Source of the DNA: Halomonas sp. H10-9-1
GTDB lineage: Bacteria > Pseudomonadota > Gammaproteobacteria > Pseudomonadales > Halomonadaceae
Direction: 5' to 3'
Length of the DNA stretch: 64,000 nt
NCBI RefSeq assembly: GCF_040147005.1
Contig: NZ_JAMSHO010000001.1
Location: forward strand, 2,294,001 to 2,358,000
Shown here: in pieces, positions 1-64,000 of the stretch
How positions within the stretch are numbered: the first letter of the stretch is position 1
Layout of the letters: every line of letters starts with the position of its first letter
Program-made: the position numbers and the translations under genes
Notes under the pieces: model-generated
What the model saw: the letters and a program-made list of their open reading frames with translations, nothing else
Told to the model about the DNA's origin: nothing
Databases searched by the model: none

Positions 1-1
1 G

Positions 2-844
2 CCACGCAGCGTACAGATCGCCGGCGGCGACGCCAGCATGCTCGCCGAGGCCGCCCGCCTCAACGCCGCTCAGGGCGCCGAGATCATCGACATCAACATG
101 GGCTGCCCGGCCAAGAAGGTGTGCAACAAGGCCGCCGGTTCCGCCCTGCTGCGTGACGAGGCGCTGGTCGCCGAGATCCTTGCCGCCGTGGTGGCGGCGG
201 TGGACGTGCCGGTGACCCTGAAGATCCGCACCGGCTGGTGTGCCGAGAGCAACAATGGCCTGCGCATCGCGCGCCTCGCCGAGGACGCGGGCATCCAGGC
301 CCTGGCGGTGCACGGCCGCCACCGCCAGCAGCGCTACACCGGCCATGCCGAATACGACACCATCGCCGCCATCAAGGCGGCGGTGAGGATTCCGGTGTTC
401 GCCAACGGCGATATCGACTCCCCCGAGAAGGCCGCCGAGGTCCTCGACTATACTGGAGCGGATGCGGTGATGGTCGGGCGTGGCGCCCAGGGCAACCCTT
501 GGATCTTTCGCGAGATCAATCATTATCTGCGCCATGGCAAACCGCTGCCGCCGCCGAGCGACGACGAGCGTGCCGGGGTACTGCGCGACCATCTGGACGC
601 GCTCCACGATTTCTATGGCGACACCATGGGTGTGCGTATCGCACGCAAGCACGTCGGCTGGTACCTGGCCGGCGATGTCCGCCTCCGCGACGCCCAGTGC
701 CGCGAGCTCAAGGGGCATTTCAATCGCCTCGAGAGCACTGCCGAACAGCACCGTTTCATCGACGACCTCTTTGGTCATGCCCGCTCATCGGCCCCTGCGC
801 CTGACGAGCCGGGTGCGACCGCGAAAGGAACACGAGCCGCATGA
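2..844 (+). CDS. dusB: tRNA-dihydrouridine synthase B, 5' end outside the window
   Basis: The visible 280 residues are the FMN-dependent TIM barrel of DusB, which reduces U17 in the D-loop of many tRNAs. The start of the gene lies before base 1, because the frame is open from base 2. Recognisable motifs are DINMGCPAKKV, with the catalytic cysteine region after NMGCP, GSALL, LKIRTGW, AVHGRHRQQRYTG, FANGDI and MVGRGAQGNPWIF. The stop codon overlaps the next start (ATGA at 841-844). This gives translational coupling to fis, the dusB-fis arrangement typical of gammaproteobacteria. Identity is secure; only the N-terminus is unseen. Confidence 0.97.
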   Translation, partial: PRSVQIAGGDASMLAEAARLNAAQGAEIIDINMGCPAKKVCNKAAGSALLRDEALVAEILAAVVAAVDVPVTLKIRTGWCAESNNGLRIARLAEDAGIQALAVHGRHRQQRYTGHAEYDTIAAIKAAVRIPVFANGDIDSPEKAAEVLDYTGADAVMVGRGAQGNPWIFREINHYLRHGKPLPPPSDDERAGVLRDHLDALHDFYGDTMGVRIARKHVGWYLAGDVRLRDAQCRELKGHFNRLESTAEQHRFIDDLFGHARSSAPAPDEPGATAKGTRAA

Positions 845-1161
845 CCAGCCAAGCCCTTCCCTCCGACCCAGAGCTATCGACAGGCCGCCAACTGGATGAC
901 ACCTCACCAGACCTCGCCACACAGGAGGGCGGCCATCAGCCGCTCCGCGAGGCGGTGGAGCTCTCCATGCGCCGCTATTTTGCCCACCTGGATGGTGGCG
1001 ACGTCACCGGGCTCTACGCCATGGTGATGGCCGAGGTCGAGGCCCCGCTGCTCGCCTCGGTGCTCGAGCACACCCAGGGCAACCAGACGCGTGCCGCCGA
1101 GATGCTCGGCCTCAATCGCGGCACCCTGCGCAAGAAACTCAAGCAATATGACCTGATATGA
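841..1161 (+). CDS. fis: Nucleoid-associated protein Fis
   Basis: Fis is a dimeric DNA-bending nucleoid protein that activates rRNA and tRNA promoters and modulates topology. The 106-residue product ends in the classic Fis helix-turn-helix: HTQGNQTRAAEMLGLNRGTL followed by RKKLKQY. It is slightly longer at the N-terminus than the 98-residue enterobacterial protein, with a low-complexity leader of about 30 residues that may be dispensable. It overlaps dusB by four bases and so is probably translated from the dusB-fis transcript. A strong hairpin follows its stop codon directly. Confidence 0.97.
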   Translation: MTSQALPSDPELSTGRQLDDTSPDLATQEGGHQPLREAVELSMRRYFAHLDGGDVTGLYAMVMAEVEAPLLASVLEHTQGNQTRAAEMLGLNRGTLRKKLKQYDLI

Positions 1162-1186
1162 CGAAGGGAGCCCCAGGCTCCCTTCG
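1162..1186 (+). terminator. Hairpin after fis
   Basis: A perfect 11-bp stem (CGAAGGGAGCC / GGCTCCCTTCG) with a 3-nt loop starts immediately after the fis stop codon. There is no clear U-tract after it, so it may be a weak intrinsic terminator or an RNA 3'-end stabiliser between fis and purH. Confidence 0.6.
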
Positions 1187-1260
1187 GCGCGTCACCCGAC
1201 CCGCCACCGCGACTTTCCGCTCCTTCCATCCATCGCCACAGACGTCAAGAGAGTGTCCCC

Positions 1261-2841
1261 ATGGCCCAAGCCTCCCCCACCCCGGTTCGCCGCGCCCTGA
1301 TCAGCGTCTCCGACAAGACCGGCATCATCGACTTCGCCCGCGGCCTGTCCGAGCATGGTGTCGAGCTGCTCTCCACCGGCGGCACCTTCCGCCTGCTCCA
1401 GGAGAACGGCATCGCGGTGACCGAGGTCTCCGAGCACACCGGTTTCCCCGAGATCATGGACGGCCGCGTCAAGACCCTGCACCCGAAGATCCATGGCGGC
1501 ATCCTCGGCCGTCGCGGCCAGGACGATGCGGTGATGGCGGAACACGGCATCGACCCCATCGACATGGTGGTGGTCAACCTCTACCCCTTCGCCCAGACCG
1601 TGGCACGCCCCGACTGCACCCTCGCCGACGCCATCGAGAACATCGATATCGGTGGCCCCACCATGGTGCGCGCCTGCGCCAAGAACCACGCCCACACCAC
1701 CATCGTGGTGGACGCCGGTGACTACGCCCGGGTGCTGGGTGAGATCGCCGCCCAGGACGGTGCGGTGAGTGATGCCACCCGCTTCGACCTGGCGGTGAAG
1801 GCCTTCGAGCACACCGCCGGCTACGACGCCGCCATCGCCGACTACCTCGGCCAGCGCGTTCCCGGCGGCGAGGATGGCTTCCCGCGCACCTACAACCTGC
1901 AGTTCGAGAAGAAGCAGGCCATGCGCTACGGCGAGAACCCGCACCAGAACGCGGCCTTCTATGTCGAGGCCGATGCCAGCGAGCCCAGCGTGGCGACCGC
2001 CGTGCAGCTCAATGGCAAGGCGCTCTCCTTCAACAACGTCGCCGACACCGACGCCGCCTTCGAGTGCGTCAAGGCCTTCACCGACACCGCCTGCGTGATC
2101 GTCAAGCACGCCAACCCGTGTGGCGTGGCGCTGGGCGCCAGTGCCCGGGAAGCCTACGACAAGGCCTTCGCCACCGACCCCACCAGCGCCTTCGGCGGCA
2201 TCATCGCCTTCAACGTGCCGCTGGATGCCGAGACCGCCCGGGCGATCATCGACCGCCAGTTCGTCGAGGTGATCATCGCCCCCGGGGTCGCCCCCGCAGC
2301 CGCCGAGATCATCGCCGAGAAGCAGAACGTGCGCCTGCTCGACGTCGGGGCTCACTGGCCCGGCAGCCGTGGTCATGCCCACGACTTCAAGCGGGTCACC
2401 GGCGGCCTGCTAGTCCAGGACCGCGACCTGGGCATGGTCGGCCGCGACGAACTCACCGTGGTCAGCGAGCGCGTGCCCACCGAACAGGAGCTGCGCGATC
2501 TGGCCTTCGCCTGGAAGGTGGCCAAGTACGTCAAGTCCAACGCCATCGTCTACGCCAAGGATGGCCAGACCATCGGCGTGGGCGCCGGCCAGATGAGCCG
2601 CGTCTACTCGGCCAGGATCGCCGGCATCAAGGCCGCCGATGAGGGACTCTCAGTGCCCGGCTCAGTGATGGCCAGCGACGCCTTCTTCCCCTTCCGTGAC
2701 GGCATCGACGCCGCCGCCGCCGCCGGCATCGCCGCGGTGATCCAGCCCGGCGGCTCCATGCGCGACCAGGAGGTGATCGACGCCGCCAACGAGGCCGGCA
2801 TCGCCATGGTGTTCACCGGCATGCGCCACTTCAGGCACTGA
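1261..2841 (+). CDS. purH: Bifunctional AICAR transformylase / IMP cyclohydrolase
   Basis: PurH catalyses the last two steps of IMP synthesis: formylation of AICAR from 10-formyl-THF, and ring closure. At 526 residues it has the normal length. The N-terminal MGS-like IMP cyclohydrolase domain (about residues 1-150) carries [13 protein letters not shown] and [10 protein letters not shown]. The C-terminal transformylase carries [44 protein letters not shown] and GAGQMSR, with the catalytic Lys-His region in KHANPCG. It follows the fis hairpin with a gap of about 75 bp. I see no PurR-like palindrome in the gap. The gene is followed by a heptamer repeat and a bidirectional terminator. Confidence 0.98.
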
Positions 2842-2860
2842 CGCCGGCGGCGAGCGCCAA

Positions 2861-2923
2861 GGAGCAAGGAGCAAGGAGCAAGGAGCAAGGAGCAAGGAGC
2901 AAGGAGCAAGGAGCAAGGAGCAA
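2861..2923 (+). repeat. Nine tandem copies of the heptamer GGAGCAA
   Basis: Nine exact head-to-tail copies of GGAGCAA lie 20 bp after the purH stop codon, ending in a partial copy. The same word recurs in single copies elsewhere: inverted near 3057, and in both arms of the terminator at 46877-46911. The array is non-coding and too short in period to be CRISPR. It looks like a slippage-expanded simple repeat. Confidence 0.95.
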
Positions 2924-2977
2924 GGAATGATAGTGCCGAAGCTTCTTGCTGCCATCCCGACATCTCGACAGCCATCG

Positions 2978-3017
2978 AAAAAAAACCCACTCAACCGTAC
3001 GGTCGAGTGGGTTTTTT
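2978..3017. terminator. Bidirectional intrinsic terminator between purH and gabD
   Basis: A hairpin with stem CCCACTC-AACC / GGTC-GAGTGGG around a GTAC loop is flanked by an A-run on the left and a T-run on the right. It can therefore end transcription on both strands. It sits between the convergent purH and succinate-semialdehyde dehydrogenase genes. Confidence 0.92.
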
Positions 3018-3080
3018 CGTGAACGGAATAGCGGCCCGTCGACAAGCCGCTTATCCCTTGCTCCTTGAACCTTGTCCCTG

Positions 3081-4538
3081 TTATCCGAGATCGATGCAGA
3101 GGTACTTGGTCTCCAGGAACTCCTCCAGCCCCTGGTGGCCACCCTCGCGCCCCAGGCCAGACGCCTTGACCCCGCCGAAGGGGGCAGTGGCGTTGGAGAT
3201 CAGCCCGGTATTGATGCCCACCATGCCGTACTCCAGGGCGTCGGCGACGCGCCACACGCGCCCCAGGTCACGGGAGTAGAAGTAGGCGGCGAGGCCATAC
3301 TCGGTATCGTTGGCCATCGCCACCACGCTCTCCTCGTCGTCGAAGGGGAACACCGCGGCCAACGGGCCGAAGGTCTCCTCCTTCGCCACCTTCATCTGAT
3401 CGGTGGCGAAGCTGATCAGGGTCGGCGTGAAGAAGTTGCCGCCCAGCGGGTGCGGGTGGCCCCCCAGCAGCAGCTCGGCCCCCTTGTCCACGGCGTCCTG
3501 GACGTGCTCGCTCACCTTGGCCACCGCCTTGTCATCGATCAGCGGGCCGATGTTGATATCGGGCTGGGTGCCGTCACCCACCCTGAGCTCGCTGTTCATG
3601 GCCACGGCGAGCTTCTCGCAGAAGGCGTTGACGACGCTGGACTGCACCAGGAAGCGATTGGTGCACACGCAGGTCTGACCGGCGTTGCGGAACTTGGCGG
3701 CCATGGCGCCCTCCACCGCGGCGTCCAGGTCGGCATCCTCGAAAACGATGAAAGGCGCGTTGCCGCCGAGCTCCAGGGAGATCTTCTGGATGTGTCGGGA
3801 GGCCTGGGCCATCAGCTCGCGCCCCACCTCCGTGGAGCCGGTAAAGGTGATCTTGCGCACCAGCGGCGACTCGGTCATGGCCGCGGCGATCTCGCTGGCA
3901 CGCCCCGGCACCACGTTGAACACGCCGCGGGGCACGCCGGCCCGCTCGGCGAGCTTGGCCAGGGCCGTGGCGGAGAACGGGGTCTGGCTGGCCGGCTTGA
4001 TCACGATGGTGCAGCCCGCGGCCAGCGCCGCGCCCGCCTTGCGGGTGATCATCGCGGCCGGGAAATTCCAGGGGGTGATGGCCCCGACCACGCCCACCGG
4101 CTGCTTGGTCACCACGATCCGCTGGCTACCCTTGGCGGCGGGAATGGTCTCGCCGTAGACGCGCCGCGCCTCCTCGGCGAACCAGCGCAGGAAGCTCGCG
4201 GCATAGGCGATCTCGCCGGCGGCTTCCTTGAGTGGCTTGCCCTGTTCGAAGGTCATGATCATGGCCAGATCATCCTGGTGCTCGAGCATCAGCTCGTACC
4301 ACCTCATCAGGATGTCGGCACGCTCCAGGGCGCTCAGCCCCTTCCAGGCGGGCAGGGCCGCATGGGCAGCCTCGATGGCGCGCTCGGTCTCGGCACGCCC
4401 CAGGCGTGGCACGTCCCCCATGGCCTCGCCGGTGGCCGGGTTGACGACCTGGATCTGTTCGCCGCTGTCCGCGGCGACCCAACTGCCGTCGATATAGGCG
4501 AAGGGGCAGTAGAGTTGCGTTTCCTTGAGGGCTTGCAT
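3081..4538 (-). CDS. gabD: NAD(P)-dependent succinate-semialdehyde dehydrogenase
   Basis: The product belongs to the aldehyde dehydrogenase superfamily and best matches GabD, which oxidises succinic semialdehyde to succinate in GABA catabolism. In the 485-residue protein the catalytic residues are visible: Asn158 in TPWNFP, Glu256 in SLELGGN and Cys290 in NAGQTCVC. Val-Cys after the nucleophile, giving CVC, is usual for this subfamily. The reading frame is open to 4556, but I chose the ATG at 4538 because GGGAGA lies 5 nt upstream of it. No gabT or gabP is adjacent, so the physiological substrate could be another semialdehyde. Confidence 0.9.
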   Translation of the reverse strand: MQALKETQLYCPFAYIDGSWVAADSGEQIQVVNPATGEAMGDVPRLGRAETERAIEAAHAALPAWKGLSALERADILMRWYELMLEHQDDLAMIMTFEQGKPLKEAAGEIAYAASFLRWFAEEARRVYGETIPAAKGSQRIVVTKQPVGVVGAITPWNFPAAMITRKAGAALAAGCTIVIKPASQTPFSATALAKLAERAGVPRGVFNVVPGRASEIAAAMTESPLVRKITFTGSTEVGRELMAQASRHIQKISLELGGNAPFIVFEDADLDAAVEGAMAAKFRNAGQTCVCTNRFLVQSSVVNAFCEKLAVAMNSELRVGDGTQPDINIGPLIDDKAVAKVSEHVQDAVDKGAELLLGGHPHPLGGNFFTPTLISFATDQMKVAKEETFGPLAAVFPFDDEESVVAMANDTEYGLAAYFYSRDLGRVWRVADALEYGMVGINTGLISNATAPFGGVKASGLGREGGHQGLEEFLETKYLCIDLG

Positions 4539-4655
4539 GATGTTCTCCCGCCGCATCGCGGCACTGGTCGGCTTGCCCTCATGCTAAGCGCAAAAGCCCC
4601 GGCACTCCAAGCGCGGGCCCCCTCCTTTTCCCGCGCCGGCATTTAACGCGGCTTG

Positions 4656-4770
4656 CGGCTCTCTCAACCAAGCTGACGGCTCTCTCAACCAAGCTGACGG
4701 CTCTCCCAACCAAACTGACGGCTCTCCCAACCAAGCTGACGGCTCTCTCAACGAAGCTGACGGCTCTCGG
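4656..4770 (-). repeat. 21-bp tandem repeat at the 3' end of folX
   Basis: Five full 21-bp units plus a partial sixth run from the last codons of folX outward. On the minus strand each unit reads as seven codons in the folX frame: E-S-R-Q-L-G followed by TGA, or by TGG in two units. The unit nearest the gene (4740-4760) supplies the real folX stop codon. The outermost copy fades into ESRKPR-stop. The array is therefore repeated copies of the gene's own C-terminal codons, including the stop codon. Confidence 0.93.
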
Positions 4771-5149
4771 AAAGGGTGATGGAAACCGAGTCGGCGAAGC
4801 GCAGGGCGTGGGGCTTGTCGATCTCGACCTGGGCGGTCAACACCTGCTCGTGGGCCATGATCAGGTCGAGCACCTCGCGGGTCATGCGTTCGAGCAGCAG
4901 GAAACGGTTCTCCTCGACATGGGCGATCATCTGCTTGGTGATCGTGCGGTAGTTCAATGCCTGCTCGATGTGGTTGAACGCCACCGCCTTGTCGGCGCGA
5001 TAGCGGATCACCGCGTTGATCACCACGTCCTGGCGGTTCTGGATCTCCTCTTCCTTGATTCCGATATGGGTGCGCAGGCGAAGATTCTTGATACGAATGG
5101 TCGCCAGGTCGTGGTCGAAGTGCTGGTCGTCGATGGCGTGCAGCGGCAT
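4748..5149 (-). CDS. folX: Dihydroneopterin triphosphate 2'-epimerase (FolB/FolX family)
   Basis: The 133-residue product is of the dihydroneopterin aldolase fold. Motifs [32 protein letters not shown] and [17 protein letters not shown] (here [10 protein letters not shown]) fit Pseudomonas FolX, which epimerises dihydroneopterin triphosphate to the monapterin form, better than the aldolase FolB. The choice between FolX and FolB rests on remembered family sequence. It follows folE on the same strand with a gap of about 40 bp, so the two make one operon. The last codons form part of the 21-bp tandem repeat, so the C-terminus ESRQLR is recently altered. Confidence 0.85.
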
Positions 5150-5188
5150 GGCCGGCCCTCCTCGGCTCTCGAGAGTATGCGCCGGGAT

Positions 5189-5746
5189 TCAGCGCCCGTT
5201 GATCAGCGTCAGGAACTCCTGACGGGTCGACTGGTTCTGTCGGAAGGCGCCGAGCATCACCGAGGAGGTCATGCTGGAGTTCTGCTTCTCGACACCGCGC
5301 ATCATCATGCACAGATGGCGGGCCTCGATTACCACTCCCACGCCACGGGCTCCGGTCACCTCCTGGACGGCCTCGGCGATCTGCCGGGTGAGGTTCTCCT
5401 GGATCTGCATGCGCCGGGCGAACATGTCGACGATGCGCGCGAACTTGGAAAGCCCCAGCACCTTGCCCTCGGGCAGGTAGGCGATATGGCACTTGCCGAT
5501 GAAGGGCAGCAGGTGGTGCTCGCACATGGAGTAGAGCTCGATGTCCTTGACCAGCACCATCTCGTCGGTCTCCGAGGCGAAGACGGCGCCATTGACGATC
5601 TCTTCCAGCGACTGGAGATAACCGCGGTTCAGGAACTGCATGGCCTTGGCGGCGCGCTTGGGTGTGTCACGCAGGCCCTCCCGCCCGGGATCCTCGCCCA
5701 GTGCGAGGATGATCTGCCGATAGTGGTTGGCGAGCTCTTCTGTCAT
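5189..5746 (-). CDS. folE: GTP cyclohydrolase I
   Basis: FolE converts GTP to 7,8-dihydroneopterin triphosphate, the first step towards folate and other pterins. The 185-residue protein shows the zinc and active-site motifs [31 protein letters not shown] and [12 protein letters not shown], and so it is type IA, not the zinc-independent FolE2. It heads the folE-folX pair. Upstream lies a TGTACA-N12-TGTACA palindrome that resembles the operator of light-sensing LitR/CarH regulators. This suggests pterin production under light control, for example for photolyase or cryptochrome cofactors. That role is inference. Confidence 0.96.
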
Positions 5747-5784
5747 GGGGGCCCCATCAGGTCGTCACTGATTACCAGTTGTAA

Positions 5785-5819
5785 TGTACACTAAATGTAC
5801 AAAAATAATTTTTTGTACA
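5785..5819 (-). promoter_or_regulatory. LitR/CarH-like operator in the folE promoter
   Basis: TGTACA at 5796-5801 and TGTACA at 5814-5819 are separated by exactly 12 AT-rich bases. A third TGTACA lies at 5785-5790. The spacing fits the TRTACA-N12-TGTAYA consensus I recall for class II LitR of Pseudomonas. The site is 50-75 bp upstream of the folE start. No litR gene is in the window. Confidence 0.65.
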
Positions 5820-6008
5820 AGTTCCTGTCACTCCAAGCCCATAGTCTAGCAGTCCGCCGCCCCCTTTCGGCACCTCAACCGACGCATTCTCGCCGTGCCA
5901 CGCCACGCGACATCCTGCCGCACCCGCAAGCGAGCGGTGAGTCGATGCGTCAGGCTGTGATATTATGCAATCTTTCATGCTGTGCAGATCTTTCCGCGAG
6001 AGCCCGAC

Positions 6009-6551
6009 ATGACCAAGACACCCCTGCTGCTGGGCCTCCTGCTGGCCCCCTCCCTGGCCTTCGCCACCACCCTGGAGCTCCCCGTCGATGCCCGCCTGGA
6101 AATGCAGGTGGTCGAGTCGTTGCGCCTCGATGCCGAAACGCCTCGCCAGGACGATATCCTGCTGCGTCCGGTAGCCGATGGCAGTGGTAGCCACCAGGTG
6201 CCCGACTACTGCGTGGTGGTCGGCGATGCGCAACTCGATGGCGAGCGCATCCGCATCACCACCTCCAGCGTCACCTGCATCGACACCGACGGCAGCGACA
6301 GCCATATCTATAGTGGCGAGATCTCCGCCGCAGCCTACGACAGCGATGGCAACTTCGGCATCGATGCCTGCCAGGACGGCCGCTGCGAACTCTCCCCGGA
6401 ACACGGCTTCGAGCTCCAACTGGCCAGCGACCTGGTCATCGAGGAGCAGGCCAACCCCTCCGAACAGATCAATATCGAGCGCCGCCAGGCCAACGGCGAG
6501 GGCGTGGCCAACCCGATCCCCGCCGAGGCGCCGGATCCCGACGCCGACTGA
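6009..6551 (+). CDS. Secreted hypothetical protein
   Basis: I do not recognise this family. The 180-residue product begins with a clear signal peptide (MTKTPLLLGLLLAPSLAFA, cleavage near residue 19) and is predicted periplasmic or exported. The mature part is acidic, contains four Cys in two pairs (DYCVVV, VTCIDTD, DACQDGRCEL) that could form disulphides, and ends in a disordered proline-aspartate tail. I chose the ATG at 6009, since the nine upstream in-frame residues would bury the signal peptide. It is monocistronic, with its own terminator, and convergent with srkA. Confidence 0.75.
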   Translation: MTKTPLLLGLLLAPSLAFATTLELPVDARLEMQVVESLRLDAETPRQDDILLRPVADGSGSHQVPDYCVVVGDAQLDGERIRITTSSVTCIDTDGSDSHIYSGEISAAAYDSDGNFGIDACQDGRCELSPEHGFELQLASDLVIEEQANPSEQINIERRQANGEGVANPIPAEAPDPDAD

Positions 6552-6566
6552 CCCGCCCCACCGCCA

Positions 6567-6591
6567 CCACGCCCCCGATCCCGGGGCGTGG
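6567..6591. terminator. Terminator-like hairpin
   Basis: A 9-bp GC-rich stem (CCACGCCCC / GGGGCGTGG) with a 7-nt loop is followed by TCGTTT. It lies between the convergent secreted protein gene and srkA. Confidence 0.65.
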
Positions 6592-6596
6592 TCGTT

Positions 6597-7583
6597 TCAG
6601 GCCAGCCAGCGCGGCGAACGCTCCAGCGCCTGACGCTGCTGCTCCAGGGTCCTGATATGCTCATCCCAGTAGCCGGCATCGGCCAGCCAGGGAAAGGCGA
6701 CAGGAAAGGCCGGGTCCTCCCAGCGCGAGACCAGCCAGGCGCTATGGCGCAGCAGGCGAAGGGTGCGCAGTGGCTCGACCAAGGCCAGCTCGCGACGGTC
6801 GAACTCGCGGTGCTGCTCGTAGCCCTCCATCACCTCCGAGAGCTGCATGTGCCGCTCCTCGGGGGCCTGTGCCGTGATCAACATCCATAGGTCCTGCACC
6901 GCCGGGGCCATCAGGCAGTCGTCGAAATCCACCAGCGCGAAGTGCTCGTCGCGGCCCAGGATATTGCCGATATGGCAGTCACCATGGACGCGCATCGCCT
7001 GCTCGGGGGCCCAGCAATACGCCGCCAGCGACTCATGCAACGCCGTTGTGACGTGCTCGTAGGCCTGACGCTGAAGGCGACCCAGCCAGGGGCCGGCGAG
7101 CACGCGCTCGCGGGCCTCGCACACCATGCCATCCAGGTCCATGGCGCCGCGATGCCTGAAGGGCTGCCGCTCGCCCACCGCGTGCACGCTGCCGATCAGT
7201 TCGCCCAGGGCAAACAGGTGGGCGGGATTCGCAAGCTCGGGCGCTTGGCCCGGCAGCTGGGGAAAGAGCGCGAAGCGGAAACCCTCGGCCCGCTGCAGGC
7301 TGCGCCCCGCGTCATCACACCAGGGCGCAGCCACCGCCACCTCTTCGGCAGCCAGCTCGGCCAGGAAGTCGTGCTCCTCCTGGATGCGCGCATCGCTCCA
7401 GCGTTCGGGACGATAGAACTTGGCCACCCAGCGACGGCGCTCGTCGTCGTGGACCAAGTACACGCGGTTCTCGTAGCTGTTCAGCGCGAAGGGTTCGCCG
7501 GGCAGCCAGAAGCCCAGTGACTCGATGGCCGCCACGACCCGGGCGGGCGACAGCGTGGAGAAGGGGTGCTGATCGGCGTCCAT
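6597..7583 (-). CDS. srkA: Stress response serine/threonine kinase SrkA (YihE family)
   Basis: SrkA is an APH-like Ser/Thr kinase that counters MazF-mediated death and helps cells survive envelope and oxidative stress. The 328-residue protein has the family hallmarks: LNSYENRVYLV near the N-terminus, WVAKFYRPERW carrying the ATP-binding lysine, RVHGDCHIGNIL as catalytic loop, and ALVDFDDCLMAPAVQDLWM as the metal-binding DFD segment. The start is supported by GGAGG 8 nt upstream. In many relatives dsbA follows; here it does not. comF lies upstream on the same strand, 41 bp away. Confidence 0.92.
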   Translation of the reverse strand: MDADQHPFSTLSPARVVAAIESLGFWLPGEPFALNSYENRVYLVHDDERRRWVAKFYRPERWSDARIQEEHDFLAELAAEEVAVAAPWCDDAGRSLQRAEGFRFALFPQLPGQAPELANPAHLFALGELIGSVHAVGERQPFRHRGAMDLDGMVCEARERVLAGPWLGRLQRQAYEHVTTALHESLAAYCWAPEQAMRVHGDCHIGNILGRDEHFALVDFDDCLMAPAVQDLWMLITAQAPEERHMQLSEVMEGYEQHREFDRRELALVEPLRTLRLLRHSAWLVSRWEDPAFPVAFPWLADAGYWDEHIRTLEQQRQALERSPRWLA

Positions 7584-7624
7584 GGTCCATCCTCCAGAGA
7601 AAGCCCCACTCTAGAAGTTTTTGC

Positions 7625-8320
7625 TCATACTTCCCCCAGGGGGGTGCGCGCCACCGCCCAGGCCTCCACCTCCTCGGCCCCTGTGGCCAGGCAGGCCCGC
7701 GCCAGGGCCTCCAAGGTCGCACCGGTCGTCATCACATCGTCGAGCAGTGCCACACGCGCCGGCAGGGGGGCCGCCATCCGGAAGCCCCCGCGCAGGTTGG
7801 CCCGCCGCTCGCGGCGATCGAGCCCTCGCTGGCTGGGCGTATCACGCAGGCGTCGGCCACACAGCAGCGGCACTCCCAGCCGCCTGGCCAGTCGGGCCGC
7901 CAGCCACTCGGCCTGGTCGAAGCCGCGCCCACGGGCGCGATGCGCATGCAGTGGTACCGGCACCAGCGCCTGGGGCCACGCCCTCGCCTCCTCGCTCAGC
8001 GCCTCGTCCAGCAGCGCCAGCAGCACCATCCCGGCGCGCGGGGAGGCCTGGAACTTGAAGCGCCGCACCAGCCAGGCGACCTCGTCGGTGTAGCGCAGCG
8101 GCACCCGCGCGCCCACGAAGGCCGGTGGCCGGCGCAGGCAGGCACCACACGTCCGACCGCGCCATGCGTCGGGCTGGGGCTCGGCACACCTGGGACAGGC
8201 AGGCAGGTTCCACGGCAGCCCCTCGAAGCAGGCTTGACACCAGGGCCGCTCGGCGTGGGCCGGGGCCAGGCAGAAGATACAGCGCCCCGGGAGGGCACGA
8301 CGCAGGACACTGTCGACCAC
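7625..8320 (-). CDS. comF: ComF family amidophosphoribosyltransferase-like protein
   Basis: ComF/GntX proteins combine a zinc-ribbon with a type I phosphoribosyltransferase fold and are linked to DNA uptake. The zinc-binding part shows CIFCLAP, CQAC, CPRC and CGAC. The PRPP loop is VALLDDVMTTGATLEALA near the C-terminus, and VPVPLHAHRARGRGFDQAEWLA is also diagnostic. The start is uncertain. The frame stays open to a TTG at 8398, but that would place the bioB promoter and BirA operator inside the coding region. I therefore use a GTG at 8320, giving 231 residues; no strong ribosome site marks either choice. It is divergent from bioB. Confidence 0.85.
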   Translation of the reverse strand: MVDSVLRRALPGRCIFCLAPAHAERPWCQACFEGLPWNLPACPRCAEPQPDAWRGRTCGACLRRPPAFVGARVPLRYTDEVAWLVRRFKFQASPRAGMVLLALLDEALSEEARAWPQALVPVPLHAHRARGRGFDQAEWLAARLARRLGVPLLCGRRLRDTPSQRGLDRRERRANLRGGFRMAAPLPARVALLDDVMTTGATLEALARACLATGAEEVEAWAVARTPLGEV

Positions 8321-8340
8321 TCTATCAATTTTGGTTGACA
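8311..8340 (+). promoter_or_regulatory. BirA-type biotin operator
   Basis: TGTCGACC at 8311-8318 and GGTTGACA at 8333-8340 form an inverted repeat with a 14-bp spacer. This matches the TGTAAACC-N14/15-GGTTTACA layout of BirA sites. Its right arm contains the TTGACA of the bioB promoter, so biotin-loaded BirA would block RNA polymerase. Confidence 0.8.
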
Positions 8341-8362
8341 GAGAATGCTCGGGCCGTAAGCT
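8335..8362 (+). promoter_or_regulatory. bioB operon promoter
   Basis: TTGACA at 8335-8340 and TAAGCT at 8357-8362 are 16 bp apart, some 50 bp before the bioB start. A further perfect inverted repeat, GTCAACTT-N13-AAGTTGAC at 8367-8395, lies between the promoter and the start codon. It could be a second regulatory site or a leader hairpin. Confidence 0.6.
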
Positions 8363-8410
8363 ATCCGTCAACTTCTTGCCAAACTCAAAGTTGACCAAAG
8401 GCGAATCCTC

Positions 8411-9550
8411 ATGTCCCCGACAGCGCCATCTTGCGCAGCCAATACCCAGACCCTAGCCACCCCAACCGAGATGCGCCACGACTGGCGCCTCGACGAGATC
8501 GAAGCCCTCTTCGCCCTGCCCTTCAACGATCTGCTGTTCCGGGCCCAACGGGTGCATCGCGCGCACTTCGACCCCAACGCCGTGCAGGTCTCGACCCTGC
8601 TCTCGATCAAGACCGGCGCCTGCCCCGAGGACTGCAAGTACTGCCCGCAGTCGGGGCACTACAACACCGGGCTGGGCAAGGAGAAGCTGCTGGAGATCGA
8701 CAAGGTGGTGGAGCAGGCACGCGCGGCACAGGCGGCCGGTGCTAGCCGCTTCTGCATGGGGGCGGCCTGGAAGAGCCCGCGGGAGCGCGACCTCGAGGTA
8801 GTGCTGGAGATGGTACGCCGGGTCAAGGCGCTGGGGCTCGAGACCTGCATGACGCTCGGCATGGTCGATGGCGCTCAGGCCGGGCGCCTGGCCGAGGCCG
8901 GTCTCGACTACTACAACCACAACCTCGACACCTCGCCGGAGTACTACGGCGAGATCATCACCACCCGCAGCTACGCCGACCGCCTGGCGACCCTTGACCA
9001 TGTGCGCGACGCGGGCATGAAGGTGTGCGCCGGCGGGATATTGGGCATGGGCGAGGCGCCCCGCGACCGCGCCGCCCTGCTTCAGCAGCTGGCGCGTCTC
9101 GACCCGCACCCGGAGTCGGTGCCCATCAACATGCTGGTCAAGGTCCCCGGCACGCCCCTCGAGAACACCCCCGACCTCGACCCCATCGCGTTCATCCGCG
9201 CCATCGCCGTGGCACGCATCCTGATGCCAAAGAGCCACGTGCGGCTCTCCGCCGGCCGCGAGCAGATGGATGATTCAACCCAGGCGCTGGCCTTCCTGGC
9301 GGGGGCCAACTCGATCTTCTACGGCGAGCGGCTGCTGACCACCACCAACCCCCAGGCCGAGCGCGACCGGGCACTGTTCGCCAGGCTCGGCCTGCATCCC
9401 GAGCGCAGAGACACCTGCGTCGATGACGACCAGGCTCAGGCCAATGTGGTGGCCAGCCTCGAGGCCGAACTGGCCCGCCAGGCGGTACGGCGAGCCGCCG
9501 ACCGGGCCGCAGAGCTCGCCTTTGATGCCGGCAGCGCCAGCGGCGCCTGA
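8411..9550 (+). CDS. bioB: Biotin synthase
   Basis: BioB is the radical-SAM enzyme that inserts sulphur into dethiobiotin. The radical-SAM cluster CPEDCKYC has Cys71, Cys75 and Cys78. Other family motifs are [37 protein letters not shown] and RLSAGREQM, and the end of the barrel includes the Arg for the second cluster in VRLSAGR. At 379 residues it is somewhat longer than E. coli BioB because of tails at both ends. An alternative start is the ATG at 8471. It is the first gene of bioB-F-H-C-D, behind a BirA operator. Confidence 0.97.
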
Positions 9551-9552
9551 CA

Positions 9553-10737
9553 ATGAGCCTGGACATGGCCAACCACGACTGGTCGCGCCGGCTCGCCGAG
9601 CGTGCCGGTGCACACCGGGAGCGAGGCCTGTGGCGCCAGCGCCGCACCCTCTCCGCGGGCACCGCCCCGCTGGACTTCGCCGGCAACGACTACCTGGGCC
9701 TGGCCCGGGATCCGCGGCTGGCCGAGGCCATGGCCCAAGGGGCACGGCGCTACGGCGCGGGTGCCCGGGCCTCGCACCTGGTGAGCGGGCACCTCGAGGT
9801 CCACGCAGCGCTGGAGGCGCGACTGGCCACGCTCACCGGCCGCCCCCGTGCGCTACTCTTCTCCACCGGCTACATGGCCAACCTGGGCACCCTGCAGGCG
9901 CTCTGCGACGTCACGACCCGGGTGTTCCAGGACCGCCTCAACCACGCCTCGCTGCTGGATGGCGCTCGGCTCGCCGGCGCCGTCTCGCGGCGCTTTCATC
10001 ATGCTGACCTGGCCGACCTCGACCGCCTGCTGGCCCGCTGCCCAGCCGACGCCCCGCGGCTGGTGGTCAGCGATGGCGTCTTCAGCATGGACGGCGACAT
10101 CGCCGATATTTCCGGTCTCATCGAGACGACGCGCCGCCACGCTGCCTGGCTGATGGTCGACGACGCCCACGGCCTGGGCGTGCTGGGCGAGGCCGGTGAC
10201 GGCTGCGTGGGCCGCACCCACGGCATCGACGAGGTACCGGTACTGGTGGGCACCCTGGGCAAGGCGCTGGGCACCGCCGGCGCCTTCGTGGCGGGAAGTG
10301 AGGCACTCATCGAGCACCTGATCCAGTTCGCCCGCCCCTATGTCTACACCACGGCCCAGCCCCCGGGGGTGGCGGCGGCGACCCTGGCTGCACTGGAGAT
10401 CCTCGCCACCGAGCCCGAACGGCGCCGCCGGCTGCAGGCGCATATCCGGCGCTTCCGCCGCGAGGCGCGGCGCCTTGGGCTGCCACTTCACGAGAGTCAT
10501 ACGCCGATCCAGCCGCTGGTGTTAGGCGATGGCGCTCGCGTGATGCGCTGGGCCGAGCGGCTTGCGGCACGAGGCATCGCCACCGGTGCTATCCGCCCCC
10601 CCACCGTGCCCCGGGGCCAGGCGCGCCTGCGCATCACGCTCTCCGCCGCCCACACCGACGCCGATCTCGATGCCCTGCTCGAGGGGCTGGCGGCCTGCCA
10701 GGCCCGGGATGCCGGACTGCGGGAGGTCGCCCCATGA
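9553..10737 (+). CDS. bioF: 8-amino-7-oxononanoate synthase
   Basis: BioF condenses pimeloyl-ACP with alanine, using PLP, to give KAPA. The 394-residue protein shows DFAGNDYLGLA, GARASHLVSGHLEVH, VSDGVFSMDGD, VDDAHGLGVLG and the PLP-lysine region GTLGKALGTAGAFV. It begins two bases after the bioB stop codon and overlaps bioH by four bases, as expected for one tightly coupled operon. Confidence 0.97.
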   Translation: MSLDMANHDWSRRLAERAGAHRERGLWRQRRTLSAGTAPLDFAGNDYLGLARDPRLAEAMAQGARRYGAGARASHLVSGHLEVHAALEARLATLTGRPRALLFSTGYMANLGTLQALCDVTTRVFQDRLNHASLLDGARLAGAVSRRFHHADLADLDRLLARCPADAPRLVVSDGVFSMDGDIADISGLIETTRRHAAWLMVDDAHGLGVLGEAGDGCVGRTHGIDEVPVLVGTLGKALGTAGAFVAGSEALIEHLIQFARPYVYTTAQPPGVAAATLAALEILATEPERRRRLQAHIRRFRREARRLGLPLHESHTPIQPLVLGDGARVMRWAERLAARGIATGAIRPPTVPRGQARLRITLSAAHTDADLDALLEGLAACQARDAGLREVAP

Positions 10738-11480
10738 CCTCCCTGGTGCTGCTCTCCGGCTGGGGCATCGACGCCGGCATCTGGCGCCCGCTGGCCGACC
10801 ACTGGCCGCTTGGCGTGACGGTCACCACCCCCGACTGGCCCGGCTACGGGGGCCTCCCTCCGCTGGCATCGCCCGACAGCCTGGAGCAACTGGCCGCGGC
10901 CATGGCCGACGAGCTGCCCAGGGAAGCGGTCTGGGTGGGGTGGTCGCTGGGCGGGTTGCTGGTCGCCGCCCTGCTGGAGCGTCTGGCCGCGCCGCTGTCT
11001 CCACCTCGGGGACTCGTGCAGCTCGGCATGGGGCCGCGCTTCTGCCACCCCGATGGGGTGTCGAATCGGGAGCTTGCCGCCTTCCGACACGCCTTCACCC
11101 GAGATCCGGTGGCGACCCGTCGCCACTTCCTCCGCTGGCAACTCTCCGGCGAGCCCGACCCGCGGGGTGCCCACCGCCGACTGCTCGAGCTGATCGGCGA
11201 CGACGTCGATGCCGCCACCCTGGCCGCAGGCCTCGACCAACTCGCCGGGCTCGATGTCGACAAGGCCCTGAAAGACGCCCCCTGCCCGATACACCGCCTC
11301 ACCGGCCGCCACGACCCGTTGCTGGCCGAGGAGACCCTAGCCACGGCTGACCGCGTGCTGGAGAACGCCGGCCACTGCCCTATGCTCTCGCACCCCGCCG
11401 CCCTGGCAGAGGCCCTCGTCGCCTTGGCCGGCGACATGACGGCCCCCCTCGAGTCGCCGGCCGAGGAGGCTCCGGCATGA
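10734..11480 (+). CDS. bioH: Pimeloyl-ACP methyl ester esterase
   Basis: BioH is an alpha/beta hydrolase that cleaves the methyl ester from pimeloyl-ACP methyl ester, ending the disguised fatty-acid route to pimelate. In the 248-residue protein the nucleophile is Ser71 in GWSLGG; the acid is probably in GRHDPLL and the histidine in AGHCPMLSHP. The N-terminus LVLLSGWGIDAGIW with GYG is typical. It overlaps bioF by four bases (ATGA) and bioC by four bases. Carrying bioH within the operon is common in Pseudomonas-like gammaproteobacteria, unlike E. coli. Confidence 0.94.
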   Translation: MTSLVLLSGWGIDAGIWRPLADHWPLGVTVTTPDWPGYGGLPPLASPDSLEQLAAAMADELPREAVWVGWSLGGLLVAALLERLAAPLSPPRGLVQLGMGPRFCHPDGVSNRELAAFRHAFTRDPVATRRHFLRWQLSGEPDPRGAHRRLLELIGDDVDAATLAAGLDQLAGLDVDKALKDAPCPIHRLTGRHDPLLAEETLATADRVLENAGHCPMLSHPAALAEALVALAGDMTAPLESPAEEAPA

Positions 11481-12283
11481 CTGCTGCCAACGCCCGGCCC
11501 CATGTTCATGGCCCATCGTCATCAACCGACTGGCAGCAACGCGTCGCCCACGCATTCTCCCGGGCCGCACCGCGCTACGCGCGCCTCGCCGAGGCCCAGC
11601 GCGCCATGGGTGAGCGCCTCTGGTCACGGTTGCCTGACCGGGCGCAGCATATCCTCGACCTGGGCTGCGGCCCGGGCCACTGGAGCGTCCGCCTCGCCGG
11701 ACGCTACCACAAGGGAGGCCGGGTCATCGGTCTCGATCTGGCGCCGGGCATGCTCGAGGAAGCCCACCAACGGCATGGCCACCGGGCCCACTGGCTGTGC
11801 GCCGATGCCGCCGCCCTGCCGCTCCCCGACGCCGGCCTGGACCTGGTGTTCTCCAACCTCGCCCTGCAGTGGTGCCCGGATCTCGAGGCGGTGCTGGCCG
11901 AGCTGCATCGCGTGCTGCGCCCCGGCGGTCGGGCGCTGATCAACACCCTGATGCCCGGCACCCTGGCGGAGGTGAGCAAGGCCTGGTCACGCCCCAGCCA
12001 GCCCGCCGCGCTGCTGCCTTTCCACGCGAGCGATCATCATCACCGCGCGGCACGCCTGGCGGGCTTCTCGCGGATCGGCGTGGGGGCCACCACCCAGCGC
12101 TTCCACTATCCCGACCTGGCCGCGGTGATGTCCTCCATCAAGGGCGTGGGCGCCCAGGCCGCCAGGGGCGCAGGCCTCACCCGTGCCGACCTGGCCCGCG
12201 CCACACGCCGCTATGAGGCCCTGCGCGAACCCGCGGGGCTGCCCGTGACCTACCACCTGCTGACCCTGGAGCTAGAACGCTGA
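11477..12283 (+). CDS. bioC: Malonyl-ACP O-methyltransferase
   Basis: BioC methylates the free carboxyl of malonyl-ACP with SAM, which allows two rounds of fatty-acid elongation towards pimelate. The 268-residue protein has the Rossmann SAM motif ILDLGCGPGHWS, then GLDLAPGMLEEA, DAAALPLPD, SNLALQWCPDLEA and LRPGGRALINTLMPGTL. The N-terminal segment before the domain (VAHAFSRAAPRYARLAEAQ) is the BioC signature. It overlaps the end of bioH by four bases and is followed directly by bioD. Confidence 0.95.
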   Translation: MTAANARPHVHGPSSSTDWQQRVAHAFSRAAPRYARLAEAQRAMGERLWSRLPDRAQHILDLGCGPGHWSVRLAGRYHKGGRVIGLDLAPGMLEEAHQRHGHRAHWLCADAAALPLPDAGLDLVFSNLALQWCPDLEAVLAELHRVLRPGGRALINTLMPGTLAEVSKAWSRPSQPAALLPFHASDHHHRAARLAGFSRIGVGATTQRFHYPDLAAVMSSIKGVGAQAARGAGLTRADLARATRRYEALREPAGLPVTYHLLTLELER

Positions 12284-12284
12284 G

Positions 12285-12998
12285 ATGCCCGCCTACTTCG
12301 TGACCGGCACCGATACCGACGCCGGCAAGACCCTGGTGGCCAGTGGCCTGCTGGCCCTGGCCCGCCGCCGCGGCCTGACCACCCTGGGCCTGAAGCCCGT
12401 CGCCTCGGGCAGCGAGACTACCCCCGGCGGTTTACGCAACTCCGACGCCCTTGCGCTGCAGGCCCACTGCTACCCCGAGGTAAACTACGCGACAGTCAAC
12501 CCTCATGCCTTTGCACCGGCCATCGCCCCGCACCTGGCGGCACGCCGCACCGGGGCCGAAATACGCCTGGCCGACCTGCACGACTGGCTGTCCCCCCTGC
12601 TGGCCCTGGAGCGCGACCTCACCCTGGTAGAGGGCGCCGGCGGCTGGCGGGTGCCGCTGAACGACCGCGAAGACCTGGCTGGCCTGGCCGTGGCCCTGAG
12701 TCTGCCGGTGATCCTGGTGGTGGGGCTGCGCCTGGGCAGCATCAGCCACGCGCGGCTCACCCGTGAGGCGATCGCCACCGATGGCCCGCGCCTGGCCGGC
12801 TGGGTCGGCACTCTGGTGGATCCCGGGTTCTGCTGCGATGCGGCCGCCGACGAGGCCCTCTATCGCGACAACCTGGCGACCCTCGCACACCACCTGCCCG
12901 CTCCCTGCCTGGGCGTGATCCCCCGGTTATCCGCCGGCACGCCTCGCGCCATGGCCGAGGCCGCCGCCGAACACCTGGAACTCCCCGATGCCGATTGA
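12285..12998 (+). CDS. bioD: Dethiobiotin synthetase
   Basis: BioD uses ATP and CO2 to close the ureido ring of dethiobiotin from DAPA. The 237-residue protein starts with the P-loop GTDTDAGKT (residues 7-15). It continues with LKPVASGS, VEGAGGWRVPLN and VGLRLGSISHARLT, all diagnostic. It is the last gene of the bioBFHCD run. Its stop codon lies inside the -35 element of the following tRNA promoter, so the operon ends abruptly against the tRNA gene. Confidence 0.96.
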   Translation: MPAYFVTGTDTDAGKTLVASGLLALARRRGLTTLGLKPVASGSETTPGGLRNSDALALQAHCYPEVNYATVNPHAFAPAIAPHLAARRTGAEIRLADLHDWLSPLLALERDLTLVEGAGGWRVPLNDREDLAGLAVALSLPVILVVGLRLGSISHARLTREAIATDGPRLAGWVGTLVDPGFCCDAAADEALYRDNLATLAHHLPAPCLGVIPRLSAGTPRAMAEAAAEHLELPDAD

Positions 12999-13022
12999 CT
13001 TGCCGGAAGGCATCCGTAAAAT
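12995..13022 (+). promoter_or_regulatory. Promoter of tRNA-Leu
   Basis: TTGACT at 12995-13000 and TAAAAT at 13017-13022 are separated by 16 bp, about 20 bp before the mature tRNA end. The -35 box overlaps the bioD stop codon. bioA has no visible promoter of its own, so it may be served from here. Confidence 0.65.
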
Positions 13023-13041
13023 ACAACGCCTGCCTACCCGT

Positions 13042-13126
13042 GCGGATGTGGTGGAATTGGTAGACACGCCAGGTTTAGGTCCTGGTGCCTTCGGGCGTGG
13101 AGGTTCAAGTCCTCTCATCCGCACCA
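13042..13126 (+). tRNA. tRNA-Leu (anticodon TAG)
   Basis: The sequence folds as a class II tRNA: a 7-bp acceptor stem (GCGGATG / CATCCGC), a D-arm, an anticodon stem around loop TTTAGGT giving anticodon TAG, a variable arm (TGCCTTCGGGCG) and a T-arm with GGTTCAAGTCC. The 3' CCA is encoded. The length is 85 nt including CCA. It lies between bioD and bioA on the same strand. Confidence 0.96.
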
Positions 13127-13244
13127 TCGCAGTTTCCCGGTACGACCTCTCCTGCTTGCGACGCGATACCGTCCGTCATCTCCTCGAGATGCACGGCGCC
13201 TGCTCGTGCCCGTCCCTAACTCCCTGTTCCCTGTCGAGGCAGCC

Positions 13245-14522
13245 ATGAGCCATCATGACCGCTCCCCCGTCTGGCACCCCTATGCCCACCTCAAGACCCA
13301 GCGCCCGGCGCCGAGGGTGGTCGGCGGCGAGGGGCCACGCTTCACCCTGGAGGGCGGCGAGACGCTGCTCGATGCCACCTGCTCCTGGTGGTGCATGATC
13401 CACGGCTACCGCCATCCGCGGCTGGTGCGCGCCATCCAGCGCCAGGCCGACACCCTCTGCCATGTGATGCTCGGCGGCCTGACCCACGAGCCCGCCGACC
13501 GCCTGGCCCGGGAGCTGGTGAGAATCACCCCGGCGGGCCTGAACCACGTCTTCTTCTCCGACAGCGGCTCGGTAGGCATGGAGGTGGCCATGAAGATGGC
13601 GGTGCAGGCCCAGCGGCTACGTGGCCGGCCGCGCAAACAACGCATGCTCTCGTTGATGAAGGCCTACCACGGCGACACCGCCGGCTGCATGGCGGTGTGC
13701 GATCCCGAGGAGGGCATGCACTCGCTGTTCGCCGGCTACCTGCCGCGCCACCACTTCGCCCCGGCACCCACCGCCCCCTTCGACGCCGAGCCCGCGGCGG
13801 TGGAGGCGGACCTCGCCGCCCTGCGCGCGGTACTCGAGCGCCACCACCACGAGATCGCCGCGCTGCTGATGGAGCCATTACTGCAGGCCGCCGGCGGGCT
13901 CAACATGACCTCGCCCCACTACCTGGCGGGCGCTCGCGAGCTGTGCGATGCCTTCGACGTGCTGCTGGTGTTCGACGAGGTGGCCACCGGCTTCGGGCGC
14001 ACCGGGCGGATGTTCGCCGCCGACCACGCCGATGTCACCCCGGATATCATGGTGCTCTCCAAGGGACTCACCGGCGGCTATCTCGGCCATGCGGCGACAC
14101 TCGCCACCGAGCGGGTCCATGACGCCTTCGTGGGGGACTCCCCCGAGCACGCCTTCATGCACGGACCCACCTTCATGGGCAACCCGCTGGCCTGCGCCGT
14201 GGCCCTGGAGAGCCTGGCGGTGTTCGAGGAGGAGGACTACCTGGGCCGCATCGCCGCGCTCAACGAGGTACTGCGCAGCGAACTGCTCGACGACACACGC
14301 CTGACCGAGCACCCGGCAGTCGCGGACATACGCGTGCTGGGTGCCACCGCGGTGATCGAGGCCCGCCGGGCGGCGGACCTCACCGGGGTGGCCGAATGGG
14401 CCCGCGCCCGGGGGGTCTGGCTGCGTCCCATCGGCCGCTGCCTCTACACCATGCCCGCCTATATCACTTCGGCACAGGAGATGCGCCAGATTACCGAGGT
14501 CATGAAGGGCTGGTTCGGATAG
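13245..14522 (+). CDS. bioA: Adenosylmethionine-8-amino-7-oxononanoate aminotransferase
   Basis: BioA is the PLP enzyme that transaminates KAPA to DAPA with SAM as amino donor. The 425-residue protein has VWHPYAHLK at the N-terminus, the BioA-type motif DATCSWWCMIHGY, FSDSGSVGMEVAMKMA, YHGDTAGCMAVCDPEEGMH, DEVATGFGRTG and the PLP-lysine in VLSKGLTGGYLG. I chose the ATG at 13245, since the 13 extra residues available upstream look non-native. It is separated from the other bio genes by the tRNA-Leu gene, and no second BirA site is visible before it. Confidence 0.96.
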   Translation: MSHHDRSPVWHPYAHLKTQRPAPRVVGGEGPRFTLEGGETLLDATCSWWCMIHGYRHPRLVRAIQRQADTLCHVMLGGLTHEPADRLARELVRITPAGLNHVFFSDSGSVGMEVAMKMAVQAQRLRGRPRKQRMLSLMKAYHGDTAGCMAVCDPEEGMHSLFAGYLPRHHFAPAPTAPFDAEPAAVEADLAALRAVLERHHHEIAALLMEPLLQAAGGLNMTSPHYLAGARELCDAFDVLLVFDEVATGFGRTGRMFAADHADVTPDIMVLSKGLTGGYLGHAATLATERVHDAFVGDSPEHAFMHGPTFMGNPLACAVALESLAVFEEEDYLGRIAALNEVLRSELLDDTRLTEHPAVADIRVLGATAVIEARRAADLTGVAEWARARGVWLRPIGRCLYTMPAYITSAQEMRQITEVMKGWFG

Positions 14523-14556
14523 ACTCGGGAGACGGAACCGACGCGAGACTCACGAC

Positions 14557-15543
14557 ATGAAGAAGGCGCTGACCGCCCTGGTGGCCTGCCTCAGCCTGGC
14601 CGCCCATGCCGACGCCCCGATAGCCGAGGACGACAGCGACCTGCCCGAGTGGGCGGTGAAGCGAATCGGCCCCTTCCACGCCACCATGACCGACTGGGTG
14701 GACACCACCTCGCGCAGCATCGATGGTTTCTTCGGCACCACCGACGCCCTCACCGTGGACTCCGACTCCTACCTGCGCATCAGCCAGGAGTTCGCCTGGA
14801 AGGAGGGCGAGGCGTTCGACCAGGACCTGGGCGCCCGCTTCCGCCTCGACCTGCCCACCACCGAAGAGCGCCTGCGCCTGATCATCGAGAGCGAGCCGGA
14901 CGAAACTCGCGGCACCCTCGGCGAGCAGGAGTCGTCGCTGACCGACGACCGCGTCGACAGCATCGAGGACGTGCTGGTGGGGCTGCGTCGCCTGGGGGAT
15001 GGCGACAGGACCCGGGAGTGGGACACCGAGCTGGGCGCCGGCGTGAGGATACGCCTGCCCCTCGACCCCTACGCGCGTGTCACCACCCAACGACTGTGGA
15101 CGCTCGACGACGGCCCCTGGCAGCTGCACAGCGACAACCGCGTCTCCTGGTTCAACGAGGATGGCTACTCGGCCCGCACACGCTGGGACCTGGGCCGCCC
15201 GGTGGACGAGAAGCGCCACCTGCGCTTCATCAGCAACGCGCAGTGGCGCGAAGAGGTGGACACCCTGGAGTTCAGCCAGGCCGCCGAGCTCAACCAGCGT
15301 ATCAACAACCGCAGCGTGCTGCGCTACTCCGCGGTGATGCTGGGCGAGAGCCTCTCGCACACCACCATCGAGGACAGCTACCTTCAGCTGCGCTTCCGCC
15401 GCAACATCCACAAGGGCTTCACCTTCCTCGACGTCGCCCCGGCCCTGCACTTCCCCCGCGAGGCCGACCGTGACCCTCGCTGGGCGCTCACACTGCGTGT
15501 GGAGATGTACTTCCGCCGCTTCATCGACCGGGTCACGCTGTAG
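14557..15543 (+). CDS. Putative outer-membrane beta-barrel protein
   Basis: Function unknown. The 328-residue product starts with a signal peptide (MKKALTALVACLSLAAHADA). It then shows many alternating amphipathic strands, for example YLRISQEFAWKEG, ARFRLDLP, LRLIIES, YARVTTQRLW, LRFISNAQWR and ALTLRVEMYFRRF. It ends in a leucine rather than phenylalanine, after a strand with an aromatic pair. This pattern, with few cysteines and high charge, fits an outer-membrane barrel. It follows bioA by 34 bp on the same strand, but a functional link to biotin is not evident. Confidence 0.7.
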   Translation: MKKALTALVACLSLAAHADAPIAEDDSDLPEWAVKRIGPFHATMTDWVDTTSRSIDGFFGTTDALTVDSDSYLRISQEFAWKEGEAFDQDLGARFRLDLPTTEERLRLIIESEPDETRGTLGEQESSLTDDRVDSIEDVLVGLRRLGDGDRTREWDTELGAGVRIRLPLDPYARVTTQRLWTLDDGPWQLHSDNRVSWFNEDGYSARTRWDLGRPVDEKRHLRFISNAQWREEVDTLEFSQAAELNQRINNRSVLRYSAVMLGESLSHTTIEDSYLQLRFRRNIHKGFTFLDVAPALHFPREADRDPRWALTLRVEMYFRRFIDRVTL

Positions 15544-15658
15544 GCCGCAGCAAGCTGGCGGCCCTCGGTATCCGCCGCGGCGAGAAGGCGATGGTAGGCA
15601 TCACCGAGCTCGACCGCGGCGAGCGCATCGCCCATCCCGCGCCCCGGCCCGGGACTGA

Positions 15659-15687
15659 CCTCATGGCGCCCCGCGGACGCCATGAGG
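15659..15687. terminator. Hairpin between convergent genes
   Basis: A perfect 10-bp stem (CCTCATGGCG / CGCCATGAGG) with a 9-nt loop sits between the outer-membrane protein gene and cobB, which converge here. There is no clear T-run on either side. Confidence 0.55.
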
Positions 15688-15704
15688 CGCCGGCGTCGGA
15701 AGGA

Positions 15705-17027
15705 TCAGCCGAGCGGCGACCAGGGCTCGCCCCGGAAGATCGCGGCGACCAGTTCCGGCGCAGAGGGGAAATAGCCGTGAAAGTAGCTGGCTACCAGGCC
15801 GCGGCGTCGGAAGACCGGCTCCGCCTCGCTGCCGGCCAGCCGGCGGGTCCGTGCCAGCGGGACTTCGCCGGTGTCCAGCTCGGAGTGGTGATAGGTGTGG
15901 CCACGCAACTCACCGCGGTCGCTGCGCAGGCTCTGCAGCCCCAGGGCCTTCAGCTTGCCGGCCATGCGTACGCTGCCCGGCAGCAACCCCAGCATGGCAT
16001 GCGTCTCACCCTCGCCATCGGTGAGCGCCTCCGTGCAGGCCATCAGCCCACCGCACTCGGCCAGGAGCGGCCTGTCCGCCGCAAAGTGGGAGCGGATGGC
16101 ATCGCGGATGCCGTCATTGGCGGCCAGCGTCCTGCCATGTAACTCCGGATACCCCCCCGGCAGCCAGAGGGCATCCGCCTCGGGCAGTCCGCGATCCTTC
16201 AGGGGAGAGAAGAACCTCAGCGACGCGCCCAGCTGCCGGAGCAGGTCGAGGTTGGCCCGGTAGATAAAGGCGAAGGCAGCATCGCGGGCCACGGCAATGC
16301 GTACGCCATCGAGCAGGCGCGGAGGCGGCTCGGGAGCCCCGGCTTCCAGGGTCACCCGCGCCGGCAGGCGATCGAGGCCGGCCTCGGCGAGCACCGCGGC
16401 GGCGGCATCCAGCTGGCGGTCTAGCCCCTCGAGTTCACCGGCCTGCACCAGGCCCAGATGGCGGTCGGGAATGGCCATGGCAGCGCTGCGTGGAATCGCC
16501 CCCAGCAGCGAGATTCCCGCCGGCAGGCTTTCCCGCAGCATGTCGCCGTGTCGAGCGCTGCCGATGCGGTTGGCGATCACTTCCCGCACCACCATCCGCG
16601 GATGGTAGGTGGCCAGCCCCTGGGCCACGGCACCGAAGGTCTGGGCCATGCCCCGAGCATCGATCACCGGCAGTGCCGGAATGCCCGCCAGCATGGCGAG
16701 ATCGGCACTGGAAGGCTCGCCGTCGAACAGCCCCATGGAGCCTTCGACCAAGATCAGATCCGCCGACTGCGCTGCCTCGGCCAGACGCCAGCGACACTCC
16801 TCCTCACCCGTCATCCAGGGATGGAGCTGATAGACAGGCTCCCCCGATGCCACTTCCAGCACCATCGGATCGAGATAGTCCGGGCCATGCTTGAAGACCC
16901 GCACCCGGCGACCGGCATTGCGGTGCAGCCGTGCCAGGGCGGCCGTGACCATGGACTTGCCCTGGCCGGAGCCGGGCGCGCTAATCAGTGCGGCGTGGGT
17001 CTCGCCGCGAATCGGGGTCGTGGTCAT
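15705..17027 (-). CDS. cobB: Cobyrinate a,c-diamide synthase (CobB/CbiA)
   Basis: CobB/CbiA amidates the a and c side chains of (hydrogeno)byrinate with glutamine and ATP. The 440-residue protein has the N-terminal dethiobiotin-synthetase-like P-loop region (SAPGSGQGKSMVTAAL, FKHGPDYLDPMVL, EGSMGLFDG). Its C-terminal class I amidotransferase domain has nucleophile Cys in LLAECGGLMACTE, and HHSEL and YFHGYF at the end. I chose the ATG at 17027, with GAGGTG just upstream, over a GTG at 17033. It is the second gene after the cobalamin riboswitch, behind btuF. The full corrin pathway is not in the window. Confidence 0.93.
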   Translation of the reverse strand: MTTTPIRGETHAALISAPGSGQGKSMVTAALARLHRNAGRRVRVFKHGPDYLDPMVLEVASGEPVYQLHPWMTGEEECRWRLAEAAQSADLILVEGSMGLFDGEPSSADLAMLAGIPALPVIDARGMAQTFGAVAQGLATYHPRMVVREVIANRIGSARHGDMLRESLPAGISLLGAIPRSAAMAIPDRHLGLVQAGELEGLDRQLDAAAAVLAEAGLDRLPARVTLEAGAPEPPPRLLDGVRIAVARDAAFAFIYRANLDLLRQLGASLRFFSPLKDRGLPEADALWLPGGYPELHGRTLAANDGIRDAIRSHFAADRPLLAECGGLMACTEALTDGEGETHAMLGLLPGSVRMAGKLKALGLQSLRSDRGELRGHTYHHSELDTGEVPLARTRRLAGSEAEPVFRRRGLVASYFHGYFPSAPELVAAIFRGEPWSPLG

Positions 17028-17138
17028 GTTCACCTCACAGGGACTAAGACAGGGGCACCGTCGAGCTCAACGCTGGCCAGTCGCTGGCCGTAGAGGCGCA
17101 CCAGACCACGGTGGCCAGCGACCTCGCTCGGCACGGGC

Positions 17139-18059
17139 CTAACGGCGTGCACGCGCCGCCTCCAGCTTCTCGCAGAACAGCCGGCTGCCCTCGAGCAGGC
17201 GCGGCGTGGGTCGCTGGATCAGCGACGGCGGAACGAAGAAGAGGTTGCCTTCTGCCACGGCGGTCAAGCTGGGGTACTGCTCCCAGTGAGTAAGCCATTG
17301 GCGGTTCTCCTCGCCCATGCCGCCGGCCAGTATCGCCTCCGGGTCGGCGCCCAGCACCGACTCGTCGTCGATACGCGGCACCAGGCGCTCGAGGCCACCG
17401 AAGACGTTGTCGCCACCGCAGGCGGTCAACACCTTGCCGATCAAGTGGTCATCGTTGACGGTCATCAGCGGCTCGTCCCACACCTGATAGAAGACACGCA
17501 CCGGCGAGCGGTCGGCGTAGCGGTCACGGATCTCCGCCATGCCGTCGCGAAACCGCGCCGCTTCCTCATGCGCCGCCTCGTGGGTGCCTGCCAGGTCGCC
17601 CAGCCGTTCGATGGCGCTTGCCACCCCCTCGAAAGTGCGCGGCTCCAGGTAGAACACCGGCACACCCAGCGCTTCGAGGGTCTCCAGCTGCTCGGCCGGG
17701 TTGCCGGTGACCCAACCGATCGCCAGGGTCGGACGCAGGGCCGCCAGGCGCTCCATATCCAGGCGCATATGGCTACCGATGCTGGCCACTTCGCGCGCCT
17801 CGGGGGGGTAGTCGCTGTAGTCGACCACCGCCACCACCGCCTCGCCGGCGCCGGCGGCATAGACCAGCTCGGTAGCCCCCGGCGACAGCGCGGCGATGCG
17901 CTCGGCCGGCGCGGAGAGGCATACCTCGCGTGCGGCATCGTCGATGGCACACACCTCGGCACGGGCCGGCACTGCAACTGCAGCCAGTGGCAGCACGGCC
18001 AGGGAGAAGGTGGTCAGGGCGAAGGTGGCCAGGCCATGGGAGGTATGAACGGTTTTCAT
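17139..18059 (-). CDS. btuF: Periplasmic cobalamin-binding protein of a B12 ABC importer
   Basis: The product is a BtuF-type substrate-binding protein. It binds cobalamin or cobinamide in the periplasm and hands it to BtuCD. The 306-residue protein has a signal peptide to about residue 34. The cluster-type class III binding fold shows RIAALSPGATELVYAAGAG, VDYSDYPPEA, LRPTLAIGWVTGNPAEQLETL and FYQVWDEPLMTVN. The frame is open to 18119, but the ATG at 18059 has AGGGG upstream and starts the signal sequence. It lies directly below the cobalamin riboswitch, which supports the assignment. No btuC or btuD is next to it. Confidence 0.88.
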   Translation of the reverse strand: MKTVHTSHGLATFALTTFSLAVLPLAAVAVPARAEVCAIDDAAREVCLSAPAERIAALSPGATELVYAAGAGEAVVAVVDYSDYPPEAREVASIGSHMRLDMERLAALRPTLAIGWVTGNPAEQLETLEALGVPVFYLEPRTFEGVASAIERLGDLAGTHEAAHEEAARFRDGMAEIRDRYADRSPVRVFYQVWDEPLMTVNDDHLIGKVLTACGGDNVFGGLERLVPRIDDESVLGADPEAILAGGMGEENRQWLTHWEQYPSLTAVAEGNLFFVPPSLIQRPTPRLLEGSRLFCEKLEAARARR

Positions 18060-18192
18060 GAATGCCCCTTGCTTGTCGTACCAACCCGTACGCTGCGGGT
18101 CTGTTCTGGGCCGATGCAAGGGAGTTCAGGCGGGAGTGCGGCCAGGCGAGTGGCAACTGCCCTGCCCGAGACCGCCCTCCGCGATTCGGCAT

Positions 18193-18418
18193 GCACTCTC
18201 CGGCCGGTCTCCGGGCTGACGAGCGAAGGGGCAGTACCTCTGCCGGTCCTTCAGGGCAACCGCCTTCCCATGCCTTGGCACAGTGGCATCACGGTCGCTC
18301 TTGTCTCGATCACCGTTGCGGGGGCAGCGTCGGAATGGCGGACTCGCTGGAGGAGCACCGCGCACCGACTTCCCGTTTCACCCCGACGCAGTGACGCGCC
18401 TGGGGCACCCAAGAGTGC
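18193..18418 (-). ncRNA. Cobalamin riboswitch
   Basis: On the minus strand the RNA has closing helix P1 (GCACTCT at 18412-18418 with AGAGTGC at 18193-18199), the 5' segment GGGTGAAACGGGAAGTCGGTG, the core GCTGCCCCCGCAACGGTGA, GCCACTG, AAGGCATGGGAAGGCGG, and a B12-box-like 3' segment GTCAGCCCGGAGACCGGCC. These are the conserved blocks of the cobalamin aptamer in the right order. It precedes btuF by about 130 bp and should reduce btuF-cobB expression when B12 is plentiful. The stretch between aptamer and btuF presumably holds the expression platform. A small hairpin (ACCCG/CGGGT near 18086-18101) is the only structure I see there. Confidence 0.92.
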
Positions 18419-18589
18419 GCACAAGCTAGCAAGGCGCAGCGTCGTGGTCAACGTCGCTGCTCCGAAGGCATGCTCAAAACTCTTGTATTTCAGCTGGTTG
18501 CAGAGGCTATGGCGCAAGCGCCAGCAGGCGGCCGGGCTGGCCCCCATGCCGAGGCCAGTCATGGGAGAAGCTCCCCGGCTCTCGTGCAC

Positions 18590-19579
18590 TCATGACAGTG
18601 CCTCTGCGAGCAGCACCAGCGCCGCCAGCAGCGCCAGAAAGCCCAGCCAGCCGCCGTGCATCAGCCGAACGGTCGCACCGATATGGGCATGACGCAGCGG
18701 CTCCCGAGGCGTCCCCAGGCGGGCGCGCTCGGAGACCTCGCCACGGTAACGGTTGGTGCCGCCGAGCCGAACGCCCAACAGGTTGGCCACCATGGCCTCG
18801 GGCCAGCCGCTGTTGGGGCTCGGGTGCCTGGGCGCTTCGCGACGGGTAGCGGCCAGGGCACCGCGGACATGGGGGGGGCGCGCCCCGCGGGCCAGGCAAC
18901 AGGCCCCTAGCCACAGGGTCAGGGCGGTGAGCCGGGCCGGCAGCCAGTTGGCGGCGTCATCCAGGCGCGCCGAAGCCCGGCCGAAGTCGCGGTAGCGCTC
19001 GCTGCGATAGCCCACCATGGAGTCCAGGGTGTTGACCGCCTTGTAGGCCACCGCCAGGGGGGCGCCCCCCAACAGGGCGAAGAGGAGCGGCGCGGTGATG
19101 CCGTCCACCGTGTTCTCGGCCACGGTCTCCACCGCCCCGCGGGTCACGCCTTCCTCGTCCAGCTCCTCGGTGTCGCGGCCGACGATCAGGGAGAGCGCCC
19201 GGCGCGCCGCGGGCAGGTCGCCCCGAGCCAGCGGGGTGGCCACCGCCTGGGCGGCGTCCCGCAGGCCACGAATGGCGAGGCAACTGGCCAGCAGCCAGCC
19301 CTCCGCCAGCCAGCCCAGCCAGGCATGAACGCGCTCCAGCAGGGCGATGCCGGCCCAGGCCAGCAGGCCACTGCCCGCCACTACCAGGGCGGTCATCAGC
19401 GCTCCGCGGATGCGGCGCGCCCGGGGCGACCCATGGTTCCAGGCGCGCTCCAGCCGGGCGATCACCGCCCCGATGCCCACCACCGGGTGGGGCAGGCGGC
19501 GCGGGTCGCCGATGGCCAGGTCCAGAACCACGGCGGCCAACACCAGGGCCAGCAGCGCAGGCGAGAACGGTTCAGCCAT
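18590..19579 (-). CDS. cbiB: Adenosylcobinamide-phosphate synthase (CbiB/CobD)
   Basis: CbiB attaches aminopropanol (phosphate) to adenosylcobyric acid at the inner membrane. The 329-residue protein has several membrane segments and the family motifs LAIGDPRRLPHPVVGIG, DTEELDEEGVTRGAVETVAENTVDGITAPL, YKAVNTLDSMVGYR, SPNSGWPEAMVANLLGVRLGG and a closing hydrophobic helix. I chose the ATG at 19579, which overlaps the cbiZ end by eight bases. The upstream extension to 19699 is unlike the family. It is the third gene of cobT-cbiZ-cbiB. About 170 bp of unassigned sequence separates its end from the riboswitch. Confidence 0.93.
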   Translation of the reverse strand: MAEPFSPALLALVLAAVVLDLAIGDPRRLPHPVVGIGAVIARLERAWNHGSPRARRIRGALMTALVVAGSGLLAWAGIALLERVHAWLGWLAEGWLLASCLAIRGLRDAAQAVATPLARGDLPAARRALSLIVGRDTEELDEEGVTRGAVETVAENTVDGITAPLLFALLGGAPLAVAYKAVNTLDSMVGYRSERYRDFGRASARLDDAANWLPARLTALTLWLGACCLARGARPPHVRGALAATRREAPRHPSPNSGWPEAMVANLLGVRLGGTNRYRGEVSERARLGTPREPLRHAHIGATVRLMHGGWLGFLALLAALVLLAEALS

Positions 19580-20276
19580 GGGTGCCCTCCTCCATCGCCT
19601 GGCGCCGCCGCCACTCCCGGGAGGCCAGCAGCGAGGCGCGGGTGGCCCGATAAACCGCCCGGCCCAGCTCGCGACCGAGCCGTGTTCCCGAACCGGCATA
19701 GGGGGTCACCTCGCCCACTTGCGTCGCGGCAACGGCCAGGCAATCGGTGGAGGTGCCGCTGGCCGGCGTGCCGCTATGGGGGTCCAGCACCCCGAGGGAG
19801 TGCAGGGCGCGCACCTTGGCCTCGCTGGCCGACAGGCAGGCGTTGACCAGGCCGCCGTCGGTGAGGTGGCCATCGATCAGGAGCAGGGTATTGATGGTGC
19901 CTACCGGCCGAGGATCCCCGGCCAGAGGGGCGGCGATATCCACGGCATTGCCGGCCCCGGCGGTCACCGCCGCCAGCACCCCCTGCCCCGCCTCCACGTG
20001 CAGGTGTTCAAGGCGCACCGCGGTCATCATGGCCAGGCTCTCGCCCGCCGGCAGCCGCCGCGCCGCCAGCCAGTCGGCGAGATCCGCCGCCGGCGCGCCC
20101 CCGGCGTACCCCTTGTCCACGTGGAAATTGCAGAAGTGCCGCCGCCAGCCGAAGCCGCCGCCCACCAGGGCGCTACTCAGGGTCCAGAGCGGGCGCGAGG
20201 CGGCCAGGTGCACCCAGTCGGCGGTGACGTCGAGGGTGATTCCCGGGCCGAAGGCGAGACGTTGTTCCGACGTCAC
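19572..20276 (-). CDS. cbiZ: Adenosylcobinamide amidohydrolase
   Basis: CbiZ removes the aminopropanol side chain from adenosylcobinamide to give adenosylcobyric acid, so that cobinamide scavenged from outside can be reused through CbiB. Motifs in the 234-residue protein are SSALVGGGFGWRRHFCNFHVDKGY, MMTAVRLEHL, VTAGAGNAVD, TINTLLLIDGHLTDGGLVNA, EAKVRAL and GTSTDCLAVA. The start is a GTG at 20276 that overlaps the cobT stop codon (GTGA), showing translational coupling. Its position between cobT and cbiB indicates a salvage pathway. Confidence 0.9.
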   Translation of the reverse strand: MTSEQRLAFGPGITLDVTADWVHLAASRPLWTLSSALVGGGFGWRRHFCNFHVDKGYAGGAPAADLADWLAARRLPAGESLAMMTAVRLEHLHVEAGQGVLAAVTAGAGNAVDIAAPLAGDPRPVGTINTLLLIDGHLTDGGLVNACLSASEAKVRALHSLGVLDPHSGTPASGTSTDCLAVAATQVGEVTPYAGSGTRLGRELGRAVYRATRASLLASREWRRRQAMEEGTHG

Positions 20277-21319
20277 GGCGCGGTGTCGATGCCGATAGCG
20301 TCGAAGGTGGCCATCTCGGCCGGCACACGACAGGCCGCTTCCAGTAGCGGGTAGGCCAGGGCCGCGCCGGTGCCCTCCCCCAGGCACAGCTCGAGGTCGA
20401 GCAGCGGCTGGGCATCGAGGGCTGCCAGGGCATGAGTGTGGCCCGGCTCGCGGGAGCGGTGTCCGAAGATCAGATAGTCGCGGGTGTCGGCTCCCAGTCG
20501 ACAGGCCACCAGCGCGGCCACCGTGGCGATGAAGCCGTCCACCAGCAGCGGCACCCGGCGAGCCGCTCCGCCCAGGTAGGCGCCGGTCATGGCGGCGATC
20601 TCGAGTCCCCCAAGCTTGGCGAGCACGTCCAAGGGGTCGTCACGATCCGGCGCACGGGCGGCAAGGGCGCGTTCGATGACCGCCTGCTTGTGGGCAAGGC
20701 GTTCGGCCGGAAGGCCGGTACCGCTGCCGATCAGGCCGGCCACCGGCGCCTCGCTGAGCGTGGCGAGCAGGGCGCTGCTCGCCGTGGTATTGGCGATGCC
20801 CATCTCGCCGATGATCAGGCAGCGGCAGCCGGCATCGACGGCCCGCTCGGCGGCGCGGATGCCCGCCTCGATGGCCGACACCGCCTGATCGCGATGCATG
20901 GCATCCGTCTCGACCATGTTGGCGGTGCCATGGCGCACCTTCTCATCCACGACGCCCTGGCCGGGCAGCGTGGCAGCCACCCCCACGTCGATCACCTCGA
21001 GGCGTGCCCCGAGCTGGCGGGCGAAGACGTTGATCGCCGCCCCGCCGGCCACGAAGTTGGCCACCATCTGTGCGGTGACCTCCTGGGGAAAGGCCGAGAC
21101 ACCCTCGGCGGCTACCCCATGGTCGGCAGCGAAGACCAGCATCCCCGGAGGCGAGACCCGGGGAGAGGCCTCGCCGGAGATCGCCGCCAGCGTCACGGCC
21201 AGCGTTTCCAGGCGTCCCAGGCTGCCGGGGGGCTTGGTGAGGTTATCCAGGTGCAACGCCATACGGCGGGCGGCGGCGTGATCGGCGGGGGTCAGGGCGG
21301 CAAGGGTGTCGGCGAGCAT
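20273..21319 (-). CDS. cobT: Nicotinate-nucleotide-dimethylbenzimidazole phosphoribosyltransferase
   Basis: CobT makes alpha-ribazole phosphate from nicotinate mononucleotide and DMB for the lower ligand of B12. The 348-residue protein has LDNLTKPPGSLGRLE, FAADHGVAAEGVSAFP, NFVAGGAAINVFARQ, IGEMGIANTTASSALL and the catalytic Glu region LGEGTGAALA. It is the first gene of cobT-cbiZ-cbiB. I see no second riboswitch before it, so its control is unknown. A long nested hairpin lies at 21461-21499, 140 bp upstream. Confidence 0.95.
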   Translation of the reverse strand: MLADTLAALTPADHAAARRMALHLDNLTKPPGSLGRLETLAVTLAAISGEASPRVSPPGMLVFAADHGVAAEGVSAFPQEVTAQMVANFVAGGAAINVFARQLGARLEVIDVGVAATLPGQGVVDEKVRHGTANMVETDAMHRDQAVSAIEAGIRAAERAVDAGCRCLIIGEMGIANTTASSALLATLSEAPVAGLIGSGTGLPAERLAHKQAVIERALAARAPDRDDPLDVLAKLGGLEIAAMTGAYLGGAARRVPLLVDGFIATVAALVACRLGADTRDYLIFGHRSREPGHTHALAALDAQPLLDLELCLGEGTGAALAYPLLEAACRVPAEMATFDAIGIDTAP

Positions 21320-21460
21320 AGCGGGAGATCCAGCGGGATGGTGGCTAACGAAGTGGCGCCATCATAGCAGCTAACAGCCGGGACATTGTTCCGCCGATGC
21401 TGGGCAAGACCATGATACGCCTGGGAGAAAAGCCGGCCGGGATCAAGGCCGCGCGTCTCC

Positions 21461-21499
21461 CGCCCCGCACCGCCGCAGTCGGCTGCGACTTGCGGGGCG
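21461..21499. other. Nested intergenic hairpin
   Basis: A 9-bp perfect stem (CGCCCCGCA / TGCGGGGCG) encloses a second hairpin with stem CGCAG / CTGCG around TCGG. It lies in the 280-bp gap between the cobT start and the end of the GlxA-type regulator gene, both on the minus strand. There is no U-tract, so it could be a terminator remnant or an RNA leader element for cobT. Confidence 0.5.
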
Positions 21500-21601
21500 C
21501 TTGAGCCAAGGGCCGACGGCCCACAGAGTCGCCGCTGTCACCGGCGGGCATAGCGTTGGCATCGAGAGCGGTCACGTGCAGAAGGATAGGACCAACGATA
21601 A

Positions 21602-22555
21602 TCAGGTGCTTTCGCCGAAGGTCTTTCGCCAGTCGCGGGGGCTGACCCGATGCCGCTGCCTGAAATGTTGCCGAAACGATGTCGCCGTGTGGAAAGCGAC
21701 CCTTTCCGCAATGGCCTCTACCGACAAGGAGGTGGTTTCCAACAGCTCGCGTCCACGCCGCAGCCGCTCGCTCACCAGCCACTCCACCACCGTCATGCCG
21801 GTGGCTTTGTGGAAGTGGCGCGTGAAGGTCCGCCGACTCATGGCGGTACGGGTGGCAAGCGCATCGATGGTGTGCGACTCCGCCAGGTGTTCTCGCAGGT
21901 AGTCGAGCAGGCGGTTGATGTGGGCGTCCTGGGTAGAGGTAGCAACCGGCTGCTCGATGAACTGCGCTTGCCCACCCTCTCGATGCGGTGGGACCACCAT
22001 GGCCCGAGCCACCTTGTTGGCAATTTGCGCGCCGTAATATTCACGCACCAGGAACAAGCAACAATCCAGGCCGGCCGCGGTACCGGCAGACGTCACCAGA
22101 CGATCCTCCTCCACGTAGAGCGCATTGGTATCCAGCTTGACTCTGGGAAAGCGGCCGATGAAATCCTGCTCGGCCATCCAGTGAGTCGACGCCCGCCTAC
22201 CGTCCAGCAGCCCGGCGTAAGCCAGGGCATAGGTGCCGTAACAGAGTCCCACCACATGGGCACCCCGCTCATGACACCGGACGAGCGACTCGGCCAGCTC
22301 TGGCGGCGGCGCTTCATTCAGGTCATGCCAGCCAGGCACCACCGCGATATCCACCCGGTCCAGCAGCTCCAGGCCGCCGTCGGGCCGTACCGTCATCGCC
22401 CGCTCGGCCGCCAGCGGCTTCCCCTCCGGCGCCACGATGGACAGATCGAACAGTGGGCGATCGGGCAAGGCCATACCGAACACCGTATAGGGCACCGAGA
22501 AATGGAAGGGACTGATATTCGGGTAAAGGATCAGTCCGACGCTGGGCAACGGCAA
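21602..22555 (-). CDS. GlxA/FtrA-type transcriptional regulator (DJ-1/PfpI plus AraC HTH)
   Basis: The 317-residue protein has two parts. The N-terminal DJ-1/PfpI-like domain (about 1-185) includes VVPGWHD, HVVGLCYGTYALAYAGLLDG with a Cys at the nucleophile elbow, and VTSAGTAAGLD. The C-terminal AraC double helix-turn-helix (about 215-315) includes IDALATRTAMSRRTFTRHFHKATG and SVEAIAERVAFHTATSFRQHFRQ. Relatives regulate amine, carnitine or hydroxyproline catabolism, but the ligand cannot be read from sequence. It is divergent from a periplasmic metallo-hydrolase gene, its likely target, with a long inverted repeat between them. Confidence 0.9.
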   Translation of the reverse strand: MPLPSVGLILYPNISPFHFSVPYTVFGMALPDRPLFDLSIVAPEGKPLAAERAMTVRPDGGLELLDRVDIAVVPGWHDLNEAPPPELAESLVRCHERGAHVVGLCYGTYALAYAGLLDGRRASTHWMAEQDFIGRFPRVKLDTNALYVEEDRLVTSAGTAAGLDCCLFLVREYYGAQIANKVARAMVVPPHREGGQAQFIEQPVATSTQDAHINRLLDYLREHLAESHTIDALATRTAMSRRTFTRHFHKATGMTVVEWLVSERLRRGRELLETTSLSVEAIAERVAFHTATSFRQHFRQRHRVSPRDWRKTFGEST

Positions 22556-22595
22556 GGTGCGACTCCTGAGCTTCGTTCCTCATAATCATGGCACC

Positions 22596-22632
22596 TTGGC
22601 CCGAATCTTTCGAATATTGTCATTCAGGCCAA
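22596..22632. promoter_or_regulatory. Dyad element between divergent regulator and hydrolase genes
   Basis: TTGGCC-C-GAAT at 22596-22606 and ATTC-A-GGCCAA at 22622-22632 form an inverted repeat with ten of eleven positions symmetric and a 15-bp spacer. It lies 70-105 bp upstream of the metallo-hydrolase start and just upstream of the regulator start. It is a candidate operator. Confidence 0.55.
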
Positions 22633-22701
22633 TTTTTTGCTCAACCGCGCCCCGCTAGACTGCTTGCCATCACCCCAGCAACGTAATGGAGGAGCATCCA
22701 G

Positions 22702-23577
22702 ATGCTGATCAAGACCCTCGCCAGTTCCCTGGCCCTGGCCACGGCCCTAATCGCCGGCAGTGCATCCGCGGACTCGATCTCTCAGGAGACAACGCAGCAG
22801 GTGCAGCAGATCCGCAATGCCACGGTGAAGATCACCTATGGGGATACCACCTTCCTGATCGATCCCATGCTGGCCGAGCAGGGCGCCTACCCGGGTTTCG
22901 ATGGCACCTACCGTAGCGAGCTGCGCAATCCGCTGGTTGGATTGCCAATGCCGGCAGAGGATGTGATAGACGACACGGACGCCGTGATCGTGACCCACAC
23001 CCACCTCGACCACTGGGACGCCGCCGCCCAGGCGCTGCTGCCGAAGGATATCCCACTGTTCGCTCAGCACCAGGCCGATGCAGCGATGATCCGTGAGCAG
23101 GGCTTTACCAACGTGCGCATCCTTTCCGATAAGGCCGAGTTCGATGGCGTCACCCTGAGCAGGACAGGCGGCCAGCATGGCACCGATGAAATGTATGCCT
23201 CACCTGAAGTCGCGGCCGCTCTCGGGGATGTGATGGGCGTAGTCTTCCAAGCGCCTGGCCAGGAGACTCTCTACCTGGTAGGCGACACCATATGGCGCGA
23301 TGAAGTTGATCAGGCGTTCGATGAGTATGACCCTAAGATTGTGGTGCTCAACGCAGGGCAAGCGATGCGCAGCGATTATGATGATCCCATCATCATGGGC
23401 AAGGAAGATGTACTGCGCGCTACCCAGACAGCACCGGAAGCAACAGTAGTCGCCACACACATGGATGCTATCAACCATATGTCGCTGACACGGGAAGCGT
23501 TGAGAGAGTACGTGCAGGCGGAGGGCATCGAGGATCATGTCGTGATCCCCGCCGACGGCGAGGTCATCGCCTTCTGA
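22702..23577 (+). CDS. Secreted MBL-fold metallo-hydrolase
   Basis: The 291-residue product starts with a signal peptide (cleavage after about residue 23, GSASA). It carries the metallo-beta-lactamase signature THTHLDHWD, followed by GQHGTDEM, LVGDTIWRDEV and VVATHMDAINH, giving a complete set of metal ligands. The UlaG-like arrangement of the N-terminus (NATVKITYGDTTFLIDPML) suggests a hydrolase, but the substrate is unknown. A strong ribosome site (GGAGG) lies upstream and an intrinsic terminator follows. The divergent GlxA/FtrA-type regulator probably controls it. Confidence 0.87.
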   Translation: MLIKTLASSLALATALIAGSASADSISQETTQQVQQIRNATVKITYGDTTFLIDPMLAEQGAYPGFDGTYRSELRNPLVGLPMPAEDVIDDTDAVIVTHTHLDHWDAAAQALLPKDIPLFAQHQADAAMIREQGFTNVRILSDKAEFDGVTLSRTGGQHGTDEMYASPEVAAALGDVMGVVFQAPGQETLYLVGDTIWRDEVDQAFDEYDPKIVVLNAGQAMRSDYDDPIIMGKEDVLRATQTAPEATVVATHMDAINHMSLTREALREYVQAEGIEDHVVIPADGEVIAF

Positions 23578-23583
23578 TCCCAA

Positions 23584-23618
23584 GGGCCGCCACCTTCATG
23601 GCGGCCCGATTTTCTCTT
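23584..23618 (+). terminator. Intrinsic terminator of the metallo-hydrolase gene
   Basis: Perfect 9-bp stem GGGCCGCCA / TGGCGGCCC with a 6-nt loop, followed by GATTTTCTCTTTCT. Confidence 0.88.
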
Positions 23619-23666
23619 TCTGCCCGGGTGAGGCTTCACCCGAGCAGTTGCCATCACGTGGAGACG

Positions 23667-24107
23667 CTATAGCGTCATGTATGGCTGGGCCTCTCCGGCG
23701 CGAAACTGGTAGACATTCCAGTCATCCTGCTTCGGTCCCGGCATACCCGGTGTGCCGATGGGCATGCCCGCAAGGCCGATGCCATCGGTATCGGGCTGCT
23801 CTTCGAAGAGCCTTTCCACCGCCGCGAAGGGCACGTGTCCCTCGATGACATACTCACCCATCTCGATGGTATGGCAGGAGCCCAGTCCGTAGGGCAGTCC
23901 GACTCGCTCCTTGACCTGACCGATCGGGACGTCGTCGACGATGGCGACCTCGACGCCGAGCGCCTCAAGCTGGCGGGCATACTCATCGCAGCAGCCACAC
24001 TGGGGGTTCTTGTAGAGCGTCGCCGCATTGGGCAAGGCCGCCTGGGCGGTGCCGGCACCGATCAGCAGTGCAGAGGAGGCAAGCAGAGTGGGGACAAGGC
24101 GTTTCAT
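23667..24107 (-). CDS. DUF411 metal-binding protein
   Basis: The 146-residue product is a secreted DUF411 (CopG-like) protein, a family found beside copper and other metal resistance genes. After the signal peptide (cleavage near residue 23, AQAA) comes the family motif LYKNPQCGCCDEYARQLEALG with a CGCC metal site. GLPYGLGSCHTIEMGEYVIEGHVP and GIGLAGMPIGTPGMPGP follow, the latter rich in Met-Pro. The start at 24107 has GGAGG 8 nt upstream. It overlaps the end of the small membrane protein gene by four bases and is the last gene of a three-gene minus-strand operon behind a MerR-type promoter. Confidence 0.9.
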   Translation of the reverse strand: MKRLVPTLLASSALLIGAGTAQAALPNAATLYKNPQCGCCDEYARQLEALGVEVAIVDDVPIGQVKERVGLPYGLGSCHTIEMGEYVIEGHVPFAAVERLFEEQPDTDGIGLAGMPIGTPGMPGPKQDDWNVYQFRAGEAQPYMTL

Positions 24108-24256
24108 GAGCGATCCTCCCGGGAACGACGAGACGTGAAGAGATACTTGACGAGAGTAGCGATGCCGAGGCCGAGCAGAAGCATGACACTCAGAGGCATC
24201 AGCCAGCCCATCCAGCCCATTGAACCCATCAGGGCAAAGCAATCGTTGGCGTACAT
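24104..24256 (-). CDS. Small single-pass membrane protein in the metal operon
   Basis: This short gene encodes 50 residues: a short N-terminal stretch, one hydrophobic helix (MGWLMPLSVMLLLGLGIATLV) and a basic C-terminal tail KYLFTSRRSREDRS. The start at 24256 is supported by AGGAG 7 nt upstream, and the stop codon overlaps the DUF411 start by four bases. Both observations argue that it is translated. It has no recognised domain. Position suggests a helper in periplasmic metal handling. Confidence 0.75.
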   Translation of the reverse strand: MYANDCFALMGSMGWMGWLMPLSVMLLLGLGIATLVKYLFTSRRSREDRS

Positions 24257-24329
24257 GATGTGACTCCTGACGAAAGAGAGGGGGCGCCGATAACGAGCCA
24301 ATACGTCGTTACCGGGAAGTCGAGCGACG

Positions 24330-24632
24330 TCAGGATCTGGGAGGTTCTCGGGGTGGTGCAGCGATGAACTCAACCACGGCCGGGTCGGCCAGGTCGGCAA
24401 GAGCGTCTGGAGGGACGCGGGGGACAGTCGGCGTGGCGGTCAATGCCGCACAGGCGCCGCAATCGGCGTTGGCGTGATCGAGCATCTCGACCTGGGAGGT
24501 ACCGCAGTCGACGGCGCAGTCATCCATAGACGCATGACCGGGCAGGCTGGCGACCAGCAGCAGAGCCGCGAGCAGCAGCGCCAACAGGCGTACTCCTCGG
24601 AGGTGCAGCAGGCAGCGAACATTGCAGGTCAT
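24330..24632 (-). CDS. Small secreted cysteine-rich protein
   Basis: The 100-residue product has a leader with a strong hydrophobic core (RLLALLLAALLLVASLPGHA). The short mature part holds four or five cysteines (MDDCAVDCGT, NADCGACAAL) and a proline-rich tail. I do not recognise the family. The DCGAC-type pairs could bind soft metals. I chose the ATG at 24632 because GAGG lies 8 nt upstream. It is the first gene behind the MerR-type promoter at 24734-24765 and probably co-transcribed with the two genes below it. Confidence 0.7.
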   Translation of the reverse strand: MTCNVRCLLHLRGVRLLALLLAALLLVASLPGHASMDDCAVDCGTSQVEMLDHANADCGACAALTATPTVPRVPPDALADLADPAVVEFIAAPPREPPRS

Positions 24633-24733
24633 TCGGTCATCCTCATGGTCGAGTCCCCATTCTGCCTCGGTGGCCGTGTCGTCCAACATGATCCAGGACA
24701 AGGGATTCGGCATGGTCTTTATCAGAGCCTTGG

Positions 24734-24765
24734 ATGCTACAACCTACGTGTAACACAAGGGTCAA
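24734..24765 (-). promoter_or_regulatory. MerR-type promoter/operator, site A
   Basis: On the minus strand, -35 TTGACC (24760-24765) and -10 TAGCAT (24734-24739) are separated by 20 bp. That overlong spacing is typical of MerR-family promoters. The spacer holds a dyad at 24742-24762 with pattern ACCNNNGTGTNACACNNNGGT. A close relative lies at 31644-31675. No merR-family gene is in the window. Confidence 0.75.
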
Positions 24766-24776
24766 GGGGTTTCGAG

Positions 24777-24808
24777 TTCAGTCTCATTTCAGGTTGCTGC
24801 AGTATAAC
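24777..24808 (+). promoter_or_regulatory. Response-regulator box 1 and -10 element
   Basis: Direct repeat TTCAG (24777-24781) and TTCAG (24788-24792) with an 11-bp period, then ten bases, then -10 TATAAC (24803-24808). The same layout occurs before the multicopper oxidase and before lgt. It drives the cupredoxin and two-component genes. Confidence 0.7.
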
Positions 24809-24840
24809 CAATGCTCCCCTGATACGATCAAAGAGGTTAC

Positions 24841-25341
24841 ATGATGCGTAAGTCTCTGCTGGCCATCACCCTTGGCCTGGCCGCCACTTCCGCCCTTGCT
24901 GCCGGTGAACATGGTGGCTCCCATTCCTCCACGCCTGATGCCGAGATCGACCGCACCATCCAGGTCGAGGCCGGTGACATGTGGTTTGATCCCGAGACAC
25001 TCGGCATCACCGCTGGAGAGACTGTGCGCTTCAAGGTAGTCAACACCGGCAACCTGCAACACGAATTCGTGATCGGCGATGCCGAAGCCCAGGAAGCGCA
25101 CCGCGAGATGATGCAGGCCATGGGAGACAGTGGTCATGGTGACGGCCACGACGGTCATGGCGGCCATGACATGGCGGAAGGTGCGCATGGCGGCGAGATG
25201 CCGGCGGTAACCATCGCGCCCGGCGACACCGCAGAGCTGGTGTGGACCGCCCCCGCCGACGTGGATACGCTCGTCTATGCCTGCAACATCCCCGGACACT
25301 CCGAGTCCGGCATGGTCGGCGAGATCCAGCTGGGCAAGTGA
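24841..25341 (+). CDS. Periplasmic cupredoxin-like copper-binding protein
   Basis: The 166-residue product has a signal peptide (to about residue 21) and one cupredoxin domain. The copper ligands are visible as the histidine in LQHEFVIG and the C-terminal loop YACNIPGHSESGM (Cys, His, Met). A His-Gly-Asp-rich insertion in the middle (GHGDGHDGHGGHDMAEGAHGGEM) could bind additional copper. It probably sequesters or carries Cu in the periplasm. It is the first gene of a unit with the response regulator, 9 bp later, so the sensor system is co-expressed with a copper binder. Confidence 0.88.
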   Translation: MMRKSLLAITLGLAATSALAAGEHGGSHSSTPDAEIDRTIQVEAGDMWFDPETLGITAGETVRFKVVNTGNLQHEFVIGDAEAQEAHREMMQAMGDSGHGDGHDGHGGHDMAEGAHGGEMPAVTIAPGDTAELVWTAPADVDTLVYACNIPGHSESGMVGEIQLGK

Positions 25342-25349
25342 GCCGACGC

Positions 25350-26015
25350 ATGAAGCTCTTGCTACTCGAAGATGACGACTTGCTGGCCGAGAGCCTCGCC
25401 GAATCCCTCAAGGACAACGGTTACCGGGTCGACCTGGCCACGTCTCTGAGAAACGCCGAGGCGCTTATGACGACCGAGAACTATGCGCTGGCGATCATGG
25501 ACCTGGGCCTTCCCGATGGCTCGGGTCTCGACCTGCTCAAGCGGTGGCGCCAGTCGGGCCGCGACCTGCCGGTGTTGATCCTGACGGCTCGGGACACCTG
25601 GGAAGACAAGGTCGTCGGGCTCGAAGGCGGCGCGGATGACTACCTGACCAAACCCTTCCACGAAGCCGAGCTTATCGCCCGGGTCAAGGCACTGTTGCGC
25701 CGCCAATCGGGGCGACTCACCAGTCAGTTGACGCTGGGTGATGTCTCCCTGGACGAGGCCAACCAGTGCGTCCGTGTGGCCGATGGCCCCTGGCACCCGC
25801 TGACAGGCACCGAGTTCGTGCTGCTGCGCTACTTCATGCATCATCCGGGGCGCGTGCTCTCCAAGGAGCACCTCCTCAACCAGCTCTATACCCTGGAGCA
25901 GGACGCCGCGGCACCCAATCTCATCGAGGTGTACATCGCGCGGCTGCGCCGTCACCTGGGCAAACCAAGCATCCAGACCCGTCGCGGCCAGGGCTATGTC
26001 TTTGTTGCAGATTGA
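25350..26015 (+). CDS. OmpR-family response regulator (QseB/PmrA-like)
   Basis: The 221-residue product has a receiver domain with acidic pocket EDD, phospho-acceptor Asp51 in IMDLGLPDG, and LTARD and KPF. A C-terminal winged helix (about 125-220) ends in EVYIARLRRHLGKPSIQTRRGQGYVF. The sequence is closest to the QseB/PmrA branch, which binds direct repeats with an 11-bp period. The TTCAG-N6-TTCAG sites at three promoters of this island have that period. Its position in a copper cluster suggests a CopR-like role. The ribosome site is weak, which fits translational coupling to the cupredoxin gene. Confidence 0.9.
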   Translation: MKLLLLEDDDLLAESLAESLKDNGYRVDLATSLRNAEALMTTENYALAIMDLGLPDGSGLDLLKRWRQSGRDLPVLILTARDTWEDKVVGLEGGADDYLTKPFHEAELIARVKALLRRQSGRLTSQLTLGDVSLDEANQCVRVADGPWHPLTGTEFVLLRYFMHHPGRVLSKEHLLNQLYTLEQDAAAPNLIEVYIARLRRHLGKPSIQTRRGQGYVFVAD

Positions 26016-27327
26016 TCGTCGCAGCCTGCGAATCCGATTGCTGGCCTGGCTGTCGGGTATCGCCCTGCTGGTCACCGGGTTGACCTGGCTACTGCACGGG
26101 ATCCTGCTCAACGACCTGGCTCGGGACTTCCTGGGGGAACGGCTCGAACGCGAAGCCGATCACGCCATCGAGCAACTACGCCGCGATCACCTGGCCACCG
26201 CCCGAGTCCTGGACTCTGCCAGCCGCGGATTCGAGATTTTCCATCACCTCTATGTGCTGCGCCTGGGCGATGAGGTCTCGGCCTCTCACCCACGCTGGCA
26301 GGAGGCGCTGTTGCCTCTGCTGTCCAGCGACGAGTCGCTGGCCGAGGTGCGTGAGGCGGGACAGCACCTGCTGGTCTTCCGCCAGCCCTTCACCCTCAAC
26401 GACCAACAGGGGGTGCTGCTGATCGGCGAAGATTTCTCCCAGGTCGAGGCGGGCCTTCATCGTCTGCACTGGTGGGTCGGTGGCATCGCCGCCAGCCTGC
26501 TGCTCCTGCTGGTGGTGCTCAACCTGCTGGCCGTCAGTCGGGGCATGGTGCCGCTGTCACGGCTGCGCCACCAGCTCGGTGAGTTGCAGGCCGGCAAGCG
26601 CGACCGCCTCTCCCTGGATGTCCCCTCAGAGCTCGACAGCCTGGTCGGGCAGCTCAACCGCTTCATGGACGAGATCGATGGCCGCCTGCAGCGCTCCCGA
26701 GAGTCGGTTGCCAACCTCTCCCACGCGCTGAAGACACCCCTGGCCGCGGTCATTCAGGTGCTGCGCGGCTCCCGACCCATCGATGCCGCGCGGCGCCAAC
26801 GCCTGGTGGAGCGCCTGGAGGAGATTCACGCTCAGCTCGATGTCGAACTTCGCCGCTCGCGCATCGCGGGTCCCAATGCCGGGCGCCTTGCCGATCCGTG
26901 TCGCGACGCCAACCGACTGATCGAGATGTTCCGAACCCTCTACCCGGCCAAGCGCTTCACCCTGGAGATAGCCGAAGGCACCGGACAGCGCATTCCCATC
27001 GAGTCTCAGGACCTGTCAGAGATGATCGGTATCGTGCTGGACAACGCCGGCAAATGGGCCAACCAAGAGGTTCACTGCGAGATAGTGATGGAGGAGGGTC
27101 TCGTCCTGCGTGTCGAGGATGATGGGCCCGGCGTGCCGGACGACGACGTGGCCTGCCTGGGGGAACGCGGGTGGCGCCTGGACGAGTCACACCCCGGCTA
27201 TGGGCTGGGCCTGTCGATCCTGAACCAGCTCTTGAAACGCTATGGCGGGAATGTCCAGTTCGGATACAGTCCCCTGGGCGGTCTGAGCGTGGAAATTCAC
27301 GTGCCCTTTGCAAAGGATGCGCCGTAA
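25996..27327 (+). CDS. Sensor histidine kinase
   Basis: The 443-residue product has an N-terminal membrane helix (about 15-38), a periplasmic region of about 120 residues and a second helix (about 158-180). A HAMP-like segment and a HisKA domain with the phospho-acceptor His in NLSHALKTPLAAV follow. The HATPase domain shows VLDNAGKWA as N-box, VEDDGPGVP and GYGLGLSILNQL. It overlaps the response regulator by 20 bp and forms a two-component pair with it. The periplasmic sensor region has no obvious Met or His cluster, so the signal (Cu or Ag) is inferred only from context. Confidence 0.9.
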   Translation: MSLLQIDRRSLRIRLLAWLSGIALLVTGLTWLLHGILLNDLARDFLGERLEREADHAIEQLRRDHLATARVLDSASRGFEIFHHLYVLRLGDEVSASHPRWQEALLPLLSSDESLAEVREAGQHLLVFRQPFTLNDQQGVLLIGEDFSQVEAGLHRLHWWVGGIAASLLLLLVVLNLLAVSRGMVPLSRLRHQLGELQAGKRDRLSLDVPSELDSLVGQLNRFMDEIDGRLQRSRESVANLSHALKTPLAAVIQVLRGSRPIDAARRQRLVERLEEIHAQLDVELRRSRIAGPNAGRLADPCRDANRLIEMFRTLYPAKRFTLEIAEGTGQRIPIESQDLSEMIGIVLDNAGKWANQEVHCEIVMEEGLVLRVEDDGPGVPDDDVACLGERGWRLDESHPGYGLGLSILNQLLKRYGGNVQFGYSPLGGLSVEIHVPFAKDAP

Positions 27328-27336
27328 CCTGGCATT

Positions 27337-27368
27337 TTCAGGCGTGATTCAGCTTGCCCCGTCATGAT
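27337..27368 (+). promoter_or_regulatory. Response-regulator box 2 and -10 element
   Basis: TTCAG (27337-27341) and TTCAG (27348-27352), 11-bp period, ten bases before CATGAT (27363-27368), which matches TATAAT at four of six positions. It precedes the multicopper oxidase gene by about 30 bp. Confidence 0.7.
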
Positions 27369-27398
27369 GTCGCCTTCTGACATCGACGGGAGTCACAG

Positions 27399-29198
27399 AT
27401 GGCACGTTCCAGCGTAATCACGCACCCGCTGTCGCGCCGACGGCTGCTCAAGGGGGGTGCCGCCCTAGGCATCGGCTCGGCAGCCGCCCTTGGCCTACGC
27501 CCTGCCTGGGCCGATCCATGGGGGCAGACCAATACCTACGCCAAGGGGATCGAGGAAGGCCCGGAGGTGGCGCTGGCCATCCGTCGCGAGTCGCTTGAGA
27601 TCGATGGTCAGGCGGCCCTGCCCTACACCATCAACGGCGAGAGCCCCGGGCCGATGATCCGGCTCAAGGAGGGCCAGGATGCCGTGCTCAGGGTGACCAA
27701 CCTGCTCGATGAGCCGACCTCCATCCACTGGCATGGCCTGATACTGCCGCCCGACCAGGATGGCGTCCCCGGGGTGAGCTTCCCGGGTATCGCCCCCGGC
27801 GAGACCTTCACCTACCGTTTCCCGGTGCGCCAGAACGGCACCTACTGGTACCACAGCCACTCCGGCCTGCAGGAGCAGCTCGGCCATGCCGGTCCGCTGA
27901 TCATCGATGCCGCCGAGCGCGAGCCCTTCCGCTACGACCGCGAGCACGTGCTGCTGCTCACCGACTGGACCTTCGAGGATCCCATGACGGTGTTCCGCAA
28001 CCTCAAGACCGCCGAGGGGTACTACAACTTCCAGGAGCGCACCATCGCCGACTTCTTCGCCGACGTGCGCGAGAAAGGCTTCGCGGCGACGGCGGAAATG
28101 CGCGGCATGTGGGCGAAGATGCGCATGAGCTCCCGCGACATCGCCGACGTCACCGGCAGCACCTACACCTACCTGCTCAATGGCCATTCCCCCGAGGAGA
28201 ACTGGACGGCGCTGTTCAAGGCCGGCGAGCGGATCCGCCTGCGGGTGATCAACGGCTCGGCGATGAGCTACTTCGACGTGCGCATCCCCGGCCTGAAGAT
28301 GACCGTGGTAGCGGCCGACGGCCAGCCGGTGCAGCCGGTGCCGGTCGACGAATTCCGCATCGCGGTGGCCGAGACCTACGACGTACTGGTGGCCCCGGAA
28401 GACGATACGGCCTACACGATCTTCGCCGAGTCGATGGATCGCAGCGGCTACGCGCGTGCCACCCTGGCACCGCGCGAGGGCATGGCGGCCGAGATCCCCG
28501 AGCGGCGCAGGATCGCCGACCGCGGCATGGAGGCCATGGGCGCCCATGACATGGGCGGCATGGATCACGCCGGCATGGAGGACATGAACGACGCTGATGA
28601 CATGGGGAGCATGGATCACTCCGAGATGGAGGGGATGGACCACTCCGCGATGGAGGGAATGGGCGACGCCGGTGGCAGGGAGCCGAGTGATGGCGAAGAT
28701 GAGGCAGGCATGCTCGCCCCCGGCGAGGCCCAGCCGGGTTCCCGCTATGGCCAGGCTGGTATCGGCATCGACCCGGAGGCGCGTCGCACCCTGGTCTACC
28801 GCGACCTCAAGGCCTTCACCCCTTGGCCTGATCGTCGTATTCCGGGCCGCGAGCTGGAGCTGCGCCTGACCGGCAACATGGAACGCTACATGTGGTCCTT
28901 CGACGGCAAGAAGTTCAGCGAGGTGACCGGCCCCATTCACTTCGAGAAGGACGAGCGCCTGCGCCTGATCCTGGTCAACGAGACGATGATGGAGCACCCC
29001 ATCCACCTTCACGGCATGTGGATGGAGCTGGAGAACGGCCAGGGTGAGCTGATACCGCGCAAGCACACCCTGAACATCAAGCCCGGCGAGCGCGTCTCGG
29101 CGCTGATCACCGCCGACGCCGAGGGCAGCTGGGCCTTCCACTGCCACCTGCTCTATCACATGGATGCCGGCATGTTCCGGGTCGTCAAGGTCTCGTAA
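27399..29198 (+). CDS. copA: Copper-resistance multicopper oxidase CopA/PcoA
   Basis: The 599-residue product is the periplasmic multicopper oxidase of Cop/Pco systems, which oxidises Cu(I) to the less toxic Cu(II). A twin-arginine signal (SRRRLLKGG, then a hydrophobic stretch to about residue 38) implies export of a folded protein. Copper ligands are seen in SIHWHGLILP, YWYHSHSGLQEQ, HPIHLHGMW and FHCHLLYHMDAGM. A Met/Asp-rich segment of about 55 residues (MGGMDHAGMEDMNDADDMG and following) is the family's Cu(I)-binding region. It is followed ten bases later by copB. Do not confuse this gene with the P-type ATPase also named copA. Confidence 0.96.
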   Translation: MARSSVITHPLSRRRLLKGGAALGIGSAAALGLRPAWADPWGQTNTYAKGIEEGPEVALAIRRESLEIDGQAALPYTINGESPGPMIRLKEGQDAVLRVTNLLDEPTSIHWHGLILPPDQDGVPGVSFPGIAPGETFTYRFPVRQNGTYWYHSHSGLQEQLGHAGPLIIDAAEREPFRYDREHVLLLTDWTFEDPMTVFRNLKTAEGYYNFQERTIADFFADVREKGFAATAEMRGMWAKMRMSSRDIADVTGSTYTYLLNGHSPEENWTALFKAGERIRLRVINGSAMSYFDVRIPGLKMTVVAADGQPVQPVPVDEFRIAVAETYDVLVAPEDDTAYTIFAESMDRSGYARATLAPREGMAAEIPERRRIADRGMEAMGAHDMGGMDHAGMEDMNDADDMGSMDHSEMEGMDHSAMEGMGDAGGREPSDGEDEAGMLAPGEAQPGSRYGQAGIGIDPEARRTLVYRDLKAFTPWPDRRIPGRELELRLTGNMERYMWSFDGKKFSEVTGPIHFEKDERLRLILVNETMMEHPIHLHGMWMELENGQGELIPRKHTLNIKPGERVSALITADAEGSWAFHCHLLYHMDAGMFRVVKVS

Positions 29199-29207
29199 GG
29201 AGAAGGC

Positions 29208-29978
29208 ATGAACACCAGAATCCCGATGATCGCCGCCGGTGCCCTACTGGCCACGACGCCGCTCTCCGTGGCCCAGGCCGAGGACGGCTACGATGCCCCG
29301 GCGGACTGGCCCGCCCCCATGACCGAACACAACATGGCCATGGCGCTGTTCGACCGGCTCGAATATGCCGTGCCCGACAAGGGTCACGAGGAGCTGGCCT
29401 GGGACTTCCAGGCCTGGTACGGCGGCGACGTCAACCGGGTCTACCTGAAGTCCGAGGGCGAGAACGTCCAGGGCGATGGCAAGGATGCCGAGTTCGAATC
29501 CCTGGAGCTGCTCTACAGCCGGCTGATCGCCGACTTCTGGGAGCTGCAGGGCGGTGTCGGCTACCAGGGCGGCGTCTTCTCCGATGACCACGCCGAGCGC
29601 GGCTACGGGGTGATCGGCCTGCAGGGGGTGATGCCCTACGGCATCGAGACCGACCTGGCGCTGCAGGTCAGCGACGAAGGCGACGTCTCGGCGAGCCTGG
29701 AGGGCGAATACGACCTGCGTCTGACTCAGCGGCTTTACCTGCAACCGCGTACCGAGATTGCCGTGGCTGCAAGCGAGGCCGAAGCGTTCGGCGTCGGCGA
29801 GGGGCTCAACTCGGTTCGCGTCGGCATGCGCCTGGGCTACGAAGTGTCGCGGCGATTCGCGCCCTATGTCGGCGCCTACTGGCAAAAACAATACGGCGAT
29901 ACCGCGGACATCGCCCGCCACCATGGCGACCCCACCGAGGATACCGGCGTCGTCGCCGGCGTCAGGCTGATGTTCTGA
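29208..29978 (+). CDS. copB: Copper-resistance outer-membrane protein CopB/PcoB
   Basis: The 256-residue product has a signal peptide (cleavage near residue 24). The CopB barrel family is shown by FDRLEYAVPDKGHEELAWDFQAWYGGDVNRVYLKSEGE-type sequence, ELLYSRLIADFWELQGGVGYQ, and a final strand ending in VAGVRLMF with the terminal Phe of outer-membrane proteins. The Met/His-rich N-terminal segment found in longer PcoB proteins is mostly absent here. It forms a two-gene unit with the multicopper oxidase and is followed by a strong hairpin. Confidence 0.94.
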   Translation: MNTRIPMIAAGALLATTPLSVAQAEDGYDAPADWPAPMTEHNMAMALFDRLEYAVPDKGHEELAWDFQAWYGGDVNRVYLKSEGENVQGDGKDAEFESLELLYSRLIADFWELQGGVGYQGGVFSDDHAERGYGVIGLQGVMPYGIETDLALQVSDEGDVSASLEGEYDLRLTQRLYLQPRTEIAVAASEAEAFGVGEGLNSVRVGMRLGYEVSRRFAPYVGAYWQKQYGDTADIARHHGDPTEDTGVVAGVRLMF

Positions 29979-30002
29979 CCCGCCGCTGGACCAACGTGCT
30001 CT

Positions 30003-30026
30003 CGACGCCACCGCTCGGTGGCGTCG
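30003..30026. terminator. Hairpin after copB
   Basis: Perfect 10-bp stem CGACGCCACC / GGTGGCGTCG with a GCTC loop, 25 bp after the copB stop codon. A weak T-containing tail follows. Confidence 0.65.
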
Positions 30027-30082
30027 TCGTCTCTGGCGATCGTTACATGTATTGACCCGGATCAATCGCCTCTGGCAGCACA

Positions 30083-30114
30083 TTCAGCCTGGATTCAGAC
30101 AGCGCCGCCACACT
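30083..30114 (+). promoter_or_regulatory. Response-regulator box 3
   Basis: TTCAG (30083-30087) and TTCAG (30094-30098), 11-bp period. The -10 position ten bases further on reads CACACT (30109-30114), a weak match. It lies about 65 bp before the accessory lgt gene. Confidence 0.62.
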
Positions 30115-30178
30115 GAGAGCCAAAGGAGCCATCGCCGCGCGATCGACGATGGACGGTAAGTCACCTCAGGAGCGTTGC

Positions 30179-31000
30179 ATGATCCCCTACCCTCAGATCG
30201 ACCCGGTGGCACTGGCGGTCGGCCCCCTGCGCATCCACTGGTATGGGCTGATGTACGTGGTGGGATTAGCCGCGGCATGGTGGCTGGGCAGGCGGCGCGC
30301 CCACCGGCTCGGCCTCACCCATGACGATATCGGCGACCTGATCTTCTATGGCGCGGTGGGGATCATCCTCGGCGGTCGACTGGGGTATGTGCTCTTCTAC
30401 GGCCTCGATCAGCTGGCGGCCGATCCGCTCTGGCTGTTCAGGCTCTGGGAAGGCGGGATGAGCTTTCACGGTGGCCTTGCCGGCGTGCTGGTCGCCGCCT
30501 GGTGGTTCGCTCGCCGCCATCGCCTGGCCTTCCTCCAGCTGACCGACTTCATCGCACCGCTGGTGCCGATTGGCCTGGCGGCCGGGCGACTGGGCAACTT
30601 CATCAACCATGAGTTGCCAGGACGCGTGAGCGACGTTCCCTGGGCGATGGTCTTTCCGCCCATGATGGGGCTGGGTTCGGCGCCCCGCCATCCGTCCGCT
30701 CTCTATGAGTTTGCCCTGGAGGGCGTGGTGCTGTTCGTCGTGCTGTGGTGGGTCTCCACCCGACCGCGCCGACGCGGCATCGTCTCGGGGCTCTTCCTGG
30801 TGCTCTACGGCACCTTTCGCTTCGCGGTCGAGTTCGTGCGCCTGCCCGACCCCCAGCTGGGCTTCGTCGCCTTCGATTGGCTCACCATGGGGCAGCTGCT
30901 GTCCCTGCCGATGGTGGCGACTGGACTGCTCCTGCTGCTCGCAGCCCAGCGCCGAGACCCGCTCGATGCGGTGGCCAGAACGAGCCGACCATCGACTTGA
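30179..31000 (+). CDS. lgt: Prolipoprotein diacylglyceryl transferase, island copy
   Basis: Lgt transfers diacylglycerol from phosphatidylglycerol to the lipobox cysteine of prolipoproteins. The 273-residue membrane protein has the family motifs [46 protein letters not shown] (the Lgt signature), [12 protein letters not shown] and a closing helix. The start at 30179 has AGGAG 6 nt upstream; an earlier in-frame ATG at 30149 has none. It sits inside the copper island, behind a TTCAG box. It is therefore probably an accessory second copy, since the housekeeping lgt normally sits with thyA. That is inference. Confidence 0.93.
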
Positions 31001-31045
31001 CGCCGACACGACTCCACTCACACGCCAACCCACCGGGAGGTCGCC

Positions 31046-31249
31046 ATGGAGAAGAGAGCACAACACCGCCTGATGATGGTCTGGCTACCGCTGGCGGGCA
31101 TCCTCGCGGTGGGCGGCTACCTGCTGGTGACCGGCCATCGATTGCACCTCTATCAGGCGTTGCCGCTGCTGCTGCTCGCCTGCCCCCTGATGCATCTCTT
31201 CCTGCACCGCCACCACGGTGGCCGTCACGACAAAGACGACGATAACTGA
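31046..31249 (+). CDS. DUF2933 small membrane protein
   Basis: The 67-residue product has two hydrophobic stretches (MVWLPLAGILAVGGYLLVTG and YQALPLLLLACPLMHLFLH) and a His-rich tail HRHHGGRHDKDD. This is the DUF2933 pattern (ALPxLLLLACPLMHLFMH with a His tail), frequent in metal-resistance gene clusters. GGGAGG lies about 7 nt before the start. It probably assists metal handling at the membrane, but no function is established. Confidence 0.85.
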   Translation: MEKRAQHRLMMVWLPLAGILAVGGYLLVTGHRLHLYQALPLLLLACPLMHLFLHRHHGGRHDKDDDN

Positions 31250-31279
31250 ACCACGGCTAGTAGAGAACGGAGGTGGAGC

Positions 31280-31618
31280 ATGTCACATCACGATCACCGC
31301 CCCGGCGTTTCACAAGCGTCACTGGTCACTCGCTCGCTGAAGCTAACACCCGGGCCATCAGGGCATATCGCGGCGGCGGTAACCGAGATCGACGCGCTGC
31401 GTGGCCTCGACCGCGTGTCCTACGACCCGGAACATCGCAAACTCCACCTTGCCTACGATGCCAAGCGATTGTGTATCGATGATATCGAGGTGGTACTGGC
31501 ACGCCATGGCGTAGACATCGGCGCCGGACGTTGGAACCGGATCAAGGAGGACTATTACCGCTTCATCGACCAGAACGTGAAGGACAATGCCAAGCAGAAG
31601 CCCTGGAGCTGTCATTGA
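31280..31618 (+). CDS. HMA-like cation-associated protein lacking the CXXC motif
   Basis: The 112-residue product has a beta-alpha-beta-beta-alpha-beta arrangement like heavy-metal-associated domains. It runs from LVTRSLKLTPGPSG through a helix (HIAAAVTEIDALRGL), two strands (VSYDPEHRKLHLAYDA) and a second helix (DDIEVVLARHGVDIG), with the metal-binding CXXC replaced by GPSG. A basic tail with WNRIKEDYYRFIDQNV and a His-rich start (SHHDHRPG) could bind metal instead. GGAGGTGGAGC precedes the start codon. The annotation as HMA-like rests on pattern only. Confidence 0.65.
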   Translation: MSHHDHRPGVSQASLVTRSLKLTPGPSGHIAAAVTEIDALRGLDRVSYDPEHRKLHLAYDAKRLCIDDIEVVLARHGVDIGAGRWNRIKEDYYRFIDQNVKDNAKQKPWSCH

Positions 31619-31643
31619 CCTTGATGATGGCGAGGGGTGCCGA

Positions 31644-31675
31644 TTGACCCTTGGGTTACACAAGGGCTCTAGGAT
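31644..31675 (+). promoter_or_regulatory. MerR-type promoter/operator, site B
   Basis: -35 TTGACC (31644-31649) and -10 TAGGAT (31670-31675) with a 20-bp spacer that holds the dyad ACCCTTG-N7-CAAGGGC (31647-31667). It drives the APC permease and P-type ATPase genes and shares its layout and sequence with site A at 24734-24765. Confidence 0.78.
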
Positions 31676-31756
31676 GAGGAGTGATCACATTGCCGATGGC
31701 CAACCGCGCCCAGCAGATCACTTCCCCATCACCAAGGCCGACACGCAAGGAGATGC

Positions 31757-33121
31757 ATGGACAGGTCGCCCCAGTACCAGAAGAACAGCCTTAGCCTTGT
31801 CGGGGCCATCGCCCTGGGAACCGGGGTAATGATCGGTGCCGGGATCTTCGCGCTGACCGGACAGATGGCCGAGATGACCGGCGAGCTGTTTCCCCTGGCC
31901 TTCCTCTCGGCGGCCATGATCGTCAGTTTCAGCGCCTACTCCTACGTCAAGATGTCCAATGCCTACCCGTCGGCCGGCGGCATCGGCATGTACCTTCACA
32001 AGGCCTATGGGCCCACCCTGCCCACGGCCTTCCATGCGCTGCTGATGTACTTCTCCATGGTGATCGCCCAGAGCTTCCTGGCGAGGACCTTCGGCTCCTA
32101 TACCCTGGAGCTGTTCGATGGGGGTAACCGGTCGCTGCTGGTGCCGGCGCTGGGTGTCGGCCTGCTGATCGCCGCCTTCCTCATCAATCTCTCCGCCAAC
32201 AAGCTGATCCAGGGCGTGGCGTCGGTGCTGGGGGTCATCAAGATCGGTGGCATCATCCTGTTCGGCGTGGTGGGCGTTCTGGTGGCCGACACCATCGGTA
32301 TCCGGGCAACGGCCGAGGCGCCGGCACCCGAGGTCTCCGGGTTCCTGGGGGCTACCGCGCTTGGCATCCTGGCTTTCAAGGGGTTCACCACCATCACCAA
32401 CAGCGGGGCCGAAATTCGCGATCCCCACCGTAACGTCGGCCGGGCCATCATCGTCTCGATCGCTCTGTGCGTGGTGATCTATGCGCTGGTGGGCCTCGCC
32501 GTCGCCAGCAACCTGTCGCTGACGGAGATCATCGCGACGCAGGACTACTCGCTGGCCGCGGCCGCACGCCCCGCCCTGGGCGAGGCCGCCGTCTGGTTCA
32601 CCGTCCTGCTCGCCATGCTGGCCACGGCAGGCGGCATCATCGCCAGCGTGTTCGCGGTGTCGCGGATGCTGGCGATGCTGACCGAGATGAAGCTGGTGCC
32701 CCATCGCCATTTCCATATGCCCGGCAGCATCCAGAAGCACACCCTGGTCTATACCATCGTGCTCGGCCTGCTGCTGACAGCGTTCTTCGACCTGAGCCGC
32801 ATCGCGGCACTCGGCATCATCTTCTACCTGGTGATGGATATCGCCATTCACTGGGGGGTGTTGCGGCATCTACGCGATGCGGTGGCGGCCCGCCCGGCCA
32901 TCCTGCTGACCGCGATCGCCCTCGACCTGGTGGTGCTGGCAGGCTTCCTCTGGGTCAAGGCCACCACCGACCCGCTGGTGCTCTACGTTGCCGCCGCCGC
33001 GATGGCCGTCATCCTGGTGGCGGAATACGCCTTTCTTTCCCGGCGATCCGCCCAGGACACCGACCACCATGTTCATTCGCACGACGCGAGTGGCAGCCAC
33101 AGCAGGGAGGATGGAGCATGA
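31757..33121 (+). CDS. APC-superfamily permease
   Basis: The 454-residue product has about twelve membrane helices and the APC N-terminal signature [23 protein letters not shown]. Conserved motifs include [40 protein letters not shown] and [11 protein letters not shown]. The C-terminus is His-rich ([18 protein letters not shown]), unusual for an amino-acid permease. It is the first gene after the MerR-type promoter and overlaps the P-type ATPase start by four bases. A metal-linked role seems likely, but the substrate is unknown. AAGGAG 5 nt upstream supports the start. Confidence 0.88.
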
Positions 33122-35436
33122 CACAGGACCACACCCATGAGGTCACGGACCCCGTCTGCGGGATGACGGTCGATCCTCACCATACCGACCACCGCGCCTC
33201 ACACGCTGGAAAGACCTGGTACTTCTGCTCGGCCAGGTGCCAGCAGAAGTTCGAAGGGGACCCTGACGCCTACCTGCAGGGCGACGACACACCGGCCGAG
33301 CAAGCGCCGCCCGGCACGATCTACACCTGCCCGATGCACCCCGAGATCCGCCAGGAGGGGCCGGGCGACTGCCCCATCTGCGGCATGGCCCTGGAGCCCG
33401 AGACGGTCTCCGCCGAGTCCGGGCCCTCCGAGGAGCTCAAGGACATGACGCGGCGCTTCTGGATCGGGCTGGCCCTGGCACTGCCGGTGCTGGTGCTGGA
33501 AATGGGCGGCCATGTGTTCGGCCTCGATCACCTGATCGCCCCCCAGGTCTCGAACTGGATCCAGCTGCTGCTCGCCACGCCGGTGGTGGTCTGGGCGGGC
33601 AGGCCCTTCTTCGTGCGCGGCTGGCGCTCCATCATGCGGCGCAGCCTCAACATGTTCACCCTGATCGCCATCGGCACCGGGGCGGCGCTGGTCTACAGCC
33701 TGCTGGCGACCATCGTGCCGGGCATCTTCCCCGAGACCTTCCGCCAAACCGACGGCTCGGTGGCGGTCTACTTCGAGGCGGCGGCGGTGATCGTGGTGCT
33801 GGTACTGCTCGGGCAGGTGCTAGAGCTACGAGCCCGGGAGAAGACCTCCGGGGCAATCCGCGCCCTGCTCGACCTGGCCCCGGCCACCGCGCGACGCCTC
33901 GATGACGAGGGCCAGGAAGAGGAAGTCTCCCTCGACAAGGTCCAGGTGGGCGACCGCCTGCGCGTGCGCCCCGGCGACAAGGTGCCGCTGGATGGCGAGG
34001 TGCTGGAGGGGCGCTCCAACATCGACGAGTCGATGGTCACCGGCGAGCCGCTGGCGGTGCGCAAGGAAGCCGGCGATAGCGTAATTGGCGGCAGCATCAA
34101 CGGCCAGGGCTCGTTCATCATGCGTGCCGACAAGGTGGGCCGCGACACCATGCTGTCGCAGATCGTGCAGATGGTGGCCAGCGCGCAGCGCAGCCGGGCG
34201 CCCATCCAGGGGCTGGCCGATAAGGTGGCCGGCGTCTTCGTGCCGGCGGTGATCCTGGTGGCCGTGGTGGCCTTCATCGCCTGGTCGCTGTGGGGGCCCG
34301 CGCCACCCATGGCCTTCGGCCTGATCGCCGCGGTCAGTGTACTGATCATCGCCTGCCCTTGTGCCCTGGGGCTGGCCACTCCCATGTCGATCATGGTCGG
34401 TGTGGGACGCGGCGCCCAGGCCGGCGTGCTGATCCGCGACGCCGAGGCGCTGGAGCGCCTGGAGAAGGTCGACACCGTGGTGGTCGACAAGACCGGCACC
34501 CTGACCGAGGGCAAGCCGCGGGTCACCGAATTGCGCCCGGCCGAAGGTTTCGACGCTCAGGAACTCCTGCGACTGGCCGCGGGGCTTGAGCGCGGTAGCG
34601 AACACCCCCTCGCCCAGGCGATCGTCGACAAGGCCAAGGACGATGGCGTGAGCCTCTCGGAGGCCACGGAATTCGACTCCCCCAACGGCAAGGGCGTGAC
34701 GGGCCGGATCGACGGCCACCACATCGCGCTCGGCAATCGCCTGCTGATGGAGAGCGAAGGGGTAGACCTCTCGGAGCAAGCTGAGGAGGCCGATCGGCTG
34801 CGCGGCGACGGCGCCACCGTGATCTTCGCCGCGGTGGATAGCCGCCTGGCGGGCCTGCTGGCCATCGCCGACCCGGTCAAGGAGACCACCGAGGCGGCCA
34901 TCCGCGCCCTACAGGCCGACGGCATCCGGGTCGTCATGCTCACCGGCGACAACCGCACCTCCGCCGAGGCGGTGGCGCGCCGCCTGGGCATCGATGAGGT
35001 GGAGGCCGAAGTATTGCCCGAGGACAAGGGTCGCGTGGTGCAGCGCCTGCGTGACGAGGGACGCGTGGTGGTGATGGCCGGCGACGGCGTCAACGACGCC
35101 CCCGCCCTGGCCACCGCCGACGTCGGCATCGCCATGGGCACCGGCACCGACGTGGCCATCGAGAGCGCCGGCGTAACCCTGCTGCGCGGTGACCTGACCG
35201 GTATCGTCGAGGCGCATCGGCTGTCGCGAGCCACCATGCGCAACATCCGCCAGAACCTCTTCTTCGCCTTCGTCTACAACGCCGCGGGGGTACCGATTGC
35301 CGCCGGCATCCTCTACCCCTTCACCGGCCTGCTGCTGTCACCGATCATCGCCGCCGCGGCGATGTCGCTCTCCTCGGTGAGCGTGATCGCCAATGCGCTG
35401 CGGCTGAGGCTTGTGAAGCTGAAGTCCGCTGACTGA
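33118..35436 (+). CDS. copA: Heavy-metal P1B-type ATPase, Cu(I)/Ag(I) class
   Basis: This 772-residue efflux pump starts with a YHS domain ([12 protein letters not shown] and CSARCQQKF, residues 8-50). A zinc-ribbon-like metal domain ([26 protein letters not shown]) follows in place of classical HMA domains. The pump core shows the membrane CPC site [13 protein letters not shown], the phosphorylated Asp in [25 protein letters not shown] and [13 protein letters not shown] plus HP marks a P1B-1 pump for Cu(I) or Ag(I). The frame is open far upstream, but the ATG at 33118, with GGGAGG before it, overlaps the permease stop by four bases. A promoter of MerR type lies before the pair. Confidence 0.95.
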
Positions 35437-35480
35437 CTAAGCGAGAGAGGTGCAGAGTCATCTACTGGCAACGCCCAAGA

Positions 35481-35529
35481 GGATATAGCGTGCCCGTTTG
35501 CGACATCGCCACGGTGGCGCGCTATATCC
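35481..35529. repeat. Inverted repeat at the left edge of the cassette block
   Basis: GGATATAGCG-T-GCC at 35481-35494 and GGC-G-CGCTATATCC at 35516-35529 pair almost perfectly, with one extra base per arm. This resembles an attC folded arm, but no clear outer box on the right side is seen. It lies between the P-type ATPase and the first cassette. The 200 bp around it (35437-35639) contain no gene. Confidence 0.55.
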
Positions 35530-35564
35530 GATTTCGGCCAGAAGCGGACTTTCAACCAGAGCCG

Positions 35565-35632
35565 ATATAACGCTTAGGTAAGCCACCGGTACAGAGCGCA
35601 GCGTAGTACCAGTCGGCTTCATCTATTGGACA
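35565..35632 (-). repeat. attC-like site D
   Basis: Core boxes ATAAC (35567-35571) and ATTGGAC (35625-35631) flank arms AAGCC-ACCGGTAC (35580-35592) and GTACC-AGTCGGCTT (35606-35619). The arms pair with one extrahelical base and a 13-nt loop. Order and polarity fit an attC following the minus-strand gene that ends at 35640. Confidence 0.75.
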
Positions 35633-35639
35633 TGATGTC

Positions 35640-36110
35640 TTACTCAAAATAAACCTGATCAGCTGTATAAGGACCGGAAATACTGTGAGCTTCAGAGGGG
35701 CATTTCCCATTCTCCAGCAGAGTTGACCAAAATCTTTGGGCAAAATGAAATTCTTGAAGGTAAAAATACCGACATGCTGCCAAGAGGCTATGCCGACTCC
35801 AAACTGGCCCCGGCCTAGCAGACCCACTAATTTTATAATGATCTTCAAGCTCGTAGAATGAAATAGGTTGCTTGCTATCCCACCTATCACAAAGGAATTG
35901 ATGTAACTCATCCAGTTGTTCTTCTTGAACTTCGAAACACTCAGAGTATGGCTTATGCCAAGGTGCGCCCTCATTCAATAAGGGATATATGCTTTCAGCC
36001 CAAGCAAACGCATAGCTAGGTGTTACATTGCGTTCCGCTGCCGGATTCGTGAATAGTGAAAGTATCTGAAAGCGTTGAAGGGAGAAAAGCATTTCCTTTA
36101 TTTCGCTCAT
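35640..36110 (-). CDS. Cassette gene of unknown function
   Basis: I do not recognise this protein. Its 156 residues look globular, rich in Trp, Tyr and Phe (YAFAWAESIYPLLN, HSLLAACRYFYLQEFHFAQRFW), without signal peptide or membrane helix. Codon use is more AT-rich than in the flanking chromosome. GGAG lies 9 nt before the start. It is followed directly by an attC-like hairpin and preceded by a promoter-like sequence in the adjoining gene-less cassette, so it is read as one mobile cassette. Confidence 0.65.
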   Translation of the reverse strand: MSEIKEMLFSLQRFQILSLFTNPAAERNVTPSYAFAWAESIYPLLNEGAPWHKPYSECFEVQEEQLDELHQFLCDRWDSKQPISFYELEDHYKISGSARPGPVWSRHSLLAACRYFYLQEFHFAQRFWSTLLENGKCPSEAHSISGPYTADQVYFE

Positions 36111-36143
36111 AAAAACTACTCCTATTACTTCGGAATGGACAAG

Positions 36144-36197
36144 CCATAACGCCGATCATCGTGCCTGCTGCTTTTGCCCGCATGTCGGCATTGGATC
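36144..36197 (-). repeat. attC-like site X of a gene-less cassette
   Basis: Core boxes ATAAC (36146-36150) and ATTGGAT (36190-36196) flank imperfect arms GCCGATCATCGTGCC and GCATGTCGGC. The outer box ATTGGAT matches ATTGGAC of site D. The 120 bp between this site and site C contain no open reading frame. Confidence 0.55.
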
Positions 36198-36211
36198 GAA
36201 AGCCAACCATT

Positions 36212-36241
36212 AGCATAGACTAAATTTCTTCGATCGGCCAA
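36212..36241 (-). promoter_or_regulatory. Promoter-like element within the gene-less cassette
   Basis: On the minus strand TTGGCC (36236-36241) and TATGCT (36212-36217) are 18 bp apart, about 100 bp upstream of the cassette gene start at 36110. A GCGGTCT-TCC-AGACCGC hairpin lies just upstream. Confidence 0.45.
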
Positions 36242-36264
36242 GAGCGGTCTTCCAGACCGCCCTC

Positions 36265-36362
36265 ATATAACGCTTGAGTTCAGCAGCGTTTGAGGCGACG
36301 GTCGCTTTTGCGGTAGCAAAATGGGTGGCGGGCCAAACATCCGCTGCAAAGAATTTTTGGGC
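36265..36362 (-). repeat. attC-like site C after the SIR2-HerA cassette
   Basis: A 98-bp imperfect palindrome. Core box ATAAC (36267-36271); inner arms GTTCAGCAGCGTTTG (36278 on) and CAAACATCCGCTGCAAAGAA, with GCTTTTGC-GGTA-GCAAAATG at the tip; the opposite box TTTTTGGGC is a degenerate form of TTGTTRGGC. Size and arm structure fit a long attC. Confidence 0.72.
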
Positions 36363-36372
36363 GGCAACAGGC

Positions 36373-38127
36373 CTATGCGCCGGTATTGCGCGACTGTCGC
36401 CGCATAGCTTCTACCGCGCTTTCGATGCCACTTTCAGAATCCGTCGTCGCCCAGCGATCCCAAAAATCTACGGTTGCGCTGAGAGGCTCTGAATTAGGCG
36501 GATCAACTCGAATTCTGCTGGGAAGCAACGAGGCGTCGCCTACAATGAGAGCCTCACCTATATCAAGAATCGGGAGGCTTTCGGCAATGCCTCCTAGGCT
36601 ATCTGGCAACAGGCCCTGAACGACGCTGCGGTCATCACGGTTCGAGAGTCGCATGGCTATGAAGTTTCCACATTGACTAAGCACCGTTCGACTGACCTCC
36701 GAAGGTCGTTGGCTAATTACCACTAAGGCGACACCGTACTTTCGGCCCTCCTTAGATACTCGCTCAAAATTGTGAACCGCCGAATCGACGATTGAATCTC
36801 CAGCGCCTCTGTTTGGGATGTACAAATGTGCTTCGTCACAAAACACTGCTACAGGATGCCTCTTTTCTTGGGCAGTCCACTGCTGCACGGAGAACAGCAA
36901 GCGCGCGACCAAACCGACTATCAGGGGGAGAACATCGGAGGGCACTTCGGAAAAATCGACGATTTTCACTCCACCACCACCCCGAATAGCCGAGCCGTGC
37001 ATGAGCGTGCCACAAAGTTTTCCAAGCCAATCGTATTCGTTTGTCTCGGCCTCCCCTTCAAACAGGAAACCTAACCGACGATCTTCTCGTTTCGCCTCTA
37101 ACCTTTGAACAAAACGAGTTAAGCGTCCATGGAATGGACCCTGCTTTTGTCTGTTGCCCGACCCATCCACCATTTCCTCATCTAAATCCTTAAATGTCTG
37201 GATAACATTGGAAATATCGTAGGGAATTGGGCTGTCAATGGTGAAATTTTCTTTCAGGCGGTCGTCGCACTGTGCTTCTACTGTGACAGACTTATGTTCA
37301 CGTACGATTTTGGAAAAAACCATGGCCTGGTTAGGTGCGTTTTGGTCGCTTCTATCAACAAGAAGGGCAAGCATCTCCTCATAGGTTAGAAGCCAATAAG
37401 GCAGATAAACTACGCCTTGTTCCAGACCCTCACCGGTTCCAATGTCGCCTGGGCCGGCAATTCGCAAATGATCGATGCCATCCCCCTGTAGCGGTTTATA
37501 TTCACCATGAATATCGAACAATATAGCGTTTGCCATAGGCAGTTCAGCTACTTGCTCTAAGAGCTTTGCCACCGTCCACGACTTTCCCGATCCCGTGCCC
37601 CCTACAATTACCGCATGGCGCTGAAAAAACCTGTTTCCATCAAGCCATGCATCAGCATCTTCGTCCAAGGTGTATTTGCCGATTTTTAACGCATCGGTGT
37701 CGTCAGTCGGGGGAGATGCAATCGCGGTCATGAACTCCGTTAGCTTTTCCCCTTCTAAGGAGAAACAGGGAGCATCAATTTCGGGCACTGATTCCAAAGT
37801 ACGCCGAAAGACATTTGAACGCGATTTCCAGCGATCAAGCAGAGTCCCAATAAGAGCGATGTGGACTAGGTTTTCGACTACTGTTTGCACTGACTCGTCG
37901 AGATCTTCATTCAGACCACTTGAACTCTGCAATGAAGCCTTTCTCAAAATCTTGGTTGTAATTCCAAGCAAATGCTGCCCTGGTCTGGAGCTTCGCAAAA
38001 CAACCAAGTGATTGATTTGAAGTCGCCGGAGCTTGTCCACATCCTCGACAAGACAAATAACATTCCCGGTGTCAACTCCGCTAACTCGACCAAATGCCTC
38101 ATCATCGTCGTAGTCAAATAAGCTCAT
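36373..38127 (-). CDS. herA: HerA-type hexameric ATPase of a SIR2-HerA defence pair
   Basis: The 584-residue protein belongs to the HerA/FtsK superfamily of DNA translocases. The N-terminal HAS-barrel-like region starts with FGRVSGVDTGNVICLV. Walker A is GGTGSGKS at residues 176-183, Walker B lies in VAVFCDEAHLYIP, and VALVVISQRPSEVSRTVLSQCGNFIAMRLSNRDD is the sensor and arginine-finger region. It starts 12 bp after the SIR2 stop codon, with AGGAGG at good spacing, so the two are one operon. In known SIR2-HerA systems the two proteins form a large complex. HerA assembles and activates SIR2 on phage infection. The NurA nuclease, the archaeal HerA partner, is absent. Confidence 0.9.
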   Translation of the reverse strand: MSLFDYDDDEAFGRVSGVDTGNVICLVEDVDKLRRLQINHLVVLRSSRPGQHLLGITTKILRKASLQSSSGLNEDLDESVQTVVENLVHIALIGTLLDRWKSRSNVFRRTLESVPEIDAPCFSLEGEKLTEFMTAIASPPTDDTDALKIGKYTLDEDADAWLDGNRFFQRHAVIVGGTGSGKSWTVAKLLEQVAELPMANAILFDIHGEYKPLQGDGIDHLRIAGPGDIGTGEGLEQGVVYLPYWLLTYEEMLALLVDRSDQNAPNQAMVFSKIVREHKSVTVEAQCDDRLKENFTIDSPIPYDISNVIQTFKDLDEEMVDGSGNRQKQGPFHGRLTRFVQRLEAKREDRRLGFLFEGEAETNEYDWLGKLCGTLMHGSAIRGGGGVKIVDFSEVPSDVLPLIVGLVARLLFSVQQWTAQEKRHPVAVFCDEAHLYIPNRGAGDSIVDSAVHNFERVSKEGRKYGVALVVISQRPSEVSRTVLSQCGNFIAMRLSNRDDRSVVQGLLPDSLGGIAESLPILDIGEALIVGDASLLPSRIRVDPPNSEPLSATVDFWDRWATTDSESGIESAVEAMRRQSRNTGA

Positions 38128-38139
38128 CAGCCTTCCTCC

Positions 38140-39156
38140 TTATGGCTCCAACAACACCCTCATGAAATTACCCAGCTCCCAGATATTTATTCCAAAAAAC
38201 TCCTCACCGGCGATATTTTCGGGGTAATAGGCAATCGAGCCATCCCCTTTTTTTTCAATAGCTAGGAATTTTCTGGGTGGATCATCAAATAGCATTCTTC
38301 TAGCAGCATCTGTGAGTGTATGCGTCAAAACGACCAACGGAATTCCGTCTTGCCTAATCCGGTTGACTAGCTTGGGTTGGACATGTTCGTCGTTGAAGCC
38401 GTAACCAATACACAACAGCACGCGGGATGAAGCTAAGCAACTGTCTGCTTGCGCCATGACTGTACGAAATGGCTCAAGGTGAGCTTGCAGATACTTTGTC
38501 ACTCCAGGGGTGACGATTACTGGTTTCAGACTAGGAAATATTTCCTGCATCATCGGGAGCCCGTGAATCTGTCTGTCCTCTGCCACAAACCAATCAAGAG
38601 AACCGTGCACTTTCCAAACGTTTATTTGCCTTCGAGAAGGTGCAGGGTTAGCGGTTGTAAGCTGCTGGAGCCAACCGTGGGTAAGGCCCGTATACGCTTG
38701 CGCCCCTGCAGCGTTGGCTGCGTATTCAGCCAAACGATCATAGTTCGTAGTTACAACATCGAGCTTGGGATCGGCGACACGCAGAAAGTGCCGAAATGCG
38801 TCCGACAAAGGGTGGAAACTAGCACTCGCTACGATTTCACGATATGCGATTAGGTCTCGCATAGAAATTAGCGACCACGTCTTAAGAACCACCTCGTCGA
38901 GAAGCCGCGGGGCAAGATGGACTTCGTTAAGAGCACCTTCTAAATCCTTACTTGCAGAGAAACTTTCTTCGAAGCTCCCCCACTGTGAAGCTTCGTCAGC
39001 ATTTTCCGGGCAAACCTCAGATAGCAATGTATCACCCAGCTCTTCCATACCAGGAAGACCTAGGGCAATCGATGCACCGCTACCTAAAACGAAGGTGGGT
39101 TTCTCTGACAAGTATCTCTGTGCAAGACCAGCTACAATTTCCAACTGTTCGCTCAT
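38140..39156 (-). CDS. SIR2-domain NADase of a SIR2-HerA defence pair
   Basis: The 338-residue product carries a SIR2-like NAD-binding fold: LGSGAS at residues 24-29, TTNYD at 136-140 with the probable catalytic Asn138, VHGSLDW with His184, and LLCIGYGFNDEHV. The zinc ribbon of protein deacetylases is missing, as in bacterial defence SIR2 proteins that hydrolyse NAD to stop phage replication. Its ribosome site lies against the core box of the preceding attC-like site (GTTAGGAGGG). It is followed by herA 12 bp later. Low GC relative to flanks and cassette context suggest acquisition by transfer. Defence activity here is inferred from the family. Confidence 0.9.
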   Translation of the reverse strand: MSEQLEIVAGLAQRYLSEKPTFVLGSGASIALGLPGMEELGDTLLSEVCPENADEASQWGSFEESFSASKDLEGALNEVHLAPRLLDEVVLKTWSLISMRDLIAYREIVASASFHPLSDAFRHFLRVADPKLDVVTTNYDRLAEYAANAAGAQAYTGLTHGWLQQLTTANPAPSRRQINVWKVHGSLDWFVAEDRQIHGLPMMQEIFPSLKPVIVTPGVTKYLQAHLEPFRTVMAQADSCLASSRVLLCIGYGFNDEHVQPKLVNRIRQDGIPLVVLTHTLTDAARRMLFDDPPRKFLAIEKKGDGSIAYYPENIAGEEFFGINIWELGNFMRVLLEP

Positions 39157-39164
39157 CGCTCCCT

Positions 39165-39238
39165 CCTAACGCCGCTTTGCCGCCCAACGCTTTAAAGCAG
39201 CGGCAGCTTCAGCTGTCCGTCTGACTTTTATTGTTAGA
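39165..39238 (-). repeat. attC-like site B
   Basis: Core boxes CTAAC (39166-39170) and GTTAGAA (39233-39239 region) flank arms GCCGC-TTT and AAAGCAGCGGC. The outer box overlaps the last codons of the two-TM protein gene; the inner box abuts the SIR2 ribosome site. Confidence 0.68.
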
Positions 39239-40084
39239 ATTTTCCTGTTCCCATATTGCTTTACGTTCATCCAACCATCTCTGCCGCTCTTCACTCTCCT
39301 GCCTTCTATCTAGAGATGAATATGTGTTTACATGAAGTCTTTTAGAAGATGACCTTGTCATGCCTTCAATCTGCTCTCTGAGCTTTTTGATATCTCCAGA
39401 CATTTTGTGGAGAGGATCACCACCACCGATCTCTGAAACGTCATCAAACTCTTTAAAGTCGATTACTAGCTCATCAGAATAAGAGTTTCCTTCAACATCC
39501 TCATAAGATGTTGAAATCTTGAAATATGGTGAAAATATATCATCGCCGTCGATTTTTTCTTTCACCTCATAAAAACTAAATAAGAAGCTCTCAAATTTCT
39601 GGTTAATACCAAGCGAATGCAGCCCTTCAGACATTACATGCAACTTTAAAAATTCATCAACTATAGCATTTTCAGTCGCTTTAATTTCATTACCACTCTT
39701 GTCATAAAACTTGAAACGCACGTTTCGCGCAATTCCTTTACCGAGATTACTAATCTCAAGCATCATCAAATTGAATGCTATCCGGCTGCTAAAAAACTTT
39801 ACGGACACGTTAGGACGAATACTCTGTACTCGAAGTTCATTGACCTGCTCAATTTGCGCTTCCCGCAGATACCATGTCTCTTTCGCAAGCACAAAAGTCA
39901 ACACAGCTATCGTAACTGTAGCTATTGCACTGATCCAAGAAGACAACGAATCTGCAGTCAAAATATTGGCCAGCTGAATCTGGCTACCAGCAACAATTCC
40001 CAGCATGAATATTAACGGCGCAGCTACAACTCCAACAACAGCCAATAGAGGAACTATGCTTCGCTCATCTTTACGTTTTGGCAC
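39209..40084 (-). CDS. Two-TM cassette protein of unknown function
   Basis: The 291-residue product starts with two membrane helices (VPLLAVVGVVAAPLIFMLGI and ISAIATVTIAVLTFVLA) separated by a short loop. A basic-acidic helix (KETWYLREAQIEQVNELRVQ) and a beta-sandwich-like domain (RPNVSVKFF, LEISNLGKGIARNVRFKFYD) follow, ending in a charged coiled-coil tail. The start is a GTG with AAGGAGG upstream. I do not recognise the family. Similar two-TM plus beta-domain proteins are common orphans of integron arrays and defence islands. The last codons overlap the attC-like site B. Confidence 0.7.
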   Translation of the reverse strand: MPKRKDERSIVPLLAVVGVVAAPLIFMLGIVAGSQIQLANILTADSLSSWISAIATVTIAVLTFVLAKETWYLREAQIEQVNELRVQSIRPNVSVKFFSSRIAFNLMMLEISNLGKGIARNVRFKFYDKSGNEIKATENAIVDEFLKLHVMSEGLHSLGINQKFESFLFSFYEVKEKIDGDDIFSPYFKISTSYEDVEGNSYSDELVIDFKEFDDVSEIGGGDPLHKMSGDIKKLREQIEGMTRSSSKRLHVNTYSSLDRRQESEERQRWLDERKAIWEQENSNNKSQTDS

Positions 40085-40099
40085 TAACCCTCCTTAAAC

Positions 40100-40172
40100 T
40101 GATAACGCTGGCGTAAGGGGCTGGTTTGGAGCGCAAGCGTAAAACCAGTCCCTTTGACGCCCTGGTTATGCT
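40100..40172 (-). repeat. attC-like site A
   Basis: The clearest attC of the block. Core box ATAAC (40102-40106), arms GGCGT-AA-GGGGCTGGTTT and AAAACCAGTCCC-TTT-GACGCC around a 13-nt loop, and core box GTTATGC (40165-40171). It follows the VapD-like gene stop codon directly. Confidence 0.8.
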
Positions 40173-40549
40173 CAGCCTTGCGCTTCTTGCAGGCTATCTT
40201 GTTCCTCAACCTCTTCGTCAGCAGACGGTGACCCTGCAGCTTGATGTTCGGCGATCAGTGGAGTTACGTCACTCCATTCTTCCATACGGAATACATGAAC
40301 TCGTCGCACGTACTGACAGAAGTTAGGAGCCTGAGTCTTTAGAGTGCTCTGCAACTGCATAATCGCAGTTATTGGGTCCTTCTCCATCTCAGTGTGATAT
40401 AGAGAGCCCTGCGGATGTGCGGTAAAGCCACAGTTTGCCAAAGCGCTAGGAATCTCCGTTTGGTATAAATTGGTGATCTGCGAGTTTGTGAAACCACTGT
40501 CTCGCATACCCTTCGTGTCCACATCGAATGCAATCGCATATTGAGCCAT
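40172..40549 (-). CDS. VapD-like cassette protein
   Basis: The 125-residue product resembles VapD, a Cas2-related ferredoxin-fold family that includes endoribonuclease toxins. It shows QYAIAFDVDTKGM at the N-terminus (VapD: YAIAFDLD), GFTAHPQGSLYH, a helix with TAIMQLQSTLKTQAPNF and VRRVHVFRMEEWSDVTPLI. A disordered acidic tail follows. Two ATG codons are adjacent; I chose the second (40549), since AGGAGG then has 4 nt spacing rather than 1. No antitoxin gene is obvious. Single-gene VapD and toxin-antitoxin cassettes are known from integron arrays. Confidence 0.72.
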   Translation of the reverse strand: MAQYAIAFDVDTKGMRDSGFTNSQITNLYQTEIPSALANCGFTAHPQGSLYHTEMEKDPITAIMQLQSTLKTQAPNFCQYVRRVHVFRMEEWSDVTPLIAEHQAAGSPSADEEVEEQDSLQEAQG

Positions 40550-41116
40550 CATTCCTCCTCATTTTGTGCAACAGGTATTAGACCGCGCGCTTGACATTCC
40601 ACTTGAACGCGCACGCTCGACCACCTCTTATCTTATTGAAAAAAACTGGGAATTTAAGTATAACCGATCGTCGTTCATGCCACATATCCCCAATGAACGA
40701 GCATGCAGCCATTGCCGCCACGACCGCTTTGGGTCGAAAACGGACATATGGAACCAAAACAAAACCGGCGTTTTTCCGGACCGGGGGCTTGGCTCCCTGA
40801 TCCGGAAAAACGCCGGTGAATCGTAGCGTCTGCTGTGTCACGTCATCATCCTGCATCCCTGCCCCTGCGCCGGCCTTTTCGGGCCTTGCTCTCCTGCCTT
40901 GCCATTGCAGCCTAGCTCAGGGGGCTTCGGGCTGCCATGCCGGGCGAGTCGATGGGCGAGCCACGCCATTAGCGCCGGCGTGAAGGCGGCGCGCTCACTA
41001 TATTTCAAGGGATGGACCGCCCTTCGCGCCCGGCCTGCCGCACCAGCAGGTGGCGCATCCTGTGCCGGGTACCTGCACGCCAGCGGGCCTGCCCGGCTCT
41101 CCTGGAGGATAACGAG
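40550..41116. other. Gene-free stretch at the right edge of the cassette block
   Basis: No supported gene lies here. Its left part (40567-40625) has a GCGCG...CGCGC imperfect palindrome with a CAAC box that may be a decayed attC. It contains a perfect 16-bp inverted repeat at 40765-40816, listed separately. To the right, GC content returns to the chromosomal level, so the junction of inserted and core DNA probably lies near 40.8 kb. Confidence 0.5.
40765..40816. repeat. Perfect 16-bp inverted repeat
   Basis: CCGGCGTTTTTCCGGA (40765-40780) and TCCGGAAAAACGCCGG (40801-40816) enclose a 20-nt loop that holds a smaller GGGGGC/GGCTCCC hairpin. It could be a bidirectional terminator or the end of a small mobile element. 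Confidence 0.8.
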
Positions 41117-41719
41117 ATGAGACGCATCCTGTGGGGCGGCGTCATCGCCATGGGGCTGGCGGCGGCAAGCCTGCCGACCGTCGCCCTGATGACCGACGAC
41201 ACCGAAACGATGATCGAGGAACTGCGCGCCGCCATGCAGCGCTTCGAGGACGTGAACATGGCCCTGGCGGAGGGCTACATGCCGGATCCCTCCGGCGAAT
41301 GTGTGAAGGCCGGGGAGCACGGCCTGCCGCCGGAGCTCGGGCATATGGGCATCCACTACCTGCGCCCCGACCTGCTGGGCCTAACCACCACCGAGCCGCG
41401 TGTTGACGGCAGCGGCACCCATACCGACTTCAGGAATCCCGCCATCCTGCTCTACGAGCCCCAGGCAGACGGCTCCATGGTGCTGGTGGGCATCGAGAAC
41501 CTGGTGTTCGCGCGGGCCTGGCAGGAGGCCGGAAACGCCGAGCCACCGAACTTCCTGGGTCGCCGCTGGGACTACATGGCGGAGGATCCGGCCATCCCCG
41601 GCGACCAGGCCCACGGTTTCGAGCCCCACTACGACCAGCACGTCTGGTTCCGCAACAACCCCGGCGGCAACCTGGAACCCTTCAACCCGGCGGTCAGCTG
41701 CGACCTGCGCAGCACCTGA
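41117..41719 (+). CDS. Secreted conserved hypothetical protein
   Basis: The 200-residue product has a short N-terminal hydrophobic segment (ILWGGVIAMGLAAASLPTVALM) that may be a signal peptide. The globular part has motifs EGYMPDPSGECVKAGEHGLPPELGHMGIHYLRPDLLG, NPAILLYEPQADGSMVLVGIENLVF and HYDQHVWFRNNPGGNLEPFNPAVSC. I have seen this kind of sequence in proteobacterial hypotheticals, but no function is established. The start at 41117 has GGAGG 8 nt upstream. It is followed by a GC-rich hairpin. Confidence 0.75.
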   Translation: MRRILWGGVIAMGLAAASLPTVALMTDDTETMIEELRAAMQRFEDVNMALAEGYMPDPSGECVKAGEHGLPPELGHMGIHYLRPDLLGLTTTEPRVDGSGTHTDFRNPAILLYEPQADGSMVLVGIENLVFARAWQEAGNAEPPNFLGRRWDYMAEDPAIPGDQAHGFEPHYDQHVWFRNNPGGNLEPFNPAVSCDLRST

Positions 41720-41724
41720 CCCCA

Positions 41725-41757
41725 AAGGGGAGGCGTCCGGCATGGCCGCCTCCCCTT
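41725..41757. terminator. GC-rich hairpin after the secreted hypothetical
   Basis: 11-bp stem AAGGGGAGGCG / CGCCTCCCCTT with an 11-nt loop, 5 bp after the stop codon and before a convergent gene. Confidence 0.65.
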
Positions 41758-41782
41758 CCCTCAGGGATTCGATGCTCCGCCG

Positions 41783-42142
41783 CTACGCCCCATCAGCGAC
41801 CCGATACCCCAGTGCCGCGAGCCGGCGTTGCTGCGCCGTGGTCAGCGCCAGGCCGGCCTCATCGTCCTCCTCTGAAGAGCCCGCCAGCACCACCATGCTG
41901 GCCTCATCATCGGTGTGCAGCAATCGCTCGCCGCAACGCCGGCACTGCCAGGCATCGAAGCCCCCCGCATCCAACACTACCTCGAGCTCATCGGCGCCCT
42001 GGCCGAGCTGGATGGCCTCCTGGGGCCAGAGGCTCACGGGCTCACCCTCGGCATCCCTGCCGTTGCCGAGGGAGCCACCACACACCAGCAGCGTGACGGC
42101 GCCGCAGTCGCAGGCGAGTTGCCCATAGGGTCCATTGCTCAT
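41783..42142 (-). CDS. Small zinc-ribbon-like hypothetical protein
   Basis: The 119-residue product has two cysteine pairs (ACDCGAVTLLVCGG and WQCRRCGERLLH) that could form a zinc ribbon, and an acidic middle. It ends in a short helix (LTTAQQRRLAALGYRVADGA). No family is recognised. It is divergent from the deaminase gene and convergent with the secreted hypothetical. Confidence 0.65.
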   Translation of the reverse strand: MSNGPYGQLACDCGAVTLLVCGGSLGNGRDAEGEPVSLWPQEAIQLGQGADELEVVLDAGGFDAWQCRRCGERLLHTDDEASMVVLAGSSEEDDEAGLALTTAQQRRLAALGYRVADGA

Positions 42143-42273
42143 GATTGGCTCCTCGGGAAGGGGGTGGCCACAGTGTGGCAGCCGCAGGCGACCCTGCCGA
42201 ACCGGGACCTGGCTTGGCCACAGGAACGCATGGCGTATGCTGGTGGCTCACCAGAACCCAAGGAGCCCTGACC

Positions 42274-42750
42274 ATGATCGATGACACGGACATGACCCAC
42301 CTGGAGCGCTGCGTGGCACTGGCGGAGAAAGGCCTGGAGGCGGGCGACGAACCGTTTGGCTCGGTGCTGGTGAGCGGCGACGGCGAGGAGCTGGCAGAGG
42401 ACCACAACCATGTGGCCGGCGGGGACGCCACTCAGCATCCGGAGTTTTTCCTGGCACGCTGGGCCGCGGAGCACCTGACACCAGAGCAGCGCGCCAGGGC
42501 CACGGTATACACCTCGGGCGAGCACTGCCCCATGTGCGCGGCAGCCCACGGCTGGGTAGGGCTGGGGCGCATCGTCTACGCCAGTTCCTCGCAGCAGCTG
42601 ATCGGTTGGCTCGAGGAGATGGGCGTCACGCCGGCGCCGGTGGCCCCGCTGCCGATCCAGCAGGTGGTGCCGAACGCGGTGGTCGAGGGGCCAGTGCCGG
42701 CCTTCGCCGAGCGGAACCGCGAACTGCACCGGCGCCTGCACGGCGCCTGA
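42274..42750 (+). CDS. Nucleoside deaminase-like protein (CDA fold)
   Basis: The 158-residue product is of the cytidine/guanine deaminase fold. Zinc ligands are visible as the histidine in TQHPEFFLA (His and catalytic Glu, with Pro where Ala is usual) and both cysteines in SGEHCPMCAAAHGW. PFGSVLVSGDGEELAEDHNHV at the N-terminus is like guanine or tRNA-adenosine deaminases. Substrate specificity cannot be read. The start at 42274 is supported by AAGGAG 8 nt upstream. Confidence 0.88.
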   Translation: MIDDTDMTHLERCVALAEKGLEAGDEPFGSVLVSGDGEELAEDHNHVAGGDATQHPEFFLARWAAEHLTPEQRARATVYTSGEHCPMCAAAHGWVGLGRIVYASSSQQLIGWLEEMGVTPAPVAPLPIQQVVPNAVVEGPVPAFAERNRELHRRLHGA

Positions 42751-42762
42751 AGCGAGCTGGCC

Positions 42763-43644
42763 TCAACCGGTGACTCGGGCCTGCTCGATAAACGCCGCGC
42801 AGCGCTGCTGGGCAGGCCGCTCGGCCAGTCCCGCCCAGTAGGCCTCGAACTCGGGGCGCCGCGGCAGGGTGCCGAACTGCATACCCCAGCCGATGTGCGA
42901 GCCGACGTAGACATCGGCCGCGCTGAAGGCATCGCCGGCAATGCAGGACCTTCCCGCCACGGCGCCGGCCAGGACTTCCACCAGCGTCCAGTAGTCGCCG
43001 CAGCCCAGCCGCATCTTCTGCTCCGCCGTGGGCTGCACACCCAGGTCATTGAGGGCAATAGCGCTCTCCAGCGGCCCGGCCGCGAAGAACAGCCAGCGAT
43101 AGTAATCGCCTCTGGCGGCCGGTGGTGGCGCCAGCCTCGCCTCGGGGAAGGCATCGGCCAGGTAGGCGCAGATCGCCGCGGACTCGGTCACCACGGTGTC
43201 GCCGTGACGGATGGCGGGCACCTTGCCCAGGGGGTTGATGGCGAGGTACTCCGGCGACTTCATGGCGGCGCCGTACTCAAGCGTCACCGTGCGGTAGTTG
43301 ACGCCGAGTTCCTCGAGCATCCAGTGGACGATGCCACCTCGCGACAGCGGGTTGGTGTAGAACACCAGCTCCGCGGGCGCCGTCTCGGCCGAGCCTCTCT
43401 CGGCTTTCCCGGGCGCACCGGGCTCCGCCAGCGCCGGCGGCGGCAGCGTCACCTCGGGCGGCAGCACATAGCCCTCGCCGGGCGTGTTGACCACCTCGAC
43501 GCCCACCGCGCGCAGCACGGCGACCTCCTGGTAGAGGGTGCGCAGCGAGACGCCCAGGGCCTCGGCAAGTTCAGGGCCCGGCATGGGCTCACGGCGATGG
43601 CGCAGGAGGCGGATCAGCTCCTGCAGGCGGGTGGTTCGTGACAT
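42763..43644 (-). CDS. HTH domain fused to a glutathione S-transferase
   Basis: The 293-residue product joins a DeoR/HTH_11-type winged helix (about 1-62: RLQELIRLLRHRREPMPGPELAEALGVSLRTLYQEVAVLRAVGVEV) to a complete glutathione S-transferase. They are linked by a proline-rich stretch. The GST N-domain has FYTNPLSRGGIVHWMLEELGVNYRTV, NPLGKVPAIRHGDTVVTESAAICAYLAD, and the C-domain follows to residue 290. The frame is continuous with no sign of assembly error in the linker. I chose the ATG at 43644 with AGAGGA 7 nt upstream. A GST serving as sensor for a DNA-binding domain is plausible but unproven. Confidence 0.88.
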   Translation of the reverse strand: MSRTTRLQELIRLLRHRREPMPGPELAEALGVSLRTLYQEVAVLRAVGVEVVNTPGEGYVLPPEVTLPPPALAEPGAPGKAERGSAETAPAELVFYTNPLSRGGIVHWMLEELGVNYRTVTLEYGAAMKSPEYLAINPLGKVPAIRHGDTVVTESAAICAYLADAFPEARLAPPPAARGDYYRWLFFAAGPLESAIALNDLGVQPTAEQKMRLGCGDYWTLVEVLAGAVAGRSCIAGDAFSAADVYVGSHIGWGMQFGTLPRRPEFEAYWAGLAERPAQQRCAAFIEQARVTG

Positions 43645-43728
43645 GGGCGATTCCTCTTGGGGGTGGTGGTGCAATCGCCACCGCGACGGGACGTGGAGGC
43701 AATCATCATGCCCCCAAATTGGGTCGAC

Positions 43729-44694
43729 TTACAGCCCCTGGGCGCCACGACGCAGCCAGTCATGCACGAACACCAGTTTGCGCCGTGCGGCATCCGAGAG
43801 AACGAAGGGGTAGAGATCGGAGAGCCCCATGGAGCGATTGACGTGGTTGACGCCTGCCACCAGGCTGGCGGCGACTCGGATCAGGCGCTCGGCGTCGGGC
43901 TCCATGTAGGGGTCCCAGTGGGGGCTCGGCAGCTCCGGCGAGGAGAGCCCCGCCGCCACGAAACTGTCGGTGATATCGGTGAGATGAAGCAGGTGGGCGG
44001 CGGTCTCGGCCCAGTCCTCATGGGGGTGCGCGGAGGCATAGGCGGTGAGGAAGCTCGACTGCCAGCCGGGCGGCGGACCGTCGTGGAAGTACTGCTGGAG
44101 CGCACTGGGGTAGTCCACTCGCTCGTCGCCGAACATGTTGCGGAAGGCATCCAGGAAGTCATCCCGCAGGCTGAGCCGCCACCACAGCATATGCGAGATC
44201 TCGTGGCGCATATGGCCGATCATGGTGCGGTAGGGCTCTTCCAGGGCTTCCCGACGGGTGGTGCGCAGCACCGCATCCGCCTCGGCCACGCTGATGGTAA
44301 CCACGCCCCCGGCATGGCCCATGGCCACCGGGGTCGGCCCCTCGGCCAGCATATGAAATACCGGCGGCGCGCCGGGGTCCTCGGGGCGAAACCAGTGCCA
44401 GCGTCCCAGGTTGTCGAGCACCCAGCGCTTGGCGGCCTCGGTCTGCGCCCAGTTGGGCATGGCATCGGGAATGGAAGGGTCCGGCGCCAACGCGGTCATG
44501 GCACAGGAGCGGCAGAAGGCGCCCTGCTTCGGGGCGATCCAGTTACAGCCGATGACCTCGCGATTCACGCAGAACGGCGGCATGGGCAGAAACGCCCTGG
44601 CCTGAGGGTCATAGGCGACGGGAGTGCCGTCGGCGGTGGCGAGGTTATCGAACCAGAGGGACCCGGCACCGACCGGGTTGGCAAAGACACGCAT
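43729..44694 (-). CDS. Putative zinc-binding metallopeptidase
   Basis: The 321-residue product fits the putative zinc-binding metallopeptidase family with an N-terminal zinc ribbon. Cysteines in PFCVNREVIGCNW and AFCRSCAM make the ribbon (about residues 40-70). The peptidase motif HEISH lies in GHMRHEISHMLWWRL, with further ligands likely in DWAETAAHLLHL. WFDNLATADG and the C-terminal VNHVNRSMGLSDLYPFVLSD are typical of the family. Function in the cell is unknown. Confidence 0.85.
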   Translation of the reverse strand: MRVFANPVGAGSLWFDNLATADGTPVAYDPQARAFLPMPPFCVNREVIGCNWIAPKQGAFCRSCAMTALAPDPSIPDAMPNWAQTEAAKRWVLDNLGRWHWFRPEDPGAPPVFHMLAEGPTPVAMGHAGGVVTISVAEADAVLRTTRREALEEPYRTMIGHMRHEISHMLWWRLSLRDDFLDAFRNMFGDERVDYPSALQQYFHDGPPPGWQSSFLTAYASAHPHEDWAETAAHLLHLTDITDSFVAAGLSSPELPSPHWDPYMEPDAERLIRVAASLVAGVNHVNRSMGLSDLYPFVLSDAARRKLVFVHDWLRRGAQGL

Positions 44695-44811
44695 GAGGCA
44701 GTCACTCCGCTGTTACCGCAAGGCAGATGGCCCGACGCTCTACCCCGCATCGTCCTCCTTACGCGGCCGCCGATCAAACTCCCTCCGTTAACGTCCTGTC
44801 CAATGCGCGGA

Positions 44812-44838
44812 AGGCGGCGAGGGAAGCCCCCGCCGCCT
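44812..44838. terminator. Terminator-like hairpin after the acyl-CoA dehydrogenase gene
   Basis: AGGCGGCG-A-GGG / CCC-C-CGCCGCCT with a 3-nt loop, some 40 bp beyond the dehydrogenase stop codon. No clear T-run. Confidence 0.55.
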
Positions 44839-44875
44839 GTCGTTCGTCGCTATGAACGCAAGCTCATAACTCGAC

Positions 44876-46687
44876 TCAGATTTCAAACCCCAGGCCGAAG
44901 TCCTCGGCGCTGATCGCCATCAGTGGCTCGGCGCCGGCCTCGATGGCTCCCTTGTGGGCGCGGGTGCGCGGCACCAAGCGCTGGTAGAAGAAGCGCGCGG
45001 TATCGAGCTTGGCACGGTAGAAGGCGGCCTCCTCGGTGCCTTCGGCCAGCGCCGCCCGGGCCTGCTTTGCCGCGCGAGCGAACAGATAAGCCAGGGTCAC
45101 GTAGCCGGCGTACATCAGGTAGTCGACGCTGGCCGCGCCAACCTCCTCGCGGTCGGTCATCGCCTTCATGCCGATGGCCATGGTCATCTCGCCCCACTCG
45201 GCGTTGAGCTTGGCCAGCGGCCGCACGAACTCGGCCAGCTCGCTGTTGCCCTCCTCGGCCTGGCAGAACTTGTGGATCTCCTTGGTGAACACCTTGAGGC
45301 TCTCGCCCTGGCTCATCAGCACCTTGCGACCCAGCAGGTCGAGGGCCTGGATGCCAGTGGTGCCCTCGTAGAGGCGGGTGATGCGCGCATCGCGTACCAG
45401 CTGCTCCATGCCCCACTCCTGGATGAAGCCGTGGCCGCCGAACACCTGAACGCCCTCGTTGGTGGCCTCGAATCCCGCCTCGGTAAGGAACGCCTTGACG
45501 ATCGGAGTCAGCAGGCCCAGCAGGGTCTCGGCGCGCTCCTTCTCGGCAGCATCCGTGCCGTGCTCGACGATATCGATCATCTGCGCGGTGTAGAGCACCA
45601 GCATCCGGCCACCCTCGGCAAAGGCCTTCTGGGTCAGCAGCATGCGGCGCACGTCCGGGTGGACGATGATCGGGTCGGCGGCCTTCTCCGGCGCCTTGGG
45701 GCCGGAGAGCGCGCGCATCTGCAGACGGTCGCGTGCATACGCCAGGGCGTTCTGGAAGCTCGCCTCGGTGAGGCCCAGACCCTGGATGCCGACGCCGATG
45801 CGCGCGGCGTTCATCATGGTGAACATGCAGGCCAGGCCCTTGTTGGGCGCGCCCACCAGGAAGCCTTTCGCCGCATCGAAGTTCATTACGCAGGTGGCGT
45901 TGCCGTGGATGCCCATCTTGTGCTCCAGCGACCCGCACACCACGCCGTTGCGCTCGCCCGGCTCGCCCGCCGCATCGGGAAGATATTTGGGCACCACAAA
46001 CAGCGAGATGCCCTTGGAGCCCTCGGGGGCATCGGGCAGCTTGGCCAGCACCAGGTGGACGATGTTCTCGGCCAGGTCGTGCTCGCCGGCGGAGATGAAT
46101 ATCTTGGTACCGGTGATCGCATGGCTGCCGTCGTCATTCGGCACGGCACGGGTCTTGATCAGGCCGAGATCGGTACCGCAGTGGGGCTCGGTCAGGCACA
46201 TGGTGCCGGTCCAGGTGCCCTCGACCAGCTTGGTCAGGTAGATGGCCTGCTGCTCGTCGGTGCCATGGTGGCGCAGGGCGTCGGCGGCGCCGTGGGAGAG
46301 TCCCGGATACATGCCCCACGCCAGGTTGGTGGAGCAGACCATCTCGTTGAGCACCATGGCAAGCGAGTGCGGCAGGCCCTGCCCGCCATGCTCGGGGTCG
46401 GCGGCCAGGCTCGGCCAGCCCCCCTCCACGTACTGGGCGTAGGCCTCCTTGAAGCCCTTCGGCGCCTTCACCTCACCGCCCTCCAGCAAGCAGCCCTCGC
46501 GATCGCCGCTCTGGTTCAACGGCAACAGCACCTCCCGGGCGAAGCGCGCGCCCTCCTCCAGGATGGCGCCCACCACGTCGGGGCTCGCCTCCTCGCCACC
46601 GGGCAGGCTGGCGTAATGGGCCGGATAGTCCAGCAACTCGTCCATGACGAAGCGAATATCGCGCAGGGGGGCCTGATAATCGGGCAT
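44876..46687 (-). CDS. Acyl-CoA dehydrogenase with C-terminal extension
   Basis: The 603-residue flavoprotein oxidises an acyl-CoA to the enoyl-CoA. The N-terminus MPDYQAPLRDIRFVMDELLDY, the FAD/substrate segment MCLTEPHCGTDLGLIKTRA and GTKIFISAGEHDLAENIVHLVLAK, the catalytic region YEGTTGIQALDLLGRK, and a C-terminal extension mark the long AcdC-type subfamily. That subfamily includes DmdC (3-methylthiopropanoyl-CoA dehydrogenase) and several medium or long-chain enzymes. Substrate is therefore open. I chose the ATG at 46687 with GGAGAG 5 nt before it. A PsrA-like box lies 75-95 bp upstream, pointing to fatty-acid control. Confidence 0.9.
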   Translation of the reverse strand: MPDYQAPLRDIRFVMDELLDYPAHYASLPGGEEASPDVVGAILEEGARFAREVLLPLNQSGDREGCLLEGGEVKAPKGFKEAYAQYVEGGWPSLAADPEHGGQGLPHSLAMVLNEMVCSTNLAWGMYPGLSHGAADALRHHGTDEQQAIYLTKLVEGTWTGTMCLTEPHCGTDLGLIKTRAVPNDDGSHAITGTKIFISAGEHDLAENIVHLVLAKLPDAPEGSKGISLFVVPKYLPDAAGEPGERNGVVCGSLEHKMGIHGNATCVMNFDAAKGFLVGAPNKGLACMFTMMNAARIGVGIQGLGLTEASFQNALAYARDRLQMRALSGPKAPEKAADPIIVHPDVRRMLLTQKAFAEGGRMLVLYTAQMIDIVEHGTDAAEKERAETLLGLLTPIVKAFLTEAGFEATNEGVQVFGGHGFIQEWGMEQLVRDARITRLYEGTTGIQALDLLGRKVLMSQGESLKVFTKEIHKFCQAEEGNSELAEFVRPLAKLNAEWGEMTMAIGMKAMTDREEVGAASVDYLMYAGYVTLAYLFARAAKQARAALAEGTEEAAFYRAKLDTARFFYQRLVPRTRAHKGAIEAGAEPLMAISAEDFGLGFEI

Positions 46688-46761
46688 CTCAACTCTCCAA
46701 TTCCACACCTGGCCACGAGAAGTGTCGCCAGCAGTCAGTCACGAAAAGTGGCGGCGGCCAC

Positions 46762-46781
46762 TTTCAAACATGCGTTTGAAA
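46762..46781 (-). promoter_or_regulatory. PsrA-like operator
   Basis: TTTCAAAC-ATGC-GTTTGAAA, a palindrome with 8-bp arms, matches the (C/G)AAAC-N2-4-GTTT(G/C) consensus of the fatty-acid regulator PsrA. A degenerate second copy, TCAAGC-GTTC-GTTTAA, lies at about 46803-46818. Both are in the promoter of the acyl-CoA dehydrogenase gene. Confidence 0.7.
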
Positions 46782-46870
46782 TTACGCGTGCGAGAATGGG
46801 GAGTCAAGCGTTCGTTTAAATTCCAGCCTCAAGCGACAAGGCGCAAGGGATACCACCCATGAGCAAGATG

Positions 46871-46911
46871 AAAAAAGGAGCAAGCCAAGGGGTTTCCTTG
46901 AAGCTTGCTCC
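46871..46911 (-). terminator. Intrinsic terminator of the SDR gene
   Basis: On the minus strand GGAGCAAGC and GCTTGCTCC enclose an inner CAAGG/CCTTG helix and are followed by six Ts. The arms contain the same GGAGCAA word that is repeated nine times at 2861. Confidence 0.9.
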
Positions 46912-46937
46912 TTGAGGCTTGCAGCTTGCCGAAGGCC

Positions 46938-47705
46938 TTACTGCATGCGAATCCCGCCGTCCAGGCGGATCACCTCGCCGTTGAGCATGGTATTGGTGAT
47001 GATCTGCTCGGCCAGGCGGGCAAACTCGGCGGGCTTGCCGAGCCGCTTGGGGAAAGGGACCGCAGCGGCCAGGGTCTGGGCGGCCTCGTCGGGGATCTCG
47101 CTCATCATCGGCGTCTCGAAGACGCCGGGAGCGATGGCCATCACCCGCACCCCGTGGCGCGAGAGCTCCCGGGCCGCCGGCAGGCTCATGCCCACCACCC
47201 CGGCCTTGGAAGCGCTGTAGGCGCACTGCCCCACCTGGCCGTCCATGGCGGCAATGGAGGCGGTGTTGATGATCACCCCACGCTCGCCGTCCTCGCCCGG
47301 GGCGTTCTTCGCCATGGCCGCCGCGGCCAGGCGCATCACATTGAAGGTGCCCACGAGGTTGATGTTGATGGTGCGCATGTAGGCGTCGAGGTCGGCGGGA
47401 TTGCCCTCGCGGTCGACCAGCTTGGCCACACCAACGACGCCGGCGCAGTGCACCACCCCGGCAAGACCTCGCTCACCGCCGAGTTCGACGGCGGCATCCA
47501 CCGCGGCCTGGATGTCGTCACCGGAGGTGACGTCGCCACGCACCGCCCGGGCGGCGTCGCCCAGGCGCTCGGCATGGGCCTGAACGGCGTCGCTGAGGTC
47601 GCAGAGCACCACGCGGCCACCGGCGGCGACCAGTCGCTCGGCGGTGGCCGCCCCCAGTCCGGAGGCGGCGCCGGTGATCAGGAAGGTATTGTCCTTGACG
47701 TGCAT
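46938..47705 (-). CDS. SDR-family 3-hydroxyacyl-CoA dehydrogenase
   Basis: The 255-residue short-chain dehydrogenase has the NAD motif [13 protein letters not shown] (residues 11-23), CDLSD for cofactor choice, HCAGVVG, the catalytic YSASK with Ser in [14 protein letters not shown], and PGVFETPMM. The sequence resembles type-2 3-hydroxyacyl-CoA dehydrogenases (HSD17B10-like). It would oxidise the hydroxyacyl-CoA formed after the dehydrogenase and hydratase steps. It lies below the acyl-CoA ligase gene on the same strand, with 84 bp between them. Confidence 0.9.
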
Positions 47706-47789
47706 ATATCGGGTTCCTGGAAGTGAAAGGCAACAATTGGAGATCGCGCGAGGCTGTTCCGGGCCTCTCGCTTCAGAGACTGGCGGTTG

Positions 47790-49463
47790 TCATTGCGCAG
47801 CGCCCATCGCGGCCTTGTCCACGGCGTCGGCACGCAGCTTGAAGCGCTGGATCTTGCCGCTCGGGGTCTTGGGCAGTTCCTCGACGAATTCGATCACCCG
47901 CGGGAAGGCGTGGGTGGAGAGCCGCTCACGGACCTGCTTGCGGATCGCCTCGGCCAATTCATCGCTGGCCTCGAAGCCCTCGCGCAGCACCACGTAGGAC
48001 TTGATGATCTCGCCGCGGACCTCGTCAGGCTGGCCCACCGCGGCAGATTCGGCCACCGCCGGGTGGGTCATCACGCTGTTCTCCACGTCGGTGGGGCCGA
48101 CGCGATAGCCGGCGGTGGTAATGATGTCGTCGTCGCGGCCGGCGAACTGGAAGGTGCCGTCCTCGTTGCGAATCACCACATCGCCGGTCAGGTAGTAACC
48201 CTTGGCGAAGGGGTGCTTCTCCTGCCAGGTGTAGCCGGGGAAGAAGAAGGCCGGGGAGTTCTCGATGTCCACCGCCAGCACGCCCGGCTCGCCGGCGGGC
48301 AGCTCGTGATACTCGGCGTCAAGAATCGCCAGTCGGTAGCCCGGCATCGGCACGCCCATGCCGCCGACGTGCTTGGGGTGGGCCAGCGCATGGTGGTTGT
48401 TGCAGGTCATGCCGGTCTCGGTCTGGCCATAATGGTCCATGACCGGGCAGCCCAGGGAGCGCTCCACCCAGGTAACCACTTCGCTGTTGAGCGGCTCGCC
48501 GGCGGAGCTTGCCGTGCGCAGCTCGAGAGCCTGGTGGGCGTCGTCGAACAGGCCGGAGGCCTTCATCAGCCGATAGGCGGTGGGGGCGGCGGCGAAGTTG
48601 GTGATGCGGTGGCGCTGCATGAAGGCGAGCGCCCCCTCCGCGGTGAAGCCCGCCTCGCAGAAGTGGGTGGTCCCCCCCAGCAGCAGGGGCCCTGTGATGG
48701 CGTAGTAGAGGCCGTAGGCCCAGCCCGGGTCGGCCATGTTCCAGAAGCGGTCGCTGTCGCGCAGGTCGACCGCCAGCTCCATGTAGAGGGCGAAGGCCGG
48801 CATGGCGGAGAGCGGCACCGCCACCCCCTTGGGCTTGCCCACGGTGCCGGAGGTGAACATCTGCAGGAAGGGGGCCTCGCGGGGCAGGCGCGGCGGCGTG
48901 GCCTCGAGGGGCGCGTGGGCCAGCGCCTCGGCCCAGTCCCGGTCGTCGGCATGCTTGGCGTCGGGGCCACCCACGGCGAGTACCGGCGGGCACTGGGTCA
49001 GGCCGTCGAACTTGAAGCGATTGGCGTGATCGGTGATCACCATCTTGGTGTCGGCGCGGCCCAGGCGATATTCCACGGCATCCGGACCGAAGGCGGTGAA
49101 CAGCGGCTGATAGACGGCGCCGATGCGCCAGGTCGCGAGGATGGCGACGAGCAATTGCGGCGAGCGCGGCAGCATGCAGGCGATGCGGTCGCCCACGCCC
49201 AGGCCGTGCTCGACCAGCCAGCCGGCGAGTCTCGCACTCGCGGCCTCGAGCTCGGCGTAGGTCAGGGTATTGACGTTGCCCTGGGCATCCTCCTGGACCA
49301 GCGCCAGCACCTCGCCCCGTCCCGCGCGCAGGTGGCGCCCGCAGCAGGATTCGAAGGCGTTGGCGCGGCCGTCCCGATGGTCGTCAAGGCGCGCGATGAC
49401 CTCATCAATGGAGAAACGCTCCAGATGGTCACGATAATCGGACACGTGGTCTTGGGTGCTCAT
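47790..49463 (-). CDS. AMP-forming acyl-CoA ligase
   Basis: The 557-residue ANL-family ligase activates a carboxylic acid as acyl-AMP and transfers it to CoA. Motifs are FTSGTVGKPKGVAVP (P-loop, with GTV in place of the common GTT), GQTETGMTC, YYLTGDVVIRNEDGTFQFAGRDDDIITTAGYRVGPTDVE, and the catalytic Lys in LPKTPSGKIQR. Overall it resembles medium-chain acyl-CoA synthetases and acetyl-CoA synthetase-like enzymes. The true acid is unknown. A TetR-type operator (49521-49538) lies 60 bp upstream of its start. Confidence 0.9.
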   Translation of the reverse strand: MSTQDHVSDYRDHLERFSIDEVIARLDDHRDGRANAFESCCGRHLRAGRGEVLALVQEDAQGNVNTLTYAELEAASARLAGWLVEHGLGVGDRIACMLPRSPQLLVAILATWRIGAVYQPLFTAFGPDAVEYRLGRADTKMVITDHANRFKFDGLTQCPPVLAVGGPDAKHADDRDWAEALAHAPLEATPPRLPREAPFLQMFTSGTVGKPKGVAVPLSAMPAFALYMELAVDLRDSDRFWNMADPGWAYGLYYAITGPLLLGGTTHFCEAGFTAEGALAFMQRHRITNFAAAPTAYRLMKASGLFDDAHQALELRTASSAGEPLNSEVVTWVERSLGCPVMDHYGQTETGMTCNNHHALAHPKHVGGMGVPMPGYRLAILDAEYHELPAGEPGVLAVDIENSPAFFFPGYTWQEKHPFAKGYYLTGDVVIRNEDGTFQFAGRDDDIITTAGYRVGPTDVENSVMTHPAVAESAAVGQPDEVRGEIIKSYVVLREGFEASDELAEAIRKQVRERLSTHAFPRVIEFVEELPKTPSGKIQRFKLRADAVDKAAMGAAQ

Positions 49464-49505
49464 GGGCCGTCCTCTTGGAAGGTTTGTGGTTGTTAGGAAT
49501 TACAG

Positions 49506-49523
49506 TTAACGTAAGCGTAAACC
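49506..49523 (-). promoter_or_regulatory. Possible LiuR-like box
   Basis: TTAACGTAAGCGTAAA and its weak dyad (TTTACG / CGTTAA on the other strand) resemble the TTTACGT-type boxes I recall for MerR-family LiuR regulators of branched-chain acid catabolism. It lies between the ligase start and the TetR-type operator. Weak evidence. Confidence 0.3.
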
Positions 49524-49538
49524 TAGCAAGCGCTAGGT
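49521..49538 (-). promoter_or_regulatory. TetR-type operator, copy 1
   Basis: ACCTAGC-AAGC-GCTAGGT, a perfect 7-bp inverted repeat in the ligase promoter. A further half site ACCTAGCG starts at 49542. A close relative lies at 50208-50224 in the TetR/thiolase intergenic region. Confidence 0.72.
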
Positions 49539-49612
49539 CCAACCTAGCGAGTCGGACCGCATAGGGCAAGGGCAGAGCACAGGAGAAACGACTAGACGTT
49601 GGTCGACGGCGT

Positions 49613-50203
49613 TCAGCCGGCCGAGGCGGAGCGGGTGATCATGGCGACCAGTTCATCGGCCAGTTCATCGGGTGTACGCGGGCCTTGTGGGTCGTACCAG
49701 CGCACCGTCCAGTTCAACGCGCCCATCACGAAGCGCGAGACCAGGAAGCGGTCGCCATGGACCAGCCCTTCGGCCAGGGCCTCGTCGATCACCTGCTCCC
49801 AGAGCCCCTCGTAGGCGTCGCGCAAGTGGCTCAGGTGGGCACGCGCCTCGGGATCCAGGCGACGCCACTCGTAGAGGGCGACCACATGGGCGTTGCGATC
49901 GGTGAGCAGAGTCTCCAGGTGAGCGCGGGCCATGGCATGTAACCGTGCCGAGGCGCTGCTGTCACAGCGAGCGAGAGCCTCCCGGGCGATGACCAGGGCA
50001 TTCTCGGTGCCCTCCTCGATCACCGCGGCCAGGATCTCCTGCTTGTCGCGGAAGTGGTGGAAGAGGCTGCCAGACTTGATGCCCATCTCCTGGGCCAGCA
50101 TGCGCACCGTGGTGCGATCGAAGCCCGCCTGGACGAACAACTGGGCGGCCAGGCGGGTCAACTCCTTGCGGCGTGGGGATGCATTCATTACATTCATCGA
50201 CAT
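49613..50203 (-). CDS. TetR-family transcriptional regulator
   Basis: The 196-residue product has an N-terminal TetR helix-turn-helix (RKELTRLAAQLFVQAGFDRTTVRMLAQEMGIKSGSLFHHFRDKQEIL) and a helical ligand-binding domain. It probably represses the neighbouring beta-oxidation genes, since its own promoter and that of the acyl-CoA ligase carry the same CTAGCGCTTGC-type palindrome. The ligand is likely an acyl-CoA. The frame is open to 50242; I chose the ATG at 50203 because earlier codons would run through the operator. Other ATGs follow at 50197 and 50188. Confidence 0.9.
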   Translation of the reverse strand: MSMNVMNASPRRKELTRLAAQLFVQAGFDRTTVRMLAQEMGIKSGSLFHHFRDKQEILAAVIEEGTENALVIAREALARCDSSASARLHAMARAHLETLLTDRNAHVVALYEWRRLDPEARAHLSHLRDAYEGLWEQVIDEALAEGLVHGDRFLVSRFVMGALNWTVRWYDPQGPRTPDELADELVAMITRSASAG

Positions 50204-50207
50204 TTGC

Positions 50208-50224
50208 ACTAGCGCTTGCTTGGT
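50208..50224. promoter_or_regulatory. TetR-type operator, copy 2
   Basis: ACTAGCGCTTGCTTGGT matches the operator before the ligase gene (reverse complement ACCTAGCGCTTGCTAGGT) at all but two positions. It lies just upstream of the TetR gene and 120 bp before the divergent thiolase gene, so it could serve both. Confidence 0.68.
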
Positions 50225-50345
50225 TGACCCTGAGAAGACCACAGCCCCGCCGATGGGTCAACGCAACGTCGGACCAACAACCATCTCGGCTGACAAGCAC
50301 AACGCGGCTCCAGCGAGAGCCGCATGCCACACTAGGAGAAGCACC

Positions 50346-51533
50346 ATGAGCCATTCCCGCGATATCGTCTTCCTCTCTGCCGCCCGCACCCCCATGGGGG
50401 GCATGCTCGGCAGCCTCGCCAGCATGACCGCCCCGGAACTCGGCGCGGTGGCCGTCCGCGCCGCCATCGAACGCGCCGGCATCGAGGCATCCAGCATCGA
50501 CGAGGGTATCATGGGCTGCGTGCTGCCCGGCGGCGTCAAGCAGGGTCCGGCCCGCCAGGCCATGCGCCAGGCCGGCATCCCCGACGCCATCGGCGCCACC
50601 ACCATCAACAAGCTGTGCGGCTCGGGCATGAAGGCCACCATGCTGGCCCACGACCTGATCCGTGCCGGCAGCGGCGAGGTGATGCTGGCCGGCGGCATGG
50701 AGTCCATGTCCAACGCGCCCCACGTGCTCACCAAGGCACGTACCGGCTACCGCCTGGGCCATGGCGAGTTGAAGGACCACATGTTCCTGGATGGCCTGGA
50801 GGATGCCGAGACCGGCAAGCTGATGGGTGTCTTCGCCCAGGACATCGCCACCGCCCGCGACTACAGCCGCGAGCGCCTGGACGACTTCGCCATCGCCTCC
50901 CTGGAGCGCGCCATGGCGGCCACCAATGCCGGCCACCTGGACGCCGAGATGGCCCCCGTCACCGTCACCAGCCGCCAGGGTGAGAGCATCGTCAACCACG
51001 ACGAGCAGCCCTTCCAGGCCAAGTTGGACAAGATCCGCTCACTGCGCCCCGCCTTCGCCAAGGAAGGCACCATCACCGCGGCCAACTCCAGCTCCATCTC
51101 CGACGGTGCCTCGGCGCTGATCCTGGCCAGCGCCTCCGCCGCCGAACGCCTGGGCGCCAGGCCGCTGGCGCGCATGCTGGGCCACAGCACCCACTCCCAG
51201 CACCCCAGCGAGTTCACCATCGCTCCGGTGGGCGCCATCGACAAGCTGCTGAAGAAGCTCGGCTGGACGGTGGACGACGTCGACCTGTTCGAGATCAACG
51301 AGGCCTTCGCGGTGGTCACCCTGCTGGCCATGGACGGGCTCGACATCCCCCACGACAAGGTCAACGTCTTCGGCGGCGCCTGCGCCCAGGGCCATCCCAT
51401 CGGCTCCACCGGCTCGCGGATCATCGCCACCCTGATCCACGCCCTGCGCACCCGGGGCGGCAAGCGCGGCATCGCCAGCCTTTGCATCGGCGGCGGCGAG
51501 GCCACGGCGGTAGCGGTCGAGCTGATCGACTGA
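50346..51533 (+). CDS. Acetyl-CoA C-acyltransferase (thiolase)
   Basis: The 395-residue thiolase cleaves or forms a beta-ketoacyl-CoA. The nucleophile is Cys91 in NKLCGSGMKA. His in NEAFAVV (with INEAF typical), GACAQGHPIGSTGSR and the acidic-base Cys in SLCIGGGEA complete the site. It completes a beta-oxidation set with the dehydrogenase, SDR and ligase; an enoyl-CoA hydratase is missing from the window. AGGAG 7 nt before the ATG at 50346 decides the start, though the frame is open far upstream. It is divergent from the TetR gene. Confidence 0.93.
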   Translation: MSHSRDIVFLSAARTPMGGMLGSLASMTAPELGAVAVRAAIERAGIEASSIDEGIMGCVLPGGVKQGPARQAMRQAGIPDAIGATTINKLCGSGMKATMLAHDLIRAGSGEVMLAGGMESMSNAPHVLTKARTGYRLGHGELKDHMFLDGLEDAETGKLMGVFAQDIATARDYSRERLDDFAIASLERAMAATNAGHLDAEMAPVTVTSRQGESIVNHDEQPFQAKLDKIRSLRPAFAKEGTITAANSSSISDGASALILASASAAERLGARPLARMLGHSTHSQHPSEFTIAPVGAIDKLLKKLGWTVDDVDLFEINEAFAVVTLLAMDGLDIPHDKVNVFGGACAQGHPIGSTGSRIIATLIHALRTRGGKRGIASLCIGGGEATAVAVELID

Positions 51534-51560
51534 TCGGGCGCCCTCCCACGCTCCTGCCTC

Positions 51561-51582
51561 GCGCCCGCCCCTCGGCGGGCGC
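51561..51582. terminator. Terminator hairpin after the thiolase gene
   Basis: Perfect 9-bp stem GCGCCCGCC / GGCGGGCGC with CCTC loop, followed by CTTCGTCT. Confidence 0.7.
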
Positions 51583-51614
51583 CTTCGTCTGGCCCGGCCG
51601 CGCCGGACGGTCGA

Positions 51615-51641
51615 TTGAAGACATATGGAAGGTCGTATATT
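51615..51641 (+). promoter_or_regulatory. ArsR-type promoter/operator of acr3
   Basis: TTGAAG (51615-51620) and TATATT (51636-51641) bracket the element ATATGGAAGGTCGTATAT (51623-51640). The half ATATGGAA is shared with the palindrome before the gapdh-arsJ unit at 58331-58350. Confidence 0.55.
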
Positions 51642-51678
51642 GTCGCGGCATACCCCCACCCTGCCGGGAGAGCCGCCC

Positions 51679-52779
51679 ATGAGTCATCACGCCCGCCAAG
51701 ACGCCCCGACCACGACGGAGGGCATGGGGCTCTTCGAGCGCTTCCTCTCGGTGTGGGTGGCGCTGGCCATCGTCGCCGGCGTGCTGCTCGGCCAGTTCGC
51801 CCCCGCGCTGCCCGCGACCCTCTCGCGCTTCGAGTACGCCCAGGTGTCGATCCCGGTGGCGATCCTGATCTGGGCGATGATCTTCCCGATGATGGCGCAG
51901 ATCGACTTCACCGCCATCCTCGGCGTGCGCCGCCAGCCCCGGGGGCTGATCATCACCACCACGGTGAACTGGCTGGTAAAGCCTTTCACCATGTTCGCCA
52001 TCGCCTGGTTCTTCCTGACGGTGGTATTCGCGCCCTTGATTCCCGCCGAGCGCGCCAGCCAGTACCTGGCCGGGGCCATCCTGCTGGGCGCGGCCCCCTG
52101 CACCGCCATGGTCTTCGTGTGGAGCTACCTGACCCGGGGCGACGCCGCCTACACCCTGGTGCAGGTCGCCCTCAACGACCTGATCATGCTGTTCGCCTTC
52201 GCCCCCATCGTGGTCTTCCTGCTCGGCGTCTCCAACATCCAGGTGCCCTGGGACACGGTGGCGCTATCGGTCTTCCTGTATATCGTCATCCCGCTCACCG
52301 CGGGGTATCTTGCCCGGCGCACCCTGATCGCCCGCCACGGCAGCGAGTGGTACGACGACGTCTTCATGAAGAAGGTGGGGCCGATCACGCCCATCGGGCT
52401 GATCATCACCCTGGTGCTGCTGTTCGCCTTCCAGGGCGAGGTGATCCTCGAGGCGCCGCTGCATATCGTGCTGATCGCCATCCCGCTGATCCTCCAGACC
52501 TTCCTGATCTTCTTCATCGCCTACGGCTGGGCCAAGGCGTGGAAGGTGCCCCACAACGTCGCCGCCCCCGGCGCCATGATCGGCGCCAGCAACTTCTTCG
52601 AGCTGGCCGTGGCCGCCGCCATCGCCCTCTTCGGCCTGCAGTCGGGGGCGGCACTGGCCACGGTGGTGGGCGTGCTGGTGGAGGTGCCGCTGATGCTCGC
52701 CCTGGTGCGCATCGCCAACAGCACCCGGCACCATTTCCCCGCAGCCGAGGCCCGAGCCTCCGCCGAGGCCAGGGGCTGA
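51679..52779 (+). CDS. acr3: ACR3-family arsenite efflux permease
   Basis: ACR3 expels As(OH)3 or Sb(OH)3 using the membrane potential. The 366-residue protein has about ten helices and the ACR3 landmarks FPMMAQIDF, NWLVKPFTMFAIAW, LLGAAPCTAMVFVWSYLTRGD with the essential cysteine, ALNDLIMLFAFAP and PGAMIGASNFFELAVAAAI. I chose the ATG at 51679 with GGGAG 8 nt upstream; the frame is open from 51625. The upstream element resembles an ArsR operator. It is the first gene of a unit with an MFS gene 42 bp later. Confidence 0.95.
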   Translation: MSHHARQDAPTTTEGMGLFERFLSVWVALAIVAGVLLGQFAPALPATLSRFEYAQVSIPVAILIWAMIFPMMAQIDFTAILGVRRQPRGLIITTTVNWLVKPFTMFAIAWFFLTVVFAPLIPAERASQYLAGAILLGAAPCTAMVFVWSYLTRGDAAYTLVQVALNDLIMLFAFAPIVVFLLGVSNIQVPWDTVALSVFLYIVIPLTAGYLARRTLIARHGSEWYDDVFMKKVGPITPIGLIITLVLLFAFQGEVILEAPLHIVLIAIPLILQTFLIFFIAYGWAKAWKVPHNVAAPGAMIGASNFFELAVAAAIALFGLQSGAALATVVGVLVEVPLMLALVRIANSTRHHFPAAEARASAEARG

Positions 52780-52821
52780 CCCATGGCCATCGAGGTCAGT
52801 GACCGCGCCCGGGAATAGGCG

Positions 52822-54036
52822 ATGACTGCGACCCTCCTGCGGCGCTTCCCGCTGCTTACCATCGTGCTGGCCCAGCTGTTCGGCACCTCGTTGTGGTTCT
52901 CCGTCAACGGCGTGGGCCTCTCGCTCTCCCGGGACCTGGGCTTCTCCGAGGCGGACCTCGGCCGGCTGACCCTGACCGTGCAGGCGGGCTTCATCGCCGG
53001 CACCCTGTTCATCGCCACCACCGGGCTGGCCGACCGCTTCCGCGCCAGCCGCATCTTCGCCGCCGCCTGCCTGGCCGGTGCCCTGGCCAACGCCGGCTTC
53101 GTGCTGGTGGCCGACCAGTGGCCCCTGGCGCTCACCCTGCGCCTGCTGACCGGGCTCTGCCTGGCCGGCATCTACCCGCTGGGCATGAAGCTCGTCATAG
53201 GCTGGACGCCGCGGCACACCGGGGCGGCACTGGCCTGGCTCGTCGGCATGCTGACCCTGGGCACCGCCCTGCCCCACCTGCTGCGCGGTGCCAGCCTGGG
53301 CCTGCCCTGGGCATGGCCGCTGCTGGGAGCATCCTGCCTGGCACTGGTGGGTGGCGGGCTGATCCTGGCGCTCGGCGACGGCCCGCACCTGCCATCCTCG
53401 AGCGGCAAGGCACGCCTCCGCGACGGCCTGGCCGCGCTGCGCGAGACACGCTTCCGTGCGGTGGCCGGAGGCTATTTCGGCCACTGCTGGGAGCTCTATG
53501 CGCTGTGGACGCTGACGCCCTTCCTGGTGGCCCGAGAGGTCGAGCGGCTCGGGGCATCCCCGCTCTGGATTCCCTGGCTCGCCTTCGGCGTGATCGCCCT
53601 GGGCCTGCTGGGCTGCGTCGGCGGCGGTGCGCTGAGCCGCCGCCGCGGCAGCCTGTGGGTGGCGCGCCGGGCGCTGGCTGCCTCGGGGTTGATCTGCCTG
53701 GCCTACCCGCTGGTGACCTGGCTGCCGCCGACGCTGCTGCTCGCCCTGCTGGCGCTGTGGGGGCTTGCCGTGATCGCCGACTCGCCCCAATTCTCGGCGC
53801 TGGCCACGGACAGCGCCCCGCGCGAGCGGATCGGTGCGACCCTGGCGGTGATGAACGCCGTGGGCTTCGCCCTGACCATTCCCGCCATCTCACTCACCAC
53901 CAGCCTGTGGGAGCTGCAAGGGACCTGGGTGCTGTGGTGGCTGCTGCCGGGGCCGGTACTGGGCCTGTGGAGCATGCGCCGCCTGACCGAGCAGCAGGCG
54001 GCGCCCGTCACCGATACCGAGAGACGCCAAGGCTGA
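52822..54036 (+). CDS. MFS transporter in the arsenic cluster
   Basis: The 404-residue product has twelve predicted helices and MFS motif A-like sequence (GLADRFRASR after helix 2). LRLLTGLCLAGIYPLGMKLVIGW and ATDSAPRERIGATLAVMNAVGFALTIPAIS are characteristic. It is not ArsJ, which is a separate gene in this cluster. The substrate is unknown; linkage to acr3 suggests arsenicals or related oxyanions, but relatives also occur outside ars clusters. Its stop codon directly abuts the end of the convergent arsR gene. Confidence 0.85.
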   Translation: MTATLLRRFPLLTIVLAQLFGTSLWFSVNGVGLSLSRDLGFSEADLGRLTLTVQAGFIAGTLFIATTGLADRFRASRIFAAACLAGALANAGFVLVADQWPLALTLRLLTGLCLAGIYPLGMKLVIGWTPRHTGAALAWLVGMLTLGTALPHLLRGASLGLPWAWPLLGASCLALVGGGLILALGDGPHLPSSSGKARLRDGLAALRETRFRAVAGGYFGHCWELYALWTLTPFLVAREVERLGASPLWIPWLAFGVIALGLLGCVGGGALSRRRGSLWVARRALAASGLICLAYPLVTWLPPTLLLALLALWGLAVIADSPQFSALATDSAPRERIGATLAVMNAVGFALTIPAISLTTSLWELQGTWVLWWLLPGPVLGLWSMRRLTEQQAAPVTDTERRQG

Positions 54037-54387
54037 TCAACACAGCGCGGCTCGCCGCTCCGGGCGGTTGCCCATGCCCGCCAGGCGCGCCTGCAGCGTG
54101 GCGAGGCCGGCCGCCTGCCCCTCGGCCGCGGCTTCCAGGGCCACCATGGCCCATTCGGGCAGCGCCGATGCCAGGCCGTAGTAGACCCACTGGCCCGCGC
54201 GCCGATCGTTGAGCAACCCGCAGTGGCGCAGCTGGGCGAGATGGCGCGAGACCTTGGGCTGGGAGGCCTCCAGGGCGTGGGTCATCTCGCAGACGCACAG
54301 CTCCCCCTCGCGCAGGATCAGCAGGGTCAGCATCAGGCGCGTCTCGTCGCTCAGGCATTTGAACAGGCGCAGCGGGTCCAGCGTCAT
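54037..54387 (-). CDS. arsR: ArsR/SmtB-family arsenic-responsive repressor
   Basis: The 116-residue winged-helix repressor carries the As(III) site ELCVCEM (the classical ELCVCDL motif in the recognition-helix region), followed by the DNA-reading part QPKVSRHLAQLRHCGLLNDRRAGQWVYYGL. Arsenite binding to the two cysteines, plus perhaps the Cys of RHCGLL, releases DNA. Candidate operators are at 51623-51640 and 58331-58350. It is oriented away from acr3 and separated from arsJ and gapdh by an insertion sequence. Confidence 0.94.
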   Translation of the reverse strand: MTLDPLRLFKCLSDETRLMLTLLILREGELCVCEMTHALEASQPKVSRHLAQLRHCGLLNDRRAGQWVYYGLASALPEWAMVALEAAAEGQAAGLATLQARLAGMGNRPERRAALC

Positions 54388-54559
54388 CGGGGATTCCTTG
54401 AACGAAAGCTCTCGGTCATTCTACGCCACGGCCGAGGTGATGTTCAGGCCCGTGTGGCCAGGGGAAACGTGGGGCGCAACTCTGTTCAAGGCTTTCCCGG
54501 CGACAGGCCTGCGAGGGGGCGCTGTGAACCCCTCCCTGGGCGTATATGGAGTCCTCCCC

Positions 54560-54819
54560 GTTTGCAAGCACGAGGCACGATGGTCGGTAGGTACGACTGC
54601 ACACGTATATCCGGTCTCGTTAATGATGCTCTGATGAGCATCGGACCTTGATGGGCTATCCGCACGTCAGCTCCCAATCGCTACCTCGAGCTCAAAAGGC
54701 TCAGCGTCCAGAAGGGGTTGTCTGACGTCGGTTCGACCTGTTCGCCATCCTGCAGCATGCTCAGCAATCGTGGTGGACGATGCTCAATATTACACTAACG
54801 TGCTAAATCCAATCGTTTT
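54560..54819 (-). ncRNA. Candidate bridge/seek RNA region of the IS1111-type element
   Basis: About 260 bp of non-coding DNA lie between the transposase stop codon and the right-end repeat. In IS1111-group elements the guide RNA that pairs donor and target is encoded in this position, downstream of the recombinase gene on the same strand. I did not model its fold, so the call rests on position and group membership. Confidence 0.45.
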
Positions 54820-55860
54820 TCATGCCGACAGCCGCGACGCCAGCGACGCATCATAGGCCGTCTCATGGCGGGTTACCGCCCAGGCGATCCGTGCCGTCTT
54901 GTTGGCCAGTGCGACGACCGCCACATTGGCATGCTTGTGCTCGGCCAGGTGCCTGACCCACTGGCTCAGGCCGTCGTCCTTGGTGCCCACATGCCGGAGC
55001 ACCGAGCGCGCGCCATGCACCAGTAGCTTGCGCAGGTAACTGTCGCCGCGTTTGCTGATGCCCAGCAGGCGGTCTCGCCCCCCGGTGCTGTGCTGTCGCG
55101 GCGTCAAGCCGAGCGAGGCGGCAAAATCTCGCCCGCGCCGAAAGCTCTTGCCATCGCCGAGGGCGCCGGCCAGCGCGGTGGCGGTCAGTGGACCGATACC
55201 CTGCAGCGTCATCAGCCGCTTGGCCACGGGGTCGGTCTTGGCCTGTCGCTCGAGGCTTGCCGTGACCGTCGCGATGCGCTCATCCAGGTGGCGCAGATCC
55301 TCGGCAAGGCCGGCAAGCAGGACACGAAAGGCATCCGTCAGCCCGTTGTCTGCCGCTTCCAGCCAGCGAGGCAGGGCGGCACGCAACTGACCGATACCCA
55401 CCGGAGCGACCAGGCCATACTCCCCCACCAGCCCGCGTATCTGGTTGGCCTTGGCCGTGCGCTGCCGTACCAGCTCTTCACGAATGCGGTGTGCCGCCTG
55501 GGTATCCTGCTGAGCGACGCTCTTGACGGCCACGAAGCGCATACTGGGCCGCCCCATGGCTTCACAGATCGCTTCGGCGTCGACCCGGTCATTCTTGTTG
55601 CTCTTCACGTAGGGCGTCACGAACTGTGCGGCGATCAACTTGACGCGATAGCCCCGCGCCTGCAGGGCCCGCGCCCAGAAGTGAGACGAGGCACAGGCTT
55701 CCATGCCGATCTCGGCTCCCGCCGGCACCCGCTTGCTGACCGCATTCAGCCATTTTTCGCGGGTGTACTTACCTTGCCACTGCACCTGATCATGGCGATC
55801 GACGCCGTGGACATGAAAAACAGACTTTGCGATATCGACGCCGACACGGGTAATGTTCAT
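54820..55860 (-). CDS. tnp: IS110-family transposase (IS1111 group)
   Basis: The 346-residue recombinase has the N-terminal DEDD RuvC-like domain (VGVDIAKSVFHVHGVD, GMEACASSHFWAR, KSNKNDRVDAEAICEA with the DRVDA acidic pair). The C-terminal Tnp20 domain holds LMTLQGIGPLTATALAGALGDGKSFRRGRDFAASLGLTPRQHSTGGRDRLLGISKRGDSYLRKLL, including the catalytic serine region GDSYLR. It is full length, without frameshift, so the element may be active. Confidence 0.95.
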   Translation of the reverse strand: MNITRVGVDIAKSVFHVHGVDRHDQVQWQGKYTREKWLNAVSKRVPAGAEIGMEACASSHFWARALQARGYRVKLIAAQFVTPYVKSNKNDRVDAEAICEAMGRPSMRFVAVKSVAQQDTQAAHRIREELVRQRTAKANQIRGLVGEYGLVAPVGIGQLRAALPRWLEAADNGLTDAFRVLLAGLAEDLRHLDERIATVTASLERQAKTDPVAKRLMTLQGIGPLTATALAGALGDGKSFRRGRDFAASLGLTPRQHSTGGRDRLLGISKRGDSYLRKLLVHGARSVLRHVGTKDDGLSQWVRHLAEHKHANVAVVALANKTARIAWAVTRHETAYDASLASRLSA

Positions 55861-56027
55861 GACGAGTTCTCCTCACCCTCAGGCTGGTTGGTGTTCTCGC
55901 CCACCAGTGTGGCGCAACGACGCCGATATAGGGTGGGGAGGACTCCATCCCATTGCTACCGATGCCATCCATGGCATAGGACCCCCTCTCCGACCTGTCC
56001 CCGGCGCCTTTCGCTATCGCAGCTTGT

Positions 56028-57266
56028 CTAGTAGCTACCGTCCAACCGGGCTTCTTGCGGCAGCGCCAGGGCCATCAGCGCACTCGCCGCCACTAGGGCA
56101 GCCGAGATCCACAGGCAGGCGGCAAGCCCATGAACCTGGTAGACCCAGCCGGAGAGCAGCGTGCCGGCGAGGCGCCCCATGGCATTGGCCATGTAGTAGA
56201 AGCCCACGTCCATCGAGACACCGTCGGCGCGGGCGTAGTGGACGACCAGGTAGCTGTGCCAGCTGGAGTTGACGGCGAACAGCACGCCGAAGGCGAGCAG
56301 CCCCGCCACCAGGGCGCCCACCTCGGCCAGCGGCAGCAGCGCCAGGAGCGCCGGCAGGCCGGCCAGCAGCAGGGCCCAGAAGGCGGTAATCCCGCGCGCC
56401 CCGCCCTTGACCAGGCCGGTGAGGCGCGGCGCCTGGGTCTGCACGCCACCATAGCCGATCACCCACACCGCCAGCAGGCCACCCACCGTCCAGTGGCTCC
56501 AGCCGTGCTGGTCATACAGGAACACCGGCAGTGCCACCACGAACCAGACGTCCCGGGAGGCGAACAGGCAGAGCCTGGCTGCCGAGAGCACGTTGATCGC
56601 CCTTGAGGAGGAGAACACCTCGCTGAACTTCGGCTTGCGCGTCTGGCGACCCAGGTCGGCCTTGAGCCGGACCAGCGACATGGCCAGCACGATGGCGAGC
56701 ATGGCGGCCATGACAAGCATGGCGCCGCGGAAGCCGATCAGCGTCAGCAGCACGCCGCCGAGGAAGAAGCCCGCGCCCTTCAGCGCGTTCTTGGAACCGG
56801 TGAGGATCGCCACCCAGCGGTAGAGGGCGCTACCGGCGCTGGGGCTGTCCTTGGGCACCAGCACCTTCACCGCGCTCTTGGCGCTCATCTTGTTGAGGTC
56901 CTTGGCGATGCCCGAGAGCGCCTGGGCGGCCATCACCCAGGGCACGCTGAGCGCCGAGGCGGGCACCATCAGCATCGCCAGGGCCAGGATCTGCAACGCC
57001 AGGCCGGCGTTCATGGTGCGGTTGAGCCCCAGGCGGGCGCCCAGCCAGCCGCCCACCAGGTTGGTGACCACGCCGAAGGCCTCGTAGAAGAGAAACAGCA
57101 GCGCCACTTCCAGCGGCGAGTAACCCAGCCGGTGGAAGTGCAACACCACCAGCATGCGCAGGGCGCCATCGGTGAGGGTGAAGGCCCAGTAGTTGCCGGT
57201 GATCAGCAGGTACTGGCGCACCTCGTAGGGCAGTGCCTTGACGCGTGAGGCAAGCGATTCAGCCAC
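56028..57266 (-). CDS. arsJ: Organoarsenical efflux MFS permease ArsJ
   Basis: ArsJ exports 1-arseno-3-phosphoglycerate, the unstable product that the linked GAPDH makes from arsenate. It therefore confers arsenate resistance without reduction. The 412-residue protein has twelve helices and the ArsJ-type N-terminus [46 protein letters not shown], then [31 protein letters not shown] and [21 protein letters not shown]. It overlaps the gapdh gene by eight bases and is translated after it. The IS110 element lies 80 bp beyond its stop codon. Confidence 0.96.
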
Positions 57267-58305
57267 GTCCCACCCGCTCGTTCCCTACCTGCTCATTCCC
57301 CACCTTCAGGGCCAGCTCGGCGGTGCGGTTGGCGTAGCCCCACTCGTTGTCGTACCAGGCGTAGAGCTTGAGCTGGGTGCCGTTGATGACCATGGTCGAT
57401 AGTGCATCGATGATCGAGCTGCGCGGGTCGGTGCGGTAGTCGATGGAGACCAGTGGACGTTCCTCGTAGCCCAGGATGCCGGCAAGCTCGCCGTCCGCTG
57501 CCTGCTTCAGGGCCCCATTGACCTCCTCCACCGTCACCTCGCGCTCGAGTTCGAAGACCATGTCGGTCAGCGAGGCGTTGGCCAGCGGCACGCGGATGGC
57601 ATGGCCGTTCAGCTTGCCCTCAAGCTCCGGGAAGATGGCGGTGATCGCCTTGGCCGAGCCGGTGGTGGTGGGAATCAGGCTCATGCCACAGGCCCGCGCG
57701 CGCCTGAGGTCCTTGTGGGGGGCATCGAGGATCGTCTGGGTGTTGGTGATGTCATGCACCGTGGTCATGGAGCCGTGGCGGATGCCAAAGGTCTCGTGGA
57801 TCACCTTGACCACCGGCGCCAGGCAGTTGGTGGTGCAGCTCGCCGCGGTGACGATGCGATGGACCTCGGGGTCATACTGGTGGTCGTTGACCCCCACCAC
57901 CACGTTGAGCACGCCCTCCTCCTTCACCGGCGCGCTGACCACCACGCGCTCGACACCCTGGTCGAGGTAGGCCTGCAGCCTGTCTTTCGTCTTCATCTTG
58001 CCGGAACACTCGATGACCACCCGGCAGTCGGACCAGTCGCTCTCCTCCAGGGCTCGGTTGGCACTGCAGGCGATACGGCGGCCGTCGATGACGATGGCGT
58101 CATCCTCCGCCCGGATGCCCTGCCCTGGGCTCCAGTGGCCGTGGACGGAGTCGAACTCGAGGAGGTGGGCGAAGGTGGCGGCATCGCCACCCGGGTCATT
58201 GATACGCGCAAGCTCCACCTCGCCGGCCGCGACGCGGGGCCAGAGGCTGCGCAGCACCAGGCGGCCGATGCGGCCGAAGCCGTTGATGCCGATGGATAGG
58301 GTCAT
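57259..58305 (-). CDS. gapdh: ArsJ-associated glyceraldehyde-3-phosphate dehydrogenase
   Basis: This 348-residue GAPDH uses arsenate in place of phosphate to form 1-arseno-3-phosphoglycerate for export by ArsJ. It has [13 protein letters not shown] (NAD), SCTTNCLAP with the catalytic cysteine, [22 protein letters not shown] and [11 protein letters not shown]. The C-terminus carries a small tandem repeat ([14 protein letters not shown]). I chose the ATG at 58305 with GGGAGG before it rather than 58326. It is the first gene of a two-gene arsenate operon behind an ArsR-like palindrome. Confidence 0.95.
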
Positions 58306-58330
58306 GTTCACCTCCCGTGAATCCATGATG

Positions 58331-58366
58331 ATATCTGGAATTCCATATATATCGATGCAATGTCAA
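58331..58366 (-). promoter_or_regulatory. Promoter and ArsR-type palindrome of gapdh-arsJ
   Basis: A near-perfect palindrome, ATATCTGGAATTCCATATAT (58331-58350), lies 26 bp before the gapdh start, and TTGACA on the minus strand (58361-58366) ends 10 bp upstream of it. The operator would cover the -10 region. Confidence 0.7.
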
Positions 58367-58387
58367 TCCGGTGACAGTCGCAGACGA

Positions 58388-58415
58388 CGACGGGGAGGCC
58401 TGAGCCTCCCCGTCG
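58388..58415. terminator. Hairpin terminator after pstB
   Basis: Perfect 12-bp stem CGACGGGGAGGC / GCCTCCCCGTCG with a CTGA loop, 25 bp beyond the pstB stop codon. No strong T-run. Confidence 0.7.
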
Positions 58416-58439
58416 GTGTTACCCACTGACGACCTGCGA

Positions 58440-59282
58440 TCAGCCGTAACGGCCGGTGATGTAGTCCTCGGCCTTCTTGGTGGCCGGGTTGGCGAACATC
58501 GTCTTGGTATCGTTGTACTCGACGATCTCGCCCAGGTGGAAGAAGGCGGTGTAGTCCGCCACTCGCGCGGCCTGCTGCATGTTGTGGGTCACGGTGATGA
58601 TGGTGAACTGCTCCTTGAGGCGGTCCATCAGGTCCTCGATGGTGGCGGTGGAGATCGGGTCCAGCGCCGAGGTCGGCTCGTCCATCAGGATCACGTCGGG
58701 CTGCACGGCGATGGCTCGGGCGATGCACAGGCGCTGCTGCTGGCCGCCGGAGAGCGAGGTACCGGGCTGGTGCAGCTTGTCCTTGACCTCCTCCCACAGG
58801 CCAGCGTCACGCAGCGCCTTCTCCACCAGCTCGTCCTGCTCGGGCTTGCGGCTCACCAGATCGTGCATGCGCGGGGCATAGGCGATGTTCTCGTAGATCG
58901 ACTTGGGGAAGGGGTTGGGCTTCTGGAACACCATGCCCACCCGGCGGCGCAGGGCCACCTCGTCCATCTTCACCTGGTTGACGTCACGACCATCCATCTC
59001 CACCAGCCCCTCGATACGCACGCTGGGGATCAGGTCATTCATGCGGTTGAGGCAACGCAGGAAGGTCGACTTGCCACAGCCTGATGGGCCGATCAGCGCG
59101 GTGACATTCTTCTGGAACAGGTCGATGTTGAGCCCCTTGAGGGCCTGGCTCTCGCCGTACCAGAGGTTGAGGTCGCGCACGCGGATGCTCAGGTCGTGGC
59201 ACGCCGACTCGTTGCGGGTATGGGGCTGGCCCACCTCGGGCGCGGCACCGATAGTCTGACGGGGAGCGGCTTGCATGTTCAT
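58440..59282 (-). CDS. pstB: Phosphate ABC transporter ATP-binding protein
   Basis: PstB energises high-affinity phosphate uptake through PstCA. The 280-residue ATPase shows Walker [10 protein letters not shown], the Pst-typical segment [20 protein letters not shown], signature LSGGQQQR, Walker [14 protein letters not shown] and the switch His in TVTHNMQQA. An N-terminal tail of about 30 residues is longer than in E. coli. AGAGGA lies 7 nt before the start. It is the last gene of pstS-C-A-B; phoU is not visible after it. Confidence 0.97.
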
Positions 59283-59309
59283 AGCGGATTCCTCTGTGGC
59301 GTGCCGGGC

Positions 59310-60476
59310 TTACCAGCGACGCTCGAATTTCTTGCGCAGGATGACGGCGGTCGCGTTCAGGAAGATCAGGATGGTCAGCAGCACCAGGATGCCCCCGGCG
59401 GTCTTCTCGACAAACGCCTTCTCCGGCTCGCCCGCCCAGGTAAAGATCTGTGCCGGCAGCACGGTGGCCGCCTCGGTGAAAGACGCTCCCACATCCGGTA
59501 TGAAGGCCACCATACCGACGATGATCAGCGGCGCCGTCTCCCCCATGGCCTGAGCCAGACCGATAATGGAGCCGGTCATGATGCCGGGCATGGCCAGCGG
59601 CAGCACGTGGTCGCGCACCACCTGCCAGCGCGAGCAGCCCACCCCGAAGGCGGCGTGGCGGATGGAGTCCGGTACGCTACGCAGTGCGGTACGGGTGGCG
59701 ATGATGATCACCGGCAGGGTCATCAGCGCCAGGGTCATGCCACCGACCAGCGGCGTGGAGCGGGGCACCCCGAAGAAATTGATGAAGATCGCCAGCCCCA
59801 GCAGGCCGAACAGGATCGAAGGAATCGCCGCCAGGTTGTTGATATTGATCTCGATCAGCTGGGTCAGGCGATTGTCAGGAGCAAACTCCTCCAGATAGAC
59901 CGCTGTCATCACCCCGATGGGGAAGGAGATAGCCAGGGTCACCAGCATGGTCATCACCGTTCCCATCACGGCCGAGAGAATCCCCGAGGCTTCCGGCATC
60001 TTGGAGTCGCCGGTGGTGAAGAAGTTGGTATTGAACTTGAGCTCCACGCGCCCCTGTTCCACCAGGGCATCGACGGTGGCCCGTTGCTCATCGCTCAACT
60101 TGTTCCGATGCCCTTTCAGGTACTGGTCGACCTCACTGTCGGCGAGTACCCAGCGGGTCTCGGTGGTGCCCAGCAACTCGGGGTTCTCGCGCAACGCCAC
60201 CGGTATCTGGCGTTCGAAGGTACGGCTCACCAAGCGCGACTCGTCCGGATCCAGGGCGGCGCGCCCCATCCGCTGGGCGTCCTCGTTGTAGTCGATCTCC
60301 ACCTGGATCTGCGCCTGCTGGAAGGCCGGCAGGCCCTTGACCAGCATGTCGGCGAAGAACAGCACCAGGAACAGACCGGCCAGGCCCAATGCCCCCATGG
60401 AGATCCACTTCAGCCGCGCGGAGCGACGATGGCGGCGCTTCAGCTGGGCGCTGATGTCGTCGAAGGTTTGACTCAT
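59310..60476 (-). CDS. pstA: Phosphate ABC transporter permease PstA
   Basis: PstA forms the phosphate channel with PstC. The 388-residue protein has an N-terminal cytoplasmic stretch and a first helix. A periplasmic insert of about 120 residues (from QAQIQVEIDYNEDAQRMG to NTNFFTTGD) makes it longer than E. coli PstA. The permease core has the EAA-like loop AAFGVGCSRWQVVRDHVLPLAMPGIMTGSIIGLAQAMGETAPL. The long-form PstA is common in Pseudomonas and Halomonas relatives. It lies between pstC and pstB with short gaps. Confidence 0.95.
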   Translation of the reverse strand: MSQTFDDISAQLKRRHRRSARLKWISMGALGLAGLFLVLFFADMLVKGLPAFQQAQIQVEIDYNEDAQRMGRAALDPDESRLVSRTFERQIPVALRENPELLGTTETRWVLADSEVDQYLKGHRNKLSDEQRATVDALVEQGRVELKFNTNFFTTGDSKMPEASGILSAVMGTVMTMLVTLAISFPIGVMTAVYLEEFAPDNRLTQLIEININNLAAIPSILFGLLGLAIFINFFGVPRSTPLVGGMTLALMTLPVIIIATRTALRSVPDSIRHAAFGVGCSRWQVVRDHVLPLAMPGIMTGSIIGLAQAMGETAPLIIVGMVAFIPDVGASFTEAATVLPAQIFTWAGEPEKAFVEKTAGGILVLLTILIFLNATAVILRKKFERRW

Positions 60477-60494
60477 CTCGGCGATTCCTCGGTG

Positions 60495-61751
60495 TTACAG
60501 GTTGTTGACGCGGTACTTCTCGCGGAAGCGACGGATCATCAGCACCGAGACCAGGTTCAGGCTCAGGGTGACGGCGAAGAGCACCAGGCCCAGGGCGAAG
60601 GCGGAGAGTGTCTCGGCGCTCTCGAACTCCAGGTCCCCGGTCAGCGCCGCCACGATGCGCACCGTCACCGTGGTCATGTCCTCGAAGGGGTTGGCGGTGA
60701 GGTTGGGCCGCATGCCCGCGGCCATCACCACGATCATGGTCTCGCCCAGCGCCCGCGAGACCGCCAGCAGCGAGGCGGAGATGATCCCCGGCAGCGCCGC
60801 CGGAATGACCACGTCACGGATGGTCTCGCCCTTGGTCATGCCCAGCGCCAGCGAGCCCTGGCGCATGCTGTCGGGCACCGAGTTGATCACGTCGTCGGAG
60901 AGCGAGGAGATGAAGGGAATGATCATGATGCCCATCACCACCCCCGGCGCCACGGCGTTGTTGTAGGCGGCATCGATGCCGAAGAAGCCAGCCACGTCGA
61001 CGATGACCGGCGCCACCGTGATGGCGGCGAAGAAGCCGTAGACCACGGTGGGAATGCCGGCCAGCACCTCGAGGGTCGGCTTGGCCAGGGTGCGCACTCG
61101 CTGGGGGGCAAACTCCGCCATGTAGATGGCCGAGAGCAGGCCCACGGGAATCGCCACCAGCATGGCGATGGCGGTGATCATGAAGGTACCGGCAAACAGT
61201 GGCACGGAACCGAACTGAGCGCCAGTCGCACCCGCTTCGGCGCGCCCGGCGGCGGCCAGGAAGCTGGCTCCCGGATTCCACACCGTGCCGGTGATGAAGT
61301 CCCAGAAGCTATGCATCTTGAAGAAGCGCAGCGCCTCGAAGATGATCGAGAAGAGGATGCCGAAGGTGGTAAAGATCGAGATCATTGCCGCGCCGATCAG
61401 CACCCAGCGAATCACCCGCTCGATGGCTTGGCGGGCGTGAAAGTCGGGCTTCACCTGGCGCATCCCGACCAGCAGGCCGAGCGCGGCGATCACCAGGCTG
61501 CCGGCCAGCAGATAGGTAGTCGGGATCTCGGCGCCCAGCAGCAGCATCAGGAAGGCCCCGACGGCCCCCACGGTGATTGCCGGGCCGGCAGTGGCCAGTA
61601 CAGCGAACCAGGCGTACTGGTCGGGCTGGGCATACATGGCCGTGCCGTTGGCGCGCACTCGCGCGGCCTTGGCACGACCCAGGAAGAAGGCTATCAGACC
61701 CAGTAGCAGCAGGACGCCGCTGAACATGGCGAGGAGTTGGTTGGTCTGCAT
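60495..61751 (-). CDS. pstC: Phosphate ABC transporter permease PstC
   Basis: The 418-residue permease pairs with PstA. It carries extra N-terminal helices (LLAMFSGVLLLLGLIAFFLGRAKAARVRANG and a second set to about residue 120) before the standard six-helix core with GTFMITAIAMLVAIPVGLLSAIYMAEF and the EAA-like loop GSLALGMTKGETIRDVVIPAALPGIISASLLAVSRALGETM. This long form parallels the long PstA. I chose the ATG at 61751, preceded by GAGAGAG, rather than codons up to 61838. Confidence 0.95.
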   Translation of the reverse strand: MQTNQLLAMFSGVLLLLGLIAFFLGRAKAARVRANGTAMYAQPDQYAWFAVLATAGPAITVGAVGAFLMLLLGAEIPTTYLLAGSLVIAALGLLVGMRQVKPDFHARQAIERVIRWVLIGAAMISIFTTFGILFSIIFEALRFFKMHSFWDFITGTVWNPGASFLAAAGRAEAGATGAQFGSVPLFAGTFMITAIAMLVAIPVGLLSAIYMAEFAPQRVRTLAKPTLEVLAGIPTVVYGFFAAITVAPVIVDVAGFFGIDAAYNNAVAPGVVMGIMIIPFISSLSDDVINSVPDSMRQGSLALGMTKGETIRDVVIPAALPGIISASLLAVSRALGETMIVVMAAGMRPNLTANPFEDMTTVTVRIVAALTGDLEFESAETLSAFALGLVLFAVTLSLNLVSVLMIRRFREKYRVNNL

Positions 61752-61856
61752 AGGTCTCTCTCGGTGAATGACGGTGACAGCATGCCTGTCGCAACGTGAG
61801 ACGGCCGGCAGCCGATGGCTGCCGGCCGGTTCAGGCATCCATGCCCATTCTCATCC

Positions 61857-62882
61857 TTACAGGTCGGAGACCTGCAGCTTGGCACGGTCAGCGACCTTCT
61901 GGCGGGTCTGCTCGCGCTCGGCTTCCGGCAGCGGGATCAGGCCCAGGTCACCCAGGTAACCCCCCTCGCCGATCATGGTCTCGGAGACGAACATGTCGAC
62001 ATACTCATACAGCGGCGGAACTTCTTCAGCGTGCTGGTTCTTCACGTAGAACCACAGCGAACGAGCGATCGGATAGTCGCCAGAACTGATCGACTCGGAC
62101 TCGGCCGCGACACCGTCGATGCTGGAGGCGATCAGGGTATCGGGGTTCTCGACCAGGAAGGAGTAGCCGAAGATGCCGAAGGCATCGGTGTCCTCGGAGA
62201 GGCGCTGAACGATCAGGTTGTCGTTCTCGCCGGCGTCGATATAGGCACCGTCGGAGCGCACCTCGGTATAGGCCTCGCCACCGTAGACTTCCATCTCCTC
62301 GGAGGCGGCTTCCATCACCAGCTCCTCGAAGGCGTCACGGGTGCCGGAAGTGCTGGGCGGCCCATAGACGGAGATCTCGCGATCCGGCAGGGAGGCGTCG
62401 ATCTCGCTCCAGTTGGTGTAGGGGTTATCGACCAGCTCGCCGTCGACCGGCACCTTGGCGGCCACGGCCAGGAACAGCTGCTCGAGGGTCAGGTCGACGC
62501 CTTCGTTCTCGCTGGACTGGGCGAAGACGATGCCGTCGGAGCCGATCTTGACCTCGGTGACGTCGGTCACGCCGTTCTCTTCGCAGCGCTCGACCTCGGA
62601 GGCCTTGATGCGACGGGAAGCGTTGGAGATGTCCGGAGTGCCCTCGCCCACGCCATTGCAGAATAGGCGAATGCCGCCGCCGGAACCGGTGGACTCGATC
62701 ACGGGAGTCGGGTACTCGCTCACCGCACCGAACTCCTCGGTCACATAGCTGGCGAACGGGTAGACGGTGCTGGAACCGACGATGCGGATCTGGTCACGAG
62801 CGTGGGCCATTGTGGCCACGCCCATAACGGCGGCGGCGATGGCCGTGGTCTTGAAAGCGTGGCTCTTGAGGATGCGAGTCAT
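61857..62882 (-). CDS. pstS: Periplasmic phosphate-binding protein PstS
   Basis: PstS captures phosphate in the periplasm and delivers it to PstCA. The 341-residue precursor has a signal peptide (cleavage after about residue 28, AHA). Phosphate-binding loops are IVGSSTVYPFA, ESTGSGGGIRLFC, GSDGIVF and GPPSTSGTRDAF. The form is that of the Pseudomonas-type PstS. It heads the pst operon, with two Pho boxes 60-160 bp upstream. Confidence 0.96.
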   Translation of the reverse strand: MTRILKSHAFKTTAIAAAVMGVATMAHARDQIRIVGSSTVYPFASYVTEEFGAVSEYPTPVIESTGSGGGIRLFCNGVGEGTPDISNASRRIKASEVERCEENGVTDVTEVKIGSDGIVFAQSSENEGVDLTLEQLFLAVAAKVPVDGELVDNPYTNWSEIDASLPDREISVYGPPSTSGTRDAFEELVMEAASEEMEVYGGEAYTEVRSDGAYIDAGENDNLIVQRLSEDTDAFGIFGYSFLVENPDTLIASSIDGVAAESESISSGDYPIARSLWFYVKNQHAEEVPPLYEYVDMFVSETMIGEGGYLGDLGLIPLPEAEREQTRQKVADRAKLQVSDL

Positions 62883-62944
62883 GGAGCGATCTCCTGATGG
62901 GAACGGTGTTCAACCTTCTCGGGTGACCACCTTGCCCCAGCCAG

Positions 62945-62962
62945 ATGACAGCTTTATGACAT
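62945..62962 (-). promoter_or_regulatory. Pho box 1 of the pst operon
   Basis: On the minus strand ATGTCAT-AAAG-CTGTCAT, two TGTCAT repeats with an 11-bp period, about 65 bp before pstS. It matches the PhoB consensus CTGTCAT-N4-CTGTCAT closely. Confidence 0.88.
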
Positions 62963-63022
62963 CGCCATCATGCTCGCTGGGGCAGGCCGCCCCCGCTGCA
63001 GGCCACACCTTGCCGCAGGCAG

Positions 63023-63040
63023 ATGACAACTCTGTGACAT
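63023..63040 (-). promoter_or_regulatory. Pho box 2 of the pst operon
   Basis: On the minus strand ATGTCAC-AGAG-TTGTCAT, 78 bp upstream of Pho box 1. The flanks also match (CCTTGCC-N-CAG-N-CAGATGACA on the plus strand), so the whole module of about 37 bp is duplicated. Confidence 0.82.
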
Positions 63041-63083
63041 TGCGGGTCGCGGTGACGAGAAAATCGCGGCAACGGGCCGCCCG

Positions 63084-63818
63084 TCACAGCAGCAGCGCCA
63101 GCGCCGCCAGGGCACAGAGCGCCAGCGACGCCCCCTGCAACAGGCGCCGGTCGAGGCGGTGAGCGACACGGCCGGCCAGCCAGCTGCCGGCCAGCACCCC
63201 GGGAGCGAAGCTCAGCGCCATGCCGAAATGCCAGGCTTGGATCAGCCCCGCCGGCGCCAGGGTCAGCAGCGTCATCAGTGCCGTGACGACGAAGAAGGCC
63301 GAGAGGGTGCCGCGCAGACGATCGGGCGAGAAGCCGTGCAGCAACAGCACCATGGGCGGCCCACTCAGCGCGGCCACGGTGCCCAGGATCCCCGAGAGAA
63401 TGCCCGCTCCGAGCAGGGTGAGGCGATTGACCGGCAGGCGGAAGCGGAACAGGGTCACCGCCACCGCGAACAGCACGCTGCCGGCGATCAGCGTTTCCAG
63501 CACCGCCATGGGGGCAACGAGCAGCAGCCACAGCCCCAGGGCGTTGCCGGGAATCCGCCCGATCAGGGCCATGCCGACCTCTGCCAGGCGCACCTCGCGC
63601 CAGTAGTGGCGCAGGGTGGTCAGCGCCACGGTGAAACCGAACAGCACCAGCACCACCGGCACCAGCCGCGGCTCCAGCATCAGCAGCGGCGGTGCCCCCA
63701 CCACCGCCAGGCCGAAGCCGGTGGCACGCTGCACGAAGGCGCCCAGCGCCAGCACCGCGGTACAGCCCAGCCAGACCCCGGGGCTCATGTCGGCCCAGGC
63801 CAGCAGCCCCTCAAGCAT
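63084..63818 (-). CDS. TauE/SafE-family membrane permease
   Basis: The 244-residue product has about eight membrane helices and TauE/SafE features: FVQRATGFGLAVVGAPPLLML near the N-terminus, GRIPGNALGLWLL and GILSGILGTVAALSGPPMVLLLHG. The family exports sulphite, sulphoacetate or related anions; the substrate here is unknown. I chose the ATG at 63818, which overlaps the stop codon of the upstream transporter gene by eight bases, so the two genes are likely coupled. Its stop codon is about 40 bp from Pho box 2, so it is upstream of, not part of, the pst operon. Confidence 0.87.
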   Translation of the reverse strand: MLEGLLAWADMSPGVWLGCTAVLALGAFVQRATGFGLAVVGAPPLLMLEPRLVPVVLVLFGFTVALTTLRHYWREVRLAEVGMALIGRIPGNALGLWLLLVAPMAVLETLIAGSVLFAVAVTLFRFRLPVNRLTLLGAGILSGILGTVAALSGPPMVLLLHGFSPDRLRGTLSAFFVVTALMTLLTLAPAGLIQAWHFGMALSFAPGVLAGSWLAGRVAHRLDRRLLQGASLALCALAALALLL

Positions 63819-64000
63819 CGCCGACACGGCCAGGGAGCACGCGGATCGCCAGGTTGGCCAGCAGCGTGGCACCCAGCATGGTGCCCACCATGGGCCAGGC
63901 GCTGTCGATCTCGAAGGCGCCGACCATGACTCCGGCCAGGGCGCCGCAGGAGAACTGGATACTGCCCTGCAGGGCCGCCGCGGTGGCGCTCATGTGCGGG
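63811..64000 (-). CDS. C-terminal end of an MFS transporter, cut by the window
   Basis: Only the last 62 residues are present. The segment HMSATAAALQGSIQFSCGALAGVMVGAF and a final helix TMLGATLLANLAIRVL are like the end of Bcr/CflA-type drug-efflux MFS proteins (the SALQGFIQ region before the last two helices). The frame is open to the window edge, so the start lies beyond base 64000. Family assignment is tentative. Confidence 0.65.
   Translation of the reverse strand, partial: PHMSATAAALQGSIQFSCGALAGVMVGAFEIDSAWPMVGTMLGATLLANLAIRVLPGRVGDA

Follow-up and report, generated by a model that had tools for sequence, protein, structure and literature searches.

A SIR2–HerA defense pair as probable cassette cargo

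In Halomonas sp. H10-9-1, a SIR2–HerA gene pair is probably cargo of an integron cassette, one of four in an array whose anchor is an attI site without intI; a distant IntI would load cassettes there in trans. The array lies on the minus strand of a 64,000-nucleotide stretch of DNA (the window) and, judged by sequence, begins at an attI site. Every one of the five cassette genes and each of the four sites that are attC or attC-like occupies this strand, in agreement with the initial annotation, which had placed the pair in the same orientation as its neighboring cassettes. That annotation also assigned the block to lower-GC DNA, and GC content is indeed 0.39–0.56 across 35.5–41.0 kb, compared with 0.60–0.71 in the remaining 500-base intervals of 30–46 kb.

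Read from the attI-like site (40572–40609; crossover between G40572 and T40571), which no integrase gene adjoins, cassette 1 (40106–40571, 466 bp) extends from the attI crossover to the R′ box of attC 1 (40100–40171) and holds a 126-aa ORF of unknown function (40172–40552). Cassette 2 (39188–40105) carries a 291-aa ORF of unknown function (39209–40084) that had no PADLOC match and no Pfam match above the cut-off. Its attC 2 (39165–39239) forms the upstream boundary of cassette 3 (36271–39187, about 2.9 kb), the third in the array, which contains SIR2 and HerA and ends in a degenerate attC behind HerA (attC 3, 36265–36362). Cassette 4 (35571–36270), with a 156-aa ORF of unknown function (35640–36110), and attC 4 (35565–35635), the last of the array and altered in its R″ box (AAT), complete the block. 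The initial annotation of the pair had omitted attC 1, attC 4, and the attI-like site. To the left lies a plus-strand ORF (32467–35436) whose 3′ part, on reading alone, is a CopA-like heavy-metal P-type ATPase; the right chromosomal flank (40730–42748, plus strand) is common to four relatives at 84.9–94.4% identity. An Rfam search of the block returned no match.

Both proteins belong to the known SIR2–HerA defense type, as initially proposed. The SIR2-family NADase-like protein (338 aa, 38140–39156, minus strand) matched PADLOC family PDLC04087 (E = 2.4e-109) and Pfam PF13289, as well as PDB chain 8w9l_A (E = 1.9e-8). The HerA-type ATPase (584 aa, 36373–38127, minus strand), encoded after a gap of 12 bp, matched PDLC04105 (E = 6.3e-233), PF01935, PF05872, and PDB chain 8wiv_A (E = 2.6e-47). 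The PADLOC check suggested for the two proteins was therefore positive for each, the catalytic Asn138 and His184 of SIR2 (with Y139 and D140 also present) were found at the positions initially given, and HerA retains its Walker motifs (Walker A GGTGSGKS at 176, DEAH at 431). Among 80 related loci, 79 have a HerA gene directly adjacent to SIR2; among the matches listed, from which near-identical records may be absent, SIR2 relatives shared at most 47% identity. The window pair thus resembles the characterized SIR2–HerA system in gene content and order, PADLOC families, the SIR2 Asn-Tyr-Asp and His residues, and the HerA Walker motifs, but differs in being carried as an integron cassette. Going by published work on the family, a complex of a SIR2 dodecamer and a HerA hexamer would switch on NADase activity upon phage infection, and the ensuing NAD+ depletion would stop the phage.

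Sites bounding the cassettes

Matrix scores of the window attC sites (17.2–24.2) overlapped those of the background, which reached 19.9 over about 98 kb; we therefore added a covariance model. This model (R1) was built from 41 attC sites, none of them from the window, using alignment A2, which has near-uniform site length and took 41 of the 42 reference sites (L242:1800–1871 was omitted). Alignment A1 was dropped as a model basis because its 3′ halves were misaligned. Over both strands of the 64 kb, R1 found three of the four window attC sites (E = 5e-15, 2e-10, and 1e-3) and nothing else. The strongest was attC 1 (64.1 bits, E = 5.3e-15), whose single-strand fold had a z of −4.56, followed by attC 4 (47.6 bits, E = 2e-10), whose fold alone was not significant (z −0.43).

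For the SIR2–HerA cassette, the upstream boundary lies at the crossover of attC 2, matched at 39182–39239 (23.1 bits, E = 0.0013). The crossover box itself is ambiguous: the model chooses GTT 39188, whereas the fold of 39164–39239, in which R boxes pair, gives GTT 39170 the better pairing with R″. The distance from the crossover to the SIR2 start is 13 or 31 nt depending on the GTT box. Behind HerA, attC 3 was unreported by the covariance model even with filters off, its single strand does not fold like an attC, AAA takes the place of the expected AAC in the R″ box, and its matrix score of 17.2 was exceeded at four places in the background of about 98 kb. The R′/L′ half of attC 3, by comparison, is strong (13.4 bits): matches of this kind occurred twice among 197,098 background positions counted on both strands, and the block has just three, at 40106, 36271, and 35571, each on the cassette strand. 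Of the two attC-like palindromes initially described as flanking the pair, the upstream one is thus borne out by the covariance-model check, and the one behind HerA is a strong half-site that the model missed. With a degenerate 3′ attC that the covariance model did not recover, the window copy would be hard to excise and may be no longer excisable.

Divergent SIR2–HerA loci point to the same arrangement. In one pair from the same genus (L092, identical to L273), a same-strand attC lies on either side, with matrix scores of 33.0 and 35.2 from a matrix trained without that locus, and the cassette is about equal in length to that of the window. One A2 site (L273:2084–2155) is identical in sequence to L092:5171–5242; covariance-model matches on L092 are therefore partly by construction, and the matrix was relied on there. 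Across 157 flanks of SIR2–HerA loci, a same-strand attC (score of at least 22, within 500 bp) was present in 10 flanks from 9 loci, and an opposite-strand attC in none.

An attI-like site without an adjoining integrase gene

The window attI-like site matches a 35-nt attI motif without mismatch and is 83% identical over 48 bp to the intI-adjacent attI of the same genome. Four copies of the motif, all with 0 mismatches, are present in this genome: the window copy, the intI-adjacent copy, and two others, which also lack intI. The only intI above the cut-off in the genome is a full gene at C1:2158937–2159866, about 175 kb from the window array, in an integron with its own attI and array. No IntI match was found within the window, so the array is not a complete integron, which has an adjoining intI; with at least two attC sites and no integron integrase nearby, it classifies as a CALIN. 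Relative to five other aligned copies, the window attI is without 27 nt present in those copies. No sigma-70-like promoter (Pc) was found on the cassette strand. Stretches resembling TATACTTAA occur upstream of several attI copies.

Cassette exchange at the locus and between ports

Comparison with relatives places the array boundaries at recombination crossovers. The left flank aligns in four relatives at 89–97% identity. In the best-aligned, a sister species (G003) whose flanks are 97.2% (left) and 94.4% (right) identical to the window, homology breaks at the R′ box of attC 4 (window 35572) and at the attI crossover CTG|TT, and the five window cassette proteins gave no tblastn match in its 16-kb locus. 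Syntenic loci of three relatives hold other cassettes, with crossover break points seen in G003. At nearly 3 kb, the SIR2–HerA cassette is large, as had been remarked, but a larger one, with Avs4 and about 5.3 kb long, occupies the same locus in a sister species. Taken with the array and the attC-flanked L092 pair, the G003 break points support the initial interpretation of the pair as lying in an integron-like cassette. A transposon or prophage insertion was considered and rejected on the grounds that the break points fall at crossovers and that PADLOC and Pfam identified no recombinase among the five cassette proteins. One further relative (G058) shares both flanks, yet no attI motif or modelled attC was found there; the port is therefore not universal.

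Cassettes are also shared between ports. In one genome (G005), a single cassette occurs at both the intI site and an orphan site at 91.6% identity, and none of the four ends lies more than 7 nt from a crossover. At the window-syntenic locus of another genome (G078) lies a cassette that has 2,759 bp (94%) in common with the one standing first at a different orphan port of G012. Each starts TTATATGCCAAAG at the crossover and finishes at an attC, with about 170 nt extra in G078 after the shared start. Untruncated segments shared by non-syntenic ports numbered 32; in one or both loci, the start of 16 and the end of 4 fell no more than 25 nt from a crossover, compared with about 5% (start) and 4% (end) in shifted controls. 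The test is weak when a crossover is needed in both loci, where 10 segments begin, 3 end, and 2 do both.

Census of attI ports in the genus

The attI motif, allowing up to two mismatches, occurred at 101 places in 90 genomes, a lower bound given this mismatch limit; a backwards-read control pattern gave 0 matches across the same genomes. Twelve sites lie by a full intI, 7 by an intI remnant, and 82 by neither. These orphans are defined by having no IntI match beside the site in up to 1.5 kb of upstream sequence (more at some loci), and 4 of the 82 have less than 1.1 kb upstream. Leaving out those 4, and another 4 whose locus shows any IntI-like match, gives 74 strict orphans. Among orphans with at least 2 kb of downstream sequence, an attC (score of at least 24) was found on the cassette strand in 67 of 76 and on the other strand in 1 of 76; with the window left out, along with three orphan loci from which training sites had been taken, the cassette-strand count was 63 of 72. 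For every class of attI site, conservation drops directly after CTGTT. Of 27 genomes with intI above the cut-off, 19 also carry at least one orphan attI.

These data suggest a mechanism in which a single distant IntI would load and exchange cassettes at dispersed attI ports in trans, one recombinase thereby serving several entry points. Extended to the genus, we lean slightly toward regarding the integron as a distributed system, with one IntI and many chromosomal attI ports that each have their own first position.

Alternative explanations

The main competing account, which we consider unlikely, is a plain CALIN relic: a complete integron once occupied the locus and lost its intI by deletion, leaving attI with the cassettes behind, so that service in trans would not be needed. 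Local intI loss is a real route to orphan sites, given that 7 of the 101 attI sites adjoin intI remnants and one site classed as an orphan (L241) lies 1.2 kb downstream of an intI fragment. Moreover, 30 genomes, some of them drafts, have orphan attI sites and no intI above the cut-off, so many ports may be relics. Against this account, 74 of the 101 sites have no intI or IntI-like match, with at least 1.1 kb upstream; the upstream sequence of many orphans is unlike that of the intI-adjacent attI; and the G003 locus, with flanks 94–97% identical, has none of the window cassette proteins.

A different element, or homologous recombination, could have placed SIR2–HerA between two attC sites, in which case the pair would not itself be a mobile cassette, but this appears improbable. 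The degenerate 3′ attC that the model missed would fit such an event, but the SIR2 start only 13 or 31 nt behind the attC 2 crossover, the lack of a recognizable recombinase among the five cassette proteins, and the same-strand attC sites adjoining divergent SIR2–HerA pairs elsewhere favor a genuine cassette. We give very little credence to insertion at a non-classical attG site, or to chance IntI activity, in place of a true attI. IntI can recombine attG sites, according to the accessible parts of PMC12901181 and PMC12444791, and the latter portion describes insertions spread broadly over the genome; here, by contrast, there is one common sequence, and the array starts at a long motif of the cognate attI with four 0-mismatch copies in the genome. 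Our preferred reading remains a cassette array at an intI-less attI that is loaded in trans.

Significance and relation to known systems

The usual picture of an integron has a single integrase, attI, and array, with good expression of the cassettes nearest the promoter, and it has been proposed that CALINs are degraded integrons. If one integrase does serve dispersed attI sites, many CALINs may instead be working outposts, and their annotation would change. Such service in trans would address the expression of distal defense cassettes: more cassettes would be expressible, and large defense cassettes (SIR2–HerA, Avs4, an SMC-like ATPase, an oligonucleotide cyclase) could be kept in separate, independently exchangeable islands.

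Anti-phage genes are already known as cassettes of chromosomal and mobile integrons from Darracq, Littner et al., Getz et al., and a concomitant mobile-integron study, as summarized in the available part of a review (PMC12409362), which describes integron defense systems as streamlined and small, with larger ones of more than two genes absent. The 2.9-kb two-gene cassette of the window and the Avs4 cassette of about 5.3 kb in a sister species, both at intI-less attI sites, differ from these known cassettes and stretch the small-size rule in that portion of the review. Cassettes holding two or three ORFs have been described before, as have Shewanella genomes with both intI and CALINs (PMC9229058, in excerpt). 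A CALIN is listed for Halomonas sulfidaeris in the accessible text of PMC10295459.

Unlike an ordinary CALIN, the window array starts at an attI copy that is shared with the intI-bearing integron and repeated at several loci. The nearest precedent is the Shewanella prophage M16-3, a CALIN with its own attI of the same type as that of the complete integron (PMC9892861, in excerpt); it too is an intI-less array that begins at attI, but in that excerpt it is one prophage case, compared with 82 sites across the genus here. In Xanthomonas, CALINs occupy seven distinct loci away from ilvD and are likewise intI-less arrays at conserved chromosomal positions, and attI is not described there in the part of PMC12444791 consulted. 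A partial search of the open-license integron literature returned no report of a genus-wide set of intI-less attI ports. IntegronFinder limits attI detection to class 1 integrons, according to the accessible portion of PMC9024848, and the attI-port pattern could for this reason be easily missed.

Gene content of the cassette block

The 35.5-41.0 kb block stands apart in composition, with a windowed GC content of 0.39-0.56 versus 0.60-0.71 elsewhere in 30-46 kb. Its minus strand encodes five proteins, transcribed in this order: one of 126 aa, one of 291 aa, SIR2 (338 aa), HerA (584 aa), and one of 156 aa. PADLOC agrees with the initial annotation of the pair as the SIR2-HerA defence type (E 2.4e-109 for SIR2, 6.3e-233 for HerA), and the catalytic Asn and His and the Walker motifs described there as intact are in place: N138 of SIR2, with Y139 and D140, falls in a TTNYD motif at 136 and H184 in KVHGS at 182, and HerA carries the Walker motifs GGTGSGKS at 176 and DEAH at 431. 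The 126-, 291-, and 156-aa proteins had no PADLOC match and no Pfam match above cut-off. By sequence, SIR2 matched PDB chains 8yhx_G and 8w9l_A and HerA matched 8wiv_A, among others; entries 8wld, 8woc, 8wod, and 8wof were retrieved for both proteins. In the portions of the published accounts considered here, a SIR2 dodecamer joins a HerA hexamer, which opens the NAD+ pocket in an NADase-based defence (PMC12198126, PMC11263360); degradation of phage genes is likewise mentioned (PMC12198126). According to PMC11263360, the SIR2 of these systems retains four residues of the DSR2 pocket (Asn, Tyr, Asp, and His), and such residues are present in the window SIR2. We infer that the pair protects its host. 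Elsewhere in the window, a cobalamin riboswitch was found at 18185-18427 (-) (102.1 bits).

A half-site matrix trained on 16 non-window attC sites, from the intI array of this genome and syntenic loci of relatives, gave minus-strand candidates at 40106 (score 24.2), 39188 or 39170 (23.3, 22.2), 35571 (20.0), and 36271 (17.2), against a background (about 98 kb, both strands) with a maximum of 19.9 and 4 places above 17.2. A covariance model built on 41 sites, none from the window, recovered minus-strand attCs at 40100-40171 (E 5.3e-15), 39182-39239 (E 0.0013), and 35565-35635 (E 2e-10), and no further attC in the 64 kb. The last of these, which ends the array, has its R'' box altered to AAT and an unremarkable fold on its own. 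SIR2-HerA had been described as lying between two attC-like palindromes; the one at 39182-39239 holds, whereas the site behind HerA (36271) was missed by the model, even with filters off. This site retains a good R'/L' half, its strength seen at two of 197,098 background positions. Its R'' box, however, is AAA in place of the expected AAC, and it does not fold as an attC would; on these grounds we call it a putative degenerate attC.

An attI copy distant from intI

In right-flank alignments with relatives, homology reaches TAATACCTG/TT in the window and in the sister species, G003, and then ends; another relative, G078, has the same region with small differences close to its end. The attI-like stretch of the window (40572-40609) recurs between intI and the first cassette of the same genome, at 83% over 48 bp. 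Judged from these alignments, the array begins at an attI copy. The genome has one intI above the family cut-off (403.5 bits, C1:2158937-2159866), followed on the expected strand by 7 covariance-model attCs, all minus, none of which served in training. The window attI (C1:2334575-2334609) lies about 175 kb away. Its region (40575-40700) lacks 27 nt found in five other aligned copies, which may alter a promoter or accessory arm. Just upstream, a long G+C-rich, terminator-like inverted repeat (40764-40817) is also present in all four aligned relatives.

Two additional attI copies, at 0.734 and 2.91 Mb, have no intI beside them. Their modules (L156:13912-14125, L157:5952-6165) have 214 bp in common, 99% identical up to the crossover, despite differing flanks, which suggests that the two attI sites were recently copied one from the other or homogenised by gene conversion. 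The first cassette at 2.91 Mb (L156:13063-13953) encodes a protein of 296 aa that contains a penicillin-binding transpeptidase domain and, judged by size, is possibly class D beta-lactamase-like.

Orphan attI sites across the genus

Allowing up to 2 mismatches, the motif CGTTCAAGTNNANNNNCNAGCNNGCNNNNTAATAC was present in 56 of the 90 genomes searched in the genus; read backwards as a control, it was present in none of the 90. All 101 places were examined (103 matches in loci minus 2 duplicates): 12 adjoin a full intI, 7 an intI remnant, and 82 neither. Of these 82 orphans, 74 remain when 1.1 kb or more of upstream sequence and a locus free of IntI-like matches are required. Where 2 kb or more lay downstream of an orphan, an attC (matrix score at least 24 within 5 kb) occurred on the cassette strand in 67/76 and on the opposite strand in 1/76; the corresponding counts were 10/11 and 0/11 for intI-adjacent sites and 6/6 and 0/6 for sites beside remnants. 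Leaving out the window, together with three orphan loci from which training sites came, gives 63/72. Of the 27 genomes whose intI exceeds the cut-off, 19 have at least one orphan attI; a further 30 genomes have orphans and no such intI. When the order was sampled evenly, the motif was found in 5 of 10 genomes of the family, including the window's genome and one congener, and in none of 234 outside it. Just upstream of seven orphans (L192, L198, L206, L214, L242, L244, L277), the CGTTCAAGTCAATAAACGAGC arm is repeated in inverted form, exactly or nearly so, and makes a palindrome, perhaps paired IntI-binding sites.

Defence cassettes in integrons are already established (PMC12409362, in part). 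In the sections considered of earlier reports, one CALIN, from a Shewanella prophage, carries an attI of its own (PMC9892861), whereas the sections on CALINs at conserved positions in Xanthomonas (PMC12444791), in intI-bearing Shewanella genomes (PMC9229058), and in Halomonas sulfidaeris (one CALIN; PMC10295459) describe no attI. Searches of open-licence papers turned up no account of intI-less attI ports (attI-like sites heading cassette arrays) occurring as a set across a genus.

Cassette turnover and the source of integrase

Both flanks of the window locus are common to the relatives G003, G058, G078, and G070. In G003, G078, and G070 the locus has an attI and cassettes other than the window's; in G058 it is a 2.3-kb stretch with no attI motif match and no covariance-model attC. 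The G003 flanks are 97.2% and 94.4% identical to the window's, yet none of the five window cassette proteins was found at that locus. Its last cassette spans about 5.3 kb, unusually large for a cassette of an integron. The gene there for an Avs4-like protein of 1711 aa (L112:6664-11799 (+), PADLOC E 3.7e-146) lies between attCs at reversed-locus positions 9329 and 4006, with model E-values of 1.1e-7 and 1.1e-5; neither attC was used in training. In G070 (L115:3181-5864), the orphan attI is preceded by a reverse transcriptase gene, and a gene for an HNH endonuclease starts just behind the site.

Some cassettes are also common to different ports. In genome G005, the first cassettes of the intI array and of an orphan port match at 91.6%, with all ends at most 7 nt from crossovers. 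In G078, an SMC/AAA-type cassette that occupies the window's locus has 2,759 bp at 94% in common with a cassette of G012, where it is the first at a different orphan port; both open with TTATATGCCAAAG at the crossover and finish at an attC, but the G078 copy has about 170 nt extra following the first 13 bases (L114, at about 2040-2210, behind the attI). Across 32 untruncated segments common to non-syntenic ports, 16 starts and 4 ends lie close to a crossover in one or both loci, versus about 5% of starts and 4% of ends in shifted controls. All four ends lie at crossovers in only 2 of the 32, which counts against exchange between ports.

Cassette insertion at orphan ports is strongly indicated by the sequence evidence. 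Under the proposed mechanism, IntI made from a distant gene would bring cassettes into the orphan attI sites, which it would recognise; that the present IntI acts in trans in this way we infer chiefly from turnover at intI-less ports and the G005 case. The main rival is that local integrons decayed and left their ports behind, which accounts for some ports.

SIR2-HerA and other cargo

HerA lies immediately behind SIR2 in 79 of 80 SIR2 relatives examined. Of 157 flanks of SIR2-HerA loci, each of up to 500 bp, 10 had an attC scoring at least 22 on the same strand (9 loci) and none had one on the opposite strand, and all 22 covariance-model matches up to E 1 in SIR2-relative loci were on the SIR2 strand (one, in L092, being a training site). 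L092, the same as L273 (7,325 bp at 100% identity), has a matrix attC on either side of SIR2-HerA at an intI-less port of another congener (790 nt upstream covered). By its attC context, SIR2-HerA appears to be a recurrent cassette. PADLOC was applied to 90 ORFs, each 230 aa or longer, of 68 orphan-port arrays; the matches listed (E <= 1e-15, 25 of 101 families) include SIR2, HerA, and oligonucleotide cyclase, with one member apiece, and AriA and LmuB, with two apiece. AadA_C was matched by 3 of the 90 proteins.

One element, which opens with GAACTAAAC following GTT, directly abuts crossovers of attI or attC sites: right after attI in L178, L241, L242, and L257, and at about 15028 in L009, the locus of this genome's intI. 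It may target integron crossover sites. L009 additionally carries a Y2_Tnp gene, which we take to be IS91-type, and in L241, L242, and L257 the element is followed by a tyrosine recombinase 35-37% identical to IntI.
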